DNA from: Bradyrhizobium sp. AZCC 1610
Lineage (GTDB): Bacteria > Pseudomonadota > Alphaproteobacteria > Rhizobiales > Xanthobacteraceae
NCBI RefSeq assembly: GCF_036924515.1
Contig: NZ_JAZHRR010000001.1
Location: 2,017,001 to 2,081,000 of the forward strand
Direction: 5' to 3'
DNA length: 64,000 nucleotides
The stretch's first letter is position 1; each line of letters starts with the position of its first letter. The notes beneath the pieces were generated by a model. That model was not told the origin of the DNA. It was given only the letters and a program-made list of their open reading frames with translations, and made no database searches. A program made the translations under genes and the position numbers. Positions 1 through 64,000 of the stretch are shown piece after piece.

Positions 1-608
1 GGGACACCCTTTTCTGGAACAAGGAAACCGAGGAAGGTAATACAAATTCGTTCGGATTCCGACCGGCCCCGATTTGGTTGACTCGGGGACATGCTAGCGT
101 TCGGAAGGATCGTGATCTTATCTCGAAGGCTGGGAAGCCGATCGAGAATGACGCGCGCACCATAGTCGCCTAGCACAATAATCGCTGCACTATCCACGAA
201 CAATCGGTTGAGGCTTTGGCGCAGATATGTCCCGGCTCTTGCCCAGAAATCATCAAACTGGCCGGCGTGAAGATGAACGACATAGGGAATACCAAGAAAG
301 CGCGCTATAGCCGCGATAATCAGCTTGCGGTACGCGCTTCCGCGAAATGCGAGGTGAATGTGGATTAGGTCAACCTCGCCACGCCTTGCAGCAACAACGA
401 ATTGGACTAGCGCCTGGGCAAAGAGCACCACTGCCCAATAGATGTTCTTCTGTCCCCTGGTTATCAGGCGCTCGGCCTTGACGCCAAGGTCTCCGCGTTG
501 GTCGATTGTATCGATAATGAGATCCGTAACGCGATCAATTCCTCCTCGCCCGTGCGGGCCGTAGGGTGTAGCTACGATCAAGCGAAGGGTATTCTGGGTC
601 GTACTCAT
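1..608 (-). CDS. GT4-family glycosyltransferase, N-terminal part (cut by window edge)
   Basis: Reading the minus strand from the ATG at 608 gives an uninterrupted frame of about 202 codons that runs off the left edge. It begins MSTTQNTLRLIVATPYG and continues with the glycine-rich GRGGIDR loop typical of the donor/acceptor cleft in GT-B enzymes, then VDLIHIHLA, GIPYVVHLHAG and AIIVLGDYG, and reaches the start of the second Rossmann domain (ITFLGFLVPEKGV). This order is that of a glycosyltransferase family 4 enzyme, which adds a sugar to a lipid-linked saccharide at the inner face of the cytoplasmic membrane. Its setting in an exopolysaccharide locus fits this. The donor sugar cannot be read from the sequence. 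A related but broken N-terminus lies at 3709-3870. Confidence 0.8.
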   Translation of the reverse strand, partial: MSTTQNTLRLIVATPYGPHGRGGIDRVTDLIIDTIDQRGDLGVKAERLITRGQKNIYWAVVLFAQALVQFVVAARRGEVDLIHIHLAFRGSAYRKLIIAAIARFLGIPYVVHLHAGQFDDFWARAGTYLRQSLNRLFVDSAAIIVLGDYGARVILDRLPSLRDKITILPNASMSPSQPNRGRSESERICITFLGFLVPEKGV

Positions 609-1109
609 CAAATACACCGAAATCCGTCATCACGCTGAGCCGGAGCCATCCTCGGCAATTCCCGCCTAAGCCTGCTTGACTGGACTACGTGGGGAGGACA
701 GACGCGCGGCCTGCCTTATAGCGACAGTCCGACAGAACACGATTGCGCAGCCTTCCAGCGGTCCGCCCGGACGTTCGCGGTACTGAGACGACGTTCGCTC
801 CGATAGTCGCGCCACTGACCATCCTAGTCGCCTCGTCGAAATTTGCAATGTCGGGCTTCCTCGACGCCAATGGTGAGCGAGTATTGATCGCGCGACGTTC
901 GCGCCACCAGCTAGCAGCCGGGTGGAAGCTTGCGGCCTTCCGCAGCGATTGCGGATGTGTTCGGGCTCCGCGTTAACGGGTGCGGACTTACGTGGACGGC
1001 AGCGATCGAAAATCGGTTCATCACCGAGTTACTCACAATTGGGTAGCCACTCAGCCCCACATAAACAACCCCTTTGCCTGCACTCGTTCAGCACGCCCCA
1101 AGGCTATTG
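609..1109. other. Intergenic stretch with no recognisable gene
   Basis: About 500 bases upstream of the minus-strand glycosyltransferase. Only short overlapping frames without family resemblance are present. It may hold the promoter of the GT gene, but no convincing motif was seen. The right end runs into a decayed wecG/tagA relic. Confidence 0.4.
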
Positions 1110-1345
1110 TAGAAGAAATATTGCGGTGTTTGGACTTGGCATCGTCGACATGACGCGGCCGGGGAGTGGCGATGCGTAACCAACAGCGTTTGCAGCTCGT
1201 TGCGCTCAATGTCGCCAAGTTCGCCAACATGCGCTTTGATCCGGTGCTTGCGGCCGATGTCGCTGATAGCGATGTGATCAGCATTGATGGCATGGGCATC
1301 GTGTGGGGCGCGCGGGCGCTCGGGCTGCCAGTCAAGTCGCGTGTG
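1110..1345 (+). pseudogene. WecG/TagA/CpsF glycosyltransferase relic
   Basis: Two pieces in different frames resemble the start of WecG/TagA/CpsF enzymes, which transfer N-acetylmannosaminuronic acid or ManNAc to lipid-linked GlcNAc. The first (about 1110-1160) reads IAVFGLGIVDMTR, like the usual N-terminal strand. The second (about 1175-1345) reads LVALNVAKFANMR and then VISIDGMGIVWGARALGLP, matching the conserved D-G-M-G motif region. The residues that should lie between them are gone, and after SRVTV the resemblance stops and the frame enters unrelated sequence. The gene has therefore lost both its middle and its C-terminal half. The match in function with the nearby WecB-WecC fusion suggests that the ancestral locus made a ManNAcA-containing repeat. 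Confidence 0.6.
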
Positions 1346-1640
1346 ACCGTACGCAAAAGCCTGGGCATGGCACCGCGAGCGAACAGCGGGCTGGCGCCCG
1401 GAACGAGCCGGGTAGGGGGGTGAGGCTTGCAGAAGCATTTTCTCATTCTGTTAGGTGCCATCTGGAAGCGATCAAGCTGTTTCGACACGATAGCCAGCGC
1501 TAATGCGAGCGATCTTACCTGGGATACTGTTTTTCAGCCTTCTGGCGTTGTTCAGTTTGATTGATAGCTTAATCGCGACGGTCACCAGAACGAGGATTCG
1601 CGGACGATCGTCTAACTTTGTCCGGATAAGGCATTTAGCG

Positions 1641-3518
1641 ATGTGTGGGATATTTGGATGGGTTCTTGGGGCCGCGAAGGACGAGGATCGCGAGACTCTT
1701 ATCAGCCTTACGGATTTGATGTTTCATCGGGGGCCGGACGGCTCCGGCTACTGGCTTCACAAGACGCTTGATGAGCAGTTTCAAATCGGCTTCGGACACC
1801 GCCGGCTTTCGATCATTGACATCGGTGGCGGCGCCCAACCAATGTCGAGTGAGGATGGCCGATTCACGCTAATCTTCAACGGCGAGATCTACAATTACAT
1901 TGAACTGCGACAGGAGCTCGTTGCCCTTGGCCACCGGTTTCGCACGAACTCGGATACCGAGGTGCTCATTGAAGCATATCGCGCCTGGCAACTCAACGCA
2001 GTACCTAGATTTCGCGGCATGTTCGGCTTTGCGCTGTGGGATGAAGAAGATCAGCGGCTGATACTTGCCCGGGATGCCTTTGGCAAAAAGCCACTGTTTC
2101 TTGCCGAGCTGCAGGGTGTTCTTCTCTTCGGCTCAGAGATTGAGCCGCTCGTTCAGTTTCCGGGCTTTAACCGAGCTTTCGATCGCGAAGCACTCGGTCA
2201 TTATCTTCTTAATCGCTATGTTCCGGGGCCTTCCACGTTCTTCCGCGCGGTGAAGAAGCTGCAGCCTGGTCACTATGCTGTATGGCAAAGTGGAGCGCTG
2301 AGAACGACACGCTATTTTTCGCCGCCGTTTGCGACGACAGCGCCGGACGTTAAGTCCTTCGATGATGCAATTCGCTTGTTCCAAGGGACATTCGACGAGG
2401 CCGTTCGAATCCGCATGCGCAGCGACGCGCCATTCGGCGCCTATCTTTCGGGTGGCATTGACTCGTCGGCGGTCGTGGCAACCATGGTCAAGCACAGCGC
2501 GGCTCCTGTACGAACCTTCTCAGTAGGCTTTCGGGAATCGGTATACTCGGAGCTCGATCATGCGCGTGTGATTTCTGATCAGTTTGGCACAATTCACAAT
2601 GAGCTGTTCGTCGAGCCTAGCAGCTTCATGAAGCATTGGCCAACCGCCGTCTTGCGGCGTGGTGCCCCAGTCAGCGAAACATCTGACATCCCGATCTTTC
2701 TGCTTTCTGAGATGGCCTCTAGCAGCGTGAAGATGGTACTCACCGGAGAAGGGTCCGACGAGCTGATGGGGGGATATCCGAAGCATCGGGCTGAGCAATG
2801 GATAGGTTTGTACCAATGGCTGATGCCACGCCTCTTGCACGAGCGGCTGATCTATCCGCTGGTGCGGTCCTTGCCTTACGGGATGAGGCGCGCAAAGGTT
2901 CTTGCGTTGGCCGCGGGCGAGCGCGACCTTGTGAACCGCATGCGCGCGTGGTTCGGCGGCACTTCGGTTGCTGAAGCTGAGGCGATACTAGGCCGGCCCT
3001 TGTCGGCAACGCCGCCGGACGTCTATCCATACTCGTCTGGGATCAAATCTAGTCTGCGGCGTACATTATTCTTCGACCAAACATCCTGGCTACCAGATGA
3101 TCTATTGGAACGAGGCGATCGGATGATGATGGCGGGGTCGATCGAGGGCCGGATGCCCTTTATGGATACGATGCTGGCCGGCGTCGTCGCGCGCTTCCCG
3201 GACGAATTTCTGACGGGAGGCAAGGGCGGTAAGACTGTGCTGCGCGCGGCAATGGACAAGATCCTTCCAGCGGAAATCGTGCGGCGGAAGAAAGTCGGAT
3301 TCCGAGTGCCAATCGGAGAATGGTTTAGAGGCCCTTATCGTGATTTCATCCAGGACATGCTGGTGAGCGAAACTTCTAACCTAGCACAAATAATAAACGC
3401 CCCTAAGCTTCGGCGGCTTGTTACAGAGCACCTTGACGGTCAACAGAACCACGAAAAAATGCTTTGGTCATTGCTGAATCTCGAACTCTTCTTGCGCACA
3501 TTTAAGATTGCAACATGA
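1641..3518 (+). CDS. asnB: Asparagine synthase-like glutamine-dependent amidotransferase
   Basis: The frame is open from 1503, but the start is placed at 1641 because Cys2 of MCGIFGW must be the mature N-terminal nucleophile of a class II glutamine amidotransferase; the upstream 46 residues are probably untranslated. The protein has about 625 residues. Residues 1-215 form the glutaminase domain (RGPDGSG, FNGEIYNY, SDTEVLIEA). The synthetase domain follows with the pyrophosphate loop SGGIDSS near 270 and a later GEGSDELMGGY. It makes an amide from a carboxylate using ATP and glutamine. In polysaccharide loci such enzymes often amidate a uronic acid, and the UDP-ManNAc dehydrogenase gene next door supplies one. 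True asparagine synthesis remains possible. Confidence 0.85.
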   Translation: MCGIFGWVLGAAKDEDRETLISLTDLMFHRGPDGSGYWLHKTLDEQFQIGFGHRRLSIIDIGGGAQPMSSEDGRFTLIFNGEIYNYIELRQELVALGHRFRTNSDTEVLIEAYRAWQLNAVPRFRGMFGFALWDEEDQRLILARDAFGKKPLFLAELQGVLLFGSEIEPLVQFPGFNRAFDREALGHYLLNRYVPGPSTFFRAVKKLQPGHYAVWQSGALRTTRYFSPPFATTAPDVKSFDDAIRLFQGTFDEAVRIRMRSDAPFGAYLSGGIDSSAVVATMVKHSAAPVRTFSVGFRESVYSELDHARVISDQFGTIHNELFVEPSSFMKHWPTAVLRRGAPVSETSDIPIFLLSEMASSSVKMVLTGEGSDELMGGYPKHRAEQWIGLYQWLMPRLLHERLIYPLVRSLPYGMRRAKVLALAAGERDLVNRMRAWFGGTSVAEAEAILGRPLSATPPDVYPYSSGIKSSLRRTLFFDQTSWLPDDLLERGDRMMMAGSIEGRMPFMDTMLAGVVARFPDEFLTGGKGGKTVLRAAMDKILPAEIVRRKKVGFRVPIGEWFRGPYRDFIQDMLVSETSNLAQIINAPKLRRLVTEHLDGQQNHEKMLWSLLNLELFLRTFKIAT

Positions 3519-3708
3519 AAATAGCCGGCTCTTGCTTTTGAATCCATTTGCGGACCCATACGAAGCCAGGGGCGATAGTTACAACTGCGTGAACCAGTCC
3601 TCTTTCGCTGATGGCGGCAATCTAACAATAGCCCGAGGCTTGACGGCTCGCAAAATCCCGAACTTTCAAACCCGAATCTCTCCGTCGGCGGCAGCTTCCG
3701 CCGCGACC

Positions 3709-3870
3709 TCAGGATTTGACCGGTGACAGGTATACATTCGCTGCCCGACTAATCAGAAACTGAAGATCAACGCGCGGATGCTCGCGAAGCTCGTGCCGGA
3801 TGGCATCCATCATGCGATCGATCCCGCCTCGTCCTCCTTCGCCAGTGGGCGCGACCGCCACGACATTGAG
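3709..3870 (-). pseudogene. GT4 glycosyltransferase N-terminal relic
   Basis: A minus-strand frame reads NVVAVAPTGEGGRGGIDRMM and then soon ends at a stop. The GRGGIDR loop matches that of the glycosyltransferase at 1-608, so this is the first strand, loop and helix of a GT4 enzyme with everything after it lost. The end of the WecB-WecC frame overlaps this relic in another frame, which marks a recombination joint between the two genes. Confidence 0.55.
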
Positions 3871-3886
3871 CGACGACGCAGATTGC

Positions 3887-6247
3887 CTATGAAACTTGTC
3901 GAACGCCTGGCTGCGAGCGAGATCGTCCATCATTTGTGCGCCGCGATTGAGCTCCGATACGGGTTCTCCTAGCCCGAATAGCCACCGTCCGGCTTTGGGT
4001 CACCTCGGCGTCGGCGTTGATCAACTTTTCAAACGAAAGCAGCGGGGATACGAACTTCCTGGGCGTGTAGAACTTATGATTCGAGAGAATAACCAACACG
4101 TCCGCCCAGCCATCGACTTCTTCGATGGGAAAGAGCTCGAGGTCCCAATTCTTCACGAAGGGATCGTGGCAGCGGATTTCGTATCTTCTCGAGAGAAGCC
4201 TTGCGACCTCCAAAGCCGGAGTTTCGCGAGCATCGTCGACGTCCGGCTTATAACTCACTCCCAAAATTCCAATCTTCTTGGTGGACGGGGCGATCTTGTT
4301 TTGAATTCGCTCGGCGGTGCGCTTCGGCATCCCGTCGTTCAGTTCGCGCGCCGTTCTAATGAGATTCGGGCCGTCGCCGACGTCTTCGGTCAAAAACCAC
4401 GGATCGATGGCGATGCAATGACCTCCGACTCCGATTCCCGGCTGCAGAATGTTGACGCGCGGATGCTTGTTCGCAAGCTTGATCGCAGCCGAGATGTCGA
4501 ACCTGAATTTATCGGCAATCAGCGAGAATTCGTTCGCGAGCGCAATGTTGACGTCGCGGAACGTGTTTTCCATGAGCTTTACGCACTCAGCGGTCACGAG
4601 AGTCGTCCGGTGAATCGCGCCCTTCGTGAAGCTCGAATAGAGACGCGCTGCTCTTTGTGCTGCTTCCGGCGATGTGGCGCCAATGATGCGGTCGTTGTGC
4701 ACGATCTCATGTAACGTGTTGCCGGGAATTGCGCGCTCCGGGCAATGCGCGACTTCGACTTTCAAATGTTTCGATTGCAGAATGGGAAGTACGATGTCTT
4801 CACAAGTTTTCGGTTTGATTGTCGATTCGATGATGAGGAGATTTCCATCTTTCATGACAGAAAGCAGGCTGTTCACAGCGGAAAGGACGAAGGACAAATC
4901 GCACTTCTTGTTTTTGTGTGGAGTCGGTACGGCCACAACGAAAACGTCCGCCGGCCCAGGCTTCGTATGAGCTTTGAAGTTCCCAGTCTTCAAAGCGTCC
5001 GTTAACAATTCCGCAATACCTTTCTCTTCAAACGAGCAGCGGCCGCTGTTGATCTCAGTCACTTTCTTCTCGCTGAGATCAACGCCTGTGACCTTTAGGC
5101 CCGCGTTAGCAAATAACAGGGACGTCGGAAGCCCCATGTAACCAAGGCCTACAACGCAAACGGTATCGTGCGTTTGCAGAACCGGCTTCACATGTTTGCC
5201 CATAATGACGTCGAGAATTCTCTCGGCGGTGCGGCCATCACCAAAGGGATTGGTCCAAGGTTTGATAGGGCGCTTGAGAGCCGCGACCATCGCGTCCGCG
5301 TTCCGGTGGACCAACACATTCGCCCCGAGATCGACGGTTTCGGGCCGTTCGGTGCTATCGCGTATCGTTACGCAAGGTACGCCGAGGATACAAGCTTCTT
5401 CCTGCACACCGCCAGAGTCCGTAATGACGGCCGTGCAATTCGAAAGCAAGTTCACGAAATCTGAATAGCCGACGGGCTCTGTCCAAGTCAGATTTGCAGG
5501 CAAATCTATCTTGCTTTCCTTAAGAACCTTCTGTGTGCGATAGTGGATCGGCCAGCATACGTTGCCAGGGATCTTCGTGATTAGTTGAATGAGTTCCTTC
5601 AGCGCGTCCGGATCATCGACGTTCGCGGCCCGGTGGGACGTGAGAAGGTAGTATTTCTTTTTCTGCAATCTCAGTTCAGATAGAATCTGGCTGCTTTTCT
5701 CCGCTTTAATTCGGTGGGAAAGTAAAGCGTCGACGATCGTGTTACCGACCTTGAAGATCTTTGACTCTGGCAGACCTTCTTTTGTGAGGTGATCGACCTG
5801 CAGCTCGGTGACCGCAAACAAATAGTCCGAAATATGATCGGCGATGATTCGGTTGCTTTCTTCGGGCATCGTTTGGTCAAATGAGCGCAACCCCGCCTCG
5901 ATGTGTCCGACCTTGATATGGAGCTTGTGCGCCGCGAGTGCGCCGGCCACCACTGTGTTTGTATCTCCCTGAACGAGCAATACGTCAGGGTTCTCCGACA
6001 CTAAGATCGGCTCAAGCTCGATCAATATGCGGCCAGTTTGGTTAGCGTGACCGCCGGAGCCGACATTCAAATTGTATTTCGGGGCGGGAAGATCGAGTTC
6101 CGAGAAAAAGATGGCATCGAGTTTCTCGGAGTAATGTTGCTTCGAATGGATGATGAAGTGGTTGAGCTTTCGCGTCTGGCATTCGCGAATGACCGGCGCC
6201 ATCTTGATGATTTCCGGGCGAGTCCCAACGAGAATGGCGATTTTCAT
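3887..6247 (-). CDS. wecB-wecC: Fused UDP-GlcNAc 2-epimerase / UDP-ManNAc dehydrogenase
   Basis: A single 786-residue frame contains two enzymes that are usually separate. Residues 1-350 are the non-hydrolysing UDP-GlcNAc 2-epimerase (GTRPEIIKMAPVI at 8, GHIEAGLRS at 114, DSGGVQEE at 277). Residues 360-745 are UDP-ManNAc 6-dehydrogenase (nucleotide loop VVGLGYMGLP at 365, catalytic Cys611 in GVGGHCIAIDPW, ARELNDGMP at 633). Together they convert UDP-GlcNAc to UDP-ManNAcA, an activated acidic sugar for surface polysaccharide. The last ~35 residues do not resemble the family and run into the glycosyltransferase relic at 3709-3870, so the natural C-terminus may have been replaced. Base composition looks less GC-rich than in the core genes after 40 kb. 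A broken copy of the 5' end lies at 10772. Confidence 0.85.
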   Translation of the reverse strand: MKIAILVGTRPEIIKMAPVIRECQTRKLNHFIIHSKQHYSEKLDAIFFSELDLPAPKYNLNVGSGGHANQTGRILIELEPILVSENPDVLLVQGDTNTVVAGALAAHKLHIKVGHIEAGLRSFDQTMPEESNRIIADHISDYLFAVTELQVDHLTKEGLPESKIFKVGNTIVDALLSHRIKAEKSSQILSELRLQKKKYYLLTSHRAANVDDPDALKELIQLITKIPGNVCWPIHYRTQKVLKESKIDLPANLTWTEPVGYSDFVNLLSNCTAVITDSGGVQEEACILGVPCVTIRDSTERPETVDLGANVLVHRNADAMVAALKRPIKPWTNPFGDGRTAERILDVIMGKHVKPVLQTHDTVCVVGLGYMGLPTSLLFANAGLKVTGVDLSEKKVTEINSGRCSFEEKGIAELLTDALKTGNFKAHTKPGPADVFVVAVPTPHKNKKCDLSFVLSAVNSLLSVMKDGNLLIIESTIKPKTCEDIVLPILQSKHLKVEVAHCPERAIPGNTLHEIVHNDRIIGATSPEAAQRAARLYSSFTKGAIHRTTLVTAECVKLMENTFRDVNIALANEFSLIADKFRFDISAAIKLANKHPRVNILQPGIGVGGHCIAIDPWFLTEDVGDGPNLIRTARELNDGMPKRTAERIQNKIAPSTKKIGILGVSYKPDVDDARETPALEVARLLSRRYEIRCHDPFVKNWDLELFPIEEVDGWADVLVILSNHKFYTPRKFVSPLLSFEKLINADAEVTQSRTVAIRARRTRIGAQSRRTNDGRSRSQPGVRQVS

Positions 6248-6525
6248 CTATCCTCCATGAGCGGATTGAGCACGACCATCTGAGGAGATCCGGTAAACTG
6301 CTGCTCTAGAAACGTGGCTGTCAGAGTTTCGATCTCAGTTCGCTCGCTGAGGGCCGCATGGTTCCAAACTCATAGCCCATGAGCATAGTCTTTGAACCGG
6401 TCCGCGGCTCGACCCTTTCGGATTACCCATTCTCGATCATGGGAGGAGTCCAGACCAGCCGGTCGCGGAGTGGTATAGACGCCCTCACAGTGATTTCGTA
6501 CAGGACATGACTGCCGCGCTGGCTT

Positions 6526-6730
6526 AGGCGGGAGCAGAAACCATGTCGATCCGGAGAAAGGAGCCGAGTAAACGTGCTTCGTGCTCGCGATCTTCTGGTG
6601 ACGTTGGGGATGTACTGGAAGTCGCGTTTGCGCGTCTGATAGCCGAGGGTGCGTCAGCGAACCTAAATCATCAATGCGATACGCGGTCACGAATACTGCA
6701 AAGATGGTAGATGCCAAGGTACGGGGACAT
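6526..6730 (-). pseudogene. Flippase C-terminal relic with internal insert
   Basis: Two short minus-strand pieces, LASTIFAVF (about 6690-6720) and FSGSTWFLL (about 6530-6560), match the last transmembrane helices of the flippase fragment at 21889-22251 (LASIVVAVF and FAGSTWFLL), both as protein and as DNA. About 130 unrelated bases separate them. This is a second, decayed C-terminal copy placed directly downstream of the intact flippase gene. It cannot make a working transporter. Confidence 0.55.
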
Positions 6731-6852
6731 CGCCGCTGTCCATCAACCAGCGCCGCGACAACCGCCTCCTGCATCGCCGCGTCGCATCGCCGACGCCGGC
6801 ACCACCATCGCGGAGCCGTGCTGGATCAGCTCGAGCTGGAGCTTTGCAACTC

Positions 6853-8379
6853 TCATGCTCCTCTCCCGATCGATCGACGAAGTGGACTGAAGAGAGTCGA
6901 AATAATCTCACGGTCTCGATCGGTAAAGAGAAAAAGCCATGCCGCGCCAGCAAAAAGCGCGAGAAACACGGCCGCTTCAAATACCGTGAACAACAAGGTC
7001 CGGTCATCAATCGGCTTCAATAAAAGCCACACTATGCCTGCGGTTGTAACTGCTACCGCAGTCGCAGTCGCGACAGGCATTCCGACAATCCGAATACGAA
7101 ACATGCTGATCACGACGGCGAAGCGGACGAGACTTATCGTTGCCATTGAAGCGAAGCTCGCCAGTGCAGCGCCAAATTGTCCAAAGATCGGCACCAGCAC
7201 CCCGCAAGCAATCACCGATAGCAAGAATCCGCAGCCCAGAAGAATGGTCTCCCGGACGTGCCATCCAGTCATGGAAAGTGCAAATCCGCTGTAGCCGAAT
7301 ATGGTCTGCAGGAATATTCTTGCGGCGACGAGCGCAACTACGCTCGCATCGACCGCGAAGGAAGGCCCGAGCACCAGATCTATGCGATCGCCCCAAAAAA
7401 GAATGGCGGCAAATATGGGCGCCGAAACCAGTGTCATTCGACGAATGTTCTCGGCCAGAATATCTTCCATTGCGGCAAGATTGTTGTTCCGATAGCACAG
7501 CGCGACGCGAGGACCTAGGGTTTGCCCCAGAGCCTCCCCAATGAGACCGATCAGCTGCGCAATCATCAGGATGGCCGCATATTGGCCGACGTCCCTCGCG
7601 CTCCCAAAATAGCCAAGAAAGAGCGAGTCGGCGCTCCGGATCCAGACCACGAAGACCACCGAAGCGCACAAGCTCGGGGAATATAGAAAAACCGATCCGA
7701 CGTCGGCCCAATCCCTTCGCTGAGGGGGGCCGCTACCAGCCAGGTCCTTGCGCGCCACCAAGGCCAGCACCGCCCAGGAAATAATGTAAGAGGCGCATGT
7801 CGCGACGACGATCGCCCACAACCGAAATCCAAGCACAAGCAGCAAGCCCATGATTATAAGGCGGATGGTGGGCTGCACCACGTAGTTCGCCAGCATGAAA
7901 GGTGCGGGATTCAACACTCCCCGATAGACCCCGCCCAACACCGCGATATCCGTTGCAAAAGGGAGCGCTATGAGCGTCACGAGAAGGACATTCGCGAAAT
8001 CTGGATAGCGGTAGATCGACTGCTCGACATAGCTGCCCAGTCCGGCTGCCGCCAGCGCCGGGGGAATCATTGCAAGGCCGAATGTGAGGAGCCGGAAGAA
8101 CGTCAGCTGTCTCAGTCGAACAGAAAGCCGTTCCGGTGCGGATCCCAAATGGCGTTGCAGCGCCAGATCCAGTCCGAGCGGACTAACAACGCTACAGCTT
8201 TCCAGAACACTACGCGCAACGTTGAACATACCATACTGAGTTGCCCCGATCATTCGCGCGATCACGATGCCTGCGACGAAACTTATGAATTTCGCGTAGG
8301 CGATTGACGAAGCGTTGAGCGGCGCTCCTTTCAGGAAGGAATAATAGGGAGCATCCCTTGTGGTCCGGCTTGCTTCCAT
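6853..8379 (-). CDS. wzx: Oligosaccharide flippase (Wzx-like, MOP superfamily)
   Basis: A 508-residue, very hydrophobic protein with about 12-14 predicted membrane helices spread along its length, as in Wzx and other polysaccharide biosynthesis transporters. The N-terminus has the family-like pattern FISFVAGIVIARMIGATQYG followed by VLESCSVVSPLGLDLALQRHLG. It would flip the undecaprenyl-linked repeat unit from the inner to the outer leaflet of the cytoplasmic membrane. The stop codon overlaps an ATG on the same strand (about 6854), as in a translationally coupled operon, but the frame after it is short and unrecognised. C-terminal fragments of related flippases lie at 6526-6730 and 21889-22251. 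Substrate is unknown. Confidence 0.85.
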   Translation of the reverse strand: MEASRTTRDAPYYSFLKGAPLNASSIAYAKFISFVAGIVIARMIGATQYGMFNVARSVLESCSVVSPLGLDLALQRHLGSAPERLSVRLRQLTFFRLLTFGLAMIPPALAAAGLGSYVEQSIYRYPDFANVLLVTLIALPFATDIAVLGGVYRGVLNPAPFMLANYVVQPTIRLIIMGLLLVLGFRLWAIVVATCASYIISWAVLALVARKDLAGSGPPQRRDWADVGSVFLYSPSLCASVVFVVWIRSADSLFLGYFGSARDVGQYAAILMIAQLIGLIGEALGQTLGPRVALCYRNNNLAAMEDILAENIRRMTLVSAPIFAAILFWGDRIDLVLGPSFAVDASVVALVAARIFLQTIFGYSGFALSMTGWHVRETILLGCGFLLSVIACGVLVPIFGQFGAALASFASMATISLVRFAVVISMFRIRIVGMPVATATAVAVTTAGIVWLLLKPIDDRTLLFTVFEAAVFLALFAGAAWLFLFTDRDREIISTLFSPLRRSIGRGA

Positions 8380-8879
8380 AGTTGGAATATCCTTCCAGTT
8401 TCGACGCAGGTCAGGAACGATGCAGCTCGGTGAAGCGCCGCGAAATCTGAGCGGCGAGTACGGAGAACGGTCCCTCGACGGTGAGGGCAGCGATCCGTTT
8501 GACGTGCGCCGAGCGTCACCCCCACCTCGGAATTGGCCGACGGGTGCGGTTTTGGGAGAAGCAATTAGTTCCGGGCGGGCTATTTGTCATCGGGCATCTC
8601 TTTGAGTGTGCGTCGAATGGATGACAGGAGGGGCCGGGTCGAGATCACGCGGCCGGCCGGTTCCGCGGCAGGAGCCGCCATGACGACCGTGACCGTCTGG
8701 CGGCGATGAGTGCGGCGGAGGTGTTCACCGGCTAGTCGAGCCTGTGAGTAAGCGAGCTGGGCGCCGGCCTCGCATCTCAACTGAACGATGCATCTCAAGT
8801 GCGCCAGCCCTTCTGCTGGTCGTCGCCGCCATCATTTCATATTCCGCTCCGACTTCCATGCCAGCATTTGCAGCTCTCG
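8380..8879. other. 500-base stretch without a recognisable gene
   Basis: It lies between the GT4 gene (stop at 8880) and the flippase start (8379), both on the minus strand. Several short frames of 70-80 codons exist on either strand, but none shows a family motif or a good ribosome site. It probably contains decayed coding sequence, in keeping with the rest of the locus. Confidence 0.35.
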
Positions 8880-10013
8880 TCAGAGCTCCTTCACTCGAAT
8901 CGAGCGCGCCCTCCTATCCGCCACCTGCCGATAAAGGCAGAGATACGCGTTAGTCATCGTGTCGAGCGAGAATGCTGCTTCGATACGCCGGCGCCCTTCC
9001 ATACCTAATTGATTAGCAAGCTCAGCGTTATTGAGGAGTTTAAGCACACGATCGGTCAAAACTCTGGCGTCGTAACTCGGCACAAGAAATCCCGTCTGTC
9101 CTTCCAGGACCAATTCAGGAGTGCCCCCTTCGTTTGTTGCTACGATTGGCTTACCCAACGCCATGCATTCGGTGATTGCGTTGGAAATACCCTCACCGTG
9201 TAGGCGGCTGTTGGTAACGAGAACTCCCACAGTGAAGAGATTAGCGATACTTTCTACATCTTTCCGCTGACCCAGAAACTTTATGCGCTGCGAATGTTCT
9301 GGTGGGACGCTATCGCGCACTCGCTGCAACGTTTCGCCGGCGCCGACAGCCAGAAACGTAACATCGTGCCTAAAACGGCAAATGCGGCATGCCATTTCGA
9401 CAAAGGTTGCGTAATCTTTTCTGGGCGTGAAGTTCGCAACCATCCCGACGATGTGGGGTGTCGTGACTCCCAGAATGCTGCGAAGCTCTGCCTCATCCGT
9501 CAAGTTAGAGGCTCTCTCAGGATTGAACCCATTGTAGATACATAGACCTTTGCGCTCGGGAATACGGTAAGCAGCTAGGCCCGCGCGCGAATTGGCGACA
9601 ACAATGTCTGAAAATGGGATAGTCAGCTTGCCCCCGAAGTACTGTTTGTTCCACAGCGCCATATGCGGCGGCGCGTCTCGCACAAAGCCATTAACGAAGC
9701 CTGTGCCGCACAGTCTTGCAACCGGGGCTGCATAAATGGAGCACATCAAGCTCCAAGAGTGAACGACATCTATTTTCAGTTTGGAGACCAGCTCGTACAA
9801 ACTCTTGAAAAGGCGCAAATCTCGTTTACCTCTCCGAACGAGCTGGATGACCTGCGCGTGGTCACGGTCAATTTCGTAACGAACCTCCTCCTCGTCCGTA
9901 ACCGCGACGAATGACTTTATGTCACGGTGAGCGCAAAGCCCCCTCAACAGTTCGACGATTTGTCGTTCTTTCCCTCCCGGGCCTAGATGGTCGGTAAGGT
10001 GCAATATACGCAT
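8880..10013 (-). CDS. GT4-family glycosyltransferase
   Basis: The chosen start is the ATG at 10013 (MRILHLTDHLGPGGKERQ), because the 22 residues before it are not family-like. The 377-residue protein has a GT-B fold: the first domain carries LGPGGKERQIVELL and VVHSWSLMC, and the second VGMVANFTPRKDY, IKFLGQRKDV, then the nucleotide-sugar site GISNAITECMALGKPIVATNEGGTPELV with the E-x7-E pair and GFLVP. It would transfer a sugar from a nucleotide donor, retaining anomeric configuration, while the repeat unit is built on the inner membrane face. Acceptor and donor are not predictable. It is on the same strand as the flippase but separated by 500 bases of apparent debris. Confidence 0.85.
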   Translation of the reverse strand: MRILHLTDHLGPGGKERQIVELLRGLCAHRDIKSFVAVTDEEEVRYEIDRDHAQVIQLVRRGKRDLRLFKSLYELVSKLKIDVVHSWSLMCSIYAAPVARLCGTGFVNGFVRDAPPHMALWNKQYFGGKLTIPFSDIVVANSRAGLAAYRIPERKGLCIYNGFNPERASNLTDEAELRSILGVTTPHIVGMVANFTPRKDYATFVEMACRICRFRHDVTFLAVGAGETLQRVRDSVPPEHSQRIKFLGQRKDVESIANLFTVGVLVTNSRLHGEGISNAITECMALGKPIVATNEGGTPELVLEGQTGFLVPSYDARVLTDRVLKLLNNAELANQLGMEGRRRIEAAFSLDTMTNAYLCLYRQVADRRARSIRVKEL

Positions 10014-10771
10014 TTCAACGCTCTCCCGCGTGGACTGATTCAGTCGAAGTCGCAACAAGGCGTTCAGCGCAAAGTTCAATGTCTAACCGCGTCCGATGTA
10101 AACCGCTTCTCATTTCTGGACGCCGTCTCAAATCTGTAGCAATGGGCGACCCAATGCAGCAGCGCATTCATAGATATCATCCGGTTTGACGGCTAATCGC
10201 TGAAAGCGCCCCCACCGGCTACGCGAAGCGATCGATTTGTATCACGGCGCGCGAACCATCCATCGATATGATCGACCCACTTAACGCCTGGGCCCGCTGG
10301 CAAAATTGACAGCTTGATGCGGACGATCCGGCTCATTGGATTTCGTTTCGCTTTCACAAGCCTTCTCTTTGTTTGACAACGTGGGAGTCATACATGTCCT
10401 TTAGGAAATCACTGTAAGGCCGTCGATACCATTCCCCAACCGGCAGGTCTGACCTACTCCTTCCGTCGTAACCCGAAAGGGTCCAAGCCGGGGACCGGTT
10501 CTAAGACTATGCTTTTCCGGTATGAGTTCGGATGCGGCGCAACAGACTAGGGCCTTCGCCGAGACCCGTAAGGACGTTTGCTGTTCACTGCCGATGGTCT
10601 CATCGTCTCGGGGCATGGTTAGTCGAGAATGCGGTCCGGCGTCCACTACTGCACGGTGATCCATGCGTTGAATTGTTGCGGGCCCCGGGCGAGCGAACAG
10701 ATCGAAAATCTGGAAGCCAAGTTTCTAGGGCAGTCTACCGGAGACCTCCTCAGGTGGCTCATGGAGGATAG
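10014..10771. other. Debris-filled intergenic region with a possible gene 3' end
   Basis: No intact gene is seen in these 750 bases. From about 10686 to 10763 on the plus strand one frame reads EQIENLEAKFLGQSTGDLL and ends just before the wecB relic, with its stop overlapping the next ATG. That looks like the true 3' end of a lost gene that was once coupled to wecB. I do not recognise the family. The rest is stop-rich. Confidence 0.35.
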
Positions 10772-10978
10772 ATGATAAAAATAGCCATTTTCGTCGCCCG
10801 GAAATACTCAAATGGCGCCGGTCATTCGCGAATGCCAAACCCGGAAGTGCGACTGCTTCATCATCCATTCGAAGCAACATCACTCCGAGAAACTCGACTT
10901 TTTCTCGAAACTCGATCTTCCCGCGCCGAGATACAATTTGAATGTCGGCTCCGGCGGTCGCGCGAATGAGGAATACAA
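10772..10978 (+). pseudogene. wecB 5'-end relic
   Basis: The DNA closely follows the first ~210 bases of the wecB-wecC gene at 6247, in the opposite orientation. It starts MIKIAIFVA, then carries an ~8-base deletion and further small indels, so the frame shifts. Stretches such as the bases coding for MAPVIRECQTRK, HFIIHSKQHHSEKLD and YNLNVGSGG are still recognisable when the frames are followed. The match ends abruptly just before the start of the polysaccharide lyase gene at 10979. It is a truncated duplicate left by recombination. Confidence 0.8.
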
Positions 10979-11917
10979 ATGATAATCGTACCAGGCTTTG
11001 CGTTCATCGTTGCCGTGGCTGCCAGCATAGTGAATATCTATGATGGATTAAGGAGCGCTACAACGACAGTGGATGCAGGTGGTTCCTGGAATTTTTTGGA
11101 TGCACGCTTAGCCGGCGGTACTCGCAGCTTTGCTGGCCCGGATATGGCATACAATACGAGGGCAGCATCGCGATCTGTAAATCGAACAGTGGTCCCGTCG
11201 GTCATGTCGTTTTCGCCTACAGCGGACGGCGCCGGGCTGGTTGATATTGGCGGCGACCGTTACTGGGTGGAGACGGCGGGCAAGAGCTATAGCCTGACCA
11301 ATCCTGACCCACAAACTCTGCGGTTCGAAATTCAAGCGGGTGATAAAGCCTCGTACGATTACGCAAACGGAGCAGCCTGTGATCGCTCCCAAATCGACGG
11401 TTCCGCCGGTGGACACATGCCGGTCGGTACTCCTGTCAACATAAACTATCAGTTTATGTTGGAGCCCAATGGGCCCAATGGCTCATTTACAAACACGGCA
11501 CGATGGTTTGTCACCGGAGAAATGCAAAGCACCGCGTACGGGGCATCGCCTCCATTCGCGATCGAGCTTAAGGGCGACCATCTGCAGGTTGTCGCTCGCT
11601 ATGTCCGGCCCGGTGGGAATCCCAGCAACGGGTCCAGCGATCTTAAAATGCTCACGCTTTGGACCGACCCCAATCCAATTCAAACCGGCCAGTATCATAA
11701 TATTCAAATACAGACCAATGTGTCGAACAATAGCAGCGGGTATCTGCAGGTTTCGGTCAATGGTACTCGAGTTGTGAGCTATCAAGGCCCCTTAGGATAT
11801 GGGGCCCCCACCTATTGGATGTACGGACTCTATCGGTCGCCGACATCCGAGACTGTTGCCGCTAAATTTCGAAATATGACCCTAACAACGGGGGCTGATA
11901 GCTCGTCCGGCAAATAG
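10979..11917 (+). CDS. Polysaccharide-lyase-like secreted protein, short paralogue
   Basis: A 312-residue protein. The first ~20 residues are hydrophobic (MIIVPGFAFIVAVAASIVNI) and could be a signal or anchor. From about residue 78 to 305 it has a beta-rich domain with YRYWVET-like, TLRFEIQAGD, DRSQIDG, INYQFMLEPNGPNGSF, WFVTGEMQ, YHNIQIQTNVSNNSSGYLQV and YWMYGLYRSPTSE, which resembles the heparin-lyase-I type polysaccharide lyase family (PF14099). It probably binds or cleaves an acidic exopolysaccharide. The same domain, about 90% identical in its centre, occurs in the longer protein at 16479-18629 on the other strand. This copy lacks the Ig-like and threonine/proline-rich tail, so it may be a truncated duplicate. 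A wecB relic ends immediately upstream. Confidence 0.65.
   Translation: MIIVPGFAFIVAVAASIVNIYDGLRSATTTVDAGGSWNFLDARLAGGTRSFAGPDMAYNTRAASRSVNRTVVPSVMSFSPTADGAGLVDIGGDRYWVETAGKSYSLTNPDPQTLRFEIQAGDKASYDYANGAACDRSQIDGSAGGHMPVGTPVNINYQFMLEPNGPNGSFTNTARWFVTGEMQSTAYGASPPFAIELKGDHLQVVARYVRPGGNPSNGSSDLKMLTLWTDPNPIQTGQYHNIQIQTNVSNNSSGYLQVSVNGTRVVSYQGPLGYGAPTYWMYGLYRSPTSETVAAKFRNMTLTTGADSSSGK
11205..11890 (+). repeat. Left arm of ~680-bp inverted repeat (lyase domain)
   Basis: This stretch codes for the lyase-like domain and matches 17850-18530 on the opposite strand. The central ~400 bases are nearly identical: even peptides in non-coding frames are shared, which shows identity at DNA level. The two arms bracket the hlyD and ABC transporter genes and the tail of the long lyase gene, so homologous recombination could invert that segment. 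Confidence 0.8.
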
Positions 11918-12231
11918 CCGACGGAGTACCGCCGTGAGACCGGTCCGATGCATGCCGTGCAAAAGTCCATGACTTGCGATTCGAGGCGTTGGCAAAATAA
12001 TCCGGATTTGACCGCTCGAGTCAAACGCCGTCCAGCAGTCGGCTGGCTGAGGGCAAGCCGGATCAGACGATGCCGATCCCGCGATACGACTTGTGGTCTC
12101 GCTTGATCCCGATCGTAAGTCCCGACATCTGGCACGGCCGTGGTGGGATGGCGTATCCCGCGCACACCAACTCACTCGCCACGGTCCGTCTCCGGTTGAC
12201 TGCAATGCTCGTCGCTGGCGTTGAGCTTCGT
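11918..12231. other. Intergenic region between lyase and hlyD 3' ends
   Basis: This gap of about 310 bases lies between two convergent genes. No recognisable coding relic, terminator hairpin with T-run, or RNA gene was seen. Confidence 0.4.
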
Positions 12232-13665
12232 CTACCGCTCCCGCAAGGACTCCTGCTTGTATCGTGCCAGCGGCGAGAGGAGGTAGCTGATGATGGTTCG
12301 CGAGCCCGTCTTGATTTCGACCGTCACGGCCATTCCCGGCCCAAGCTTGACGAGCTTCTCATCTACCTGCATGGCTGCGCGGTCGAGCGAAACGCGAGCG
12401 GCATACTCCAGCTCCTGACCTTTCGGCTCGCTGCTGCTCGTCGCCGCGCCCATAGCCCGGTCATTCGAAGCGCCCTGTTGCCTGTCGCGGGTGATAGCGT
12501 CGGAGGAAACGCTGAGCACTTCACCATGAAGAAGCCCATAGCGCGTGAAGTTGAACGTATCGACCTTGATCTCCGCTTTTTGTCCCGGATGCACGAATCC
12601 GATGTCGCGGTTGGAAAGCATGGCCTCGATCTCGAGCTGGCTTTCGCTCGGAACCAGCACGGCGAGCGCCTGAGCGGGCGTCACCACGCCTCCGACGGTA
12701 TGAACGGCGAGCTGCTGCACGACGCCATCGACGGGCGCGCTCAAACGCTGGAGTTTCGTGCGCCGCTCTGCCTTGATCACCTCCTGCGCGGCGCTCGCAG
12801 CCTTCTGTTCCGCTTTGGCTAGAGCGTCATAGGTCAGGCGCCGATACTCCGCGGCGGTCCTTTCCCTGGTTTCCTTCAGCAATGCAAAGGCTGCATCGGC
12901 TTCGCGTAGCCGGCTGTGTTGCAGGACGAGGTCCTGCTGAAGGCCGACTAGTTCCTGATATTCGGAGAGGTAGAGGACCTTTGAAGCCAGCGCCTTGTCG
13001 ACCAGATTCTTGCGGATGTCCACGCGCTCCTGCAGCACCGGTATCGTCGCCTGCAGCTTCGCGACGCTCGCCGAAGTGGTTGCCCGTTCCGCCTCCTTCT
13101 GACCCTGTTGGCGTTCGATCTCGGCGAGCTTGGCGTTCTGCTCGGCGCGCTGGCTGATCAGGAACTGGCGATGCATCTCGACCTCCGCGGCGCTGGCGCT
13201 CTGCGGCGGCCGGAACGCGGCAAGCGGATCCTCCGCAAGCCCGGCGCGCAGTCGGGCCACATCGAGCTCGGCCGCGATGAGATCGCTCTTCTGGCGTTCG
13301 TTGTCGGCTTCCGTCATCGTCGGATCGAGTTCGATAAGAACGTCGCCGGCTTTTACGGTCTGCCCGTCGCGGACGTGGATGGCGCGGACGACACCCGTCT
13401 CGAACGGCTGGATCAGCTTGGTGCGCCCGCCCGGCACGATCTTGCCGGTTGCGGAGGCGACGATATCGACGCTGCCGAGCGACGCCCACAGTAGTGCGAT
13501 GCAGAAGATCGCGATGATGCTCGCGCCGATCGCCCGTCCAATCGGCGACGGCGGCGTTTCAGTGATCTCGAGCGCTGCCGGCAGGAACGCGATTTCCTGC
13601 TCGCGACGGCGGGCCGGGACCGGGGCTTTCGGAAACGGGACGATATTTCGGCTAGCGGACGTCAT
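12232..13665 (-). CDS. Type I secretion periplasmic adaptor (HlyD family)
   Basis: A 477-residue membrane fusion protein. A cytoplasmic N-terminus of about 45 residues is followed by one membrane helix (IIAIFCIALLWASLGSV), then a lipoyl/barrel half (GKIVPGGRTKLIQPFETGVV, DGQTVKAGDVLIELD), a long coiled-coil hairpin (about 130-300) and the returning lipoyl and beta-barrel part (LSAPVDGVVQQLAVHTVGG, VLVPSESQLEIEA). It would join the ABC transporter to an outer-membrane TolC-type channel; no such channel gene is in this window. Its start overlaps the end of the ABC transporter gene by 14 bases, so the two are translated together. The cargo is probably the lyase-like protein encoded just upstream. 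Confidence 0.9.
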   Translation of the reverse strand: MTSASRNIVPFPKAPVPARRREQEIAFLPAALEITETPPSPIGRAIGASIIAIFCIALLWASLGSVDIVASATGKIVPGGRTKLIQPFETGVVRAIHVRDGQTVKAGDVLIELDPTMTEADNERQKSDLIAAELDVARLRAGLAEDPLAAFRPPQSASAAEVEMHRQFLISQRAEQNAKLAEIERQQGQKEAERATTSASVAKLQATIPVLQERVDIRKNLVDKALASKVLYLSEYQELVGLQQDLVLQHSRLREADAAFALLKETRERTAAEYRRLTYDALAKAEQKAASAAQEVIKAERRTKLQRLSAPVDGVVQQLAVHTVGGVVTPAQALAVLVPSESQLEIEAMLSNRDIGFVHPGQKAEIKVDTFNFTRYGLLHGEVLSVSSDAITRDRQQGASNDRAMGAATSSSEPKGQELEYAARVSLDRAAMQVDEKLVKLGPGMAVTVEIKTGSRTIISYLLSPLARYKQESLRER

Positions 13666-16363
13666 GGATACCGGCCTGCAGATAGTGGAGGTTTGCGTAA
13701 CGCCCGTTCGTGCGGATCAGCTCATCATGGCTGCCGTCCTCGACAATGCGGCCATGCTCGATGGTGATGATCCGGTTCGCATTGCGCACGGTCGAGAGCC
13801 GATGGGCGATCACGAACACGGTTCGCCCGGCAGCAATTCGCTTCATGTTCTGCTGGATGGCACGCTCGCTTTCGTAGTCGAGCGCGCTAGTCGCTTCATC
13901 GAGGATGAGGATGCGCGGGTCGGTAATGAGTGCGCGCGCAATCGCAACACGCTGGCGTTGCCCGCCGGACAGGCTGCTGCCGCGTTCGCCGACGATGGTG
14001 TCGTAACCCTCGGGCAGTTCCAGGATGAAGTCGTGAGCGCCGGCGAGCGATGCCGCTTCGATAACGCGCTCCATCGGCATGGCCGGGTCGGCCAGCGCGA
14101 TGTTCTCGCGGATCGAACGGTTGAACAGCACGTTCTCCTGCAGGACGACGCCGATCTGGCGCCGCAGCCAGCTCAGATCGACCATCGCGAGATCGACGCC
14201 GTCGATCAGCACCCGTCCGCTCCCCGGCACATAGAGACGCTGGACCAGCTTGGTGATCGTGCTCTTGCCCGAGCCCGACGAGCCAACGATGCCGATGATC
14301 TGGCCGGGTTGGACGGTGAATGATACGTTGTGGAGCACCTCCGGACCGTCGATGCGATAGCGGAACGTCGCATGCTCGAACGTGACCTGCCCGCGGATCG
14401 GCGGCAGTGCGGCACGGCCCGGACTAAAGCTCGGCTCCGGCATGGTGTTGAGGATGTCACCGAGGCGAGCGATCGACAGACGGGCCTGATGGAAGTCCTG
14501 CCACATCTGGGCGAGACGGAGCACCGGCATGCTCACGCGTCCGGCCAGCATGTTGAACGCGACGAGCTCGCCGACGGTGAGATCGCCACCGATCACAAGT
14601 CTGGCGCCGAAGTAAAGCGTTGCTGCGACGACCAACTTGTTGATCATCTGGACCGCCTGGCTCGCCGTATTGTTCAGGCTGAGCACGCGGAAGCTCGCGG
14701 CCACATAGCCGGCGAGTTGCTCCTCCCACCGGCGCTGCATCTGCGGTTCGACCGCCATGGCCTTCAGCGTCTCAACGCCGGTGACGCTCTCGACCAGGAA
14801 CGCCTGGTTCTCGGATCCCCGGTTGAATTTCTCGTCGAGGCGCCGGCGAAACAACGGCGCAGCGCCCACGGAAATGCCGATGTAGAACGGGAATGAGGCC
14901 AGAACGATCAGCGTCAACGTCGTCGAGTAGTAGAACATCACCACAAGGAAGACGACGGTGAACAACAGATCGATGACGAGCGTAAGCGCCGAGCTCGTCA
15001 GGAACTGACGGATATTCTCCAGCTCGCGGACGCGTGCGACCGAATCGCCGACCCGGCGAGCCTGGAAATATGCGATCGGCAACGCCATCAGGTGACGAAA
15101 CAGCCGGGCGCCGAGCTCGACGTCGATGCGGTTCGTGGTGTGCGCAAACAGATAGACCCGGAGCGTTTCGAGAACGGCCTCAAACACCGTCAGCGCTACA
15201 AGACCTATGATCAGGACGTCGAGCGTACTCATGCTTCGATGCACAAGCACCTTGTCGATGACCACCTGGAAAAACAGCGGTGAGATGAGGGCGAAGATCT
15301 GCAGGAAGAACGACGCGACCAGAACCTCGCCGAGAAGACGGCGATACTTGTGGACCGCGCCGACAAACCAGCCGATATCGAACCGGCGGGAGAGATCGGT
15401 CAGGGACGCGCGTCGCGCCATCAGGATGATGTCGCCGTCCCAGATCGCCTCGAGCTCGGCCCGCGTCATTGCTTCGGGCTGGGGAGACAATGGACGCTGA
15501 ACCAGAAGCTTGTCGTCGACGACCTTGCCCAGGATCAGGAAGCCGCCGTCGCGCAGCAGGGCGATTCCCGGCAGCGGAGTAACTGCAAGTCTGCTCCAAC
15601 TTGTCTTCTGTGCCCGCGCCTTGAGCCCGAATTCCTTGGCAACGCGCAGGATCTCGGTAACACCGACCCGCGCCGCGCCCATGCGATGTCGGATCTGGCC
15701 CGGGTCGGCGGCAATGCCATGGCAGCGCAACAGAATCGCCACCGCCACGAGCCCGGACTCGTCGCCGCTCTCAGGTTCGGTGCTCACAATCTCGGAGTCG
15801 GATATGGCCGGCTGGGCCGCCGTATTGTTTCGTTCGCCGAAGCGCGCACCCATCAATGTATCGCGGGCACGCATCATGGTATCGCGGACGTGCATCAAGG
15901 TTTCGCTGGCGTGTCCAACCAGCTCACGTCCGAGGACAGTCACGTCGGCAACGGCACGAAGAACCCGATTGGCGACGTTTTGCGATCCAGTGAGGATCAA
16001 ACGGCCGTCCCAGATCTCCTCGAATTCCGTGCGCGTCATCAGCTCTGGGCGCGACGCGGTCGGATGCAGCACGAGTGCCCCGTTGTCGTCGACCTTGCCG
16101 AGAAGCAGAAATCCGCCATCACGCAGCGATGCGATTCCAGGCAGCTGGAGACTCGCAAGTCGCGTCCAATGCGTTGTTCGCGAACGGACCTCGACTCCGA
16201 ACCGCCGCGCGCAACGAAGCAGGGCGCGGATACCTATTGTACTGCTTCCACAGCTTTCGCGGAGCTGGTCCGGCTCGGCTTGGACGCCATGAAGGCGCAG
16301 AAACAGAGCCAAGGCTCGAAGCCCGTGGTCTGCGGCGTGGGCATTCCCATTCTGGATCGCCAT
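13652..16363 (-). CDS. Type I secretion ABC transporter with two C39-like domains
   Basis: A 903-residue HlyB/PrtD-type exporter. Residues 1-127 and 200-318 are two similar C39-like domains (GIASLRDGGFLLLGKV and GIALLRDGGFLILGKV; MTRTEFEEIWDGRLIL and MTRAELEAIWDGDIIL). At the place of the catalytic Cys of true C39 peptidases they carry His13 and Ser203, so neither should cut; such domains bind the cargo. A ~70-residue linker separates them. Six membrane helices follow (about 335-620), then the ATPase with Walker A SSGSGKST, signature LSGGQRQR and Walker B ILILDEATSAL. Most relatives have a single C39-like domain. The gene lies between the lyase-like substrate gene and hlyD on the same strand. 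Confidence 0.9.
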   Translation of the reverse strand: MAIQNGNAHAADHGLRALALFLRLHGVQAEPDQLRESCGSSTIGIRALLRCARRFGVEVRSRTTHWTRLASLQLPGIASLRDGGFLLLGKVDDNGALVLHPTASRPELMTRTEFEEIWDGRLILTGSQNVANRVLRAVADVTVLGRELVGHASETLMHVRDTMMRARDTLMGARFGERNNTAAQPAISDSEIVSTEPESGDESGLVAVAILLRCHGIAADPGQIRHRMGAARVGVTEILRVAKEFGLKARAQKTSWSRLAVTPLPGIALLRDGGFLILGKVVDDKLLVQRPLSPQPEAMTRAELEAIWDGDIILMARRASLTDLSRRFDIGWFVGAVHKYRRLLGEVLVASFFLQIFALISPLFFQVVIDKVLVHRSMSTLDVLIIGLVALTVFEAVLETLRVYLFAHTTNRIDVELGARLFRHLMALPIAYFQARRVGDSVARVRELENIRQFLTSSALTLVIDLLFTVVFLVVMFYYSTTLTLIVLASFPFYIGISVGAAPLFRRRLDEKFNRGSENQAFLVESVTGVETLKAMAVEPQMQRRWEEQLAGYVAASFRVLSLNNTASQAVQMINKLVVAATLYFGARLVIGGDLTVGELVAFNMLAGRVSMPVLRLAQMWQDFHQARLSIARLGDILNTMPEPSFSPGRAALPPIRGQVTFEHATFRYRIDGPEVLHNVSFTVQPGQIIGIVGSSGSGKSTITKLVQRLYVPGSGRVLIDGVDLAMVDLSWLRRQIGVVLQENVLFNRSIRENIALADPAMPMERVIEAASLAGAHDFILELPEGYDTIVGERGSSLSGGQRQRVAIARALITDPRILILDEATSALDYESERAIQQNMKRIAAGRTVFVIAHRLSTVRNANRIITIEHGRIVEDGSHDELIRTNGRYANLHYLQAGIHDVR

Positions 16364-16478
16364 AATGTTTTAACTCAACCCTTCGCGGCTACCGGCCGCG
16401 TTTGATGTTCCTTCTCCGCATTCCCAAACTTTGATGGTGCCGCACCCAGGTGCTGATGCGCCTGGGTGCGGTAGCTGA

Positions 16479-18629
16479 TCAATGTTGCGGTCTGGCCAGG
16501 ATAGCTTCCTGCCCAAGACCGGCCGGTTGCGACACGGCCGCCACGATCTGTCCGGAATCGGCCCGGCCGAGGTTACCGGCCAGATACTGGTTCAGCAGCG
16601 CGAAGCTCTGGCTTGCCACGGACGACGTGGTCGTACCTGTCGCGACCTGAGAATCCGTCACGGTCGCCTGCGGCGTCGTGGTCGCCAGCGTGCTGGTGGC
16701 TGGCTCCATCTGCTGCTGCAGCAGCGTAAAGCCCTGGTTCGCCAGGAACCCTGCGCCTGCGGCGGTCGCAAGCCGATCCGTCACGGTGACCGGCTGCGGC
16801 GCGGTCGGCGCCGCGGTGCCGGTGACGGGGTCCACCTGCTGCCGCGCAGAGTCCCGGCCCAGGAGGCCTGAACCCGTCGAGGTCGAAGCCGGAGGATTCG
16901 TCACGGTGGGGGTCTGCGGCGACGTCGTCGGCGTCGTAGTCGCAGATGGCGTATCCGTCACGGTGGGAGTCTGCAGCGACGTCGTGGGCGTCGTAGTCGC
17001 AGATCGCGTATCCGTCACGGTGATGGTCTGCGGCGCGGCTGACGTCACCGCGCCGGTGACCGGGTCCTTCGCATTTGCGGTCAGCGTGAGCGTAGCTTCA
17101 GGATGACCCCCGCGACGGTAGTACGAGTGCAGCTCCAGTCCGCTGGCGACCTGCGCAGCCGTCAGGGTGATGTTATTTCCCCTGAACGTCTGACCATCGA
17201 GCTTGTCGGTGATCGTATCGTACCTCGACAGGCCCGTGATGTTCACGGTCACGACATCGTTGGGATCGGTCGTTGTCACGTTGGTTCCCAGGTCGACTGT
17301 ACCGCCTCTGCCGCGCACCGAGAGCGTGTTATCCGCGACGGTGAGGACTGGCCTCGTGACGGATGACGTAGGGGTGGTTGGCGTGGTTGGCGTCGTTGGC
17401 GTGGTTGGGCTGGTTGGCGTCGTTGGCGAGGTCGGCGTCGCATCGATCTGCAGACCGGTGAACGTCTTCACCGCACCCGAGAGGTTCGCCGCAAGACCGG
17501 AAAGATCCTTGATGCTGGCTCCGCTCGGAAGATTGACTCCGGTGATCGCGACCGCCGAGGTGTCCTTGTCAGTCGGTGCGACGGTCGTTTTAAAGGTGAG
17601 CGAGCTCGTGCCCGAGCCACCGACATAAGTGGCGGTGTCGCCATTGTTGAGCGCCAGGGTAGGCGTGCCGGTGACGGTCACGGCCTCGCTGAAGCCGAGC
17701 GTCATTGTGATGGTATCGCCGTTATCTGCGATTCCCGTCCCCGGTGAAGCGGACGCTTGCGTCACGGTCGGCGCCAGGTTTGGCGGGGTCGTTGGCGTCG
17801 TGGGCGTGGTTGGCGTCGTCGGGTCGGGTGCCGTCGCTGCCGACCCGGTCGTTAGCGTCAAGTTTCGAAAATTGGCCTCAACAGTCTCGGATGTCGGCGA
17901 CCGATAGAGTCCGTACATCCAATAGGTGGGGGCCCCATATCCTAAGGGGCCTTGATAGTTCACAACTTGAGTACCATCGACCGAAACCTGCAGATACCCG
18001 CTGCTATTGTTCGACACATTGGTCTGTATTTGAATATTATGATACTGGCCGGTTTGAATTGGATTGGGGTCGGTCCAGAGCGTGAGCATTTTAAGATCGC
18101 TGGACCCGTTGCTGGGATTTCCACCGGGCAGGACATAGCGAGCGACAACCGCCAGATGGTCGCCATGAAGCTCGATCGCGAATGGAGGCGATGCCCCGTA
18201 CGCGGTGCTTTGCATTTCTCCGGTGACAAACCATGATGCCGTGTTTGTAAATGAGCCATTGGGCCCATTGGGTTCCAACATAAACTGATAGTTTATGTTG
18301 GTAGGAGTACCGACCGGAATCTTTCCACCGGCGGAACCGTCAATTTGGGAGCGATCAACAGATCCAGAGGAGTCGAACCAGGCATGATCACCCGGTTGAA
18401 GTTCGAACCGCAGGGTTTGTGGGTCAGGATTGGTCAGGGCATAGCTCTCGCCCGACGTCTCCACCCAGTAGCGGTCGCCGCCAATTGTAACGGAACCCTC
18501 GCCGGTTGCCGTAGGCGCAAAGTTCGTGATCGTGCCGGTCGTATTCAATTCAGGCCTCCATCGAATTACAGAGTTGTTTGTCTTTGACAAGGGAATTCCG
18601 CTACCGCGCATCGTGAAGGCGCGCGGCAT
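16479..18629 (-). CDS. Large secreted polysaccharide-lyase-like protein, probable type I secretion cargo
   Basis: A 716-residue protein without an N-terminal signal peptide, as expected for type I secretion. Residues 35-265 are the lyase-like domain (PF14099-like) shared with the gene at 10979. A Pro-Thr linker follows, then an Ig-like repeat (about 290-405: TVTQASASPGTG, ITGVNLPSGASIKDLSG), another Pro-Thr linker, a second beta domain (about 430-540) and a Thr/Ser/Pro/Gln-rich tail with repeated FTLLQQQM/FALLNQYL-like segments that may be the secretion signal. No RTX nonapeptide was seen. It lies 115 bases upstream of the ABC transporter and hlyD. The context suggests an enzyme that trims the exopolysaccharide outside the cell, like rhizobial glycanases secreted by PrsDE. 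The start is uncertain (M1 or M7). Confidence 0.7.
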   Translation of the reverse strand: MPRAFTMRGSGIPLSKTNNSVIRWRPELNTTGTITNFAPTATGEGSVTIGGDRYWVETSGESYALTNPDPQTLRFELQPGDHAWFDSSGSVDRSQIDGSAGGKIPVGTPTNINYQFMLEPNGPNGSFTNTASWFVTGEMQSTAYGASPPFAIELHGDHLAVVARYVLPGGNPSNGSSDLKMLTLWTDPNPIQTGQYHNIQIQTNVSNNSSGYLQVSVDGTQVVNYQGPLGYGAPTYWMYGLYRSPTSETVEANFRNLTLTTGSAATAPDPTTPTTPTTPTTPPNLAPTVTQASASPGTGIADNGDTITMTLGFSEAVTVTGTPTLALNNGDTATYVGGSGTSSLTFKTTVAPTDKDTSAVAITGVNLPSGASIKDLSGLAANLSGAVKTFTGLQIDATPTSPTTPTSPTTPTTPTTPTTPTSSVTRPVLTVADNTLSVRGRGGTVDLGTNVTTTDPNDVVTVNITGLSRYDTITDKLDGQTFRGNNITLTAAQVASGLELHSYYRRGGHPEATLTLTANAKDPVTGAVTSAAPQTITVTDTRSATTTPTTSLQTPTVTDTPSATTTPTTSPQTPTVTNPPASTSTGSGLLGRDSARQQVDPVTGTAAPTAPQPVTVTDRLATAAGAGFLANQGFTLLQQQMEPATSTLATTTPQATVTDSQVATGTTTSSVASQSFALLNQYLAGNLGRADSGQIVAAVSQPAGLGQEAILARPQH
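17850..18530 (-). repeat. Right arm of ~680-bp inverted repeat (lyase domain)
   Basis: Minus-strand partner of 11205-11890. Similarity starts near the codons for VWIGGDRYW-like sequence and stops right after the codons for TLTTG, exactly where the short and long proteins diverge in their tails. Confidence 0.8.
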
Positions 18630-18660
18630 ACCACACGCTCACAGCGCATCGCGCCGCAAA

Positions 18661-18778
18661 CGGATTCCAATGCTTCGCATCTCTGGCTGCGAGCAGATTC
18701 CAATGCACCGCAGTCTCAGACCGCGAGCACATTCCAATGCATCGCAGGCTCTGGCTGCGAGCACATTCCAATGCAGTG
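18661..18778 (-). repeat. Four-copy ~34-bp tandem repeat upstream of the lyase gene
   Basis: The word ATTCCAATGC recurs at 18664, 18697, 18731 and 18765, giving spacings of 33, 34 and 34 bases, with partly conserved flanks (GCGAGCA before, CGCAG-TCTGGCT after). The array ends ~30 bases before the lyase gene start on the minus strand. It may be a regulator-binding array or simple repeat expansion. Confidence 0.75.
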
Positions 18779-18789
18779 GGATTGGCCCC

Positions 18790-19124
18790 CCGACTGCTGA
18801 GCCGGTTGGTTAATCAGTGAGTATGGCGAAAAAAATAAGCTAACATGGCGATAATGCGAACCGCACGGCCCACCTGTGGCACCTACGGCATGTGCCTGCC
18901 GTTGCTGCTGAATTCGGTGTCGCTGCTGTTGGGAGAAGCGAAAGAAATTCGACCGATAATACCAATGTATGTGCTCACCGTCGTAAATGATATCTTGTGT
19001 TCTCGCTCCAAGCAGCTCGCCAGCGACGCTGGCAAACGTTACGGAGGCGCCGCGTAGCGCGTGATCTCCTCCTCCCCAGGCGCAATCCGCAAAGCACTTG
19101 GCTGCGTCAAGGGTTGCTATCAGT
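18790..19124. other. Gap without a recognisable gene
   Basis: No coding family or RNA was recognised here. It separates the tandem repeat from a cluster of insertion-sequence relics. Confidence 0.35.
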
Positions 19125-19127
19125 CGG

Positions 19128-19235
19128 CGGCAACGCTGGTCCGAGGACGAGAAGCTCAAGATCGTACTGGAGAGCTTACAGGCGCCGCGCCAGGTCGCAG
19201 CGACGGCGCGGCGGTACGGCATTTCGCGGGAGAAC
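19128..19235 (+). pseudogene. IS66/IS3-type TnpA relic
   Basis: In one plus-strand frame the DNA reads RWSEDEKLKIVLESL then QVAATARRYGISR, which is the helix-turn-helix start of an IS66-type accessory transposase. The frame is lost soon after. No terminal inverted repeats were found. Confidence 0.55.
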
Positions 19236-19261
19236 CGCCATGTCGGAATGGGCCGCCACCT

Positions 19262-19400
19262 CTAGCGATTGACCACAGGATCGAAGTGGCAGGCCTTGAT
19301 CACCGCCACCTTGGTCTTGTCAGGAACGAGGAGCTTCGGGGCCGCCAATTGCCTCGAGCGCGGCCGACGTCCGCCCTGCGAGAAGCAGGGAAGCCGATGT
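19262..19400 (-). pseudogene. IS21 IstA transposase relic
   Basis: The minus-strand peptide KLLVPDKTKVAVIKACHFDP then VVNR is the conserved segment that precedes NRTY in IS21-family IstA integrases. Nothing else of the element remains. With the neighbouring IS66-like relic, it shows repeated insertion and loss at this spot. Confidence 0.55.
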
Positions 19401-19707
19401 GGGTAATCCCAAAGAGCCTGCACGGAGCGCGAGTTTTGGATTAGTTCTCTCCACATACGAGGCCGTATGGGCCAACAGCAGTTATGGGCTTGATGTTTGT
19501 CCTTGGAATGTGGGTGGTCGTTGTCGCGACACGTCGTTTTGGCAACTCATCCTGCGGGGCCGCGTACAACTATACTTCGCACGGGCGCACACAGGATCAT
19601 GGCAAAGTCGGCAACTCGAGCGCAGGCCTGCATCGATTTGACCCTAACGGCGCCTTGCTCGAAAATGTCGTCGGCGCATCCAACATCTACTTTGGAGCTC
19701 GCTTGCC

Positions 19708-20658
19708 ATGCTAACCAAAGCGCGACAGACCATCGACGCTGTACCGGTGGCCAAGTGCAACAATTGCGGATCGCTAGAATACGGCATCGTTTTTGAGGCC
19801 GGAAGAGCGCAGGTCAATCAAATCGTCAAATGTGTAAATTGTGGGTTGATGTACGCGTTCCCTTTGAAAAGAAGCAATTTGTCGGAATATCTCAACAACT
19901 CGCCGGCGACCCTGACGGATCAGAGCGATACGGTCAAACACACCGCGGACAAGATGCCGGATTATCGACGTATGGCAGGCCGCCTCGAGGAGTTTCTGCC
20001 TCGAAAAGGCGTGCTCTGCGAGATCGGTATCTACTCGGGAGTGCTTTTGAATTACTTGCGTTCGCGCGGCTGGACAGTTTCAGGGATCGAGCCCGACGGC
20101 CGTGCTGTGGCGTACGCCCGGCGCGTTTTCGGACTTGATGTCCATCACGGCACGTTGGACACCGCTTCGCTTAATCCCGAGTCCATCGATGCGGCGATCA
20201 TGCTGCATGTGATCGAACATTTGGATGACCCAGCGCGCGCGGTCGTTCAAGTGCATCGCGCTCTCAAGACCGGCGGAATTTTTGTAGTCGAGACGCCGAC
20301 TTACGATTCCTGGACCTTCAAGATTCTTGGGCGGCGAGAACGCAGTCTCAGCTGCGACGGACACATTTTCTTTTACACTCAAGAGACTCTTTCCGCCTTG
20401 TTGCAGCAGCATGGGTTCGAAATCGTTAAAACGCAGCTGGTAGGACGGACAATGTCGCTTGCTCGGCTGTTGTTCAACGTTGGCGTCATGGCGAAAAATA
20501 GCAAAGTCCAGGATCGGCTTGCGGCTCTCGCGATTCGGCTCGATCTGGAAAAATACTACATTTACCTTAATGTGAAGGATATGGTGCGGATGTACGCTCG
20601 CAAGGTGAGCCCTGGCAACGAGCGGCAGTCCTATGCAGCAACGAGCGGCGTAGGTTAG
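19708..20658 (+). CDS. SAM-dependent methyltransferase with N-terminal zinc ribbon
   Basis: A 316-residue protein. Residues 12-50 contain CNNC and CVNC pairs (a zinc ribbon), then a class I methyltransferase fold: the SAM loop CEIGIYSGVLLNYL near 110, the acidic GIEPDGRAVAYARR strand, and AAIMLHVIEHLDDP near 170, followed by ALKTGGIFVVETP. This architecture is common among sugar or polysaccharide C- and O-methyltransferases with two zinc-binding Cys pairs. It probably methylates a nucleotide-linked sugar or the nascent polysaccharide in the cytoplasm. The ATG at 19708 is followed within 40 bases by the first Cys pair. It faces the GT4 gene at 20792 tail to tail. Confidence 0.8.
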   Translation: MLTKARQTIDAVPVAKCNNCGSLEYGIVFEAGRAQVNQIVKCVNCGLMYAFPLKRSNLSEYLNNSPATLTDQSDTVKHTADKMPDYRRMAGRLEEFLPRKGVLCEIGIYSGVLLNYLRSRGWTVSGIEPDGRAVAYARRVFGLDVHHGTLDTASLNPESIDAAIMLHVIEHLDDPARAVVQVHRALKTGGIFVVETPTYDSWTFKILGRRERSLSCDGHIFFYTQETLSALLQQHGFEIVKTQLVGRTMSLARLLFNVGVMAKNSKVQDRLAALAIRLDLEKYYIYLNVKDMVRMYARKVSPGNERQSYAATSGVG

Positions 20659-20791
20659 CGCGGCGCTCATCCGACGCGACGCTGCGGTACTTGCTGGAAG
20701 CGTTCTGGCATCGGCGAAGCCGCGTGGTGCAGGTGCTGCCGATCGTGCTGTCGCGTCAGCTTTGGCAAAGCCACCGCGTGATCGCCCTGGC

Positions 20792-21892
20792 CTAACCATG
20801 AAATCGTATAGCATCTTCGTAGACCGCTGAAGTTTCTCGCGCGATGACCTCCCAGCTCAATTCTCCGCGAGCACGCTCCGTTGCCCCACGCCGCAGTCTC
20901 TCATCCAGCTTCTCGCTCAGAATAAAACGCCCCATTGCATCAGCCAGTGCACCCACGCTTTTCGGCGCAACCAACAAACCATTGTGCTCATTCGTGACTA
21001 CGTCAGGCAGCCCCCCGACGCAGGTTGCGATGACGGGCCGCCCAAACCCGAAGGCCATCGCGGCGACCCCGCTCTGGGTGGCATCCGTATACGGAAGCAC
21101 AACGGCACTCGCTCGGCGGAATAGCTGCGGAATTTCGTCAGCGAGAAAACGACGATCCATCAACTCGACCCAAGGCATTTGGTCGATTTTGGCGCGATGC
21201 CGATCTAGTTCGGTTCCCGTCCCCGCAACTACCAAACGAAATTGTAAGCCTCTCAAAGCCAACAATTCTGCAGCCTGCAATGCGTATTCGAGGCCCTTGT
21301 AGACCTCGATTCGCCCAAAAAACAAAAACACCGGCGGCTTCTCGGGAATCGTTTCCACCCAGCCTTGATCATCACCAAGCACACCGTGTGGAACTGAAGC
21401 AAGCCGAAAAGTCAGCTCCGGCTCTCTCCCTCGCCATTCCTCTCGCACTCTTTCACCATGTACTATCAAACGATCTGCGCGGGTGCGCAAACGTGCCCGA
21501 TAACCCTCAGACTTCTCGGCCCAGCGCCGATCAGCTCCGCTGTGCGGGACTGGATCGTGCACGGTGACGACGAGCGGAATTGAATATCTCAGAACGTCGT
21601 TCGCCCACGTTGGAACGCGACTCGCCACCTCCTGAACGTGAATTACGTCGGGCCGAAATCGTCGCATCTCATGCGTCAGCCTGATCACGTGGAACAGCGC
21701 ACTGCGACGTCTTTGCTGTCCAAACCACAGAGCATTCCCGCGTCTGACCAGCGCATTCCGCAAAGACTTGGAAAGATCATACTGGGCATTGGAAGAGTCC
21801 AGGATCAGCAACACCTCGTGGTATCTATCAAGCGCCAAGGCGAGGCGCGACGCATACTCCGCGTAATGGAACGATACGAGAGCCACCCTCAC
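20792..21892 (-). CDS. GT4-family glycosyltransferase
   Basis: A 366-residue GT-B protein starting at a GTG (21892), MRVALVSFHYAEYASRLA. Domain 1 carries RPDVIHVQEVASR and VVTVHDPVPHSG with ADRLIVHGERV; domain 2 carries FLFFGRIEVYKGLEYAL, VVAGTG and the sugar-nucleotide site VVLPYTDATQSGVAAMAFGFGRP followed by GGLPDVV and NGLLV. The conserved Glu pair of GT4 is partly altered here (DATQSGVAAMAFG). It would add one sugar of the repeat unit. Its start overlaps the end of the flippase relic at 21889, so the two genes were once coupled in an operon. Confidence 0.85.
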   Translation of the reverse strand: MRVALVSFHYAEYASRLALALDRYHEVLLILDSSNAQYDLSKSLRNALVRRGNALWFGQQRRRSALFHVIRLTHEMRRFRPDVIHVQEVASRVPTWANDVLRYSIPLVVTVHDPVPHSGADRRWAEKSEGYRARLRTRADRLIVHGERVREEWRGREPELTFRLASVPHGVLGDDQGWVETIPEKPPVFLFFGRIEVYKGLEYALQAAELLALRGLQFRLVVAGTGTELDRHRAKIDQMPWVELMDRRFLADEIPQLFRRASAVVLPYTDATQSGVAAMAFGFGRPVIATCVGGLPDVVTNEHNGLLVAPKSVGALADAMGRFILSEKLDERLRRGATERARGELSWEVIARETSAVYEDAIRFHG

Positions 21893-22251
21893 TCGCAGCT
21901 CCCCTCGATCGGCGGGTTGGGGGCGAATACCAACGAAATGTTCTCGCGATCATAGTCCGTCGTTAGCAGAAACCATGTCGATCCGGCGAAAAGAGCCGAG
22001 AAAGCAAATACTGCAACGACGATAGATGCTAAGGTACAGGGGTCGATAGGCTTAAGCAGAAGATAGGTCAGACCTGCAGTGATCTCCACCAATGCGATTG
22101 GTTTGGCCGCAACGCTCATAATGTGCACTGAGCCGAACAGGCACTGTACAACAGCGTAGCAAGACACGTTGATCGTCGACAAGGAAAGGAAGCCGGCCAA
22201 CGCCGTCCCGATCTGTCCATGGCCTCGTATCAGTGCAACGCACATAATCAT
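21889..22251 (-). pseudogene. Flippase C-terminal fragment
   Basis: The 120-residue frame aligns with the last quarter of the intact flippase at 6853-8379: GQIGTALAGFLSLSTINV against GQFGAALASFASMATISL, and LLLKPIDPCTLASIV against LLLKPIDDRTLLFTV, with the same ending FLLTTDYDREN against FLFTDRDRE. The N-terminal three quarters are missing, so it is not a functional transporter. The ATGA-type overlap with the following glycosyltransferase gene is preserved. Confidence 0.75.
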
Positions 22252-22422
22252 TCAATCATTGAGGCGACTAGCCCGATCCCTGGAATGCCTTCTCGCGGAG
22301 GTGAAGCTCCCTAACGCGCTCCCAACCTGCACTGCCCGCATCCGCGGACCGTGATCGAGTAAGAGGCTGGTGCTCGCTTATTCGCAATAAGCACCTCGCG
22401 CATTATGGTTGCGCAGCATGCA

Positions 22423-24396
22423 TCAAGATCGTTGCTCGTACCTCTTCATCGATTTCCTGTCTGCCTTGTTCAAGATGACCCCGAGCACAATTTCGTCTAT
22501 GCCGCTACAGACTTTAAGCGAACGCTCGGCGACATCGATGTCAGTGCGCCCCCATTCGACAACAAGGATGAAGGAATCCAACGAGCGCGCCATGGCGCGA
22601 GCATCCACAAATGGCGCCACGGTTGGCAGATCGACAATGACGTATTCGTAGGCCTCGCGAAGAGTCTGAAACAATTTAGCGAGCTTGTCCGATGCCAGAA
22701 GATTGCTCGCATAAATTGGTCGAGAGTTGTTGCCAACTGGTAGAAAGGCCAATTGCGATACTGATTCAATCCACGTCGTTTCAGACACCGAAGCCGTCCC
22801 TGTCATGATATCCAAAATGCCAAATGCGGCGCCCGGAGCCAATTCGGCTGAGAGTGATTGATTCCGCAAATTGCAGTCTACCAGAACAACTCGAGCCCCA
22901 GTATGCGCTATGAGTAACGCCAGCGCCGCTGCAACGGTGGACTTTCCCTCACGGGGTTGCGTTGAGGTAATTCCAATAGCCTGGTTACGCTTGCCGTTAC
23001 GGTTCATCGAATCTATGGCTAGCTTGATCTCAAGAAACGACTCGGCAAATCGGGACTGTGGTGCATTTGTAATGGTCCAGATTGGACTCTTGGCACGTAC
23101 GATGCTTCGCGATCTTGACGCGGAATTGGACAAAGCGCGCTTCGATAAGCGGTCGCCATCTGTCGATGGCATGGCAATGGACGCGGGCCTATTTCGCATT
23201 GAAGCGGCCGGGCTCTCGACGCTCGCCAAGTTCGTCGCCATCTTTTCGGTAGGGCCAAAGAAAACCTTGGTCAAATTTCTCCAAACGCCGCCGGACTTGA
23301 CCCTTGGAACAACTGCGATGCAGGCCATTTGAAGCTCGCGCCAGACCTGCCCGCCGGTGCGGAAGCCTCGAGCCGACAGATCGCGCAGCATCGCGATAGC
23401 GACGCCAAGAAGCACACCCCCAACGGTCGATATTCCGAGCACGATTCCGACTTTCGGCGAACTGGCCCGCAAGGGAGGGGTCGCTTCAGCGAGCACGCGC
23501 GCTTCTAACGCTGGCGAGGATTGCTGTTGCGCCTCCATGTAGCGCAGCACACGAAGAAAATTATCATAAGTCCTTGCGGTAGACTCCGCGGCCGCTTCGA
23601 GCTCGCGGAGCTCACCTTGTGTTTTCGTCGTCAATTGCGATGGGGGTGCTCCTGGATCGACGGGCTCTGCGGAATCGGCGACGCTGTTCCTGCCCTTACG
23701 ATAATTCGCAAGTGCGTTTTGGGCAGCTGACGCTCGGCTGCTTAACTCGCTTGTCCGATCCTTGACCCATTTCTCACTTCGCAAAGACCAGTTGTATTTT
23801 GCGTCCAATTGAGCCGCAATATATGTTTCAGTAACAGTGTTCAAAATCTGCGCCGCGCGCCCAGGATCGGTGGATTCGAAGGTAATCTTGATAATGTATG
23901 TAAGGCCAACGCGCTTGGCCGAAAGCTTGCGCTGGAACGATTCCAGGGCACGTTGCGTCGCGTTAAATTCCGTTGCTGGTCTTCTCCAGCCGAGCAGGCC
24001 GGATACCGACTTGATCATGCCGCGCACGACGCCATCTCGCCGGGCAGATTCCGGATTCTCCTCTGCCAGACCTAGTTTCCCAATCACGGCGCGAGCGATG
24101 GTCTCGGACTTTATGATTTCGATCTGGCTTTCCACGATCGTCGACACGGAGGCAGGGTCTCCCGGAGCGGCTTTCGAATCTACGACGATTTGCGCGTCGG
24201 CGGTAAACGTCGGCACCGCGTTAATGAGGTAGAGGAAAGCAATGCCCAGCGTTATCAAACACTTCAACGATATGATCGAGAGACTCCGCCGTAGGAAGTC
24301 CACCATATCTGTTAAAGACACGACCGGAAGACGAAGATCAGGCGACATAGCGTCCTGATTTATCGAACCATCTCTTCTGTAGGCATTCTGCAGCAT
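22423..24396 (-). CDS. exoP: Polysaccharide chain-length determinant / BY-kinase-like protein (ExoP/Wzc)
   Basis: A 657-residue inner-membrane protein. Residues 25-95 are the Wzz-type start with the first membrane helix (about 44-63); residues 95-300 form the periplasmic part with a coiled coil (about 205-300); a second helix lies at 316-338 after a Pro-rich stretch (TPPLRASSP). The cytoplasmic ATPase has Walker A STQPREGKST (about 479-488), Walker A' VVLVDCN (503-509) and Walker B YVIVDLP (585-591). It controls chain length and export of exopolysaccharide with the outer-membrane protein. The extreme C-terminus (KRYEQRS) has one Tyr only, so the tyrosine cluster of classical BY-kinases is absent. 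It lies upstream of nothing recognisable and downstream of the initiating transferase on the same strand. Confidence 0.85.
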   Translation of the reverse strand: MLQNAYRRDGSINQDAMSPDLRLPVVSLTDMVDFLRRSLSIISLKCLITLGIAFLYLINAVPTFTADAQIVVDSKAAPGDPASVSTIVESQIEIIKSETIARAVIGKLGLAEENPESARRDGVVRGMIKSVSGLLGWRRPATEFNATQRALESFQRKLSAKRVGLTYIIKITFESTDPGRAAQILNTVTETYIAAQLDAKYNWSLRSEKWVKDRTSELSSRASAAQNALANYRKGRNSVADSAEPVDPGAPPSQLTTKTQGELRELEAAAESTARTYDNFLRVLRYMEAQQQSSPALEARVLAEATPPLRASSPKVGIVLGISTVGGVLLGVAIAMLRDLSARGFRTGGQVWRELQMACIAVVPRVKSGGVWRNLTKVFFGPTEKMATNLASVESPAASMRNRPASIAMPSTDGDRLSKRALSNSASRSRSIVRAKSPIWTITNAPQSRFAESFLEIKLAIDSMNRNGKRNQAIGITSTQPREGKSTVAAALALLIAHTGARVVLVDCNLRNQSLSAELAPGAAFGILDIMTGTASVSETTWIESVSQLAFLPVGNNSRPIYASNLLASDKLAKLFQTLREAYEYVIVDLPTVAPFVDARAMARSLDSFILVVEWGRTDIDVAERSLKVCSGIDEIVLGVILNKADRKSMKRYEQRS

Positions 24397-24544
24397 TGTC
24401 TGTTACCAGCGCTAGAAGTGGCACCTCCAAGGCTTCGCACATGAGATGAAACGAAGCGCCGTGCCGGACGCGAGGGATGCGCAACTCCAATGCGCTCGGC
24501 GATTTGCCAAGGAAAGGTCTGAACGTGCTACAGGCGGAGTCGCG

Positions 24545-26056
24545 TCAATAAGCATTCCAATACACCTTTCTGGAAAAGAGGGTCATGAGCATGATTTTGA
24601 GATCGAACAAGAGCGACCAGTTGTCGATATAGTAGAGATCGTGCTCTACACGCCGCTGCATCTTCTCGAGGGTGTCGGTGTCGCCACGGTAGCCGTTGAC
24701 TTGAGCCCAGCCGGTAATGCCAGGCTTGACATTGTGGCGACGGGAAAATGACGAAATCACCTCAGCGAACACCTCGTTTTGCGAGGTCGCGTGTGGACGT
24801 GGACCGACGAGCGACATGGTGCCCGCCAGGACATTGAACAACTGCGGAAGCTCATCGATGTTCGTATGACGCAATAAGGATCCCAGACGAGTCACTCGTG
24901 GATCGTGTCTGACGACAGGTCTGAAATCGTCGCCATCCTCCATCACTGTCATCGTTCGGAATTTCAGGACGCGAATGGGCTCGTTATTGTAGCCGTGCCG
25001 CGTCTGGCGGAATAGCACGGGCCCTCGGGACTCGAGCTTGATTGCAAGCGGAATGATGACGAAAAGCGGACTAACCATAATAAGGGCAGCGATTGCAGCG
25101 GCAATGTCGAACATTCGCTTGATTGCTCTGTTGAAAGGAGTGAGGGGACATTGGAAGATCCGCATTGTCACCATGTTGCCGAACTGAGTGATCCGCGACA
25201 CGGCCATGAGATCCATGGATCCAACAGGGACGACGTGAACGTCGACGGGCAGATCTGATAGGGCGCCGGCAAGCGTGAGTGCAGACGGAACGTCCGACTC
25301 CGAAGTCAAGATGACAATGTCATCCGCGCGGAGAGGCCGGCAATTTGCGACTAGTTGCCGGGTATCAGGTAGCGCTTGGGTCGCGCCGGGTCGGGGCGCT
25401 ACTGAGATGTCGGTGCGAGCCGTCGGAAAGTCGAACGAGCGGATCGTCCTAATTCCGGTGGCGAGTGCTCGAGCGGAAAATTGGAGGCAGTGACTCGGGT
25501 TCCCTATGAGTATGATGCGCCTGGCCTCGATCAACCCTGATGCAATGGCAGGCTGAAGTATTGAGAACCATATTGCCCGTGTGCAGAGCACCGTAAAGAG
25601 GACACTCACAGCCTGTGCGATGACAGTCGCGCGCGAGTAACCTTCCGAGATTTTCAGAAGAAATATCGTCGATATGAAGAAGGAGAATACGAAGAAGACG
25701 CTGCTGGCGCCGCTCCATAGGAACACGTGCCGGGGCTGTGTCTGGATCCGGGAATATTGCTGGAGCCCTATGGAAGCGAGCAGCTGCAATGTGGCAATCA
25801 GAAGGGATTCCTGGATGTACGCGACGTTCGGCGAGTCCAGCAGGATCAGCCGATGATAGAGGACGGCGGCGGTATAGGCCGCGACGGCTACCAGCAGGAA
25901 TTCGGTGCTTGCTGCCAATACCAACAGGGCAGCCAATCGGCCCCTCTTGCCCGCTGGGACCGCCCTGCTGCCAGCCTTCGAACGGGCCGGAAACTGGGTA
26001 GAGGCCGGCGAATTGGTGAAGGACGCATAACTCACTGGCCACTCCCGCCCACTCAT
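24545..26056 (-). CDS. Undecaprenyl-phosphate sugar-1-phosphate transferase (WcaJ/ExoY family)
   Basis: A 503-residue polyprenyl-phosphate hexose-1-phosphate transferase that starts repeat-unit synthesis on undecaprenyl phosphate. The N-terminal half has four predicted membrane helices (about 40-150) and a nucleotide-fold-like middle domain. The C-terminal catalytic domain starts with the re-entrant helix KRMFDIAAAIAALI near 310 and has PVLFRQTRHGYN, VLKFRTM, LGSLLRHTNIDELPQLFNV, SLVGPRPH, and KPGITGWAQVNGYRG with the ending YYIDNWSLLFDLKI. The full length with helices matches WcaJ rather than the short ExoY. The sugar is likely glucose or galactose phosphate. Its start faces the exporter gene at 26348 across ~290 bases. 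Confidence 0.9.
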   Translation of the reverse strand: MSGREWPVSYASFTNSPASTQFPARSKAGSRAVPAGKRGRLAALLVLAASTEFLLVAVAAYTAAVLYHRLILLDSPNVAYIQESLLIATLQLLASIGLQQYSRIQTQPRHVFLWSGASSVFFVFSFFISTIFLLKISEGYSRATVIAQAVSVLFTVLCTRAIWFSILQPAIASGLIEARRIILIGNPSHCLQFSARALATGIRTIRSFDFPTARTDISVAPRPGATQALPDTRQLVANCRPLRADDIVILTSESDVPSALTLAGALSDLPVDVHVVPVGSMDLMAVSRITQFGNMVTMRIFQCPLTPFNRAIKRMFDIAAAIAALIMVSPLFVIIPLAIKLESRGPVLFRQTRHGYNNEPIRVLKFRTMTVMEDGDDFRPVVRHDPRVTRLGSLLRHTNIDELPQLFNVLAGTMSLVGPRPHATSQNEVFAEVISSFSRRHNVKPGITGWAQVNGYRGDTDTLEKMQRRVEHDLYYIDNWSLLFDLKIMLMTLFSRKVYWNAY

Positions 26057-26347
26057 TCCCAGTCATTCCGCCTCTCAGCCACATCAGTAGCATTCGGGTC
26101 ATTGGGCGGAAATTGGCTATAAATGGGTAGAGAGGAGTAACCACGATGGCCGGTTGAGCCAGGGCCCTGCCGGATTAGATTGTCGACAACGATAGAGGAC
26201 AGATCAATCGAACATAGCGAAGAGGCAGTGAGCGGCCCGCGCTAAAGAGGAAACATTGGCTTTGCGGATCCCTGTTGTGATGATTGCTCGATCCGTAGCG
26301 ATGTCGATGCACTGCCTTCCGCGGATAGGTATGAAGGATTTCACCCG
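26057..26347. promoter_or_regulatory. Divergent promoter region of the exporter and initiating transferase genes
   Basis: Two exopolysaccharide genes are transcribed away from each other from this ~290-base gap, so promoters for both must lie here. I could not identify a specific operator or sigma-factor motif with confidence. Confidence 0.5.
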
Positions 26348-27760
26348 GTGACCACGTCCGTACAGGGAGTTGCCGCCATGCCGAACTCCAGCCTCTGCCA
26401 TTTTTTCGATGTCGAATTCTTTGGCAGTAACCGGGGTCGCTGCATCAAGTGGGGCTTGGTGGCTGTTGGCTTGACGATGTCCGTCACTCACGCGAAGGCC
26501 GAATATCGAGTAAACATTGGAGATACGCTGGAGGTTGCCGTGGCGGGCGTACCGGAGCTACGGTATCGTGCTGTTGTCCAAATTGACGGAAACATTTCGT
26601 TGCCGCTGGTTGGAACGCTTACAGTAGCCGGACTGCCCTTACCGCAGATCCGAGCCCGAATCGGGGCCACGCTGGCCAGCAGGGTATTTCGCCAGAGGAC
26701 TACGGATGGCCGCGAGGTCGTCATCGTGATAGCCGCAGATGAGGTCTCGACGACCGTCGCGGAATACAGGCCGATTTACGTAAATGGAGACGTGTCGAAG
26801 CCGGGTGAGTACCCTTATCGTCCGTCTATCACCGCAGGCCAGCTCGTCGCCGTGGCAGGTGGCTACGAGATCATGCGCATCAGAATGAGCAACCCCTATC
26901 TCGAGTCAGCAGACTTGAGGAGCGAGTATGGATCGCTTTGGACAGAGTTTGCCAAGGAACAGGCGCGTATGTGGCGCATCAAGACCGAACTCGGAGAAGG
27001 GCCCCGGATCAGTCCAAGCGCTCTGGCGGACGTGCCCGTGGCTCGATCGGCGATTTCTGAAATCGTCAATGCAGAAACGGAATATCTGAAGACGAAGCAG
27101 AGTGATTATCAGCGGGAAAAGGAGTTCCTTCAGCGCAGCGTCCGACAGGGAGAGCATCAGGTCCACGTGCTCTCGGAGCAGCAGAAGAAAGAGGAAGAGG
27201 GATTTCAGTCAGACCTCGAAGAACTGCAGAAAGCGTCCGATCTCTACGGCAAGGGTTCCTTGACCAGCCCTCGCGTTACGGATGCCCGGCGCGCGGTGCT
27301 GCTGTCATCGACTCGGAAGCTGCAGACCTCTGCGCAACTATTGCTGATCAAGCAGCACCAGGACGAGGTCGCCAGAAGGCTGGTAAAGCTCGACGACCAG
27401 CGACGGCTCGACCTGCTCCGCGAGCTGCAGGACACCAGCGTAAAGCTCAATCAAATTCGCGAAAAGCTGCAGAGCGTCGGCGAGAAGCTTCAGTACACTG
27501 CTATGGTTCGATCACAACTCGTACGAGGAGCCGGCAGTAAGCCGGAGATTGCGATCACCAGGAAAGGCGAGAAGGGGCAGGAACGAGTTATCGCGAACGA
27601 AGATACCGAGTTGTATCCAGGAGACGCCGTCGAGGTCACCCTGCGGTACCAGGACGGTCCCGACGCGCCTCACGGAAAGCTGAGCGGTTCAAATATCCCG
27701 TCAGCGATAGGGCGGACCGAAGCGACCGCGGACAATTCACTGCGTGTCGGGAGGAGGTGA
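26348..27760 (+). CDS. exoF: Polysaccharide export protein (ExoF/Wza family)
   Basis: A 470-residue exported protein; start GTG 26348 or ATG 26378. A hydrophobic signal segment ends at about residue 50 (LTMSVTHAKA). The polysaccharide export domain follows (YRVNIGDTLEVAVAGVPEL, VQIDGNISLPLVGTLTV), then an SLBB domain (PIYVNGDVSKPGEYPYRP, about 140-180). Residues 190-390 are a long coiled-coil region with an Ala/Lys/Glu/Gln pattern, and the end has a second SLBB-like piece (ELYPGDAVEVTL). This order fits rhizobial ExoF, which is longer than E. coli Wza. It would form or support the outer-membrane export channel together with the ExoP/Wzc-like protein encoded at 22423. Confidence 0.85.
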   Translation: MTTSVQGVAAMPNSSLCHFFDVEFFGSNRGRCIKWGLVAVGLTMSVTHAKAEYRVNIGDTLEVAVAGVPELRYRAVVQIDGNISLPLVGTLTVAGLPLPQIRARIGATLASRVFRQRTTDGREVVIVIAADEVSTTVAEYRPIYVNGDVSKPGEYPYRPSITAGQLVAVAGGYEIMRIRMSNPYLESADLRSEYGSLWTEFAKEQARMWRIKTELGEGPRISPSALADVPVARSAISEIVNAETEYLKTKQSDYQREKEFLQRSVRQGEHQVHVLSEQQKKEEEGFQSDLEELQKASDLYGKGSLTSPRVTDARRAVLLSSTRKLQTSAQLLLIKQHQDEVARRLVKLDDQRRLDLLRELQDTSVKLNQIREKLQSVGEKLQYTAMVRSQLVRGAGSKPEIAITRKGEKGQERVIANEDTELYPGDAVEVTLRYQDGPDAPHGKLSGSNIPSAIGRTEATADNSLRVGRR

Positions 27761-27889
27761 CGAGGCTGCTACGACTTCGGAACGTAAATCGTGCGAAATA
27801 AGTCTTCTGCCGCAGTTTGTCGGCGAGGATTTCCCGGCTTCAGCAGATGGACTTGACTGCGCGTTACTTAATGGCCTGAATTCAACGCC

Positions 27890-28225
27890 CCTTAGCCTAC
27901 TAGCTCGCGCCAACATTCACCAGTTCCTGATCGGTCGTATCGAGACGGAGCAGCACGCCGCCTCGTTCATCCTGAGCCTCGCGCTTTGCACTCGGACGCG
28001 CGCTGCGTATCGGTCGAACTTCCGATGTCGTGCACCAACATCGCTAGGTATACCGACATCGCCAACTATCTCGTGATCAACTGCGACACGTTGAGCCACG
28101 CGGTGATGAGGTTCTGCGATTGCGGCCTGATCGAGAGGGAGAGCCGCCATGGGATCCGTATCATCGACGTCAATGTCGCTGAAAATGCGATCTCCTCTCG
28201 CATCGCTCCTGTCGGCAATGTTTGA
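27890..28225 (+). pseudogene. Crp/Fnr-family regulator relic
   Basis: One frame gives QHAASFILSLALCTRT, the dimerisation-helix end of Crp/Fnr regulators, and another continues with SVELPM, DTLSHAVMRFCDCGLIERE and SRHGIRIIDVN, the helix-turn-helix and wing of the FixK/Fnr type. A frame change lies near 28000, and an insertion has changed the DIADYLGLT segment. The sensory N-terminal domain is missing. The remnant cannot act as a normal regulator. Confidence 0.65.
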
Positions 28226-28272
28226 GAAACGGGCCAGCGGGCAGGAGTTTGCTCGCTCGGATGAGGCCAGCA

Positions 28273-28395
28273 TGGATGGGGCAGCTTACTCTCTGGATTT
28301 TCGCAAGCGTGTTGTGGCAGGGATTGAGGGCGGCATGTCCCGCGGTCAGGCAGCCAAGCAGTTTAGGGTCGCGCGAGAGGTGATTGCAGATGGGT
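28273..28395 (+). pseudogene. IS630-type transposase N-terminal relic
   Basis: The peptide MDGAAYSLDFRKRVVAGIEG followed by GMSRGQAAKQFRVAR is the typical helix-turn-helix start of IS630-family transposases. The similarity ends abruptly after about 40 codons. No catalytic part is present. Confidence 0.6.
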
Positions 28396-28655
28396 CGCGC
28401 GGTCATTCTCAACAAGCAAATGAATGCTGCCCGCGGTATCGGGGGCGCGTCGCGAAACAATTCGGACGGGGACTTCTTTCAGAAGACAATGAGGCGCTTG
28501 CGCGCGCTGGGACGATCCTCGCCTAGGTGGATAGGCGCAGTGATGCTCGCGATGACATGGGCGTTGGGAAACTCAGGCGTCCTCGGACCAAGCGCGACAC
28601 CTTGCGGAAGCTCAACACGCGGTGGCTGGTCCAGCCGCGCAATACGTGGACGACT
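28396..28655. other. Gap without a recognisable gene
   Basis: Only short frames occur between the IS630 relic and the galE stop codon. No family motif was seen. Confidence 0.35.
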
Positions 28656-29705
28656 TCAATGAATGGGCTGCGACTGTTCGCGAACCTTCACGAGCTGGGT
28701 GCCACGATAGCCGTTTGGGTTTTTGATCTGCCAACGCCAATGGTCGGCGCACATCTGCGTTAATGATCGCCTGGATGTCCAACCCAATAGTCTGTTCGCG
28801 AGCGTCGGATCAGCATAAGAGATTGCAACATCACCGACCCTGCGTTCGTCGATCACATAGGGAATTGGCCTGCCGCTCACGACCTCGAATGTCCGAACCA
28901 CCTCCAAGACGCTGCTCCCGCTTCCTGTTCCGAGATTGACGGTCAGTACGCCGGGCTGTTTCAGGTGGCTCAGAGCACTTAGATGCCCGGATGCAAGATC
29001 TACGACATGAATGAAGTCGCGGATTCCCGTGCCATCCGAAGTATCGTAGTCGTTTCCCCAGATGTGTAGCTTCTCACGCGTTCCGATTGCCACTTGCGCC
29101 ACAAACGGCAACAGGTTGCTCGGAACGCCCAAGGGGTCTTCACCGATGAGCCCGCTTTCATGCGCACCAACCGGATTGAAGTAGCGTAGAATGCCAATCC
29201 GCCAACTTTCGTCGGACCTATAAAGATCCTTTAGTATTTCTTCGATGAAAAGCTTTGTACGGCCGTACGGATTTGTCGGTCCGACGGGATGCTTCTCGTC
29301 CAGCGGCAGATACGTGGGAGTTCCATAAACGGTTGCGGACGAACTAAAAACGAGCGTCTTCACGCTCGCTCTCGTCATGGCTGACACTAGCCGCATCGTT
29401 CCCAAGACGTTGTTCTCGTAATAGCTCATGGGCCGAACGCTGGAATCGCCTACCGCCTTGAACCCCGCGAGGTGAATGACGGCGGTCACTTCGTAAGCGC
29501 GCAATATCTCGTAGATCGCCTCTTCATTACAGATGTCGGCATGCCGAAAGACGAGCGATCGTCCGCAAATGGTTTGCACACGTTCGAGAGACGCTTCGTT
29601 GCTGTTGGAGAGGTTGTCGACTGCGACGAGATCGAGCCCAGCGCCAAGTAACGCGACAGCGACATGGGACCCGATGTAGCCAGCGCCTCCGGTCAGTAAG
29701 ATCAT
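28656..29705 (-). CDS. galE: UDP-glucose 4-epimerase
   Basis: A 349-residue extended short-chain dehydrogenase that interconverts UDP-glucose and UDP-galactose in the cytoplasm, supplying donor sugar to the polysaccharide. It starts MILLTGGAGYIGSHVAVALL (NAD loop GxxGxxG), has VIHLAGFKAVGDS, the catalytic Ser in FSSSATVYG and the YxxxK pair in NPYGRTK, then LRYFNPVGAHESG and [14 protein letters not shown]. The length is normal. The last ~12 residues are not especially family-like. A partial, frameshifted second galE with similar DNA lies at 35412-35870. Confidence 0.92.
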   Translation of the reverse strand: MILLTGGAGYIGSHVAVALLGAGLDLVAVDNLSNSNEASLERVQTICGRSLVFRHADICNEEAIYEILRAYEVTAVIHLAGFKAVGDSSVRPMSYYENNVLGTMRLVSAMTRASVKTLVFSSSATVYGTPTYLPLDEKHPVGPTNPYGRTKLFIEEILKDLYRSDESWRIGILRYFNPVGAHESGLIGEDPLGVPSNLLPFVAQVAIGTREKLHIWGNDYDTSDGTGIRDFIHVVDLASGHLSALSHLKQPGVLTVNLGTGSGSSVLEVVRTFEVVSGRPIPYVIDERRVGDVAISYADPTLANRLLGWTSRRSLTQMCADHWRWQIKNPNGYRGTQLVKVREQSQPIH

Positions 29706-29867
29706 GTCGGAGCTTTCTGTTCGGTACTTGCGCAGTCATGCTGAAGCCGGCCGGCCTCGATCCTGTCCTACACAAGATCGCGTACGACTGGCTCAGGCCC
29801 GATCGACAACGTCGCTGTAATTTCGCTCAAAAAGCAGGGGACGCGAGAGTCCCGACAGTTGCCCGGC

Positions 29868-30749
29868 CTATTTTCCGAGCCGCGCTGTTCCGTTGCGTAT
29901 CAGGCGGCCAACATTCGGAGTCTTCACACGATTTGTGTGTTGATTGATCAACTCTGGTCGTACTACTAATCCCTCGATCTGCTTGAGATCGGGAACAATC
30001 GGGAGCGAGTCCGGAAATTGCTCGCTTGTACTCGAGCCGTCTATTATCGGTCGCACCACTGAACCATTGTTCATCCCCCAAATTGCCGCTTGGGTCCGGT
30101 TCTGGACCCGGATCTTGCGAAGGATCGCCTTGACGTGGACCTTAACGGTCGCCTCCGCGATATCGATCTTGCGCGCTATGGACTTGTTGGAATCGCCCGC
30201 GATCAGGCATTGCATGATTGATTGTTCCCGGGGGGACAGTTGTTGCGTCATGCCGCGCTCCGCGGTGAAGGCGACCGCCCGAGCATTATCGTTGCGCGGC
30301 TCCGGCCTGGCGAAGTGGTCGCTTTCAGGCTGAAGAATGGATGACATGAATGCCGGCGGGAAGATTATTTCGCCCATCATCACCAGTTCAATGGATTTGA
30401 CGAATACATCACACGTCATGACGTCGATGAAATAGCCGCTGGCGCCCGCCCGAAAGGCCGAAACCATCTCGTCTAGCCGGTAGTGATCGGCCACGACCGC
30501 AAGGCGTGCTTTCGGATGCCGCTCCCGCAAGAGCTCGATATGTTCAACTGCGGATTCGAAATCATCGCCCGCATGGACCATGAGAATCAGCGATGGGTGC
30601 GATTGGAGTTTATTCGGCGACAAATCATCAGCGCATGACACCGACGCAAGGGTGCGAAAATTTGCCGCGCTTAGAATTCTAGCAATTCCCTCTCTGATTA
30701 GAACGCTTTTCCCGACGATAAACGTTGCAAAAGATCGCCGTCTCCGCAT
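29868..30749 (-). CDS. NarL/LuxR-type regulator with a degenerate receiver domain
   Basis: The start is placed at the ATG at 30749, which has a strong ribosome site (GGGAGGG) five bases upstream; an in-frame ATG at 30773 is less likely. The 293-residue protein has a receiver-like domain (about 8-120) but lacks the acidic pair (IVGKS instead of IVDDH) and has Met57 where the phosphorylated Asp should be (PSLILMVHAGDD). The C-terminal LuxR helix-turn-helix is intact (LSPREQSIMQCLIAGDSN, EATVKVHVKAILRKI). A ~60-residue tail of unknown role follows. It is probably controlled by something other than phosphorylation. It may regulate the polysaccharide genes beside it. Confidence 0.8.
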   Translation of the reverse strand: MRRRRSFATFIVGKSVLIREGIARILSAANFRTLASVSCADDLSPNKLQSHPSLILMVHAGDDFESAVEHIELLRERHPKARLAVVADHYRLDEMVSAFRAGASGYFIDVMTCDVFVKSIELVMMGEIIFPPAFMSSILQPESDHFARPEPRNDNARAVAFTAERGMTQQLSPREQSIMQCLIAGDSNKSIARKIDIAEATVKVHVKAILRKIRVQNRTQAAIWGMNNGSVVRPIIDGSSTSEQFPDSLPIVPDLKQIEGLVVRPELINQHTNRVKTPNVGRLIRNGTARLGK

Positions 30750-31007
30750 TTCACCCTCCCAGCCATTATGCAATCTGACAATTTCGACAATTCCGAAGAC
30801 ACCGTAATTTTTCGGCCTTGAATTAGCGCTTTTCCGATCGATTGAGTCTTCTTCGCCTTCGTCTTTCTAGAGTGTGGCAGCCTGTCGGGGTGGAACGATT
30901 CTCCTTTCACAACGTCGGGTTGGATGCCTCAAAATTGGTAAGCGTTTGTGAATGTTAGATTCGAATTCCCGCTATCCAAATATACCTTTGGGTATAAGCC
31001 CTCGGCA

Positions 31008-31628
31008 TTAGTCTTCCCCCGAAAAAGTGGACAGGTTCAAGCGGCTTTTAGTTCCATCTCGATCGGGGGAGATATCTGATCGCGGAATGGAGTCGGGTCG
31101 ATTGTAGAAGCCCTCAATGAAGGCGAAGATCGATGCGGTGATGTTGGCGGCGGCGAGGACCGACCGATATTCATGTGAAGCGTACTGCACGCCGCGATCG
31201 GAATGATGGATCAATCCGGCACCCGGCCGCTGCTGGCAGCCAGACACAGCCAGGCTCCGCGGTTGGAATGTAAGTGATATCGGCCAGCCAGACCTGGTTA
31301 TGAGCGGCGGCGGTGAAGTCACGCGCGATCAGGTTCGGCGCGATCGGCAGAGTGTGACGGCTATCGGTGGTGCGAACCCGGCGGGGCGGCGCGATGATCA
31401 CCCGAATGCCATATCGACGCATCAGCCGTTCGATCCGGCCGCAGCTGGCGCCACGTCCCTGCGTCCGCAGAGTGGCATGGACCCGTGGACTGCCATGGTG
31501 CTGACCGGACGCTCGGGCCAGGCATAATAGCCGGTCAGCGAGACCTCGAGCACGGCACACATCAGCCGTACCAGATAGGTGTCGCGGTAGTCCTCAATGA
31601 AGCGGAAGCTCATGTCCGCGTTCCGGCA
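31008..31628 (-). pseudogene. IS3-family orfB transposase, broken
   Basis: The integrase part of an IS3-family element is recognisable in several frames: MSFRFIEDYRDTYLVRLMCA then GYYAWPERPV, later HGSPRVHATLR, IERLMRRYGIRVI, NQVWLADITYIPTAE and LIHHSDRGVQYASHEYRSV, ending IFAFIEGFYNRP. There is a frameshift after RPVST. About 40 residues between the first and second catalytic Asp are missing, and so is the segment between ITAS and FAFIEGFYN that carries the catalytic Glu. The enzyme is inactive. Confidence 0.85.
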
Positions 31629-31986
31629 AAGATCGCGATCGACTTTTTTAAGATGTCGCGCTCCATGCGCAGCCGTTCGTTCTCCTGGCGCAGCCGGGCG
31701 ATCTCCCCAGCCTGGTCCGCCGACATCGGCGTCGCCTGCGTGGTGGGGCGCCACGCCACCGATGTTGGCTCCTGCCGGAACTTGTCCACCCAGCGCCGCG
31801 GTACCGAGTCGCGCAGACCGAGTTCCTTGGCCGCCGACGTGACCGAACGACGGCTCGACACCGCCGACTCGACGGCTTGACGCTTGTAATCCTCCGTGAA
31901 CAACTGACGTTGACGGACGTTCTTCCATTCGACACCTCCTGGCTCTCCGAGCCTACTACAAGTGTCCACTCATTCGGAGGAGGTTT
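31013..31986 (-). mobile_element. Degenerate IS3-family insertion sequence
   Basis: An element of ~970 bases with orfA intact and orfB broken. Imperfect terminal inverted repeats can be seen: CCCCCGAAAAAGTGGACAG near 31016-31034 and, read on the other strand, CCTCCGAATGAGTGGACAC near 31964-31984. It sits exactly in the intergenic space between two divergent NarL-type regulator genes and so separates their promoters. No clear target duplication was established. Confidence 0.85.
31610..31969 (-). CDS. IS3-family orfA (transposase accessory protein)
   Basis: A 119-residue frame. The OrfA body starts near residue 20 (RQLFTEDYKRQAVESAV), has the helix-turn-helix SVTSAAKELGLRDSVPRRWV and a leucine-zipper-like end (EIARLRQENERLRMERDILKK). 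It binds the IS ends and, through frameshifting with orfB, would make the full transposase. Because orfB is damaged, it cannot move the element on its own. Confidence 0.85.
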   Translation of the reverse strand: MDTCSRLGEPGGVEWKNVRQRQLFTEDYKRQAVESAVSSRRSVTSAAKELGLRDSVPRRWVDKFRQEPTSVAWRPTTQATPMSADQAGEIARLRQENERLRMERDILKKSIAIFAGTRT

Positions 31987-32085
31987 AGCCATACCGTCAT
32001 GGTCGATTATATATTCTGGCATCGAGCAGGGGGAGATGAATAAGGGCTGGGGGCGGGGTTAACATTCGGGACTGAGGACTGCCCA

Positions 32086-32766
32086 ATGCGTAGTATCAGG
32101 GTGGTGATTGCGGATCGGTATCCCGTAGTTTTGAAGGGCTTGAGCAACGTGCTTGGGGCACACTCCGATTTCAAGATTGTTGCATCTTTCACGGATGGTC
32201 CGGGCTGCGTCGAAGCAATTCGGAACCTAGCGCCGGACATAGCTATTCTCGACGGCTCGATGCCTGGCGTGAGCGGGCCGGAGATTCTCTCCATCGCAAA
32301 TACCGAGAATCCGTCCACGCGGTTCGTCTTTTTCACCTCGTCTGAAGTGGAACGTGAGCTGGTCATGTCCGCCACGGTCGACGGTTTCAGCTTCATCTCA
32401 AAGGATGTGGCGCCCGAGATTCTCGTGCAGTCCTTACGCCAGGTTGCGGGAGGCCGACGGCTGCTGCCACTGCCCACAGCCGATCAGGCCGCATTTCGGG
32501 AGCAAAGCGCGATCACGGAGAACGCACTCGCTGTGCTGACAGACCGCGAGCGCCAGATCATGCGGTTGGTGTCCGAGGGGCTGTCGAACAAGGAAATCGG
32601 CCGACGCCTGAAGATTAGCAATGGCACCATCAAAGTGCATCTTCATCACATCTTTCAAAAGCTTGAAATCAGCAACCGGACAGTACTCGCGGCCATTGCG
32701 ATCTCGCAGGATGACGGTGCGGATGTCTACCCAGAAAGTGAACCGCCGCGGATTCGTCGAGGTTAG
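32086..32766 (+). CDS. NarL/FixJ-family response regulator
   Basis: A 226-residue two-domain regulator. Residues 1-120 are the receiver with Asp10 of the acidic pocket (IADRYP), phosphorylatable Asp56 (IAILDGSMPG) and Lys105-type SKD. Residues 150-210 are the LuxR helix-turn-helix (LTDRERQIMRLVSEGLSNKEI, NGTIKVHLHHIFQKLEI). It should bind DNA as a dimer after phosphorylation. No sensor kinase is encoded beside it. It points away from the receiver-degenerate regulator at 29868, and the IS3 element lies between them, so the pair may be former divergent partners that control the exopolysaccharide genes. Confidence 0.88.
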   Translation: MRSIRVVIADRYPVVLKGLSNVLGAHSDFKIVASFTDGPGCVEAIRNLAPDIAILDGSMPGVSGPEILSIANTENPSTRFVFFTSSEVERELVMSATVDGFSFISKDVAPEILVQSLRQVAGGRRLLPLPTADQAAFREQSAITENALAVLTDRERQIMRLVSEGLSNKEIGRRLKISNGTIKVHLHHIFQKLEISNRTVLAAIAISQDDGADVYPESEPPRIRRG

Positions 32767-33275
32767 AAACGAATAATCCGGAAGCGCAGCTGAAGCGCAG
32801 ACGCCCTGACGAGCGTCAGCTGCTACATGGCTTCCCGCAAGGCGCGACTCCCGCGAGCGGCTCAATAGGCCTCGGTCACGAGGACCGTCGGCATACTGAC
32901 ATGAGGTTTGCGGACACTATTGGCTCACGAACAGATTTTTTCGCCGGGCTCATTCTCATGTTGAGCTCGACCGAGTACTGCAATACAGGCCCCAAGGGCC
33001 CGGGTGGTAAATCCCAAGCTTCTTGTGTCGGCAATGCCCAGCTGATAGCGAAAGCGGGAACGAAATCAGTTTCGAAGTAAGCTTCAATGTTACGGATGCC
33101 GGGGGAGTAGCAGGCGGTTTCGGCCGTATCCAGTGATGTAACCGGTCTCGAATAGCGCAGACGCATGCCGTGCGTTCCGCCGCCCAGGGTCGAGGCTACA
33201 GGTCTGTCGGGCTGAGCCTGATCACGGCCCGATCCGCCGCTGCGATCGTGCGCAGACGCTGTCGAACCCCGGTGC
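32767..33275. other. 500-base region with one unrecognised minus-strand frame
   Basis: A minus-strand frame (about 32876-33382) contains a stretch, NIEAYFETDFVPAFAISWAL and PPGPLGPVLQYSVELNMRM, that reads like real protein but matches no family I know, and its 5' part overlaps the metallophosphoesterase gene. It may be a decayed gene. No RNA or terminator was recognised. Confidence 0.35.
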
Positions 33276-34061
33276 TCATCGAAAACCAGGAACCTTACGC
33301 TGCAGGGCGTAGAAGCGGTCCCGCCAAGGACCGATGCGATAACCGGCGCCAGCCGCCTTCGCTTCAGTGAGCATATCGTCATATGGCAGGCGGAAGAATT
33401 CTACGGTCATTGGACCGCTATCGAAAAGCGCAAATTCTGCGAATTTTGGCGCTTGCTTGCGCGAAGCGTCCAGTGATCCCGGATTGACGAAGTATTCCCG
33501 ATCCGAGCGCAGTTTCACGACACCGTCCGCGAGAAGGTCGCGAACGCTTCCATCGTCTGCGACCTCAAAGATCTTCTGCTCATGCACGTGACCATAGAAG
33601 CAGACGTGACGGCCGGGAAAGTCTGCGCGCAGATAACGGACGTTCTCTTCGATATGAAGCGGCGTGGTCATGTACTGTTGCACATCGCGCACGCCGCCGT
33701 GAACGAGCACCACGCTGTCCTCGATCAGGACGGTTCTCGGCAGCGAGCGCAGATATTCCACGGTGTCGGGCTGGAGCATTCGGCGCGTGCGTTTGAGCGC
33801 ATGCATCGCCTTGTTCGAGCAGCGTTCGAAGCCGAGGCGCCTGATGCCGATAAGGTCGTGGTTTCCCGCAACGGAGACGACGCCGCGCTCCCGCAAAATG
33901 GCGGCGCAATCGTCAGAATCGGCATTGTAGCCGATGATGTCGCCGATGCACAGGAGTTGTTCGGGGCGGTGATCTTCCAGCGCCGCGAGCGTCGCGACAA
34001 GAGCTTCGCGGTTGCCGTGGATATCGCCTAACACGCCATAGAGAGCCATCGTCGCGACCAT
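33276..34061 (-). CDS. Metallophosphoesterase
   Basis: A 261-residue calcineurin-like phosphoesterase; start at 34061 or the ATG at 34049 (MALYGVLGDIHGN). Metal-binding motifs are complete: GDIHGNREAL, CIGDIIGYN, VAGNHDLIG, LVHGGV and CFYGHVHEQK. This layout (GDxHGN, GDxxGYN) belongs to the YfcE/ApaH-like group with two metal ions. It would hydrolyse a phosphoester in the cytoplasm; the substrate is unknown. It overlaps the end of the ATP-grasp gene upstream by ~30 bases, so both are probably translated together and work in the same process. Confidence 0.85.
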   Translation of the reverse strand: MVATMALYGVLGDIHGNREALVATLAALEDHRPEQLLCIGDIIGYNADSDDCAAILRERGVVSVAGNHDLIGIRRLGFERCSNKAMHALKRTRRMLQPDTVEYLRSLPRTVLIEDSVVLVHGGVRDVQQYMTTPLHIEENVRYLRADFPGRHVCFYGHVHEQKIFEVADDGSVRDLLADGVVKLRSDREYFVNPGSLDASRKQAPKFAEFALFDSGPMTVEFFRLPYDDMLTEAKAAGAGYRIGPWRDRFYALQRKVPGFR

Positions 34062-35269
34062 ACCTTCATCAGCCCGAGCAGTTTACGAAACTTGCGAATG
34101 AAGTCCATCGCCAGGGGCGTCGGATCGCTCCAGGCGAAGATGTTGTAGACGGTGCGCGTAAAGACGATCGAGGACAGCCAGCCAATCAGGCTCAGCTGCC
34201 GACGCGCGGCGAGCTGGCGATAGGCGCGCCAATCGAGCGGCATGCAAAGCCAGCGCGTGTCCGTGCGATAGGACAGCCGCGGTGGCCGCTTGCCCACGAC
34301 AAGGTAGTCATACGCTACCTCCATGAGGTTGAGGCCATTCGCCGCGCCGAGGTAATGCCAGAGATTGAAGCGCGCGTTCACCTCAAGAAGAAAGTGCTCG
34401 CCGGATTCCACATCCGTCTTGAAGTCCATTTTGAACGCGCCTTTCAGAGGCACCTGCTCGGCCATCCGGCGCCCGAACGTCGCGAGAGCGTCGTCGTGGA
34501 TCAACTCGATGAACGAACTCTCGCCGGTGAGTGGCGGCGACGTGCGCAACTTCCGGCCGACGAACGAGGCGAGGACCTTTCCATGCTCGTCGCCGACACC
34601 GTGGAATGACCAGAGCTGGCGATCATCTCCCCGAACGTACTCCTGAAATGTGAGATGATCGCGAAAGCGCCCGACGCGCGGATCGGCAGCTGCTGCGCGG
34701 CCGTTCTCGAAAATGAGCGCCTTGCTGTGGTCGCTGAAAAGCTGGACCTGCAGCTGCGAATGGTACCAGCTGAATTTCGAGCGGGGTTTGGCAAGCACCG
34801 GGTTCTCGATCTCGGAAAGCAAATCCCATGGGAGGCTGCGCGGCGCCGGAAGATCTTTGGCGCGCGCCAGCGCCTCGAAGCGGTCCTTCGTCAGCAGATC
34901 GAGCGCAACTTCCGGGTCGTTCAGGAGCAGCAGAAACTTCTCCTCGAAGCGGGCGCGATGCATGTAGATGAGTTCGAGGAAATAGTCCTCGCCATACATC
35001 AAGGGAACCCGGCGGCCCAGCGCGCGGAAAAGCCGGTCCCCGGTATCGAGAAGCGCCTCGATCAGCGCGTCTGGCTCGTTCCGGGGCGGAAGGATGCAGC
35101 GCCCGCTGCAATAGCGGGAGGCGAATGCCGGGGCGCCCTCACTTGAAGCAACGATCGCCGGAATGCCCGCCATCCCGAGCGGGCGGAGCAAGACGGGGCC
35201 AGCCGCAAGCAGAACCGGCGGCCGGTCCGCCGTGATGTTCCGGCAGTTGATGTCGAGTATGGTGGCCAT
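34028..35269 (-). CDS. ATP-grasp domain ligase
   Basis: A 413-residue protein. The N-terminal part is a Rossmann-like pre-ATP-grasp domain (PVLLAAGPVLLRPLGMAGIPAI). The ATP-grasp core has LTKDRFEALARAKDLPAPRS, VLAKPRSKFSWY, FQEYVRGDDRQLWSFHGV, GAFKMDFK and the metal-binding FLLEVNARFNLWHYL. It resembles carboxylate-amine ligases such as carbamoyl-phosphate-synthase-like and D-aspartate-ligase-type enzymes. It would activate a carboxylate with ATP and join an amine, possibly decorating a uronic acid in the polysaccharide. A hydrophobic, basic C-terminal tail (IGWLSSIVFTRTVYNIFAW) may bind the membrane. It is coupled to the metallophosphoesterase gene. Confidence 0.8.
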   Translation of the reverse strand: MATILDINCRNITADRPPVLLAAGPVLLRPLGMAGIPAIVASSEGAPAFASRYCSGRCILPPRNEPDALIEALLDTGDRLFRALGRRVPLMYGEDYFLELIYMHRARFEEKFLLLLNDPEVALDLLTKDRFEALARAKDLPAPRSLPWDLLSEIENPVLAKPRSKFSWYHSQLQVQLFSDHSKALIFENGRAAAADPRVGRFRDHLTFQEYVRGDDRQLWSFHGVGDEHGKVLASFVGRKLRTSPPLTGESSFIELIHDDALATFGRRMAEQVPLKGAFKMDFKTDVESGEHFLLEVNARFNLWHYLGAANGLNLMEVAYDYLVVGKRPPRLSYRTDTRWLCMPLDWRAYRQLAARRQLSLIGWLSSIVFTRTVYNIFAWSDPTPLAMDFIRKFRKLLGLMKVWSRRWLSMAC

Positions 35270-35411
35270 TGCCCTCTATATGGATTGATAAGGCGTACTC
35301 GGTTGAATTCATCGCAACTTCACGATCGGCGGCTCTGCTTCATCCCGTGATTTTCTCGCTTCCTTGAGGCGACGTATCGGTTTCGCCTCTATGTTGGGCT
35401 CCATTTCAACG

Positions 35412-35870
35412 TCACCCATTCGCGGCATGATCCCTGGCGTAACCTCCGGTCGGGGCTGGGCGAGCAATGGGCGGCGGCGGAACGCCAGGCGCCAGGTAGC
35501 CGCCGGGATTCTTCGATTGCCAGCGCCAATGATCGGCGCACATCTGCGTCAGCGACCGTGTCGCCTTCCAGCCCATGGATTCCTCGGCGAGGGTCGGATC
35601 GGCGTAGCAGACGGCAACGTCGCCCGTGCGCCGTTCGCCGATCTCGTAGGGGATCGTCCTGCCGCTTACCGCCTCGAACGTCCGGATCACTTCCAGGACA
35701 CTGCTGCCCTCGCCGGTGCCGAGATTGACCGTGAACACGCCCGGGCGTGTCTGGTCGCAGCACGCTCAGAGGGCCCTCGGCGAGGTCGGAGACGTGGATG
35801 AAGTCGCGGATCCCGGTGCCGTCCGGAGTGGGGTAGTCGCCGCCCCAGACCGTCAGCCTCGGGCCAGAAT
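35412..35870 (-). pseudogene. galE 3' fragment fused to a glycosyltransferase, frameshifted
   Basis: This is the C-terminal third of a UDP-glucose 4-epimerase. It enters in frame with the upstream glycosyltransferase piece ([20 protein letters not shown]), changes frame near 35750, and continues as [35 protein letters not shown] and [19 protein letters not shown] in another frame. The NAD-binding half is absent, so it cannot be active. It is similar in DNA and protein to the end of the intact galE at 28656-29705. Confidence 0.8.
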
Positions 35871-36552
35871 CCAGAATCAGCACCCGAGCGTGCGGCCGCA
35901 CCGAGAGGAGAGCTGGGAGAGCGCCGATAACTCGATGGTGGCCCTTGTACTTCTCAAGCGGACCTATCGAGACGACAAGATCGCGCTCGGTTTCGACGGG
36001 GTCGTCTCTGGGACCTTCCGGAAAGTCTGGACCGTTCAGTATGACCGCGAAAGCCTCTGGGCCCAAACCGAAAGCCCGACCATAGAGCTCGACCTCAAAT
36101 TTCGCGAGCGTCACCAGTCGCTCGGCTTCCCGGACGAGCGGACGTAACGCACGCCACTGGAAGGACCGCAGGCTATTCCGCAGGACCGAAGGGTGCCCGC
36201 CGCCGTGGAATGTGAGAATATAGGGGCGCCCGGATGTCAGGGCGCCGGGCATCGCAAGCGGAGCAACGCAGGTGTGGTAACTTTGGACATGGACGAGATC
36301 CCAACGTCCATCTGGGACGATGCGATATAGCTCCGGCGAGAACAGCCAATCTTTGCTCCGCGGCCGAGCGGGAGTGCGCAGAACTTCGACGCCGCCGACG
36401 AATTCCCGTGCAGGATAGCGCTGCGACACATCGGTCGTCACGACCGTGACGTTAACGCCGTCCTCGACGAGGCGTTTCGAAACTTCTTGCACATGGTTCT
36501 CGATCCCGCCCATATCCGGATGAAACCGAGACGTCGCCATCAAGACGCGCAA
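35870..36552 (-). pseudogene. GT4 glycosyltransferase 5' fragment fused to galE
   Basis: The ATG at 36552 opens a typical GT4 N-terminus: [66 protein letters not shown], then the domain-2 start [20 protein letters not shown]. After [13 protein letters not shown], where an extended donor-binding half should follow, the frame joins galE sequence without a stop. The protein has lost the nucleotide-sugar site and must be non-functional as a glycosyltransferase unless the first domain has its own role. Confidence 0.8.
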
Positions 36553-37054
36553 AGTAATCGCCTCATGTCTATTGCTGTTCCATCGCCGGCGGGAAGGAGC
36601 GATTTGCGGATTACGACAGCGCCCCCGTCAGCGCGCCCAAGGAGAAGCCGGCAAACGCGCAACCGAGGCCCGAAATGATAGCTCCAACTCTCGCCAGGCC
36701 ATCGAAGTGACCCCGGAAAAGCGCTTCGCGACAGCCGGCCGCCACGCCATCGGAGAGGAGGCGACGACGATAGCGGTGTTCACGGGGGAATCCCGAAAAT
36801 ATCTGGCCAGTTCGGCCTTCCCGAGCCGCTCATGATAGCGGCGCGACGCGAAATAGCTGAAGCGAACTCGGCCCGCATGGTTGGAGCTTCGGCGAAGCCC
36901 CGCCGCATTGGAAGCGCGATGGTTAGGTAGCCATTCTGGATTAGCCGAAGGATCGCTTCAGGCGTTCCCACGAGTCGGACGCGCCAGCGAGCTGTCAACG
37001 GCGGGCACGAGGGGTGCCGAGGGCCTACCGCGGAATGCCTTGCGTCCCTACTTC

Positions 37055-37132
37055 ATTGAAATTGCTGGAGGGAATTTTTGGCATTTTTCCAAATGCGCGT
37101 TGAATTCGTTGAATAATCAGCCGGTTTCGCGG
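37055..37132. repeat. Direct repeat copy 1 (~75 bp)
   Basis: It shares ATTGAAATTGCT, a T-rich run, TTCCAAA-GCGC-TTGAA and TTGAATAATCA with 37519-37592 in the same order and orientation, with ~80% identity by eye. The two copies are 464 bases apart. Confidence 0.65.
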
Positions 37133-37518
37133 GTAAACCACTCTTGCAGGGCGTTTGCCTGGCGGCGCACTGCAATGAAATCTCGGCCCTCGAAATACAC
37201 CTGATTTATAGAATCCCAGTTAGCCATTCAGCTATAGGCGACCGCGGTTTCTTCGATGGAGCCCGCATGATATCGAATCGAACCATGCCACTCTCGTTGG
37301 TTCGTTCGCGCAGCATTCGATAGCGGCTCGGCTCCCGCGCAAAACCTCTAGAAGCAGGTTTTGCTGCGCGTGGGTATTGTGCCTCTGCGCTACATCGGCT
37401 TGGCAACAGCGTAAGCATAGTTGAATAGGGCACGAACTTCGACAGCAGCCGCTTTGCCGAATCGATCGTTTCAAGTTGCCTGAAACGGCTGCTTTCATTT
37501 GGAAACGGCAGCCAAGCT

Positions 37519-37592
37519 ATTGAAATTGCTACTGCGCATTTTTCGGTTTTCTTCCAAACGCGCCTTGAAATCATTGAATAATCAAACTGATT
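37519..37592. repeat. Direct repeat copy 2 (~75 bp)
   Basis: Partner of 37055-37132. The AT-rich repeats bracket a stretch without genes, next to an integrase, and may be duplicated island-end or excision-factor sites. Confidence 0.65.
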
Positions 37593-37842
37593 TTGATTCC
37601 GCCATTCAGACGCCCGATTCGTCCGGCCGCGGTCAGGACTGAAAGCACTGAGTCCGTTATACAGAAGGCGCTGTTCGGGGCCGAATTTTTAGGCGCGTTT
37701 GGAAAGCGCTGTTCCCATTCCCAGGTGTGCTACGATAGTGGGTCTCGCGATATAGCCCGGCGACTCGGACGCGTCGATCCGCCCACCGTTACGCGCTCTA
37801 ACGGTTGGCTTCTTCACTGTAAGCCATTGATCTGCAATGAAC

Positions 37843-37941
37843 GGATTTTGGCTCAGTTGGAAAAATTCCCTTGAGATATCAATGCGAATAGGATGCCTCT
37901 TAATCATCGGGTCCCAAGGTTCGAGCCTTGGTGCGCCTACC
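37843..37941 (+). pseudogene. Decayed tRNA-Lys(CTT)-like sequence, possible attachment site
   Basis: The word GCTCAGTTGG (37851-37860) is the usual D-arm of a bacterial tRNA. At 37892-37908 an anticodon arm can be drawn: loop CTCTTAA with anticodon CTT, T before it and A after it, and a stem GATGC/TCATC with four of five pairs. It is followed by GGGTC and a T-arm CCAAG-GTTCGAGC-CTTGG. About 23 extra bases separate the D-arm from the anticodon arm, the T-loop has one base too many, and no matching acceptor 5' strand is present. It is therefore not a working tRNA. Integrases of the type encoded at 38793 commonly use tRNA 3' ends. Confidence 0.45.
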
Positions 37942-38086
37942 GTCCCATCGATTACCTAGCTGACGTGCAACGCCATTCCGACAGGCGAGCATCGCCTATG
38001 GCCGCCAATCGTTTGCTCGAAGCAAACCTGAGCTACAGTCGTCCAGTATCCGGCGCGAGCAATAACGCGACAGCTCGATCAAGCCT

Positions 38087-38134
38087 AAAGAAAAGCCGGA
38101 CCGTTATGCAGCAGCCATCTGCATAATGGTCCGG
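38087..38134 (-). terminator. Rho-independent terminator downstream of the lysine-rich peptide gene
   Basis: A 16-base stem (CCGGACCATTATGCAG with its partner, one mismatch) closes a 7-base loop at 38096-38134. On the minus strand it is followed by CTTTTCTTT. It lies ~115 bases beyond the stop of the small lysine-rich frame on the same strand. Confidence 0.7.
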
Positions 38135-38248
38135 CCTGACTGGTCGTTGCGCGGATATTCTGTCGGCGAAAGCTGCGGCCTGTCCGTGGCGCAAAGGGCG
38201 TAACGGACCTCAGATGCTATCCGGATAGTAAGAGGCTTCGCTGAACGG

Positions 38249-38311
38249 CTACTTCTTTTTCTTCTTGGCTGTCTTCTTTGCCTTCTTTGCCTTCTTCGCT
38301 TTCTTGGCCAT
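38249..38311 (-). CDS. 20-residue lysine-rich (histone-H1-tail-like) peptide
   Basis: The ATG at 38311 is preceded by a strong ribosome site (GGAGGG, five bases away) and opens a frame that reads MAKKAKKAKKAKK then TAKKKKK and stops. Fourteen of 20 residues are Lys and the rest are almost all Ala, in a KKA repeat typical of histone-H1-like C-terminal tails in bacteria. Such a peptide would bind nucleic acid or membranes by charge alone. A terminator follows on the same strand. The frame in the opposite register is Arg-rich but lacks a ribosome site. It is close to an integrase, so it may belong to the island. Its expression is inferred from the ribosome site and terminator only. Confidence 0.55.
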   Translation of the reverse strand: MAKKAKKAKKAKKTAKKKKK

Positions 38312-38522
38312 GTTGCCCTCCGTGATCCCAAAAGTTGGCTCGATGCAAGTCGACAATCGACGTGCATAGATTCAGGATACACCATAGTTACAAAATTGAT
38401 ACTGCGCGCTTCGAAGAGGGTAAACGACATCGTATTCGAGGAGCAGCTTCGCTTGCCTTCATCAAAACGGATCATGACGAACTACCAATGCACTGCGCCG
38501 CTCGCAGGATCCTGACGCGCGT

Positions 38523-38665
38523 TCACACATAAAACTTGAACGGCTGCCGTTCCTCTCCCTTCGCCGACCCCATGGTGAGGACATCCCAACCATCCGCGCA
38601 AACCGGACGGTGACGGGCAGGCCATCGTTGAAGTTACACGAGTTGTAGTTGATCTTCGTGAGACG
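38523..38665 (-). pseudogene. Small frameshifted frame of unknown function
   Basis: Minus-strand sequence reads [20 protein letters not shown] in one frame and then, one base out of step, [20 protein letters not shown] plus FYV and a stop. Joined, these would make a small, well-composed protein of about 45 residues, so one inserted base may have broken it. I do not recognise the family. Confidence 0.3.
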
Positions 38666-38757
38666 TTGGACTGGGCTAAGAACCACCGAGGCACAGGCCA
38701 CGGGTCACTTGGCGCGCGGTTCAACGAAGAAGGGCTGGGGCGAAATCTGCAGTGTGG

Positions 38758-38786
38758 AAATAAAAAGCCGCCCCGGAGGGCGGCTT
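38758..38786 (-). terminator. Rho-independent terminator of the integrase gene
   Basis: On the minus strand the sequence AAGCCGCCC-TCCG-GGGCGGCTT is followed directly by TTTATTT. The perfect nine-pair stem lies seven bases after the integrase stop codon. Confidence 0.9.
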
Positions 38787-38792
38787 GCTTGG

Positions 38793-40145
38793 TTAGGCGA
38801 CCAGCTTGAGCTTTTGCCGCTTTCTTTCGGGTGGCTGCTCGCCCGACGCATTCTTGCGCGGCTTAATGAAATCAGCCCACGCCTGCAGCGCCTCGCGGCG
38901 TCGCTTGATCATCTCGCTGTCCCAATACGACAGTTCAGCCTCATCGCCGACGCGGTGCGACAGGCAGAACTCAAGCACTTCGCGGCGGAAATTGTGTTCC
39001 TTGTTGTCAGCGCCCCAATTTCGGAAGCTCGTGCGGCAGCCATGCATGGTAGATTTGACGGCAGTGCGCTCGATGGCCCCCACAAGCGCGTTCGCCCGGA
39101 ACGGCTGATGTTGCTCGGCGTGGTCGGAGGGGAACACGTACTTATCCGTTCGCGGCATCGATTGGATGATCTCGATGGCCTGATCTGCCAGCGGGACGAG
39201 ATGCGGCTTCGGCTCTAGCTCGCCCTTAATCTTCATCTTCTCAGCCGGAACCATCCACGTCCTTGCTTCGAAGTCGAGCTCCGTCCACTCCATCAGCCGG
39301 ATTTCTTGGCTCCGCGACACGGTGAGGATGCCGACCTCTGTGCAACGCGCGGCGTTGCCGAGATCATAGCGCAGCCCTGTCATCATTCCCGGCATCTTCG
39401 TGTATGGCGCGGACCGATGCCCCTTCTTACGATTCAGCTTGCGGGGCGACGGCAGCAGGTGTTTGAGGTTGCCGCGCCATGCCGCCGGGTTCTCGCCCGT
39501 GCGCAGTCTCAATGCTTTGGCCGCGTCCATCAGCCGCTCGATCCGCTGGCGCGTCCGTGACGCTGTAACCGGCTTCACGGTCCAGATCGCCTTGAGCGCC
39601 TCCAACACGTGCTCGGTGGTGATCTCCTGGAGCTTCTTGTCGTGCAGGCTCGGCACGTCCCGGACGGAGCGCCGCCACTGCTTCAACTCCTCTTCGGACA
39701 GCCCTTGGCACCAAACGGGGTACTGCTCCTCGGCAAACTCCTTGAACGTCTTGCTGCCCTGAGCGGTGGCCCGCTTCTTGACGCGCGGATCGATGCTCTC
39801 GCGCTTCAACGCGACCTTATAGTCGCGCGCCTTTTCGCGCGCGCTGCTGAGGGTCAGAACGTCGCCGCTTGCGCTGTCGCGGTCGCCAGCCCTGGCGAAC
39901 TCCATCTGCGCCCGCTTGCCCTCGAGGTCGGTGAAGCGGAAGGCCCACATCCGATCACCGCTTTCGCGCACCACCAGATAAAGCCCCCCACCGTCCGCAT
40001 GAACGCCAGCTTGCAGGGATTTAACTTGGTTCGAATTGAGTGCCACTTTAACGTTCCCCTTCCGCTTACCACTTACCGTCACGGATGCTCGGTCGTGATG
40101 GTCAGTTGTTCCAAAATCGAGCTGCTTTGGATGTGTGACCATCAC
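38793..40145 (-). CDS. P4-type tyrosine recombinase / integrase
   Basis: A 450-residue integrase of the phage P4/CP4-57 group. The N-terminal arm-binding domain (DUF4102-like: GVHADGGGLYLVVRESGDRMW) is followed by a core-binding domain (about 130-230) and the catalytic domain with Arg278 (VSRSQEI), His368 and Arg371 (MHGCRTSFRNW), His397 (CLSHRV) and the nucleophile Tyr407 (AELSYWDSEMIKRR). All catalytic residues are present. It would insert and excise a genomic island by site-specific recombination, usually at a tRNA gene. It ends at a perfect terminator and starts about 185 bases from the core sensor-kinase gene, so an island boundary probably lies just to its right. The start codon is uncertain because the first ~30 residues are not family-like. 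Confidence 0.9.
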   Translation of the reverse strand: MMVTHPKQLDFGTTDHHDRASVTVSGKRKGNVKVALNSNQVKSLQAGVHADGGGLYLVVRESGDRMWAFRFTDLEGKRAQMEFARAGDRDSASGDVLTLSSAREKARDYKVALKRESIDPRVKKRATAQGSKTFKEFAEEQYPVWCQGLSEEELKQWRRSVRDVPSLHDKKLQEITTEHVLEALKAIWTVKPVTASRTRQRIERLMDAAKALRLRTGENPAAWRGNLKHLLPSPRKLNRKKGHRSAPYTKMPGMMTGLRYDLGNAARCTEVGILTVSRSQEIRLMEWTELDFEARTWMVPAEKMKIKGELEPKPHLVPLADQAIEIIQSMPRTDKYVFPSDHAEQHQPFRANALVGAIERTAVKSTMHGCRTSFRNWGADNKEHNFRREVLEFCLSHRVGDEAELSYWDSEMIKRRREALQAWADFIKPRKNASGEQPPERKRQKLKLVA

Positions 40146-40329
40146 GGATGCTTTGGAAGGGAGAGCCGCGTCAGCTTACCAGTTTTTCGCCAGAATCGGC
40201 CGGCGTTCGGCGATCTTCAGTGAAGTAAGACGACAGCACATGCAGGTAACATACTGAAAATAAAAGGAAATAAAAAGCGTGAGACGGTCAGTGATACCAG
40301 ACGCAACGCTCAGAATGGATACATGATCC

Positions 40330-41796
40330 GTGACGGCCTTCGGTAAACTGATCCGCACCACGGCGTTTCGCCTGACGCTGGTCTATCTATTCCTGTTTGC
40401 GCTGTTTGCGGCGTCGCTGGTCGGCTATTTCGCCTGGAATACGCGAAGGTTGATCAACGAACAGATTACCACCACGGTGAACGCCGAAACCGCCGAGATC
40501 AACGACATCTACACGCGCCGCGGTTTGCGCGGCGTTGCCCTCACAGTCGCCAACCGCGCGCTGCGGCCGGGCGCCAACCTCTATCTCGTCACGACGCCGG
40601 AAGGGGTGGCGGTCGCCGGCAATGTCGGCTCGCTGGCGCCGGGCGTGATGGCCTCGCTCGGCTGGTCGGAGACCGCCTATCGCCGGCTCGACGAGCAGGA
40701 TACGGCGCATCATCGCGCGCTGGTGCGCGTCACCGAACTCACCAACGGTTTCCGCCTGCTGGTCGGCCGCGACCTCGAAGAGCGCCGCCGGCTGTTCGGC
40801 ATCGTCGCCAACGCCGCGCAATGGTCGCTGCTGGTCGTCATCGTGCTCGGCATCGGCGGCGGCATCTTCGTGGCGCGGCGGGTGCTGCAGCGGATCGACG
40901 CCATGACCGGCACCACAAGGCGCATCATGGCCGGCGACCTTTCCGGGCGTCTGCCGGTCGGACGCAGCGGCGACGAGCTCGATCGCCTCGCGGAAAACCT
41001 CAACGCCATGCTGGAGCGCATCGAGGCGCTGATGATGGGGCTGAAGGAAGTCTCCGACAACATCGCCCACGACCTGAAAACGCCGCTGACGCGCCTGCGC
41101 AACCGCGCCGAGGAGGCGCTGGCGAGTTCCGGCAGCGAGGCCGAATACCGCGCGGCGCTGGAACGGACCATCGAGGAATCCGACGGCCTGATCCGCACCT
41201 TTAACGCGCTCTTGATGATCGCGCGCGCCGAGTCCGGGCAGGCGCGCGGCAACATGGATGATTTCGATGCGGCCGACGTCGCCAAGGGCATCCACGAATT
41301 GTACGAGCCGCTGGCCGAAGACGACGGCATGACGCTGCGCGTCAAGGCTGCTACCGCGCGGCTGCATGGCAACCGTGAGCTGATCAGCCAGGCGCTCGCC
41401 AACCTGGTCGAGAACGCCATCAAATACGGCAAGCCGTCGCCGGTGGTGCAGCCGCTGGATCCTGCGGCCGCCGCGCGCACCCGGGAGATCCTGATCGAGG
41501 CGCGGCGCGAGGGCGACCACGTGCTGTTCAGCGTCACCGATCATGGGCCCGGCATTCCCGAAGGCGATCGCAAGCACGCGGTCGAGCGGTTCGTGCGGCT
41601 GGAGGCGAGCCGGACGCTGCCGGGTTCCGGCCTCGGCCTCAGCCTGGCGTCCGCGGTGGCGACCTTGCACGGCGGTGAACTCCGGCTCGGCGATTCGCAT
41701 CCCGGCCTGACCGCTACGCTGGTCATCCCGGCGCTATCCGCCGCGGGTGACAGGCTTGCGGCCCAAACGCCGGATGTGCCACAGAAGGTGGCATGA
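40330..41796 (+). CDS. Two-component sensor histidine kinase
   Basis: A 488-residue membrane kinase with GTG start. Membrane helices lie at about 13-36 and 163-183 with a ~125-residue periplasmic sensor between them; HAMP is at about 184-236, the phospho-accepting His248 in NIAHDLKTPLTRLRNR, and the ATPase has N box NLVENAIKYGKP, G1 DHGPGIPEG and G2 GSGLGLSLA. It senses an unknown envelope signal and phosphorylates a response regulator. Its stop overlaps the glnE start by four bases. The cognate regulator is not present; the position where it would be expected, upstream, is now occupied by the integrase-bearing segment, which suggests separation by island insertion. Confidence 0.92.
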   Translation: MTAFGKLIRTTAFRLTLVYLFLFALFAASLVGYFAWNTRRLINEQITTTVNAETAEINDIYTRRGLRGVALTVANRALRPGANLYLVTTPEGVAVAGNVGSLAPGVMASLGWSETAYRRLDEQDTAHHRALVRVTELTNGFRLLVGRDLEERRRLFGIVANAAQWSLLVVIVLGIGGGIFVARRVLQRIDAMTGTTRRIMAGDLSGRLPVGRSGDELDRLAENLNAMLERIEALMMGLKEVSDNIAHDLKTPLTRLRNRAEEALASSGSEAEYRAALERTIEESDGLIRTFNALLMIARAESGQARGNMDDFDAADVAKGIHELYEPLAEDDGMTLRVKAATARLHGNRELISQALANLVENAIKYGKPSPVVQPLDPAAAARTREILIEARREGDHVLFSVTDHGPGIPEGDRKHAVERFVRLEASRTLPGSGLGLSLASAVATLHGGELRLGDSHPGLTATLVIPALSAAGDRLAAQTPDVPQKVA

Positions 41797-44738
41797 ATTC
41801 CTCCGCCTTGGCCGCGCGGTTCGTGAGCGGGCCGCGCATCACCGCCAGCAGCAACGCCGAACAACGCCTGGGAGACTGGTTCGCCGAACTGGAGCCGGCG
41901 CAATCGGCCGAGATCGGCGCGTGGCTCGATCGTCCGTTCGCCAGGACCATCCTGCTCGGCATGGTCGAGTTCTCGCCATACCTGTTCGACCTGATCCGCA
42001 CGGATGCCGCGCGGCTGATCCGCCTCCTGGCGTGCGACCCGGAACAGCATCTCACCTCGCTGATCGAGAAAACCTCGCGCGACGTGCTCGCCGCCACGGG
42101 CGAGGCCGACGTGATGCATCTGCTTCGCCGCATGAAGTCGGAGGCCGCGCTGTTGATCGCGCTGTGCGACATCGGCGGGGTCTGGCCGGTGATGCGGGTG
42201 ACGGCGGCGCTAACCGATCTTGCGGTAACCTCCGTGCAGGCGGGCTTGCGTTTCCTGCTGCGCCAGGAGGTCACGCGCGACCGCATGACGGCCGTCAATC
42301 ACGACCGGCCGGAGGAGGGCTCTGGCCTGATCGTGCTCGCCATGGGCAAGATGGGCGCGGGCGAACTGAATTATTCGAGCGACATCGACCTGATCGTGTT
42401 TTTCGATTCCGCCGCGACGTCGCTGGTAGCCGACATCGAGCCGGCGCCGTTCTTCGTGCGCGTGACGCAGGCGCTGGCCCGCCTGCTACAGCAGCGCTCC
42501 GGCGACGGCTACGTGTTCCGCGTCGATCTGCGCCTGCGGCCCGATCCGGCCTCGACGCAGGTGGCGATTTCGACCGAGGCGGCGCTGCATTATTACGAGC
42601 GGGAAGGGCGGACCTGGGAACGCGCCGCGATGATCAAGGCGCGCGTTTGCGCTGGCGACGCCAGGGCCGGCGAGGCGTTGATCGCAGAGCTTTCGCCGTT
42701 CGTCTGGCGCAAGCATCTGGATTTTGCCGCGCTCGCCGATGTCCACGACATGAAGCGGCAGATGCAGACCTATCGCGGCCAGAGCGAGATTTCGGTCGAA
42801 GGCCACAACGTCAAGGTCGGCCGCGGCGGCATCCGCGAGATCGAGTTTTTCGCGCAGACGCAACAGCTCATTGCCGGCGGTCGCCATCCAGAATTGCGGG
42901 TGCGCCCCACGCTGCACGCGTTGCAGGTCTTGGCCACCAGCAACTGGATCACCTTTCAGGCCTGTGACGAATTGACTGATGCTTACGAGTTCCTGCGCCG
43001 TGTCGAGCACCGGCTGCAGATGATCTGCGACGAGCAGACCCATGCGCTGCCCGAAGATGCCGAGGCCGTGGAGCGTTTTGCAAACTTCTTCGGCTATGAG
43101 AGCCGGGCAGCCTTTGCGAAAGATCTGCTCGGCCATCTCAACATCGTGCAGGGGCATTACGGCAAGCTGTTCGAGGGCGATCCGACCGGCACGGTGAAGC
43201 TGCCGCAGATCAACTACGCCGCAGGTCCTGAGGATGCGCGCCTGCTCGACCATCTGACGACGATCGGCTTCAAGAAGCCGGTCGCGGTGGCTGGCACCCT
43301 GCAACTCTGGATGCAGGGCAATTATCGCGCGCTCCGCAACGAAGCGACCAAGGCCGCCTTCATCGAATTCGTCCCCGGCCTGATCGACGGGCTGGCACAC
43401 GCCGAAGATCCCGACGACGCCGTGACCGCGTTCGATCGCTTTCTCGGCGCCTTGCAGCGCGGCGGCCGGCTGATTTCACTCTTGAGAGAGAACCGCGAGC
43501 TGGTCGCGCTGGTGGCCTTGATCCTCGGCGCGGCGCCGCGGCTCGGCGACATGCTGGCGCGCCAGCCGCAGATCATGGACGGCCTGATCGATCCGCGTTT
43601 CTTCGGCGCGATGCCGGACCAGAAGGAATTGTCGGCGCGGCTGGCGGCGACGCTAAAGGACGCGGACTCCTATGAAGACTTCCTCGACCGCCTGCGGCTG
43701 TTCGGCCAGGAGAGCCTGTTTCTGATCGGCACGCGCATCCTGTCCGGCACGGTATCGGCCCAGCAGGCCAGCGTCGCCTTTGCCGACGTCGCCGAAGGCA
43801 TCGTGCACACTGTGCACGGCCTGGTCAGGGATCAGTTCGCCACCCAGTACGGCCGCATCAAGGGGCAGGAGACCGCGATCCTCGCGATGGGCCGGCTCGG
43901 CAGCCGCGAGATGACGGCATCCTCCGACCTCGACCTGATCCTGCTGTACGATTTCGACGCGGACAATCCCGATTCCGACGGCGAACGACCGCTGCACGGC
44001 GCGCAATATTTCGCGCGTCTGACCCAGCGGCTGATCTCGGCGTTCACGACGCGGACCAATTACGGCGTGCTCTATGACGTCGACATGCGGCTGCGCCCGT
44101 CGGGCCGTGCGGGGCCGCTGGCATCGCGGATCGATTCATTCGCCGACTACCAGGAGCGCGAAGCCTGGACCTGGGAGCACATGGCGCTGACACGCGCGCG
44201 GGCGATTTCGGCTTCACCGGCGTTTCGCCGGAAGATCGAGGATATCATCCGCAGCGTGCTGACGCGGCCGCGCGACGCAGTCTCCACCGCCGGCGACGTC
44301 GCCGACATGCGCCGGGCGATTGCGCTGGAAAAGGGCGAGGGCGACATCTGGGACCTCAAGCTCGCCGCCGGCGGGCTCGTTGATATCGATTTCATCGCCC
44401 AGTATCTGCAACTCGTTCATGCCTCGGAAAAACCCGAAATCCTCAGCGTCTCCACGCTGCAGGTGCTCGACAACGCCGCGCGCCTCGGCGTGCTGCCGCA
44501 GTCCGACGCCGAGATTTTGCGCTCAGCAGCGCGGCTCTATCACGACCTGACGCAGATTTTGCGGCTTTGCGTCACCGGAAAATTCAATCCGGAGACCTCG
44601 GGCGAGAATCTCTTGCGCGTGATGGCGCGCGCCGGCGACACGCCTGACTTCTCGACGCTGGAAGCGCGCGTGCGCGAGACGCAAGGCGAGGTGAGGCGGG
44701 TATTCCGGGCATTGGTGGGCGGCGGTTCTTCCGCCTGA
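41793..44738 (+). CDS. glnE: Bifunctional glutamine synthetase adenylyltransferase/deadenylylase
   Basis: A 981-residue protein of normal length. It contains two nucleotidyltransferase domains: the N-terminal one with GKMGAGELNYSSDIDLIVFF near 185, which removes AMP from glutamine synthetase, and the C-terminal one with MGRLGSREMTASSDLDLILL near 705, which adds it. Each is followed by its helical regulatory domain (RVDLRLRPDP and DMRLRPSGRAG are the conserved arms). GlnE adjusts ammonia assimilation to PII signals in the cytoplasm. Its start ATG overlaps the stop of the sensor kinase gene, so both are co-translated. All core motifs are intact. Confidence 0.95.
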   Translation: MNSSALAARFVSGPRITASSNAEQRLGDWFAELEPAQSAEIGAWLDRPFARTILLGMVEFSPYLFDLIRTDAARLIRLLACDPEQHLTSLIEKTSRDVLAATGEADVMHLLRRMKSEAALLIALCDIGGVWPVMRVTAALTDLAVTSVQAGLRFLLRQEVTRDRMTAVNHDRPEEGSGLIVLAMGKMGAGELNYSSDIDLIVFFDSAATSLVADIEPAPFFVRVTQALARLLQQRSGDGYVFRVDLRLRPDPASTQVAISTEAALHYYEREGRTWERAAMIKARVCAGDARAGEALIAELSPFVWRKHLDFAALADVHDMKRQMQTYRGQSEISVEGHNVKVGRGGIREIEFFAQTQQLIAGGRHPELRVRPTLHALQVLATSNWITFQACDELTDAYEFLRRVEHRLQMICDEQTHALPEDAEAVERFANFFGYESRAAFAKDLLGHLNIVQGHYGKLFEGDPTGTVKLPQINYAAGPEDARLLDHLTTIGFKKPVAVAGTLQLWMQGNYRALRNEATKAAFIEFVPGLIDGLAHAEDPDDAVTAFDRFLGALQRGGRLISLLRENRELVALVALILGAAPRLGDMLARQPQIMDGLIDPRFFGAMPDQKELSARLAATLKDADSYEDFLDRLRLFGQESLFLIGTRILSGTVSAQQASVAFADVAEGIVHTVHGLVRDQFATQYGRIKGQETAILAMGRLGSREMTASSDLDLILLYDFDADNPDSDGERPLHGAQYFARLTQRLISAFTTRTNYGVLYDVDMRLRPSGRAGPLASRIDSFADYQEREAWTWEHMALTRARAISASPAFRRKIEDIIRSVLTRPRDAVSTAGDVADMRRAIALEKGEGDIWDLKLAAGGLVDIDFIAQYLQLVHASEKPEILSVSTLQVLDNAARLGVLPQSDAEILRSAARLYHDLTQILRLCVTGKFNPETSGENLLRVMARAGDTPDFSTLEARVRETQGEVRRVFRALVGGGSSA

Positions 44739-44814
44739 AGAGTTCCAGGCTCCTCCCGGATCAGGACGGAACTCCTATGGCCGCGTTGGATTGTTGCGGG
44801 AACAGGAGGCCGGG

Positions 44815-45012
44815 ATGCATACCGAAATCGACATTTTCGACAAGCCCATTGAGCGTATCAGGAAGACGTGCGAGCTCATGGGTCTCGGCGCCGATTTCGA
44901 CCGCAAGCTGCCGGCACTCGAAACCTATCTTGAAGGGCTCGTGGCCGAAGGGGAAACCAGTGAGGAGCGGCTGACCGTGAGCGGCCTGATCTTCGTCAAG
45001 CAGGCACGATAA
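44815..45012 (+). CDS. Small hypothetical protein
   Basis: The ATG at 44815 is chosen because AGGAGG lies six bases upstream; an earlier in-frame ATG at 44791 lacks such a site. The product has 65 residues (MHTEIDIFDKPIERIRKTCE onward), acidic and probably helical, with no signal peptide or membrane helix. I do not recognise its family. It follows glnE on the same strand after ~75 bases. Confidence 0.65.
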   Translation: MHTEIDIFDKPIERIRKTCELMGLGADFDRKLPALETYLEGLVAEGETSEERLTVSGLIFVKQAR

Positions 45013-45169
45013 AACAAGCACGCGCGATAGGCGTCGAATGGCCGGTTGGTTTCGTTTTCAGCTTTTCGAAAGATTTCGGTGCGCTTTGAAGGTCCGTCTC
45101 AAAAGCGCGGAACTCTTGCCATTTTTTCCTGTTCTGACATCTGCGCAACTCAACCGGGATGGATGGTCC

Positions 45170-45430
45170 ATGCGTAAACTACTTTTGGGAATGGCGCTCA
45201 CAATGCCAATCGCCTTGCTTTCTCCAGCAACAGCGCTGCCTTTGGCTCATCCATTGTTGCACGATGCCCGGGTCAGCGCCGATCTGATCGAAGTAAAGGG
45301 CGGACGCGGCCACGGCCATGGTTGGGGCCGAGGACACGGCTATCGACCGTTTGGTTGGAGCCGCGGCCGCAAGGTCGGCTGGCGGGGCCGTGGCTGCCCG
45401 CCCGGTCACTGGAAGAAGGGTTGGTGCTGA
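45170..45430 (+). CDS. Small secreted Gly/His/Arg-rich protein
   Basis: An 86-residue protein from the ATG at 45170; the longer frame from 45038 includes residues without a signal-like start. Residues 1-22 form a signal peptide (KLLLGMALTMPIALLSPATA). The mature part is rich in Gly, His, Arg and Trp (GRGHGHGWGRGHGYR) and ends with CPPGHWKKGWC, similar to the Cys-Pro-Gly endings of small secreted rhizobial GCG/CRPN-like proteins. Role unknown; the two Cys could form a disulphide and the His cluster bind metal. Confidence 0.65.
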   Translation: MRKLLLGMALTMPIALLSPATALPLAHPLLHDARVSADLIEVKGGRGHGHGWGRGHGYRPFGWSRGRKVGWRGRGCPPGHWKKGWC

Positions 45431-45476
45431 GAATTGAAACCGGCTGCCGTCACGTACGAGCAGCACGGCTCGACCA

Positions 45477-46229
45477 TTACAACGCCCGTGCCGCGTTGCC
45501 CTTGAACAGAATCGGGCCGGTCGGTCGTCCGATGGGCGAGCCGCCTTCCGGCTCCAGCGTGATTTCGAATAGTTGATCTTGCACGGTCTCCGGCAACGAC
45601 TCCAGGTCGAGCTGCAGCGTGCGCGACTGACCGGTGACGCCGATCGATTTCGGGCCGATCGCGCGATCCCACAAGGTCCAAACCTGCAGCGTGCGGCCGG
45701 CAGGCACCTCGATCGGCCGTAGCGGTATCAGCTCGACACGGCCGTTCGAAAACGCGTTGACGATGGCCCCGGCCTCTTTCGTCGTGTCGTTCACCAGCAC
45801 GGCGACGTAAATCGGCTTGCGCTGGGCGAGGGCGATCATGTCGTGACGAAGCTGGCGCGACGTCGCCAGCGCGCCGATCATGATCGTCGCAAAAAACAGC
45901 GCGGCGAAGGCGCCGCCGATACCGAGACCGCGCCAGAACCGGATGTTGTCCCACAGTGTGGCGCCACGCAGCGCGGCGCGTGCGGAGGGCAAGGCGTCGA
46001 TCGGCGCGATTTTGGTTGCATCCGCGATGCGCTGCCAAAGCGCCGGGCTCGGTGTGGTTTCCTCGGCCGTGAGATCGAAGTCCGCAAGCCGTTCCCGCCA
46101 CGCGCTGACAGCCTGAGCAAACGATTGGTCGGTTGCGATGCGCTGTTCGGCGGCGGCGTGTTTGGCACTGTCCAGGAGGCCCATCACGTAGTCGGCGGCC
46201 ATGGCGTTATCGGCGTCGTGCGGGTTCAT
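45477..46229 (-). CDS. Anti-sigma factor (RskA-like)
   Basis: The start is the ATG at 46229 (MNPHDADNAMAADYVMGLLD), which overlaps the sigma-factor stop. The ~250-residue protein has a zinc-free anti-sigma N-terminus (ADYVMGLLDSAKHAAAEQRI, then FAQAVSAWRERLADFDL), one membrane helix (about residues 105-125, GIGGAFAALFFATIMIGAL), and a C-terminal RskA-type periplasmic domain (PIYVAVLVNDTTKEAG, LQVWTLWDRA). It would hold the ECF sigma factor inactive at the membrane and release it after proteolysis or another signal. The gene order sigma-then-anti-sigma is standard. Confidence 0.85.
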   Translation of the reverse strand: MNPHDADNAMAADYVMGLLDSAKHAAAEQRIATDQSFAQAVSAWRERLADFDLTAEETTPSPALWQRIADATKIAPIDALPSARAALRGATLWDNIRFWRGLGIGGAFAALFFATIMIGALATSRQLRHDMIALAQRKPIYVAVLVNDTTKEAGAIVNAFSNGRVELIPLRPIEVPAGRTLQVWTLWDRAIGPKSIGVTGQSRTLQLDLESLPETVQDQLFEITLEPEGGSPIGRPTGPILFKGNAARAL

Positions 46230-46804
46230 CCCATGCACTCCTGCAACGCAAAGAGGCTGCGCCGTACCCAGCTTTTGACCGTGCCGAGCGGAACCTTGAG
46301 CCTCCCCGCCAATTCGCCGTGGCTCATGCCGTGAACATAAGCCAGCACCACCACGTCGCGGCGGGGGCGGTCGATCTGCTCGAGACACCGGCGCAGCGCG
46401 CTGCTCTCCGGCATCCGCGACAGGGTGGCCTCGCAGTCGACATCCTGGACGGCTTCATCGGATGCTTCATAGCGGTGCTCATCGCGATGGATGCTGAGGG
46501 CGCGGTTGCGCACCACCGCATAAAGCCAGCCGCGCGCGCTGCCGCGGCGCGGATCGAAGCCGGCCGCGCCCCGCCATATCCGGATAAAGGCGTCGTGCAC
46601 GGCCTCTTCCGCAAGGTCCTGCCGGAACAGGATGCGGCGGGCGATGCCGGTCATGCGTGGCGCCTCGCTGTCGTAGATCACGCGCAATGCGGTGCGGTCG
46701 CCGGCCGCGCAACGCGCCAGGGCCGCGGCAAGCTGCGCCTCGCGCTCCTGATCGAGCAGGGCGGGAGCCTGCAGGCTGGCGGCGATGGTCCCATTTCCGG
46801 TCAT
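46226..46804 (-). CDS. ECF sigma factor (SigK/RpoE-like)
   Basis: A 192-residue sigma factor; the start at 46804 (MTGNGTIAASL) is preferred to the ATG at 46936. Region 2 reads FDLA-like YDSEAPRMTGIARRIL, DLAEEAVHDAFIRIWRGAAG and GWLYAVVRNRAL; region 4 reads ALRRCLEQIDRPRRDVVVLAYVHG then MSHGELAGRLKVPLGTVKSWVRR. It directs RNA polymerase to its own regulon when its anti-sigma partner lets it go. It overlaps that gene by four bases. The divergent DUF4394 gene at 46957 is a likely target, since the two share one upstream region. Confidence 0.9.
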   Translation of the reverse strand: MTGNGTIAASLQAPALLDQEREAQLAAALARCAAGDRTALRVIYDSEAPRMTGIARRILFRQDLAEEAVHDAFIRIWRGAAGFDPRRGSARGWLYAVVRNRALSIHRDEHRYEASDEAVQDVDCEATLSRMPESSALRRCLEQIDRPRRDVVVLAYVHGMSHGELAGRLKVPLGTVKSWVRRSLFALQECMG

Positions 46805-46956
46805 GTCTATGCCCTTGCATAGTTGTTCTACCTTGAGATGCGGCATTTGGATGCATGTGCCGAAAATTATTTTCAGTGTGCTGCATCCGTTTCGCCGCGC
46901 CGCCGGTACCCGCTGTGTTGGTCCCGAGAGGATCAAGGAACACAGGGAGCTTTACG

Positions 46957-47733
46957 ATGAATTTTCGCTCAATTTTCGCCGCTTCGGCCGCACTGTTGCT
47001 GTCATCCGCAGCCGCCAATGCCGCGCAGGTCGCAGCCCTGATCGGCGGCGACACAATTGCAATGGTCGATACCGCGCAGAAGAAGGCGACCGGGTCCGTC
47101 AAGGTCACCGGCATTTCCGGTGCGCTGGTCGGCATCGACGTCCGTCCGGCCGACGGCATGCTCTATGGATTGGTCGACGATGGCAGCATTGTGACCATTG
47201 CGATGGACGGCAAGGCCACGATGAAGTCGAAGCTCGACACCATGCTTGCCAAGGGCGTGGCTGCGACGGTGGATTTCAATCCGGTCGCGGACCGCCTGCG
47301 CGTGATGGGCGCGGACGGGATGAACCTGCGTGCGAACGTCGATGACGGCAAGGTGACCAAGGACGGCGACCACAAATTTGCCGACGGCGACATGCACAAG
47401 GGCGAAAAGCCGAACATCGTCGCCGGGGCCTATACCAATTCGGTGAAGGGCGCAAAGGAGACGGCGCTGTTCAATATCGACGGCACCATCGGTGGATTGA
47501 TCAAACAGGCGCCGCCGAATGATGGCGTGCTCGGCGCGATCGGCAAACTCGGCATCAAGGCGGATAGCGTCGCATTCGACATCTTGTCCGACGGCGCCGG
47601 CAAGAACGAAGCCTGGCTGATGGCGGGCGGCACGCTCTACAGCATCGACCTCGCCACCGGAAAGGCGACCGAGGCTGCAAAGATCGCCGGCGTCAGCGGC
47701 ACGGTCAAGGACATCGCCATCATGGGAATGTAG
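46957..47733 (+). CDS. DUF4394 secreted protein
   Basis: The ATG at 46957 (MNFRSIFAASAALLLSSAA) is chosen because CAGGGAG precedes it and a signal peptide follows at once, cleaved near residue 22. The 258-residue protein carries the DUF4394 beta-propeller-like repeats (VAALIGGDTIAMVDT, GIDVRPADGMLYGLVDDGSI, VDFNPVADRLRVMGADGMNL, LYSIDLATGKATE). It would be periplasmic or extracellular. Function is unknown. It is divergent from the sigma/anti-sigma pair, a common arrangement for this family, and probably in the same regulon. Confidence 0.85.
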   Translation: MNFRSIFAASAALLLSSAAANAAQVAALIGGDTIAMVDTAQKKATGSVKVTGISGALVGIDVRPADGMLYGLVDDGSIVTIAMDGKATMKSKLDTMLAKGVAATVDFNPVADRLRVMGADGMNLRANVDDGKVTKDGDHKFADGDMHKGEKPNIVAGAYTNSVKGAKETALFNIDGTIGGLIKQAPPNDGVLGAIGKLGIKADSVAFDILSDGAGKNEAWLMAGGTLYSIDLATGKATEAAKIAGVSGTVKDIAIMGM

Positions 47734-47833
47734 CCGACCGCTGCAATCTCCGGACGGCTGGATTCTGCCGGTTGCTTGCGCGACCGGCAGAACTTGCGGT
47801 GAATTCGGGCTCAGCCCGGTGCCTGCGCCTTCT

Positions 47834-48625
47834 TCAGCGGCGCGAGAACAGACGGGGCACCAGCATCGCCACCCGTTCGCGATAGCGCCGGTATTCATCG
47901 CCGAACATCGCCACCAGATCGCGCTCTTCGAGATAGATGCCGACGAAGATGTAGGCCGTCGTCACCGCAGCGAACAGCAAATGACCGAGCGTCATCGTCG
48001 GCGTCGACCAGAAGGCAATGATGAAGCCGAGATAGATCGGGTGCCGGATCAGGCGATACAGGCCCGGCGTCTTGAACTTGACGGGTTCAGCCGCGCGCCC
48101 GGCAAAATGCGCGACCACTTGCGTCAATCCGAACAGTTCGAAATGGCTGATCAGGAATGTGCTGTAGAGCACGATGAGCCAGCCCAGGAAGCCGCCCGCG
48201 GTCACGACGCCGGCGAGGGCGGGATTTTCGATGTTCCAGACCACCGTTGGCATCGGCTGCCATTGCCAGAACAGCAGTATCAGCGTCAGGCTTGCCAGCA
48301 ACACATAGGTAGAGCGTTCGATCGCCGGTGAGGCGAAGCGCGTGAACAGCTTCTTGAAGCCCTGCCGCGCCATGCCGCTGTGCTGCACGGCGAAGATCGA
48401 CATCAGCACCAGGTTGATCAGCAAGGCCGTCGTCAGCGAGGACGTCGAACCGGTATCGACTGTCTTGGGCACGACATATCCCGAGACGAAGCCGACCGCG
48501 TAGAGAAACGTGCCGAAGAAAATCAGGTAGGCGAGGCCGCCATAGCAAAGCGCGAGCAACCTCGTTGCGAGAGAGGCGCTGGCGGGAGGCGCCGCATTCG
48601 GTCCGGTTTGCATTGTAATCGACAT
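47834..48625 (-). CDS. mddA: MddA-like methanethiol S-methyltransferase (isoprenylcysteine methyltransferase family)
   Basis: The ATG at 48625 has GGAG eight bases upstream; the frame can be read from 48655 but without such a site. The ~263-residue membrane protein has five or six helices, and its C-terminal region carries the SAM-binding pattern YRLIRHPIYLGFIIAFW followed by GIYLEERDLVAMFGDEYRRYRERV, characteristic of the ICMT/NnrU-like fold. The N-terminal half (YGGLAYLIFFGTFLYAVGFV, FAVQHSGMARQGFK) matches the MddA group, which methylates methanethiol to dimethyl sulfide; a Bradyrhizobium MddA has been reported as active. Without a tree the precise subgroup is an inference. Confidence 0.75.
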   Translation of the reverse strand: MSITMQTGPNAAPPASASLATRLLALCYGGLAYLIFFGTFLYAVGFVSGYVVPKTVDTGSTSSLTTALLINLVLMSIFAVQHSGMARQGFKKLFTRFASPAIERSTYVLLASLTLILLFWQWQPMPTVVWNIENPALAGVVTAGGFLGWLIVLYSTFLISHFELFGLTQVVAHFAGRAAEPVKFKTPGLYRLIRHPIYLGFIIAFWSTPTMTLGHLLFAAVTTAYIFVGIYLEERDLVAMFGDEYRRYRERVAMLVPRLFSRR

Positions 48626-48664
48626 CTTAATCTCCTCGGTTTGCACGTTGGGCAATGGCTTTGT

Positions 48665-48985
48665 TCAGGACCGCTTGAGGCGTCTCCGCTTGTGCAGCTG
48701 CGCGGCTCTTTCGAGGGCGTCATCGATCGGGCCGCGATAGATGCGCTTGTTGTGCAGGTCGCGATCTCCAGCCCGGTGCAACGCGAGCCACGCGGCTTGC
48801 CGTTCGCGGTAGGCGATGGCGGCGGCCATCCAGCCGTTGAGAAGGCGCTTCAGGCGCGCGGGCAGGATAAGAGGGCTGGCGACGCGGCTTGCCTCGATCC
48901 ACTCGGGTCGAATGCCGCCTTTGTGCGGCAACAAACCTTCTGGCGAAACATTCGGGCTGGTGGGATTGAGCAACAGACCGATCAT
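48665..48985 (-). CDS. Small hypothetical basic protein
   Basis: Of two nearby ATG codons, that at 48985 is eight bases from the GGAGGA ribosome site whereas that at 48991 is only one or two bases away, so 48985 is preferred. The product (~106 residues, MIGLLLNPTSPNVSPEGLLP) is basic, with a helix rich in Ala and Arg (LKRLLNGWMAAAIAYRERQAAWLAL) and a Lys/Arg end (QLHKRRRLKRS). No known family. It may form an operon with the mddA-like gene 40 bases downstream. Confidence 0.6.
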   Translation of the reverse strand: MIGLLLNPTSPNVSPEGLLPHKGGIRPEWIEASRVASPLILPARLKRLLNGWMAAAIAYRERQAAWLALHRAGDRDLHNKRIYRGPIDDALERAAQLHKRRRLKRS

Positions 48986-49158
48986 GGTCATCTCCTCCGA
49001 TTGATCGATGATTGATCCGTCGTTAGATTGAGATGATCGTTCCAGCTTGGCGGAATTCTTGAGAAGACCTTTGTTTTTCCTCCGGAAGCGACTGTTTTTG
49101 CTTCGTTTTGTAGCGTGAACCGCCTGGCAGGGCGGAGCCTCGTGTCGGATCAGCGGAA

Positions 49159-50808
49159 GTGGTATTAAAGTACCGATTTGCCGACTTCGAGATCGACCTC
49201 AGCCAGCAGGAACTGCGCCGGCTTGGGGAAGCGGTACATATTGAGCCCCAGGTATTCGATCTCATCGTGCATCTGGTGCGCAACCACGACCGCATTGTCA
49301 GCAAGGATGAGCTTATCGAGACGATCTGGAACGGCCGGATCATCTCCGAGGCGGCGCTCTCCAGCCGCATTAATGGCGCCCGGCGCGCGCTTGGCGACAA
49401 TGGAAACGACCAGGCCCTCATTCGGACGTTGCACAAGCGTGGCTTCCGCTTCGTCGGCGATGTTCAGGCCATTGACGCGCCGAAAACGGATGCGGAGGCC
49501 GCTCGACTTGTTCCCGACGCGCCGGGCAGCGTCCCAGGCCGCGTCTCGGTTTCTGCCGAAGTGTCCCGCCTTGATGATGTCGTCTCGGAATCTGTAAAGG
49601 CGGAGGCCGTCACGCGATCGTCCATCGCCGTGATGCCGTTTGGAAACATGTCTGATGACCCCGAGAACGACTACTTCAGCTACGGGTTGACGGAGGACAT
49701 TATTCGCCTTCTCGCCCGTAACCGGTGGCTTTCGGTCATCTCGCGACACTCGACTATCGCGTTCCAGGGACGAGTGGTGGATGCACGCGAGATCGGCGAG
49801 TTGCTGGGCGTCAGGTATGTGATGGTCGGCAGCGTTCGCAAGAGCCGCGATGCTGTGCGGATAACGGCGGAGCTCGTCCGCGCGTCGGATGGAAAGCAAT
49901 TGTGGGCCGATAAATACGACCTGCAGCTGGAGTATATCTTCGATATCCAGGAGGAGATGGCACGGCAGATCGCTGCAACGATCGAGCCCGAGCTGTCGAA
50001 GGTCGAGCAGCAGCTCGCCGCCCGCAAGGCGCCGGAAAGCCTGGACGCCTGGGATTGCTACCAGCGCGGTCTATGGAATCTTTGGCGCTTCACCACGCCG
50101 GGATTCGACTCGGCCGAAACCTATTTTCAGCGGGCGATTGCGGCCGATCCAAGTTTTGCGCGCGGCCATGGCGCGCTTAGCTACGTCAATCTGCAACGCG
50201 CGTTCATTGACGAACCGAAAGATCGCGCGGCGCGGCTGGAAACCGCGTTGCGCCAGGGGCGCCATGCGGTGGCGCTCGACGAGCTCGATTGTTTCTGCCA
50301 CTGCGCGCTCGGACGCGCTTTGTGCCTGACTCATCAGAACGACGAGGCGCTGGCAGCGCTCGACGTAGCCCTCGAGCTCAATCCAAGCTTTGCGCAGGCC
50401 TATTTCGCCCAAGGGTTCAATTTACTCTGGTATGGACGAGAGATTGAAGCGGAAACGCTGCTCGATCGAGCGATCATGCTCAGTCCGCGCGACAGCCATA
50501 TTTCTGCTTTCCACCATGTCCGCTCCTGGACGCACTTCTCCCTCGGCGAGTATGACATCGCGGTCGAATTCGCGAGGCGGGCGACACGGCAGCCCAATGC
50601 TACCTATCAGGCTTTTGCGTCACTTGCGGCGTCGCTGGGACTTCTCGGGGATCGGGCGCAGGCGGAAACGGTGGCTGCGGAACTGCTGCAACGCAAGCCA
50701 AACTACAACATTGAAACGGCGCGACAGGAGTTCTTCTTCTGCAATGATGTGGGCTTCATCAATCGGTTCGTCGAAGGATTGCGTGTAGCCGGCATTGCAA
50801 ACGCTTAG
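49159..50808 (+). CDS. wHTH regulator with TolB/FlgO-like and TPR domains
   Basis: A 549-residue protein starting at a GTG. Residues 1-100 are an OmpR/CadC-type winged helix (FEIDLSQQELRRLGEAVHIE, VSKDELIETIWNGRIISEAAL, RTLHKRGFRFVG). Residues 150-285 form the domain often joined to such wHTH or cyclase proteins (SIAVMPFGNMSDDPENDYFSYG, ISRHSTIAFQG, LGVRYVMVGSVRKS, DGKQLWADKYD). Residues 300-545 carry TPR-like helices (YFQRAIAADPSFARGHGAL, ALDVALELNPSFAQAYFAQG). No membrane helix is visible, unlike CadC. It is likely a cytoplasmic transcription regulator or signalling scaffold; the ligand is unknown. Confidence 0.85.
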   Translation: MVLKYRFADFEIDLSQQELRRLGEAVHIEPQVFDLIVHLVRNHDRIVSKDELIETIWNGRIISEAALSSRINGARRALGDNGNDQALIRTLHKRGFRFVGDVQAIDAPKTDAEAARLVPDAPGSVPGRVSVSAEVSRLDDVVSESVKAEAVTRSSIAVMPFGNMSDDPENDYFSYGLTEDIIRLLARNRWLSVISRHSTIAFQGRVVDAREIGELLGVRYVMVGSVRKSRDAVRITAELVRASDGKQLWADKYDLQLEYIFDIQEEMARQIAATIEPELSKVEQQLAARKAPESLDAWDCYQRGLWNLWRFTTPGFDSAETYFQRAIAADPSFARGHGALSYVNLQRAFIDEPKDRAARLETALRQGRHAVALDELDCFCHCALGRALCLTHQNDEALAALDVALELNPSFAQAYFAQGFNLLWYGREIEAETLLDRAIMLSPRDSHISAFHHVRSWTHFSLGEYDIAVEFARRATRQPNATYQAFASLAASLGLLGDRAQAETVAAELLQRKPNYNIETARQEFFFCNDVGFINRFVEGLRVAGIANA

Positions 50809-50829
50809 CTGAAATCAAAGCCCTCGTGA

Positions 50830-51678
50830 TCACGGCTGTGGACCGGACAAATTCATTTCACGCTCGGCCCGGAAAACATTGCTGTGAAGGTTTGCTATCC
50901 ATTGCCGTCCACTTGAGGTGACATTGAGATAGCGTATTGCCGTCTGAATTTGCGGTGCGACGTTGTTCCAGTAGAACTGCGGATATTTGTAAACGACATC
51001 TGCCGGCGTCTCGTAGCCGAGCGTTTTGTTCATGCCGATTTCCTCGAACTCATAGAACAGGGCGTTCGCTTTTTTCAGGTAGTTGGGATCGCCGAGTTGC
51101 CCGATGAGGTCGGCAGCGCGCAGCAACAGGCCTTCTTCTTCGATCAGTTCGTCGTTTGACGGTGCATCAACATAGGGAAACCGCGTATACTCGATGGCCT
51201 TGGCGATCCGGCTGGCGTCGACTTCTTCGGCAGCGTCGAGGCGTTCGAAGACGAACAGTTTTGAGCGGTCGACATGGTAGGCAGCCAGCGCAGCATCGGA
51301 CGAGCCTCGCGGCAGGCGAATGGTCCGGCCGCTGAGATCAGCGACATAGGAATCCCCGTCGTCTCCCTGAACAATTCCGCGAACAAATCCGATGTCGTGG
51401 CTGAGGCACGCCAGGATGAAATTGGCGTAATCGTCCGCCGTTGTCGGCCGCAGCATCGCCCGACCCATGAGGATGTCGTGGCCGGCAAGGGTCACGAGCA
51501 TGGTGTGTTCGATGTTGTGATACAGCGCGTCGCTGTTGCCAATGCATTCCAATGTGAGCCGGGCGGCATAGGGCAGAAATTCAGCCAGCCGGGCTTGGGA
51601 GGAGCCAAACCTGCTTTTGGTATCTGAAGCCAGGAACGAACCCAAAGCTTGCGCGACCAGTTCCGGGATTGTGATCAT
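50830..51678 (-). CDS. HD-domain metal-dependent phosphohydrolase
   Basis: Start at the ATG 51678 (MITIPELVAQALGSF), with GGGAGG upstream. The 282-residue protein has an HD-type metal site: Y-H-N-I-E-H (residues near 60), CLSHDIGFVRG near 95 and later conserved acidic residues (EYTRFPYVDAP, RAADLIGQLGDPNYL). This resembles cyclic-nucleotide phosphodiesterase-like or metal-dependent HD hydrolases. A cytoplasmic phosphohydrolase acting on a nucleotide is likely. It is convergent with the wHTH-TPR gene, not in an operon. Which nucleotide cannot be deduced. Confidence 0.8.
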   Translation of the reverse strand: MITIPELVAQALGSFLASDTKSRFGSSQARLAEFLPYAARLTLECIGNSDALYHNIEHTMLVTLAGHDILMGRAMLRPTTADDYANFILACLSHDIGFVRGIVQGDDGDSYVADLSGRTIRLPRGSSDAALAAYHVDRSKLFVFERLDAAEEVDASRIAKAIEYTRFPYVDAPSNDELIEEEGLLLRAADLIGQLGDPNYLKKANALFYEFEEIGMNKTLGYETPADVVYKYPQFYWNNVAPQIQTAIRYLNVTSSGRQWIANLHSNVFRAEREMNLSGPQP

Positions 51679-51948
51679 GGGGCCTCCCAACTCGGTTGTG
51701 CGATGCCACCGGTATTAATGTATCGGCGTCGCACGATAGCACGTCGTTGGGGCAGACCGGATATTGCTCACGCCGCGCAAGTGGGCGCAACGCAGATTTG
51801 ACGGTTGGTCAGTTGCCGTGACGTATTTTGGCGCGACGCCGCCGGCTGCGGCCCGGGCACCGCCATCAGGCCAAAATCAAGATTATCCGCAGATTATCTG
51901 AATGCCGGCTTTAAGCGCGGAAAGCCTGTTCAAGCCATATTGGCCGGC

Positions 51949-52920
51949 ATGGATCGACGAGATTTCATTGCGTTTCTGGGGGCGGCGATGGCGTGGCCGG
52001 CCGCCGCACTCGCTGAGGATCCGACAAGGGTTTATCGTATTTTTTGGGTATCCACCGACTCCCAGCCCGACCCGTTCCTGGCCGGGTTTCGGGAGGGATT
52101 GCGGGCGCGGGGCTACGTCGAGGGAAAGAACGTTACCCTTGAGCTGCACTATGCGCCCGGCAATCCGCAGGCGCTCCGCGAGGTCGTATCCGAACTGAGA
52201 CGAGGGAACATCGACCTGGCCGTGTCGAGCGGCCCGGCGACGCGCGCTATGACGGCGGTAACGGACGTTCCGGTCCTGTTTGCGTTGAGCGGCGACCCGG
52301 TGGAGTTGGGCCTCGTCAGGAGCCTCGGAGAGCCGGGCGGCAATTTCACGGGCTCGACCTTCCTTTCTCTTGAGCTGGCGGGGAAGCGGGTTGAGCTATT
52401 GAAGGAAGCCGTGCCGACTGTACGCAGGCTTGCAGTGTTTTCAAACACCCTTCATCCGGGAGAACAATCGGAGTGGCGCGCGACCAGGGAAGCCGCCAAG
52501 GCGCTGGGCATCGAAACCGTCTACGTTCCCTTTGCCGGCAAAAACGAACTGGACAATGGACTGGCGGCGGCGGGAGACGCGCGTGCGGACGCGTTGCTCG
52601 TCTTCCCGGACGTCCTCACGCTGGTGCACCGGGACAAGATTGCCCGGTTCGCCATCGCGCATCGGCTGCCTTCGATGTTCGGCTGGAGCGAATATTGCGA
52701 CGCCGGCGGACTTCTGAGTTATGGCGCGAACCAGCGCGCGACCTATTTCTGGCTTGCGACCTACGCCGACCGGATACTGCGTGGCGAAAAGCCCGCCATC
52801 CTCCCTGTCGTGCAGCCCACCAGGTTCGAACTGGCGGTGAATCTCGGCACGGCCAGGCTGCTCGGCATTGACCTGGACCAATCCTCCATCCTGTTTCGCG
52901 CCAATAAGGTGATCGAATGA
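51949..52920 (+). CDS. ABC_sub_bind family solute-binding protein, Tat-exported
   Basis: The ATG at 51949 (MDRRDFIAFLGAAMAWPAAA) gives a twin-arginine signal (RRDFI, hydrophobic core, AxA cleavage near residue 23); the longer frame from 51805 has no such feature. The 323-residue protein matches the PF04392 type of solute-binding protein: FREGLRARGYVEGKNVTLEL, VVSELRRGNIDLAVSSG, GLVRSLGEPGGNFTG, NKVIE. No permease or ATPase gene is near, which is usual for this family in Bradyrhizobium. It lies ~50 bases upstream of the membrane cyclase gene and may serve as its periplasmic ligand sensor. Confidence 0.85.
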   Translation: MDRRDFIAFLGAAMAWPAAALAEDPTRVYRIFWVSTDSQPDPFLAGFREGLRARGYVEGKNVTLELHYAPGNPQALREVVSELRRGNIDLAVSSGPATRAMTAVTDVPVLFALSGDPVELGLVRSLGEPGGNFTGSTFLSLELAGKRVELLKEAVPTVRRLAVFSNTLHPGEQSEWRATREAAKALGIETVYVPFAGKNELDNGLAAAGDARADALLVFPDVLTLVHRDKIARFAIAHRLPSMFGWSEYCDAGGLLSYGANQRATYFWLATYADRILRGEKPAILPVVQPTRFELAVNLGTARLLGIDLDQSSILFRANKVIE

Positions 52921-52956
52921 GGCCGGTTCGTCTCGTACCGGCGCGGAACGCCTCTG

Positions 52957-52974
52957 ACCGGACGCCCGTCCGGT
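52957..52974 (+). promoter_or_regulatory. Hairpin overlapping the cyclase start codon
   Basis: ACCGGACG-CC-CGTCCGGT is a perfect palindrome whose last bases include part of the cyclase GTG start codon. It covers the place where a ribosome site should be, and no good Shine-Dalgarno sequence is seen. It could limit translation of the cyclase or end the preceding transcript, though no T-run follows. Confidence 0.5.
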
Positions 52975-54823
52975 GACCCGTCCGCGCCGCTCATTGTTCT
53001 CCAAGTACTTCATCACCCTGTTTGTCGCAGTGGTGGTGCCTCTCATCCTCGGCGCCGCAAGCGAAGCGTGGTTCGCCTTTCGCGACCATCGCCTCCATCT
53101 CAATGAATTGCTTCAGGTCGAGGCCCGTTCCGCGGCCGACCGGATACAAGCTTTTACCGACGGAATACGCGATCAACTCGGCTGGGTCGTGCAATTCCCC
53201 TGGACCCAGGGCGAGGAGGACCGGCGAAGGATCGACGGGCAGCGTCTGTTGCAGCAGGTGCCGGCGATTGTTTCGCTCTCGTTGGTCGATCCCTCCGGCA
53301 TCGAACGTGTTTTCGTATCCAGATTGAGTCTGAACAGAACCGGTCCAGGCGTGGATATGTCGGCGGACCCCGCGGTTGTAGGCGCGCGGGCCAACCGGGT
53401 CTGGTATGGCCCCGTGCAATATCAGCGCGATTCAGAGCCTTACATGCGGATCGCGGTTGCGGGAAACCGTGCGGCCGCCGGCATAGTCGTTGCCGACATC
53501 AATCTGAAACTGATCTGGGACATCATCGCGGCGATCAAGATCGGCGACACCGGCCACGCGCTCGTCATCGACGATTCCGGACGTCTGATTGCCCACCCGG
53601 ACATCAGCCGGGTCCTGCGCAGCGGTGCCGGGTCCGGCGACTTCAGCCGGCTCAAGTCTGTCGTCGGCACCGCGAATGGATCGGTGGTCGCCACGACCGG
53701 GGATGACGGCAAGCCCGTCGTCGCGCTGTCGGTGCAAGCCGCCAATGTGGGGTGGACGGTGATTGCCCAACAGCCGGTCCTGGAAGCGTTTGAATCGATC
53801 CGTGCCGCGCTGTGGCGCTCGCTGATGCTCATCGTCATCGGAATCGTTTTCGCGCTTGTCCTGGCCTATTGGCGAGCATGCCGCATGTGGGGACCGATCC
53901 GGCAACTGGAGGATGGCGTTGAACGGATCGGGATGGGACAGCTCGACCATCGTATCGCGATCCACAGCCGCGACGAACTGGAGCAGTTGGCCGTCCGATT
54001 CAACCAGATGGCGGAGGAACTCGCGGCTTCGCAGCAGAAGTCCGAGCGCATCAACCGTCTCAAGCAATTCCTTGCGCCGGAAGTGGCTGCACTGGTCGAA
54101 CACTCCGACCAGGGGCTGCTGGACGGACAGCGACGCGAGGTGGTCGCGATTTTTGGCGATCTGCGCGGCTTCACCGCGTTTTCCGCGCGCGCCGAGCCTG
54201 ATGTCATTATCGCCGTGTTGAGGGAGTACTATGAAGCGATCGGCACCGTTACGGCCCGCCACGCTGCCACCTTGATCCGCTTCGCCGGTGACGGCGTGAT
54301 GGTCCTCGTCAACGCGCCGGTCGCGTGCGAAAACCCGGCGCAGCGCGGTATCCGGCTTGCGATCGACATGCAGGCTGCGGTGCAATCGCTCGCCAATCAC
54401 TGGAACGCCCGGGACTGCGCCATTGGCTTTGGCGTGGGTATCGCGATGGGACCTGCGACCGTCGGAACGCTCGGCTGGCACGGACGCCTCGACTACACAG
54501 CCATCGGAAACGTCGTCAATCTGGCATCGCGGCTTTGCGATTTGGCGGACGACGCGCAGATACTGGTGGATCCGGTTGTCACCGGGCATGTCAAGGATAG
54601 CATCGCCCTTGCATCCATTGGGGAGCGGGCCATCAAGGGCTACGATCGTGCTCTGGAGGTTTTTGCGGTGGTTCGCCGCGTCGGGCCGCTGCCGCATCTC
54701 GGCTGTCCGCTCCAGCCTGCTGACGTTCGGCCCGTTGAAACAGGACAAGTCGTCAGCTTTGCTCGTCGCGATGACCTGATAAGGTTGGAAAATGAGGTGA
54801 TATGGGAACCGAATTGCTCTTGA
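52973..54823 (+). CDS. Membrane class III adenylate/guanylate cyclase
   Basis: A 616-residue protein with GTG start. Membrane helix 1 is at 12-30, the periplasmic dCache-like sensor at about 35-280 (VSLSLVDPSGIERVFVSRLS, GDTGHALVIDDSGRLIAHP), helix 2 at about 283-300, HAMP at about 302-355, and the cyclase at about 385-570. The metal motif IFGDLRGFT and second Asp FAGDG are intact; the transition-state Asn-Arg pair is in VVNLASRL. Substrate-selecting positions are Arg (LIRFAGD) and Asn (AIGNVVN) instead of the usual Lys and Asp/Thr. It makes a cyclic nucleotide when its sensor is occupied. The ABC_sub_bind gene upstream may provide the ligand-bound partner. Confidence 0.88.
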   Translation: MTRPRRSLFSKYFITLFVAVVVPLILGAASEAWFAFRDHRLHLNELLQVEARSAADRIQAFTDGIRDQLGWVVQFPWTQGEEDRRRIDGQRLLQQVPAIVSLSLVDPSGIERVFVSRLSLNRTGPGVDMSADPAVVGARANRVWYGPVQYQRDSEPYMRIAVAGNRAAAGIVVADINLKLIWDIIAAIKIGDTGHALVIDDSGRLIAHPDISRVLRSGAGSGDFSRLKSVVGTANGSVVATTGDDGKPVVALSVQAANVGWTVIAQQPVLEAFESIRAALWRSLMLIVIGIVFALVLAYWRACRMWGPIRQLEDGVERIGMGQLDHRIAIHSRDELEQLAVRFNQMAEELAASQQKSERINRLKQFLAPEVAALVEHSDQGLLDGQRREVVAIFGDLRGFTAFSARAEPDVIIAVLREYYEAIGTVTARHAATLIRFAGDGVMVLVNAPVACENPAQRGIRLAIDMQAAVQSLANHWNARDCAIGFGVGIAMGPATVGTLGWHGRLDYTAIGNVVNLASRLCDLADDAQILVDPVVTGHVKDSIALASIGERAIKGYDRALEVFAVVRRVGPLPHLGCPLQPADVRPVETGQVVSFARRDDLIRLENEVIWEPNCS

Positions 54824-54901
54824 AATCGAACCCTCCGGACGCCGCTTTTGACGTATTGATGGCCGCCGGTCCGTGCTATTTCTGGCCACCGGGCGACCGC
54901 G

Positions 54902-55822
54902 TTGGCCACCAAACTTCCTGGGACCATCCCTTTGATCGACAAGCTTGAACTGCTGCTGGCGCTCGCAAAGGAGCGGCATTTCGGACGGGCTGCGGAGGCC
55001 TGCGGCGTCACCCAGCCGACCATGTCGACCAGCCTCAAGCAGCTCGAGGAAATTCTCGGCGTCATGCTGGTGCAGCGCGGTTCCCGCTTTCAGGGCTTCA
55101 CGCCGGAGGGCGAACGCACGCTCGACTGGGCGCGGCGCATTGTCGGCGACGCCCGCGCGATGCGGCAGGAGATCAACAGCCTCAAGGACAAGCTCTCCGG
55201 CGAGATCCGGATCGCCGCGATCCCGACCGTGCTCGGCATGGTGGCGCAGCTGACGACGCCGTTCCGCGCCCGCTACCCCGACGTGCGCTTTCGTATCCAG
55301 TCCTGCACGTCGGCCGACGTGCTGGGCTTGTTGGAAAATCTCGAGGTCGATGCCGGGCTGACCTATATCGAGAACGAGCCGATCGGCAAGGTGCGCACCA
55401 TTCCGCTCTACAACGAGAGCTATCGCCTGCTGACCTCGCCCGATGCCATGTTCGGCGATCGCAAGCAGGTCACCTGGAAGGAAGTAGGCCAGGTGCCGCT
55501 GTGCCTGCTGACGCCCGACATGCAGAACCGCCGCATCATCGATCGCGCGCTGGCGTCGGTCGGGGCCGAGGCCACGCCGACGCTGACCTCGAACTCGCTG
55601 GTGGTCCTCTATACGCATGTGAAGACCGGGCGCTGGGCGAGCGTGATGCCGGCAAAGCTTGCGGAGACGCTGGGGTTGGCCGATACCATCCGCAGCATTC
55701 CGATCGTCGATCCCGTCGTCGACTACAGCGTCGGGCTGGTGATCCCGCAGCGCGACCCGATGACGCCCCTGATCGCGGCGCTGGTGCAGGTCGCCCGCGA
55801 AGTGGCGCCGACGCTGGAATAG
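54902..55822 (+). CDS. LysR-family transcriptional regulator
   Basis: A 306-residue protein; the start is a TTG at 54902, or a second TTG at 54932 (LIDKLELLLALAKERHFGRA), with neither clearly better. Residues 10-70 are the LysR winged helix (FGRAAEACGVTQPTMSTSLKQ, LEEILGVMLVQRGSRFQGFT); residues 90-300 are the effector-binding periplasmic-protein-like domain (GEIRIAAIPTVLGMVAQLTT, NLEVDAGLTYIENEP). It is probably an activator of genes not in this window; its neighbours are unrelated. It ends two bases before the kinase gene, tail to tail. Confidence 0.88.
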   Translation: MATKLPGTIPLIDKLELLLALAKERHFGRAAEACGVTQPTMSTSLKQLEEILGVMLVQRGSRFQGFTPEGERTLDWARRIVGDARAMRQEINSLKDKLSGEIRIAAIPTVLGMVAQLTTPFRARYPDVRFRIQSCTSADVLGLLENLEVDAGLTYIENEPIGKVRTIPLYNESYRLLTSPDAMFGDRKQVTWKEVGQVPLCLLTPDMQNRRIIDRALASVGAEATPTLTSNSLVVLYTHVKTGRWASVMPAKLAETLGLADTIRSIPIVDPVVDYSVGLVIPQRDPMTPLIAALVQVAREVAPTLE

Positions 55823-55823
55823 A

Positions 55824-58136
55824 TCACGCCGCAGCGGCCTCGACCTTTTCGTTCGCCGTCGGCTGCTGCGCCTCGCGCGGCAGCGTGATGCGCACCACGG
55901 TGCCGGTGCCGAGCTTCGAGCGCAGCCGCATCGTTCCGCCATGCAGGCTGGTCAGCGAGCGCGCAATGGCAAGGCCGAGGCCCGAACCCTGATAGGTCTT
56001 GGTGAGCTGGCTCTCGACCTGCTCGAACGGATTGCCCAGCCGCCGCAGCGAGGCCGGCGCGATGCCGATGCCGGTATCGGCGATCATCAGCACGATCGAG
56101 TTGGGCAGCACGTGGCTCCGCACCGTGACCTTGCCGTCGTCGGGGGTGAACTTGACGGCATTGGACAACAGGTTGACGAAGATCTGCTTGACCGCGCGGC
56201 GGTCGGCCGTCACGGAAATGGTGCTTTCGATATCGGCGTCCAGCGTCAGATGCTTGTCCTCGGCGCGCCCCGAGACCACGCGCACCGACTCCGCCAGCAG
56301 CTTCGACAGATCGAGCTGCTCCATGTCGAGCTTCATGCGGCCGGCTTCGATCTTCGACATGTCGAGGATGTCGTTGATGACTTCGAGCAGGTATTTCCCG
56401 CTGGTGAGGATGTCGTGGCAGTACTCCTGATACTTGTCGGAGCCGAGCACGCCGAACATGCCGCTGCCCATGATCTCGGAGAAGCCGATGATGGCGTTCA
56501 GCGGCGTGCGCAGTTCGTGGCTCATATTGGCGAGGAATTTGGATTTCGCCTGGTTGGCTTCCTCGGCGCGATTCTTTTCCTGCGAGTATTTTTCGGCGAG
56601 ATCGGCAAGCTCGGCCTGCGAGCGCTTCAGGTCGATCACGTTGGCGCGCAGGCGGGCGTCGTTTTCGATCAGCTTCTGCTCGTGCTCCTTGATGCGGGTG
56701 ATGTCGGTGCCGACCGAGACGTAGCCGCCGTCCTTGGTGCGGCGTTCGGAGATGTGCAGCCAGCTTCCGTCGTCGAGCTGCGCTTCGAAGGTGCGGGCTC
56801 CCGGCGCTTGCGCGCCGGTCTCCTGCAGGCGGGTGCGCACTTCCGGCATGCTGCCGACCTCGATCACGGTCTCGTACGATGTGCCGGGGCTCACCGCCGT
56901 ATCCGGCAGTTTGTGCAGGCGCTGGAAGTGCGAGTTGCAGAGCACGAGGCGGTCTTCTGCGTCCCACAGCACGAAGGCCTCCGGAATGGTCTCGATCGCG
57001 TCGCGCAGCCGCAGGTCAGCCTCCACGGTCTTCTCGGCGAGGCTCTTCTGTTCGGTGATGTCGACCGCTATGCCGATCAGGTGCAGGCCGGCGTCGGCCG
57101 AGGTGTGGCTGAGCTCGCAGCGCACCCGCAGCCAGATCCAGTGGCCGCCGGTGTGCTGCATGCGGAAGCTCTGGTCGATGTGGGTGATCTTGCCGGCGAT
57201 CATCTGGTCGGCGATCGCAAACAGGTCGATGTCGTCGGATTTCACCAGCGCGTTGACTTCGCCGAAGGTAAGGAGGTCGTTGCGGGAGTCGAGGCCGAGC
57301 ATCGTGAACATCGATGCCGACCAGAAGATCCTGCCGCGCGAGAGGTCCCAGTCCCACAATCCGCAGCGGCCGCGGTTGAGCGCGGTGTCGATCCGGCCGC
57401 GCACGGCGTCGTTGATGAGGTCGCCTTCGCGGGCGCGGGTCGACTGCCAGTGGAAGGCGAAGCCGAGGATCAGCACGACGAAGCCGGTGGTGGCGGAGAG
57501 CGTCACCGACAATGCGGCATCCGAACCCCACAGCGGCTCGTTCTTTTCCTGGATGACGATGACCTGGCCCGGGAGCGCTTTGACCAGCCGCGAGATCGCC
57601 ATCGCGCCATTGCCGTTCGGAAGCGTCATGTCATTGACGACGCCCTGCTGGGCGGGGGCGGCGAGCAGTTGCGCCGTGCTGATGATGTCGAGGATGCGAT
57701 CGTTGTCGCCAAGGCTGCCCTCGCCCGGCACGCGGGCCAGAATCCGGTGATCGGAGCCGGTGATGATGACATGGCGGCCGCCAGCCACGCCCCAGGCCGG
57801 AATCAGGTCGGGCAGCAGGCTCTGCAACCGCTCGATATTCGCGGCGCGGTCCTGCCGCACCGCGGCGAGCCGATCGAGCCGTTCGGCCAACAGATCGCTG
57901 AGGGCGGAGATATCGCGCTTCATGGCGGCGCGCTTTTGCCGGCTCTGGTCGATCACCTGCACGAAAGCGCCGAGGCAGATGGTGATCAGGAAGGCAATGA
58001 TGAGTGTCGGCACGGCGCGACGAAGCGCCGGCTCGGCGGTGAGCAGCCGGTGATAGGCAGGTTTCGCGATCGATTGCGCCAATCCCTTGATCGAATCGGA
58101 TTGGACAAACGCGTTCGCTGCATGCGCGCGCGCCAT
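55824..58136 (-). CDS. PAS-containing sensor histidine kinase (PleC/PdhS-like)
   Basis: A 770-residue membrane kinase. Helices are at about 43-62 and 210-230 with an extracytoplasmic domain between them. PAS domains lie at about 250-365 (ITEQKS exit) and 372-485 (ITRIKEHEQK exit). A coiled coil leads to the H-box at His540 (NMSHELRTPLNAIIGFSEIM), followed by GSDKYQEYCHDILTSGKYLL and INDILDMSKIEAG, a pattern shared by PleC, DivJ and PdhS kinases. ATPase boxes are NLLSNAVKFTPDDG, ADTGIGI and GSGLGLAIA. By resemblance it could act on a DivK/PleD-like regulator in cell-cycle or polarity control. No response regulator is adjacent. Confidence 0.88.
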   Translation of the reverse strand: MARAHAANAFVQSDSIKGLAQSIAKPAYHRLLTAEPALRRAVPTLIIAFLITICLGAFVQVIDQSRQKRAAMKRDISALSDLLAERLDRLAAVRQDRAANIERLQSLLPDLIPAWGVAGGRHVIITGSDHRILARVPGEGSLGDNDRILDIISTAQLLAAPAQQGVVNDMTLPNGNGAMAISRLVKALPGQVIVIQEKNEPLWGSDAALSVTLSATTGFVVLILGFAFHWQSTRAREGDLINDAVRGRIDTALNRGRCGLWDWDLSRGRIFWSASMFTMLGLDSRNDLLTFGEVNALVKSDDIDLFAIADQMIAGKITHIDQSFRMQHTGGHWIWLRVRCELSHTSADAGLHLIGIAVDITEQKSLAEKTVEADLRLRDAIETIPEAFVLWDAEDRLVLCNSHFQRLHKLPDTAVSPGTSYETVIEVGSMPEVRTRLQETGAQAPGARTFEAQLDDGSWLHISERRTKDGGYVSVGTDITRIKEHEQKLIENDARLRANVIDLKRSQAELADLAEKYSQEKNRAEEANQAKSKFLANMSHELRTPLNAIIGFSEIMGSGMFGVLGSDKYQEYCHDILTSGKYLLEVINDILDMSKIEAGRMKLDMEQLDLSKLLAESVRVVSGRAEDKHLTLDADIESTISVTADRRAVKQIFVNLLSNAVKFTPDDGKVTVRSHVLPNSIVLMIADTGIGIAPASLRRLGNPFEQVESQLTKTYQGSGLGLAIARSLTSLHGGTMRLRSKLGTGTVVRITLPREAQQPTANEKVEAAAA

Positions 58137-58326
58137 GCTTTAGACCCCCGCCGAAGGCTCTTTTGCACATTGTCCGGAAGCACCCCGTTGCTTCCGAATC
58201 ATACCGATTTGAATCCAGATTTTCCGGGCTGTCGAGAGTCAACGATTCGTTAATTCGAAATAAATCTTGTCCAACGCGAATTAAGGCATCGTCAGGGCGA
58301 GTCCGAAACGGGAACGACACCGCAAA

Positions 58327-59703
58327 CTACGCACGCGGCGGTTCGGCGTGGCTGACCACGCGCTTGATCGAAGGAAATGCACGGCGCAGCGCGCGCTCGA
58401 TCTCGTCGACGCTCTCGTGCACCTTGATGACGCTCATCGACGGCGCGGCGCGGCAATGGAAGTTGACGACTTCGCCGGCGTCGGTGTCGCGCACCCGCAC
58501 ATTGTGGATGTCATGGATCGCGCCATTGCCGGCAAAGCGCGCCAGCGCGGCCTTGATGGTCTCGACGCGTTCGGGCGCGGCATCGGTGCCGTGCGGCAGT
58601 TCCGGCTCGAGCGGCTCGATATGGGTATCGACCTCGACATCCTCGCCGAAATCCTCGCGGATGTTGCGCTCCAGCACGCGGGTAACCTCATGGGCCGCCG
58701 CAAGCTCCATATCGCCGTCGACCTCGAGGTCGATGCCGACGATCAGCTTCTCGCCGAGATCGTGCACGGTGACGTGGTGGACGGCGAGGCCGGAATTGCG
58801 GGCGATCACCATGATGCGCTCGCGCACGCCCTCATTGTCGCGGGCGACCGGCACCGCGGTGAAGGTGAGGTCGGCGTCGCCGAGTACTTTGCTGACGGCA
58901 TCTTGCGCGGCTTGCTTGATCGCCTCGACCCGGTCGATCGGGTAGGTGCGCGGCACCTTGGCGATGGCGTCGATGAAATGCGTCGGCCCGACCATGCGCA
59001 CCCGCAGGCGCTCGACGCCGACCACGCCTGAAACCGAGCGGATCGCGGCGATGGCCTTTTCCCAAGCGCCCGCCGGCGCGCGGTCGAGCAGGGTTTCGAT
59101 GGTGGACCGCCCGAGCCGCAGGCCGAGGATCGATATCATCACGGCAACGGCGATGGCGGCGGCCGAGTCCCCCCAGGCATAGCCGAGGCCGGTCAGCACC
59201 AGCCCGATGATGACGGCGATGGAGCCGAGCACGTCGGAGGCGAAATGCAGGGCGTCCGCTGCCAGCGCCTGGCTTCGGGTCTGGCGCGCCGTGCGATGCA
59301 GCGCCCGCGCGCGCCAGAAATTCACCGCGATATCGATCACCAGCACCACGAAGGGAATCGCCGAGAGCGTCGGCGGGGCTGCGCCCTCGCGCAGGCGGCT
59401 CCAGGATTCGACCAGGATGCCGCCGGCCAGCACGTAGAGCAGCGCGATGACAAACAGCGCCGACAGGCTCTCGAACTTGCCGTGGCCATAATGATGTTCC
59501 TCATCGGCCGGTTGGTCGGACACCCGCACCACCAACCAGGTGATGATGGTGGCGACCACGTCGACCGAGGAGTGCAGGGCCTCCGAGATCAGCGCGAGAG
59601 AGCCGATCGCAATGCCGACCGCGAATTTCGCCGCTGCCATGCCGGCGCTGGCGAAAATCGAGATCGCCGCGACGTTGGTTTTGAGGGTAGGGGAAAGACT
59701 CAT
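58327..59703 (-). CDS. Cation diffusion facilitator (metal/proton antiporter)
   Basis: The start at ATG 59703 (MSLSPTLKTNVAAISI) is preferred to the frame start at 59766, which adds a non-conserved piece. The ~458-residue protein has six membrane helices in the first 210 residues with the metal-site motifs LISEALHSSVDVV (helix 2) and ALAADALHFASDVLGS (helix 5), and a His loop DEEHHYGHGKFES. Two or more cytoplasmic metal-binding ferredoxin-like domains follow, making it longer than the usual ~300 residues. It exports divalent metal such as Zn, Fe or Mn in exchange for protons. Metal choice cannot be assigned from sequence alone. Confidence 0.92.
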   Translation of the reverse strand: MSLSPTLKTNVAAISIFASAGMAAAKFAVGIAIGSLALISEALHSSVDVVATIITWLVVRVSDQPADEEHHYGHGKFESLSALFVIALLYVLAGGILVESWSRLREGAAPPTLSAIPFVVLVIDIAVNFWRARALHRTARQTRSQALAADALHFASDVLGSIAVIIGLVLTGLGYAWGDSAAAIAVAVMISILGLRLGRSTIETLLDRAPAGAWEKAIAAIRSVSGVVGVERLRVRMVGPTHFIDAIAKVPRTYPIDRVEAIKQAAQDAVSKVLGDADLTFTAVPVARDNEGVRERIMVIARNSGLAVHHVTVHDLGEKLIVGIDLEVDGDMELAAAHEVTRVLERNIREDFGEDVEVDTHIEPLEPELPHGTDAAPERVETIKAALARFAGNGAIHDIHNVRVRDTDAGEVVNFHCRAAPSMSVIKVHESVDEIERALRRAFPSIKRVVSHAEPPRA

Positions 59704-59833
59704 GGCCAGCGGTTTAGCAGGGCGTCGTCCAACATTAAAGCCGACCGTCGAAGGCGCAATCGCCACTCACTTGCAGGAGCGATTTGTTGCGAATTATTCT
59801 GAGTTGTCGCGTCGTCCCTGCGAAAGCAGCCCC

Positions 59834-59913
59834 GTAGGATGGGTGGAGCGCAGCGATACCCATCAATGCCGATGCACATGGCGATGGGTATCGCTGCGCT
59901 CCACCCATCCTAC
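59834..59913. repeat. 31-bp perfect palindromic repeat element
   Basis: Left arm 59834-59864 (GTAGGATGGGTGGAGCGCAG...) and right arm 59883-59913 are exact reverse complements with an 18-base loop. This is the form of a short dispersed palindromic element that is common in Bradyrhizobium intergenic regions; the identification with that family is from memory. Confidence 0.85.
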
Positions 59914-59985
59914 GCAAACACACCTCCGCATTCTCGCGGCGCGATGCACCCGAGGTTTGCAAATTCATTCGCCCAGAAGAAGAGG

Positions 59986-60096
59986 GCGCAGGGAATGCCG
60001 GGTGCTTGCTGCACCCGCGGTCTCGTGTGCAAATAGCGCAAAGAGTACGCACACGAGCATACAGGTACAGCTGGAGCACTCCGGCATTCCCTGCGC
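59986..60096. repeat. Second nested palindromic element
   Basis: Outer arms GCGCAGGGAATGCCG (59986-60000) and its exact complement (60082-60096), and inner arms CTCGTGTGC (60022-60030) and GCACACGAG (60049-60057), form a nested hairpin with a bulky top. It directly follows the first element. Both resemble dispersed repeats seen in many Bradyrhizobium intergenic regions. Confidence 0.75.
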
Positions 60097-61110
60097 AATG
60101 GTTTTACGGCTTATACCGCGCTCTCCCTGGAGACGAATTCCTTTTGCCTCCATCGCTGACGGATTGAAGGATTGTCAAAACCCGGTTGGGTCGACGCTCC
60201 TCCGCCAGCTTGACACCAGCAACGGGTGCCAGGACCACACGGCTTTGCCGTACGCAGCCTCGCCAGTCGTCCGCACGTTGTGTCCGCTCACGGAGCAAAG
60301 CCCGCCCTGCAAACACGACCACGCGCCCGACGCTGCCGCGTCCACCGCAACCCGCCCCAACGTTCGTGACGATGGCCAACGCCCCTCTACCGGGACGGGA
60401 TGGCGGGATTTGTAAGGGTGATTTGGGTCTCGCGCGAAGAAGTATATTTTTTCAATCGAGACTGGATCGAGCAAGTCACGTTGAAGTCGCTACAGAAAAT
60501 CGATTTTGCGCGCACCGGCCATTTGCTCCGGCGAGCAAAATAAAGAGAGGTACGGAGGGTTACATCAGTTCGGCGATACCAGTTGGTCGCGCGAATACGA
60601 GGAAACGGTTAAATGCACCGTAATTCCAATCATTATCAGGAGCGTGGTCTTGCCCGAGGCTAACGGGCGACCACCGTCACATGCGTCGTTTTTCAGGTTG
60701 ACAGGATGAAGGGCGCACGAAGCTTCATATTTCTTTGACAAGCCGTTCAGACGAGCGTCACCACACGCGATGCGCGCCTTCAGCTTTTCGTAACATGCTG
60801 TCGACCGTAACTTGAATAGCGCGCTAGAGGCACGACAGCATTCTGCGTCGATACATTAGGCCCCCGATAGACATCCACGAATGCTCGCAGTCTGAACGAA
60901 AAATCCGTCGCCTAATTGCCAATCTTCATGTCGATCACCTTGCGCAAATGGAAATTACGTGCCCAGCGTCATTTCACAGCAGTTCGATTGCGAGAGTGGT
61001 CCGAACTTAAAAATACAAATCCCTTTGACAAGGCGCCAAAATTAAGCTCTACCTTTGGTTGTCTAGACAGATTCTGTTTAACGCGCGATCTCGCAGCCAA
61101 CGGAGGAAAA
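60097..61110. other. 1-kb non-coding region with repeat-like sequence
   Basis: The part from 60120 to 60420 reads like another dispersed rhizobial intergenic repeat and has no convincing coding frame. The rest up to 61110 has only short frames; it should contain the promoter of the gene set starting at 61111, but no clear motif was seen. A good ribosome site (GGAGG) lies at its right end. Confidence 0.4.
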
Positions 61111-61855
61111 ATGTTTACTGCAGTCGAGATTGATAGCTTCGAAGAACAATCTTGGGAACGCCAGAACTACAATTCCTTCAAAGGCCAGCTATTCAGCAAG
61201 GACAAGAGCTTCCCCTGCGTGTTCGGTGTCGAAGCAAATGCGCCGCAGCACGCTTCGGTTTGGCTTCTTTAATTCCGTCGACTTCAACGACATGGTGAGG
61301 CTGGCGCATGACTTGCAATCCTTCCTAAGGATATCCCGGTCGCTTACTCCCTACACATCCTACGTAGCGTTTTTCGATCCGGCTATCGTCGCCTTTTCAT
61401 TGCTGTCTGACTACGAGAACGCTTTTTGGCGCGTTCTAAATGCACTGAACTCCCTCGATAACAGGACCTGGCCGGAATCGATCGACCCGCGCGTCGATAC
61501 GCCATCCTGGGAATTCAGCTTCGCAGGCGAGATGATGTTCGTCGTCTGCAATACACCCCTGCACCATTCTCGACTCAGCAGATATTCGCCCGGCTTCACG
61601 ATTACCTTCCAGCCCCGCTGGGTGTTCGACAAGATAGGCGCCGGGACGGTTGCGGGGGATAGCGCGCGAGCCGAAATCCGCCGTCGCCTCGAGTCTTACG
61701 ATTCGGTCGCTCCTTTTCCACGCCTCGGTGCCTACGGCGAGGAGGCTAACCGTGAGTGGGAGCAGTACTTCCTGCCCGACGACAACACCGTGACGAACCG
61801 TAATTGCCCGATGGTCGTAACAAACCGAGCCAGGCAACGCATTGTTGCCGCATAG
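61111..61855 (+). pseudogene. YqcI/YcgG-family protein (possible heme N-oxygenase), one-base frameshift
   Basis: The ATG at 61111 has GGAGG five bases upstream and reads MFTAVEIDSFEEQSWERQNY up to FPCVFGVEAN; it then stops at 61270. From about 61240 another frame continues the family sequence: RRSTLRFGFFNSVDFNDMVR, TWPESIDPRVDTPSWEFSF, MMFVVCNTPLHHSR, RYSPGFTITFQPRWVFDK, and a stop at 61855. Joined by a single-base deletion the whole would be ~248 residues, a normal YqcI/YcgG (PF08892) protein. The family includes GntA and AglA, reported to oxidise guanidine nitrogens using heme. The gene is either newly broken, misread in sequencing or shifted on purpose. Cupin, GNAT and MFS genes follow on the same strand. 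Confidence 0.75.
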
Positions 61856-61865
61856 GGGATTCTCA

Positions 61866-62177
61866 ATGTCTGTCGAATTTCAATATAGCGCTCGCCCCAC
61901 GCTCGAGGCCGCCGTCCAGGAGCTTCTACCTGAGACCGGCTCCATCGAAGTTCAACGCGATACACCTGGTCGTCGCCACGATTGGCATACACATCAAACG
62001 GACGAAACCCTGCTGATCATCGACGGCGAATTGTCCTTTGAGAGCGAGTTGGGACTGAAGGTCTGCCGGCCTGGAGATCGTATACTGTTGCCGCAAGGCG
62101 TACGTCACGCGTCCACGGCCGGCGTCGATGGTTGTATCTATCTTATCGCATTACGCCGGGTGTCCCAGCGCTCGTGA
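61866..62177 (+). CDS. Single-domain cupin
   Basis: The ATG at 61866 (MSVEFQYSARPTLEAAVQEL) has GGGG upstream and follows the preceding stop by ten bases, so the two genes are probably in one operon. The 103-residue protein is a minimal cupin. Motif 1 reads DWHTHQTDETLLIIDGELSF and motif 2 PGDRILLPQGVRHAS, so the three His and one Glu that bind a metal are all present. Such proteins may be enzymes or metal/ligand binders. Next to a YqcI/YcgG-type oxygenase gene it could act in nitrogen-nitrogen or N-oxide chemistry, but this is an inference from neighbours. Confidence 0.8.
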   Translation: MSVEFQYSARPTLEAAVQELLPETGSIEVQRDTPGRRHDWHTHQTDETLLIIDGELSFESELGLKVCRPGDRILLPQGVRHASTAGVDGCIYLIALRRVSQRS

Positions 62178-62287
62178 CGCGAACATTCGACGGGAGCATT
62201 AGCGTCACGTCTAAGCGATAGTTGCTTCGCGGCGTTTGGTTCGCGCGGCGAGCACGAAGATCTTCACCGACTTCAATGGAGGCAAAC

Positions 62288-63019
62288 ATGCAGCAGCTCG
62301 TAGAAAGCGAACATAGGATACCCGACGGATATAGGCAGGGTCCGTACGAACTCGAGGTGTTTCGCTCGGCCTCGAATATTCCCCAACACTGCTGGGGCGG
62401 CATCATCGATCTGCTAAACGAGATCATCGCGACCAACTGGCGGATCGACACCCCCTGGTGGTCGCCCTCCGACACGCCCTTCCGGGAAGGATACGGCATT
62501 GCGTTTGTCCGACACGACGATCAGATCGTCGGCTTCACAATTTGGCGCAGGCTTGTTGTCAATGATCGACCAACGATTAGTCGATCGGGAATCGAGCTCA
62601 GGCCGGAGCATCAGGGCAAGGGACTGTTCGGCCTGCTGCTAAAGGGAGTGCTTGACGCCGAATTGTCGTCAGTTCTGGAGGGCGACGAGGTCTACTATTC
62701 CTGGAGGACGCGTAATCCGGTTGCTTGGAGCGCACACGCCAAAGTCTGCACGCGGCTATTGCCTTCGCTGGTCGACGGCAATGACGACGGATCACTGCAG
62801 GACGTCGCGCTCCAGATTGCAAATACCCTTTACCCGGACAGAGCTCTGGAGCTTCCGAACATGGTCATTCGCAACTCTTATCCGAACATCACCTACCACC
62901 GCCAACCCTCATACGAAACCAATGGCGCATTGACTGAGAAGTTCAGGCGCCTCATTCCTGATACGGCGGACGCGATCTTTACTGTCGGGACAATCAGGAA
63001 ATCGGGCTCAGCCGCTTGA
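62288..63019 (+). CDS. GNAT-family acetyltransferase
   Basis: The ATG at 62288 has GGAGG six bases upstream, better than earlier in-frame starts. The ~243-residue protein has the GNAT core: GIAFVRHDDQIVGFTIWRRL for strands 2-3, SGIELRPEHQGKGLFGLLLK with the acetyl-CoA loop (Q-x-x-G-K/G), and TRNPVAWSAHAKV as strand 5/helix. The flanking N-terminal ~55 and C-terminal ~90 residues are not family-typical and may define substrate. It should acetylate an amino group of a small molecule or peptide in the cytoplasm. It lies 110 bases after the cupin gene on the same strand. Confidence 0.8.
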   Translation: MQQLVESEHRIPDGYRQGPYELEVFRSASNIPQHCWGGIIDLLNEIIATNWRIDTPWWSPSDTPFREGYGIAFVRHDDQIVGFTIWRRLVVNDRPTISRSGIELRPEHQGKGLFGLLLKGVLDAELSSVLEGDEVYYSWRTRNPVAWSAHAKVCTRLLPSLVDGNDDGSLQDVALQIANTLYPDRALELPNMVIRNSYPNITYHRQPSYETNGALTEKFRRLIPDTADAIFTVGTIRKSGSAA

Positions 63020-63039
63020 CATTGCATCGGGACCAGACG

Positions 63040-64000
63040 GTGCAACCCAAACCTCATGACGCCATCGCTCCGATTTCTCGGCGCGATCTTATCGCTTGGA
63101 CTTGCGTATCGAGCGCCTACGCCGTCGCTTTTTTGCAGCGCGTTTGCCCGCAGACCATCGTCGACGATCTGGCGCGCGATTTCGGCGTAGGTGCCGACGG
63201 ACTAGGGATCATCGCATCGGCGTACTTCATCGGCTACATGCTGATGCAGTTTCCCGCCGGCGTGCTGGTGGATACATACGGTGTCAGGAGGCTCGTCATC
63301 TGGAGTCTCGCAGCATCCTCCTCTGGAACCTTGCTGTTCGCCGCCGCCCCCAATGTCCCGATTGCATTTCTCGCGCGGCTTATCATCGCCTGCGGTGATG
63401 CGCTGATCTTCACGGCGCTCATCAAACTCGTAGCGCAGCAATTCCGGGAGCGCCAATTCGGGATCATGTCGGGCCTTTCGCAATTATCCGGCTACGCAGG
63501 TGGCGTCTTGGCGGCCACACCGCTTGCACTTACCGTGGCATGGATCGGCTGGCGCGCCAGCTTTGCGGGCATCGGCGTATTTTGCTTTTTCAACCTTGTT
63601 CTTGCTGCCTCCATCCTGCCGGTGCGAGTTTCGACGGCCAAGCCGCCGGTTCTCTCGGCCATCCTGTTTTCGGCATTGGCCGAGTTAAAGAGCCGAGAAA
63701 GCTGGGGATGTCTGCTGACATTTTCGTCGCATTTTGTTGCCGTCACGACCATCTCAGGCGTCTGGGGTGTTCCATTGCTGACGGACGCCTACGGACTGGA
63801 GCGGCAGCACGCCACGACCGCACTGGTGTTGTTTATGGTTGGCTGTATGGTCGGTTCTGTAGTGTTCGGGCACTTTGTGGACAGGATCCAATCTTTGGTG
63901 CGTGCGCACATCCTGATGTGCCTGCTTCGTTCGGGCTGCCTGGCTCTGCTGATACCGACAATCGGAACTGCTATCGGCCTCGAAGCGGTTTTCGGAGCGT
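63040..64000 (+). CDS. MFS transporter, 5' part (cut by window edge)
   Basis: A frame open from a probable GTG at 63040 (VQPKPHDAIAPISRRDLIAW) to the right edge gives 320 residues. Ten or more hydrophobic helices are visible, with the MFS signature between helices 2 and 3 (GVLVDTYGVRRLVIW) and loop residues of helix 4/5 (RLIIACGDALIF). The pattern AYAVAFLQRVCPQTIVDDL near the start is typical of the sugar/nitrate-type or drug-exporter MFS proteins. As last known gene of the 61-64 kb set it is a candidate exporter of that pathway's product. The gene's 3' end lies outside the window. Confidence 0.85.
   Translation, partial: MQPKPHDAIAPISRRDLIAWTCVSSAYAVAFLQRVCPQTIVDDLARDFGVGADGLGIIASAYFIGYMLMQFPAGVLVDTYGVRRLVIWSLAASSSGTLLFAAAPNVPIAFLARLIIACGDALIFTALIKLVAQQFRERQFGIMSGLSQLSGYAGGVLAATPLALTVAWIGWRASFAGIGVFCFFNLVLAASILPVRVSTAKPPVLSAILFSALAELKSRESWGCLLTFSSHFVAVTTISGVWGVPLLTDAYGLERQHATTALVLFMVGCMVGSVVFGHFVDRIQSLVRAHILMCLLRSGCLALLIPTIGTAIGLEAVFGA

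Follow-up and report, generated by a model that had tools for sequence, protein, structure and literature searches.

A probably decaying copy of a recurrent YqcI/YcgG-cupin cassette in Bradyrhizobium and a tentative route to N-N bonded amino acids in its intact relatives

The closest described counterparts of the locus analysed here are the enzyme pairs ChmN/ChmM of chalkophomycin and GrbE/GrbD of gramibactin biosynthesis, which also combine a YqcI/YcgG-type hydroxylase with a cupin protein proposed to rearrange hydroxylated arginine. ChmN is an arginine hydroxylase whose partner, the SznF-like protein ChmM, according to the available part of the report has shown no in vitro activity so far (PMC10849742), and the arginine-derived graminine requires both GrbE and GrbD (PMC9679993). 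In the available part of a review, the cupin step of such pathways is treated as unconfirmed (PMC11705231). SznF of the streptozocin pathway carries N-oxygenase and cupin in one protein, with a diiron HDO domain as the oxygenase. AglA of the argolaphos pathway (structures 9ub3, 9ub5, 9uba, 9ubb and 9ubs) binds heme through Cys44 and is nearly inactive on free arginine (PMC12866846). YqcI/YcgG genes have also been predicted to belong to operons with HDO-cupin and NRPS genes, with an absolutely conserved N-terminal cysteine in the protein and with cupin, ligase and transporter genes nearby (PMC2922099). That work assigned the conserved cysteine to thioester anchoring, its cupin belongs to a diiron oxygenase-cupin protein, and small cupins and YqcI-cupin fusions are absent from the available part of its account. 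Within the accessible excerpts of the literature that pairs YqcI/YcgG with a cupin, the partners are HDO-cupin or SznF-like proteins; the AglA paper is not among the literature records combining "yqci" and "cupin".

Here, we analysed a stretch of 64 kb from Bradyrhizobium sp. AZCC 1610 (the window), which is part of a single 7.75-Mb contig. At its right end lie genes for a YqcI/YcgG protein, a cupin, an acetyltransferase and an MFS transporter, all on the + strand:

61111..61272, +, N-terminal piece of YqcI/YcgG, a 53-aa frame with W and the FPC-Cys motif; aligns to the N-terminal stretch of relatives, alone without Pfam match
61232..61855, +, remainder of YqcI/YcgG in another frame; PF08892 193.4 bits, profile 17-210 of 211; AglA alignment
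61866..62177, +, small cupin, 103 aa, 3 His and 1 Glu (H41, H43, E47, H81); Cupin_2 27.2 bits
62276..63019, +, acetyltransferase, GNAT fold by structure model, 247 aa; homologues adjoin MFS-YqcI-cupin in relatives
63016..64000, running on to about 64299, +, MFS transporter, 427 aa; PF07690 130.3 bits on L002:5017-6297

Along the cassette, the genes are separated by 10 bp and 98 bp and then overlap by 4 bp. The MFS gene runs past the window end; its full length is present in the genome, with its stop at L002:6300 (about window position 64299), and the frames of cupin, GNAT and MFS are open. The original prediction of four same-strand genes with short gaps is confirmed in families and strand by Pfam, and by a model for the GNAT; the YqcI/YcgG gene, however, lies in two frames, a break that had been overlooked.

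The family profile matches the genome twice, in two frames, with model positions 3-47 at window 61108-61242 and model positions 38-243 at 61214-61840. Aligned with relatives, the two pieces together span the family end to end and meet soon after the FPC motif, whose cysteine is present in the first piece only. A family-profile search found no second YqcI of this kind in the same genome. The proposed membership in PF08892 itself is borne out, the second piece alone scoring far above the cut-off of 27 bits, and the kinship to AglA is firm. Cys44 of AglA aligns with the FPC cysteine of the YqcI relatives, and the second piece keeps the AglA contacts F152, R166, Q177, R179, F182 and R200, with an arginine at K196 (alignment read by eye; numbering of heme and substrate contacts from the available part of PMC12866846). 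The FPC motif is found in 80/80 named loci (defined below), so that the relatives do not form a clade devoid of heme ligands, as had been considered possible. The idea of a heme N-oxygenase is thus supported for the relatives, whereas in the window the proximal FPC cysteine is not in frame with the domain; since this is the residue that binds heme in AglA, the encoded product should be inactive. The protein is not a GntA: the NCBIfam model of GntA, NF041366, gives 49 bits for the window piece and 64.6, 56.2, 83, 57.4 and 59.4 bits for five relatives, against a cut-off of 145. In four Actinobacteria (L065, L083, L095, L120) the YqcI domain lies inside a very long open frame of 697-863 aa, with an MbtH match in L095; these frames are candidate fusions or simply GC-rich open frames.

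To place the locus, we scanned named genomes with the YqcI alignment, so that loci were fetched by similarity, and kept the best 80 of 126 confirmed relatives (the named loci). All four genes occur in 40/80 named loci, in the single order GNAT-MFS-YqcI-cupin together with a divergent regulator (DJ-1/PfpI plus AraC-type by Pfam, L032). These 40 loci belong to 38 Bradyrhizobium, one Hyphomicrobiales MAG and one Gluconacetobacter, and three of them carry a gene flagged as short or split (cupin in L088 and L112, GNAT in L090). The order in the window is permuted relative to them, and thus the same four families occur in two arrangements. A GNAT search (197 relatives) found 25 genomes, our own included; among 20 larger stretches fetched afterwards, 14 (L032-L045) show GNAT-MFS-YqcI-cupin in that order, and in the other six (L046-L051) a more distantly related GNAT is all that is present. 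The four genes form a cassette that recurs and is not accidental, and the concern that the four genes might rarely be adjacent elsewhere can be set aside. YqcI-cupin pairs or fusions are found in Bacillota, Pseudomonadota and one actinobacterial MAG. A PF08892 sample of Pseudomonadota that was not chosen by similarity gave matches in 22/398 genomes, again including our own. Within about 1.5 kb on either side of the 22 other loci (from 21 genomes), neither a cupin nor an SznF-like protein was matched at E 0.001. The YqcI-cupin pairing marks a subfamily and not PF08892 at large.

The core of the cassette is YqcI plus cupin. A small cupin lies directly downstream of YqcI in 61/80 named loci (51 adjacent, 10 in one open frame), and one further fusion, P0024, was found in the protein database. 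The 19 loci without a small cupin are all from Actinobacteria and all contain a SznF/ChmM-like protein (E 1e-10); conversely, no SznF-like protein was detected at that threshold in the stretches compared for the 61 small-cupin loci, some of which are short. The kinship to SznF was demonstrated by PDB search on one of the 19 (L113), and this SznF-like protein gave no match at E 0.001 in our own genome in a search run without a positive control. The complementarity of both partner types suggests that YqcI and the small cupin may work together as a compact pair for N-oxygenation and N-N bond formation, a variation on ChmN/ChmM and GrbE/GrbD. In contrast to these systems, where the partner is SznF-like, the cupin here is a stand-alone or fused domain of about 100 aa with 3 His and 1 Glu; it lacks an HDO domain, and no NRPS gene belongs to the Bradyrhizobium cassette. 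The Paenibacillus-type fusion follows the same logic as SznF, but its oxygenase is a YqcI/YcgG domain and the resemblance between the cupins is distant. The family has another type of partner in other Pseudomonadota, where a distant YqcI/YcgG, also PF08892, is followed by a DUF1989 gene instead of a cupin (L182:2134-2715 and L172:2134-2706, Pfam on these two; comparable neighbours, judged by eye, in L169, L178, L186 and L189).

The Cupin_2 score of the small cupin exactly equals the cut-off, and Pfam found no other domain in the protein. H41, H43, E47 and H81 are invariant across 12 aligned small cupins, in agreement with the full 3-His/1-Glu site originally described; by the general cupin motif, we take these residues to be the metal ligands. 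In the relatives, the pattern was recognised by script in 54/61 cupins and by eye in six more, and the remaining one (L112) is out of frame. All 16 aligned SznF-like rows have an arginine at the position of Glu47, and the three-His/no-Glu pattern of the SznF type is thus not found here. By PDB sequence search, the small cupin is closer to the quercetinase YxaG (6.6e-12) than to SznF (about 3e-4), and in fold searches it ties with many cupins, SznF being one among many. A profile comparison with the SznF cupin gave a probability of 92.4, E 5.2e-7 and 28% identity over 68 columns, values that stand without an unrelated-cupin control. We therefore do not claim a specific kinship to the SznF cupin, since sequence and fold searches rank it among many. 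The Zn-cupin hydrazine synthases RHS1 and PyrN differ as well: the ligands of RHS1 are Asp, His, Glu and His, whereas the first one here is His (His-x-His versus Asp-x-His), and no MetRS partner of their kind was seen among the neighbours, judged from translations.

For the acetyltransferase, the best Pfam score (16.3 bits) stays below the cut-off of 20.7. Nevertheless, its structure model (m7029543d0fb5, mean pLDDT 85.9) retrieves NatD, RimI and others in Foldseek (E 1e-7 to 1e-5, TM-score by query length about 0.4), which supports the predicted GNAT fold. PDB sequence matches of the GNAT were insignificant, and a plasmid search gave one distant record. Distant GNAT relatives in L046 and L047 lie near ornithine/arginine decarboxylase-like genes, in L047 also near an MFS-like and an ATP-grasp gene, a hint of a natural-product acyltransferase family. 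The transporter assignment holds by its PF07690 score, and the window MFS is 44-47% identical to the MFS adjoining GNAT in genomes of the same genus. An extension to the right had been proposed to look for a PLP enzyme, an amino-acid ligase or a MetRS-cupin; none was seen in 13 kb past the window end, where Pfam covered the desaturase, aldo/keto reductase, TonB receptor and PepSY genes and the others were judged from translations. The desaturase was rejected as a GntB (20.1 bits versus 380) and scores 369 bits with the DesA desaturase model, below that model's cut-off of 500.

Other loci offer a more varied company. A divergent LysE gene is present in 10/14 Bacillota loci and absent in three Paenibacillus and one Tumebacillus, as found with a query taken from one of the ten positives, on which Pfam was run. 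In Paenibacillus L055 the order is ATP-grasp, YqcI-cupin fusion, ATP-grasp, MFS, in Bartonella L123 it is MFS, ATP-grasp, YqcI, cupin, and the metagenome bin L071 has an Lrp-type regulator and an amino-acid permease nearby; no company of this kind was evident at L060 and L072. Such neighbours would be expected for a small product resembling an amino acid, which is exported, in some cases after capping or ligation.

Taken as a whole, we read the window copy as a probably acquired and decaying version of a small biosynthetic and export cassette, whose intact relatives would N-oxygenate an arginine-type guanidine with the cupin most likely joining the nitrogens, a reading in which our confidence falls slightly short of an even call. 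The original pathway idea is in this way better founded than before for the relatives and is not supported for this copy with its frame-broken oxygenase. To begin with, the YqcI/YcgG protein, as a heme-thiolate N-oxygenase by family and conserved residues, would hydroxylate arginine, or a compound derived from it, at the guanidine. The small cupin, in some loci one protein with YqcI, would then rearrange the hydroxylated guanidine, a role suggested by its taking the place that SznF-like proteins occupy in other clusters; two guanidine nitrogens would most likely be joined, giving a diazeniumdiolate or N-nitroso amino acid, e.g. graminine. Finally, the GNAT may cap the amine, and the MFS, or LysE in Bacillaceae-type loci, may export the product. 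Gene content, breaks, residue conservation, fusions and, for the fetched loci, the rule of partners are observed; substrate, N-N bond, acetylation and export are inferred. Some observations count against this scheme, namely the glutamate kept where SznF-like cupins have arginine, the closer sequence match to YxaG than to SznF, the tie with many cupins in fold, and the lack of in vitro activity of ChmM in the available part of PMC10849742.

On a broader scale, YqcI/YcgG together with the cupin of about 100 aa and 3 His/1 Glu could represent a heme-based counterpart to SznF, widespread and self-contained, by which Bradyrhizobium, Bacillaceae, Paenibacillus and Bartonella would produce and export a free amino acid with an N-N bond (diazeniumdiolate or N-nitroso), no NRPS being involved; we regard this generalisation as possible, though more doubtful than the reading above. 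If true, a single small protein would be enough to convert arginine into an amino acid with an N-N bond, which might bind metals or release NO. Such chemistry, found so far in NRPS clusters, would then also exist outside them, in plant symbionts and soil Bacillota, and the cupin step, unproven for ChmN/ChmM and GrbE/GrbD, would become approachable in a simpler protein.

Alternatively, the cupin may perform other chemistry, e.g. oxidative cleavage of the N-hydroxylated guanidine to citrulline and a nitrogen oxide, which would make the module an NO/HNO source or a hydroxyguanidine maker. The 3-His/1-Glu site, with quercetinases as the nearest solved sequences, would suit such a reaction, guanidine N-oxygenation is the characterised activity of AglA and GntA, and a product no longer showing the hydroxyguanidine is termed a first for ChmN in the available part of PMC10849742. 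We nevertheless consider this somewhat unlikely; the two partner types, small cupin and SznF-like, are mutually exclusive over the 80 loci, which fits a shared role. That the module N-oxidises, acetylates and exports a guanidine-type antimetabolite, such as an arginine analogue from plants, and in this way detoxifies it, appears improbable: GNAT and exporter are at hand, LysE accompanies most Bacillota loci, and a strong YqcI match (a count of YqcI alone) occurs in 62/265 genomes of this plant-associated genus, but the ATP-grasp ligases at the Paenibacillus and Bartonella loci point to the building of a product.

As to the state of the window copy, the genes are arranged in the same way in G511, the nearest relative found, which is 98.3% identical across window 61546-64353, compared with 91.6% in the left flank. 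Its YqcI gene has lost about 380 bp, its GNAT contains a frame break and its cupin end a frame change. A PF08892 scan of 265 genus genomes gave 73 matches, 72 of them above the cut-off; the 62 matches of at least 210 bits span the profile from 1 or 2 to 210 or 211, and the match starts at profile position 17 in our genome and at 124 in G511. Partial matches also occur in five further genomes (G573, G475, G564, G033 and G017), and the L090 and L112 genes look split, so we do not claim that only our genome and G511 carry broken copies within the genus. A sequencing error behind the frame break, with the oxygenase functional here too, would agree with a gene that is well preserved apart from this one break, and with the open cupin, GNAT and MFS frames that follow. 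The break stretch is missing in G511, which for this reason cannot decide between an error and a true break; even so, the damage to its copy of the same gene, to its GNAT and to its cupin end indicates decay in this lineage and makes the error a rather remote explanation. In consequence, the window copy of the cassette is probably decaying and the oxygenase step probably lost in this genome. The MFS has a dN/dS of 0.22 between our genome and G511 (13 synonymous, 8 non-synonymous changes), and so the transporter may still be in use. Programmed frameshifting was dropped, as relatives read the break site in a single frame, and a chance grouping was rejected with the four genes common to 40/80 and the YqcI-cupin pair to 61/80 named loci.

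The cassette copy was probably acquired. This view relies on the different gene order, on the position of the window YqcI outside the common Bradyrhizobium clade, where it pairs with the metagenome protein P0001 (support 100/100; the tree comprises 64 rows, all of them relatives, and leaves out 25 Bradyrhizobium rows), and on a DNA match of about 98% in only one other genome of the 265 in the genus. With 0.55-0.58 in the cassette genes, 0.593 across the window as a whole and 0.667 in a single neighbouring gene, the GC content is weak evidence of acquisition. A few kb to the right of the cassette, L002:10136-14609 contains genes for a TonB-dependent receptor and a PepSY membrane protein, and this DNA does not align to the G511 stretch. 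Besides, a repeat of about 80 bp is located near the right end of the cassette at L002:6969-7048 and 8395-8480 (about window 64968 and 66394); it has 12 matches in the genome, mostly partial, and related copies adjoin the cassette in G511.
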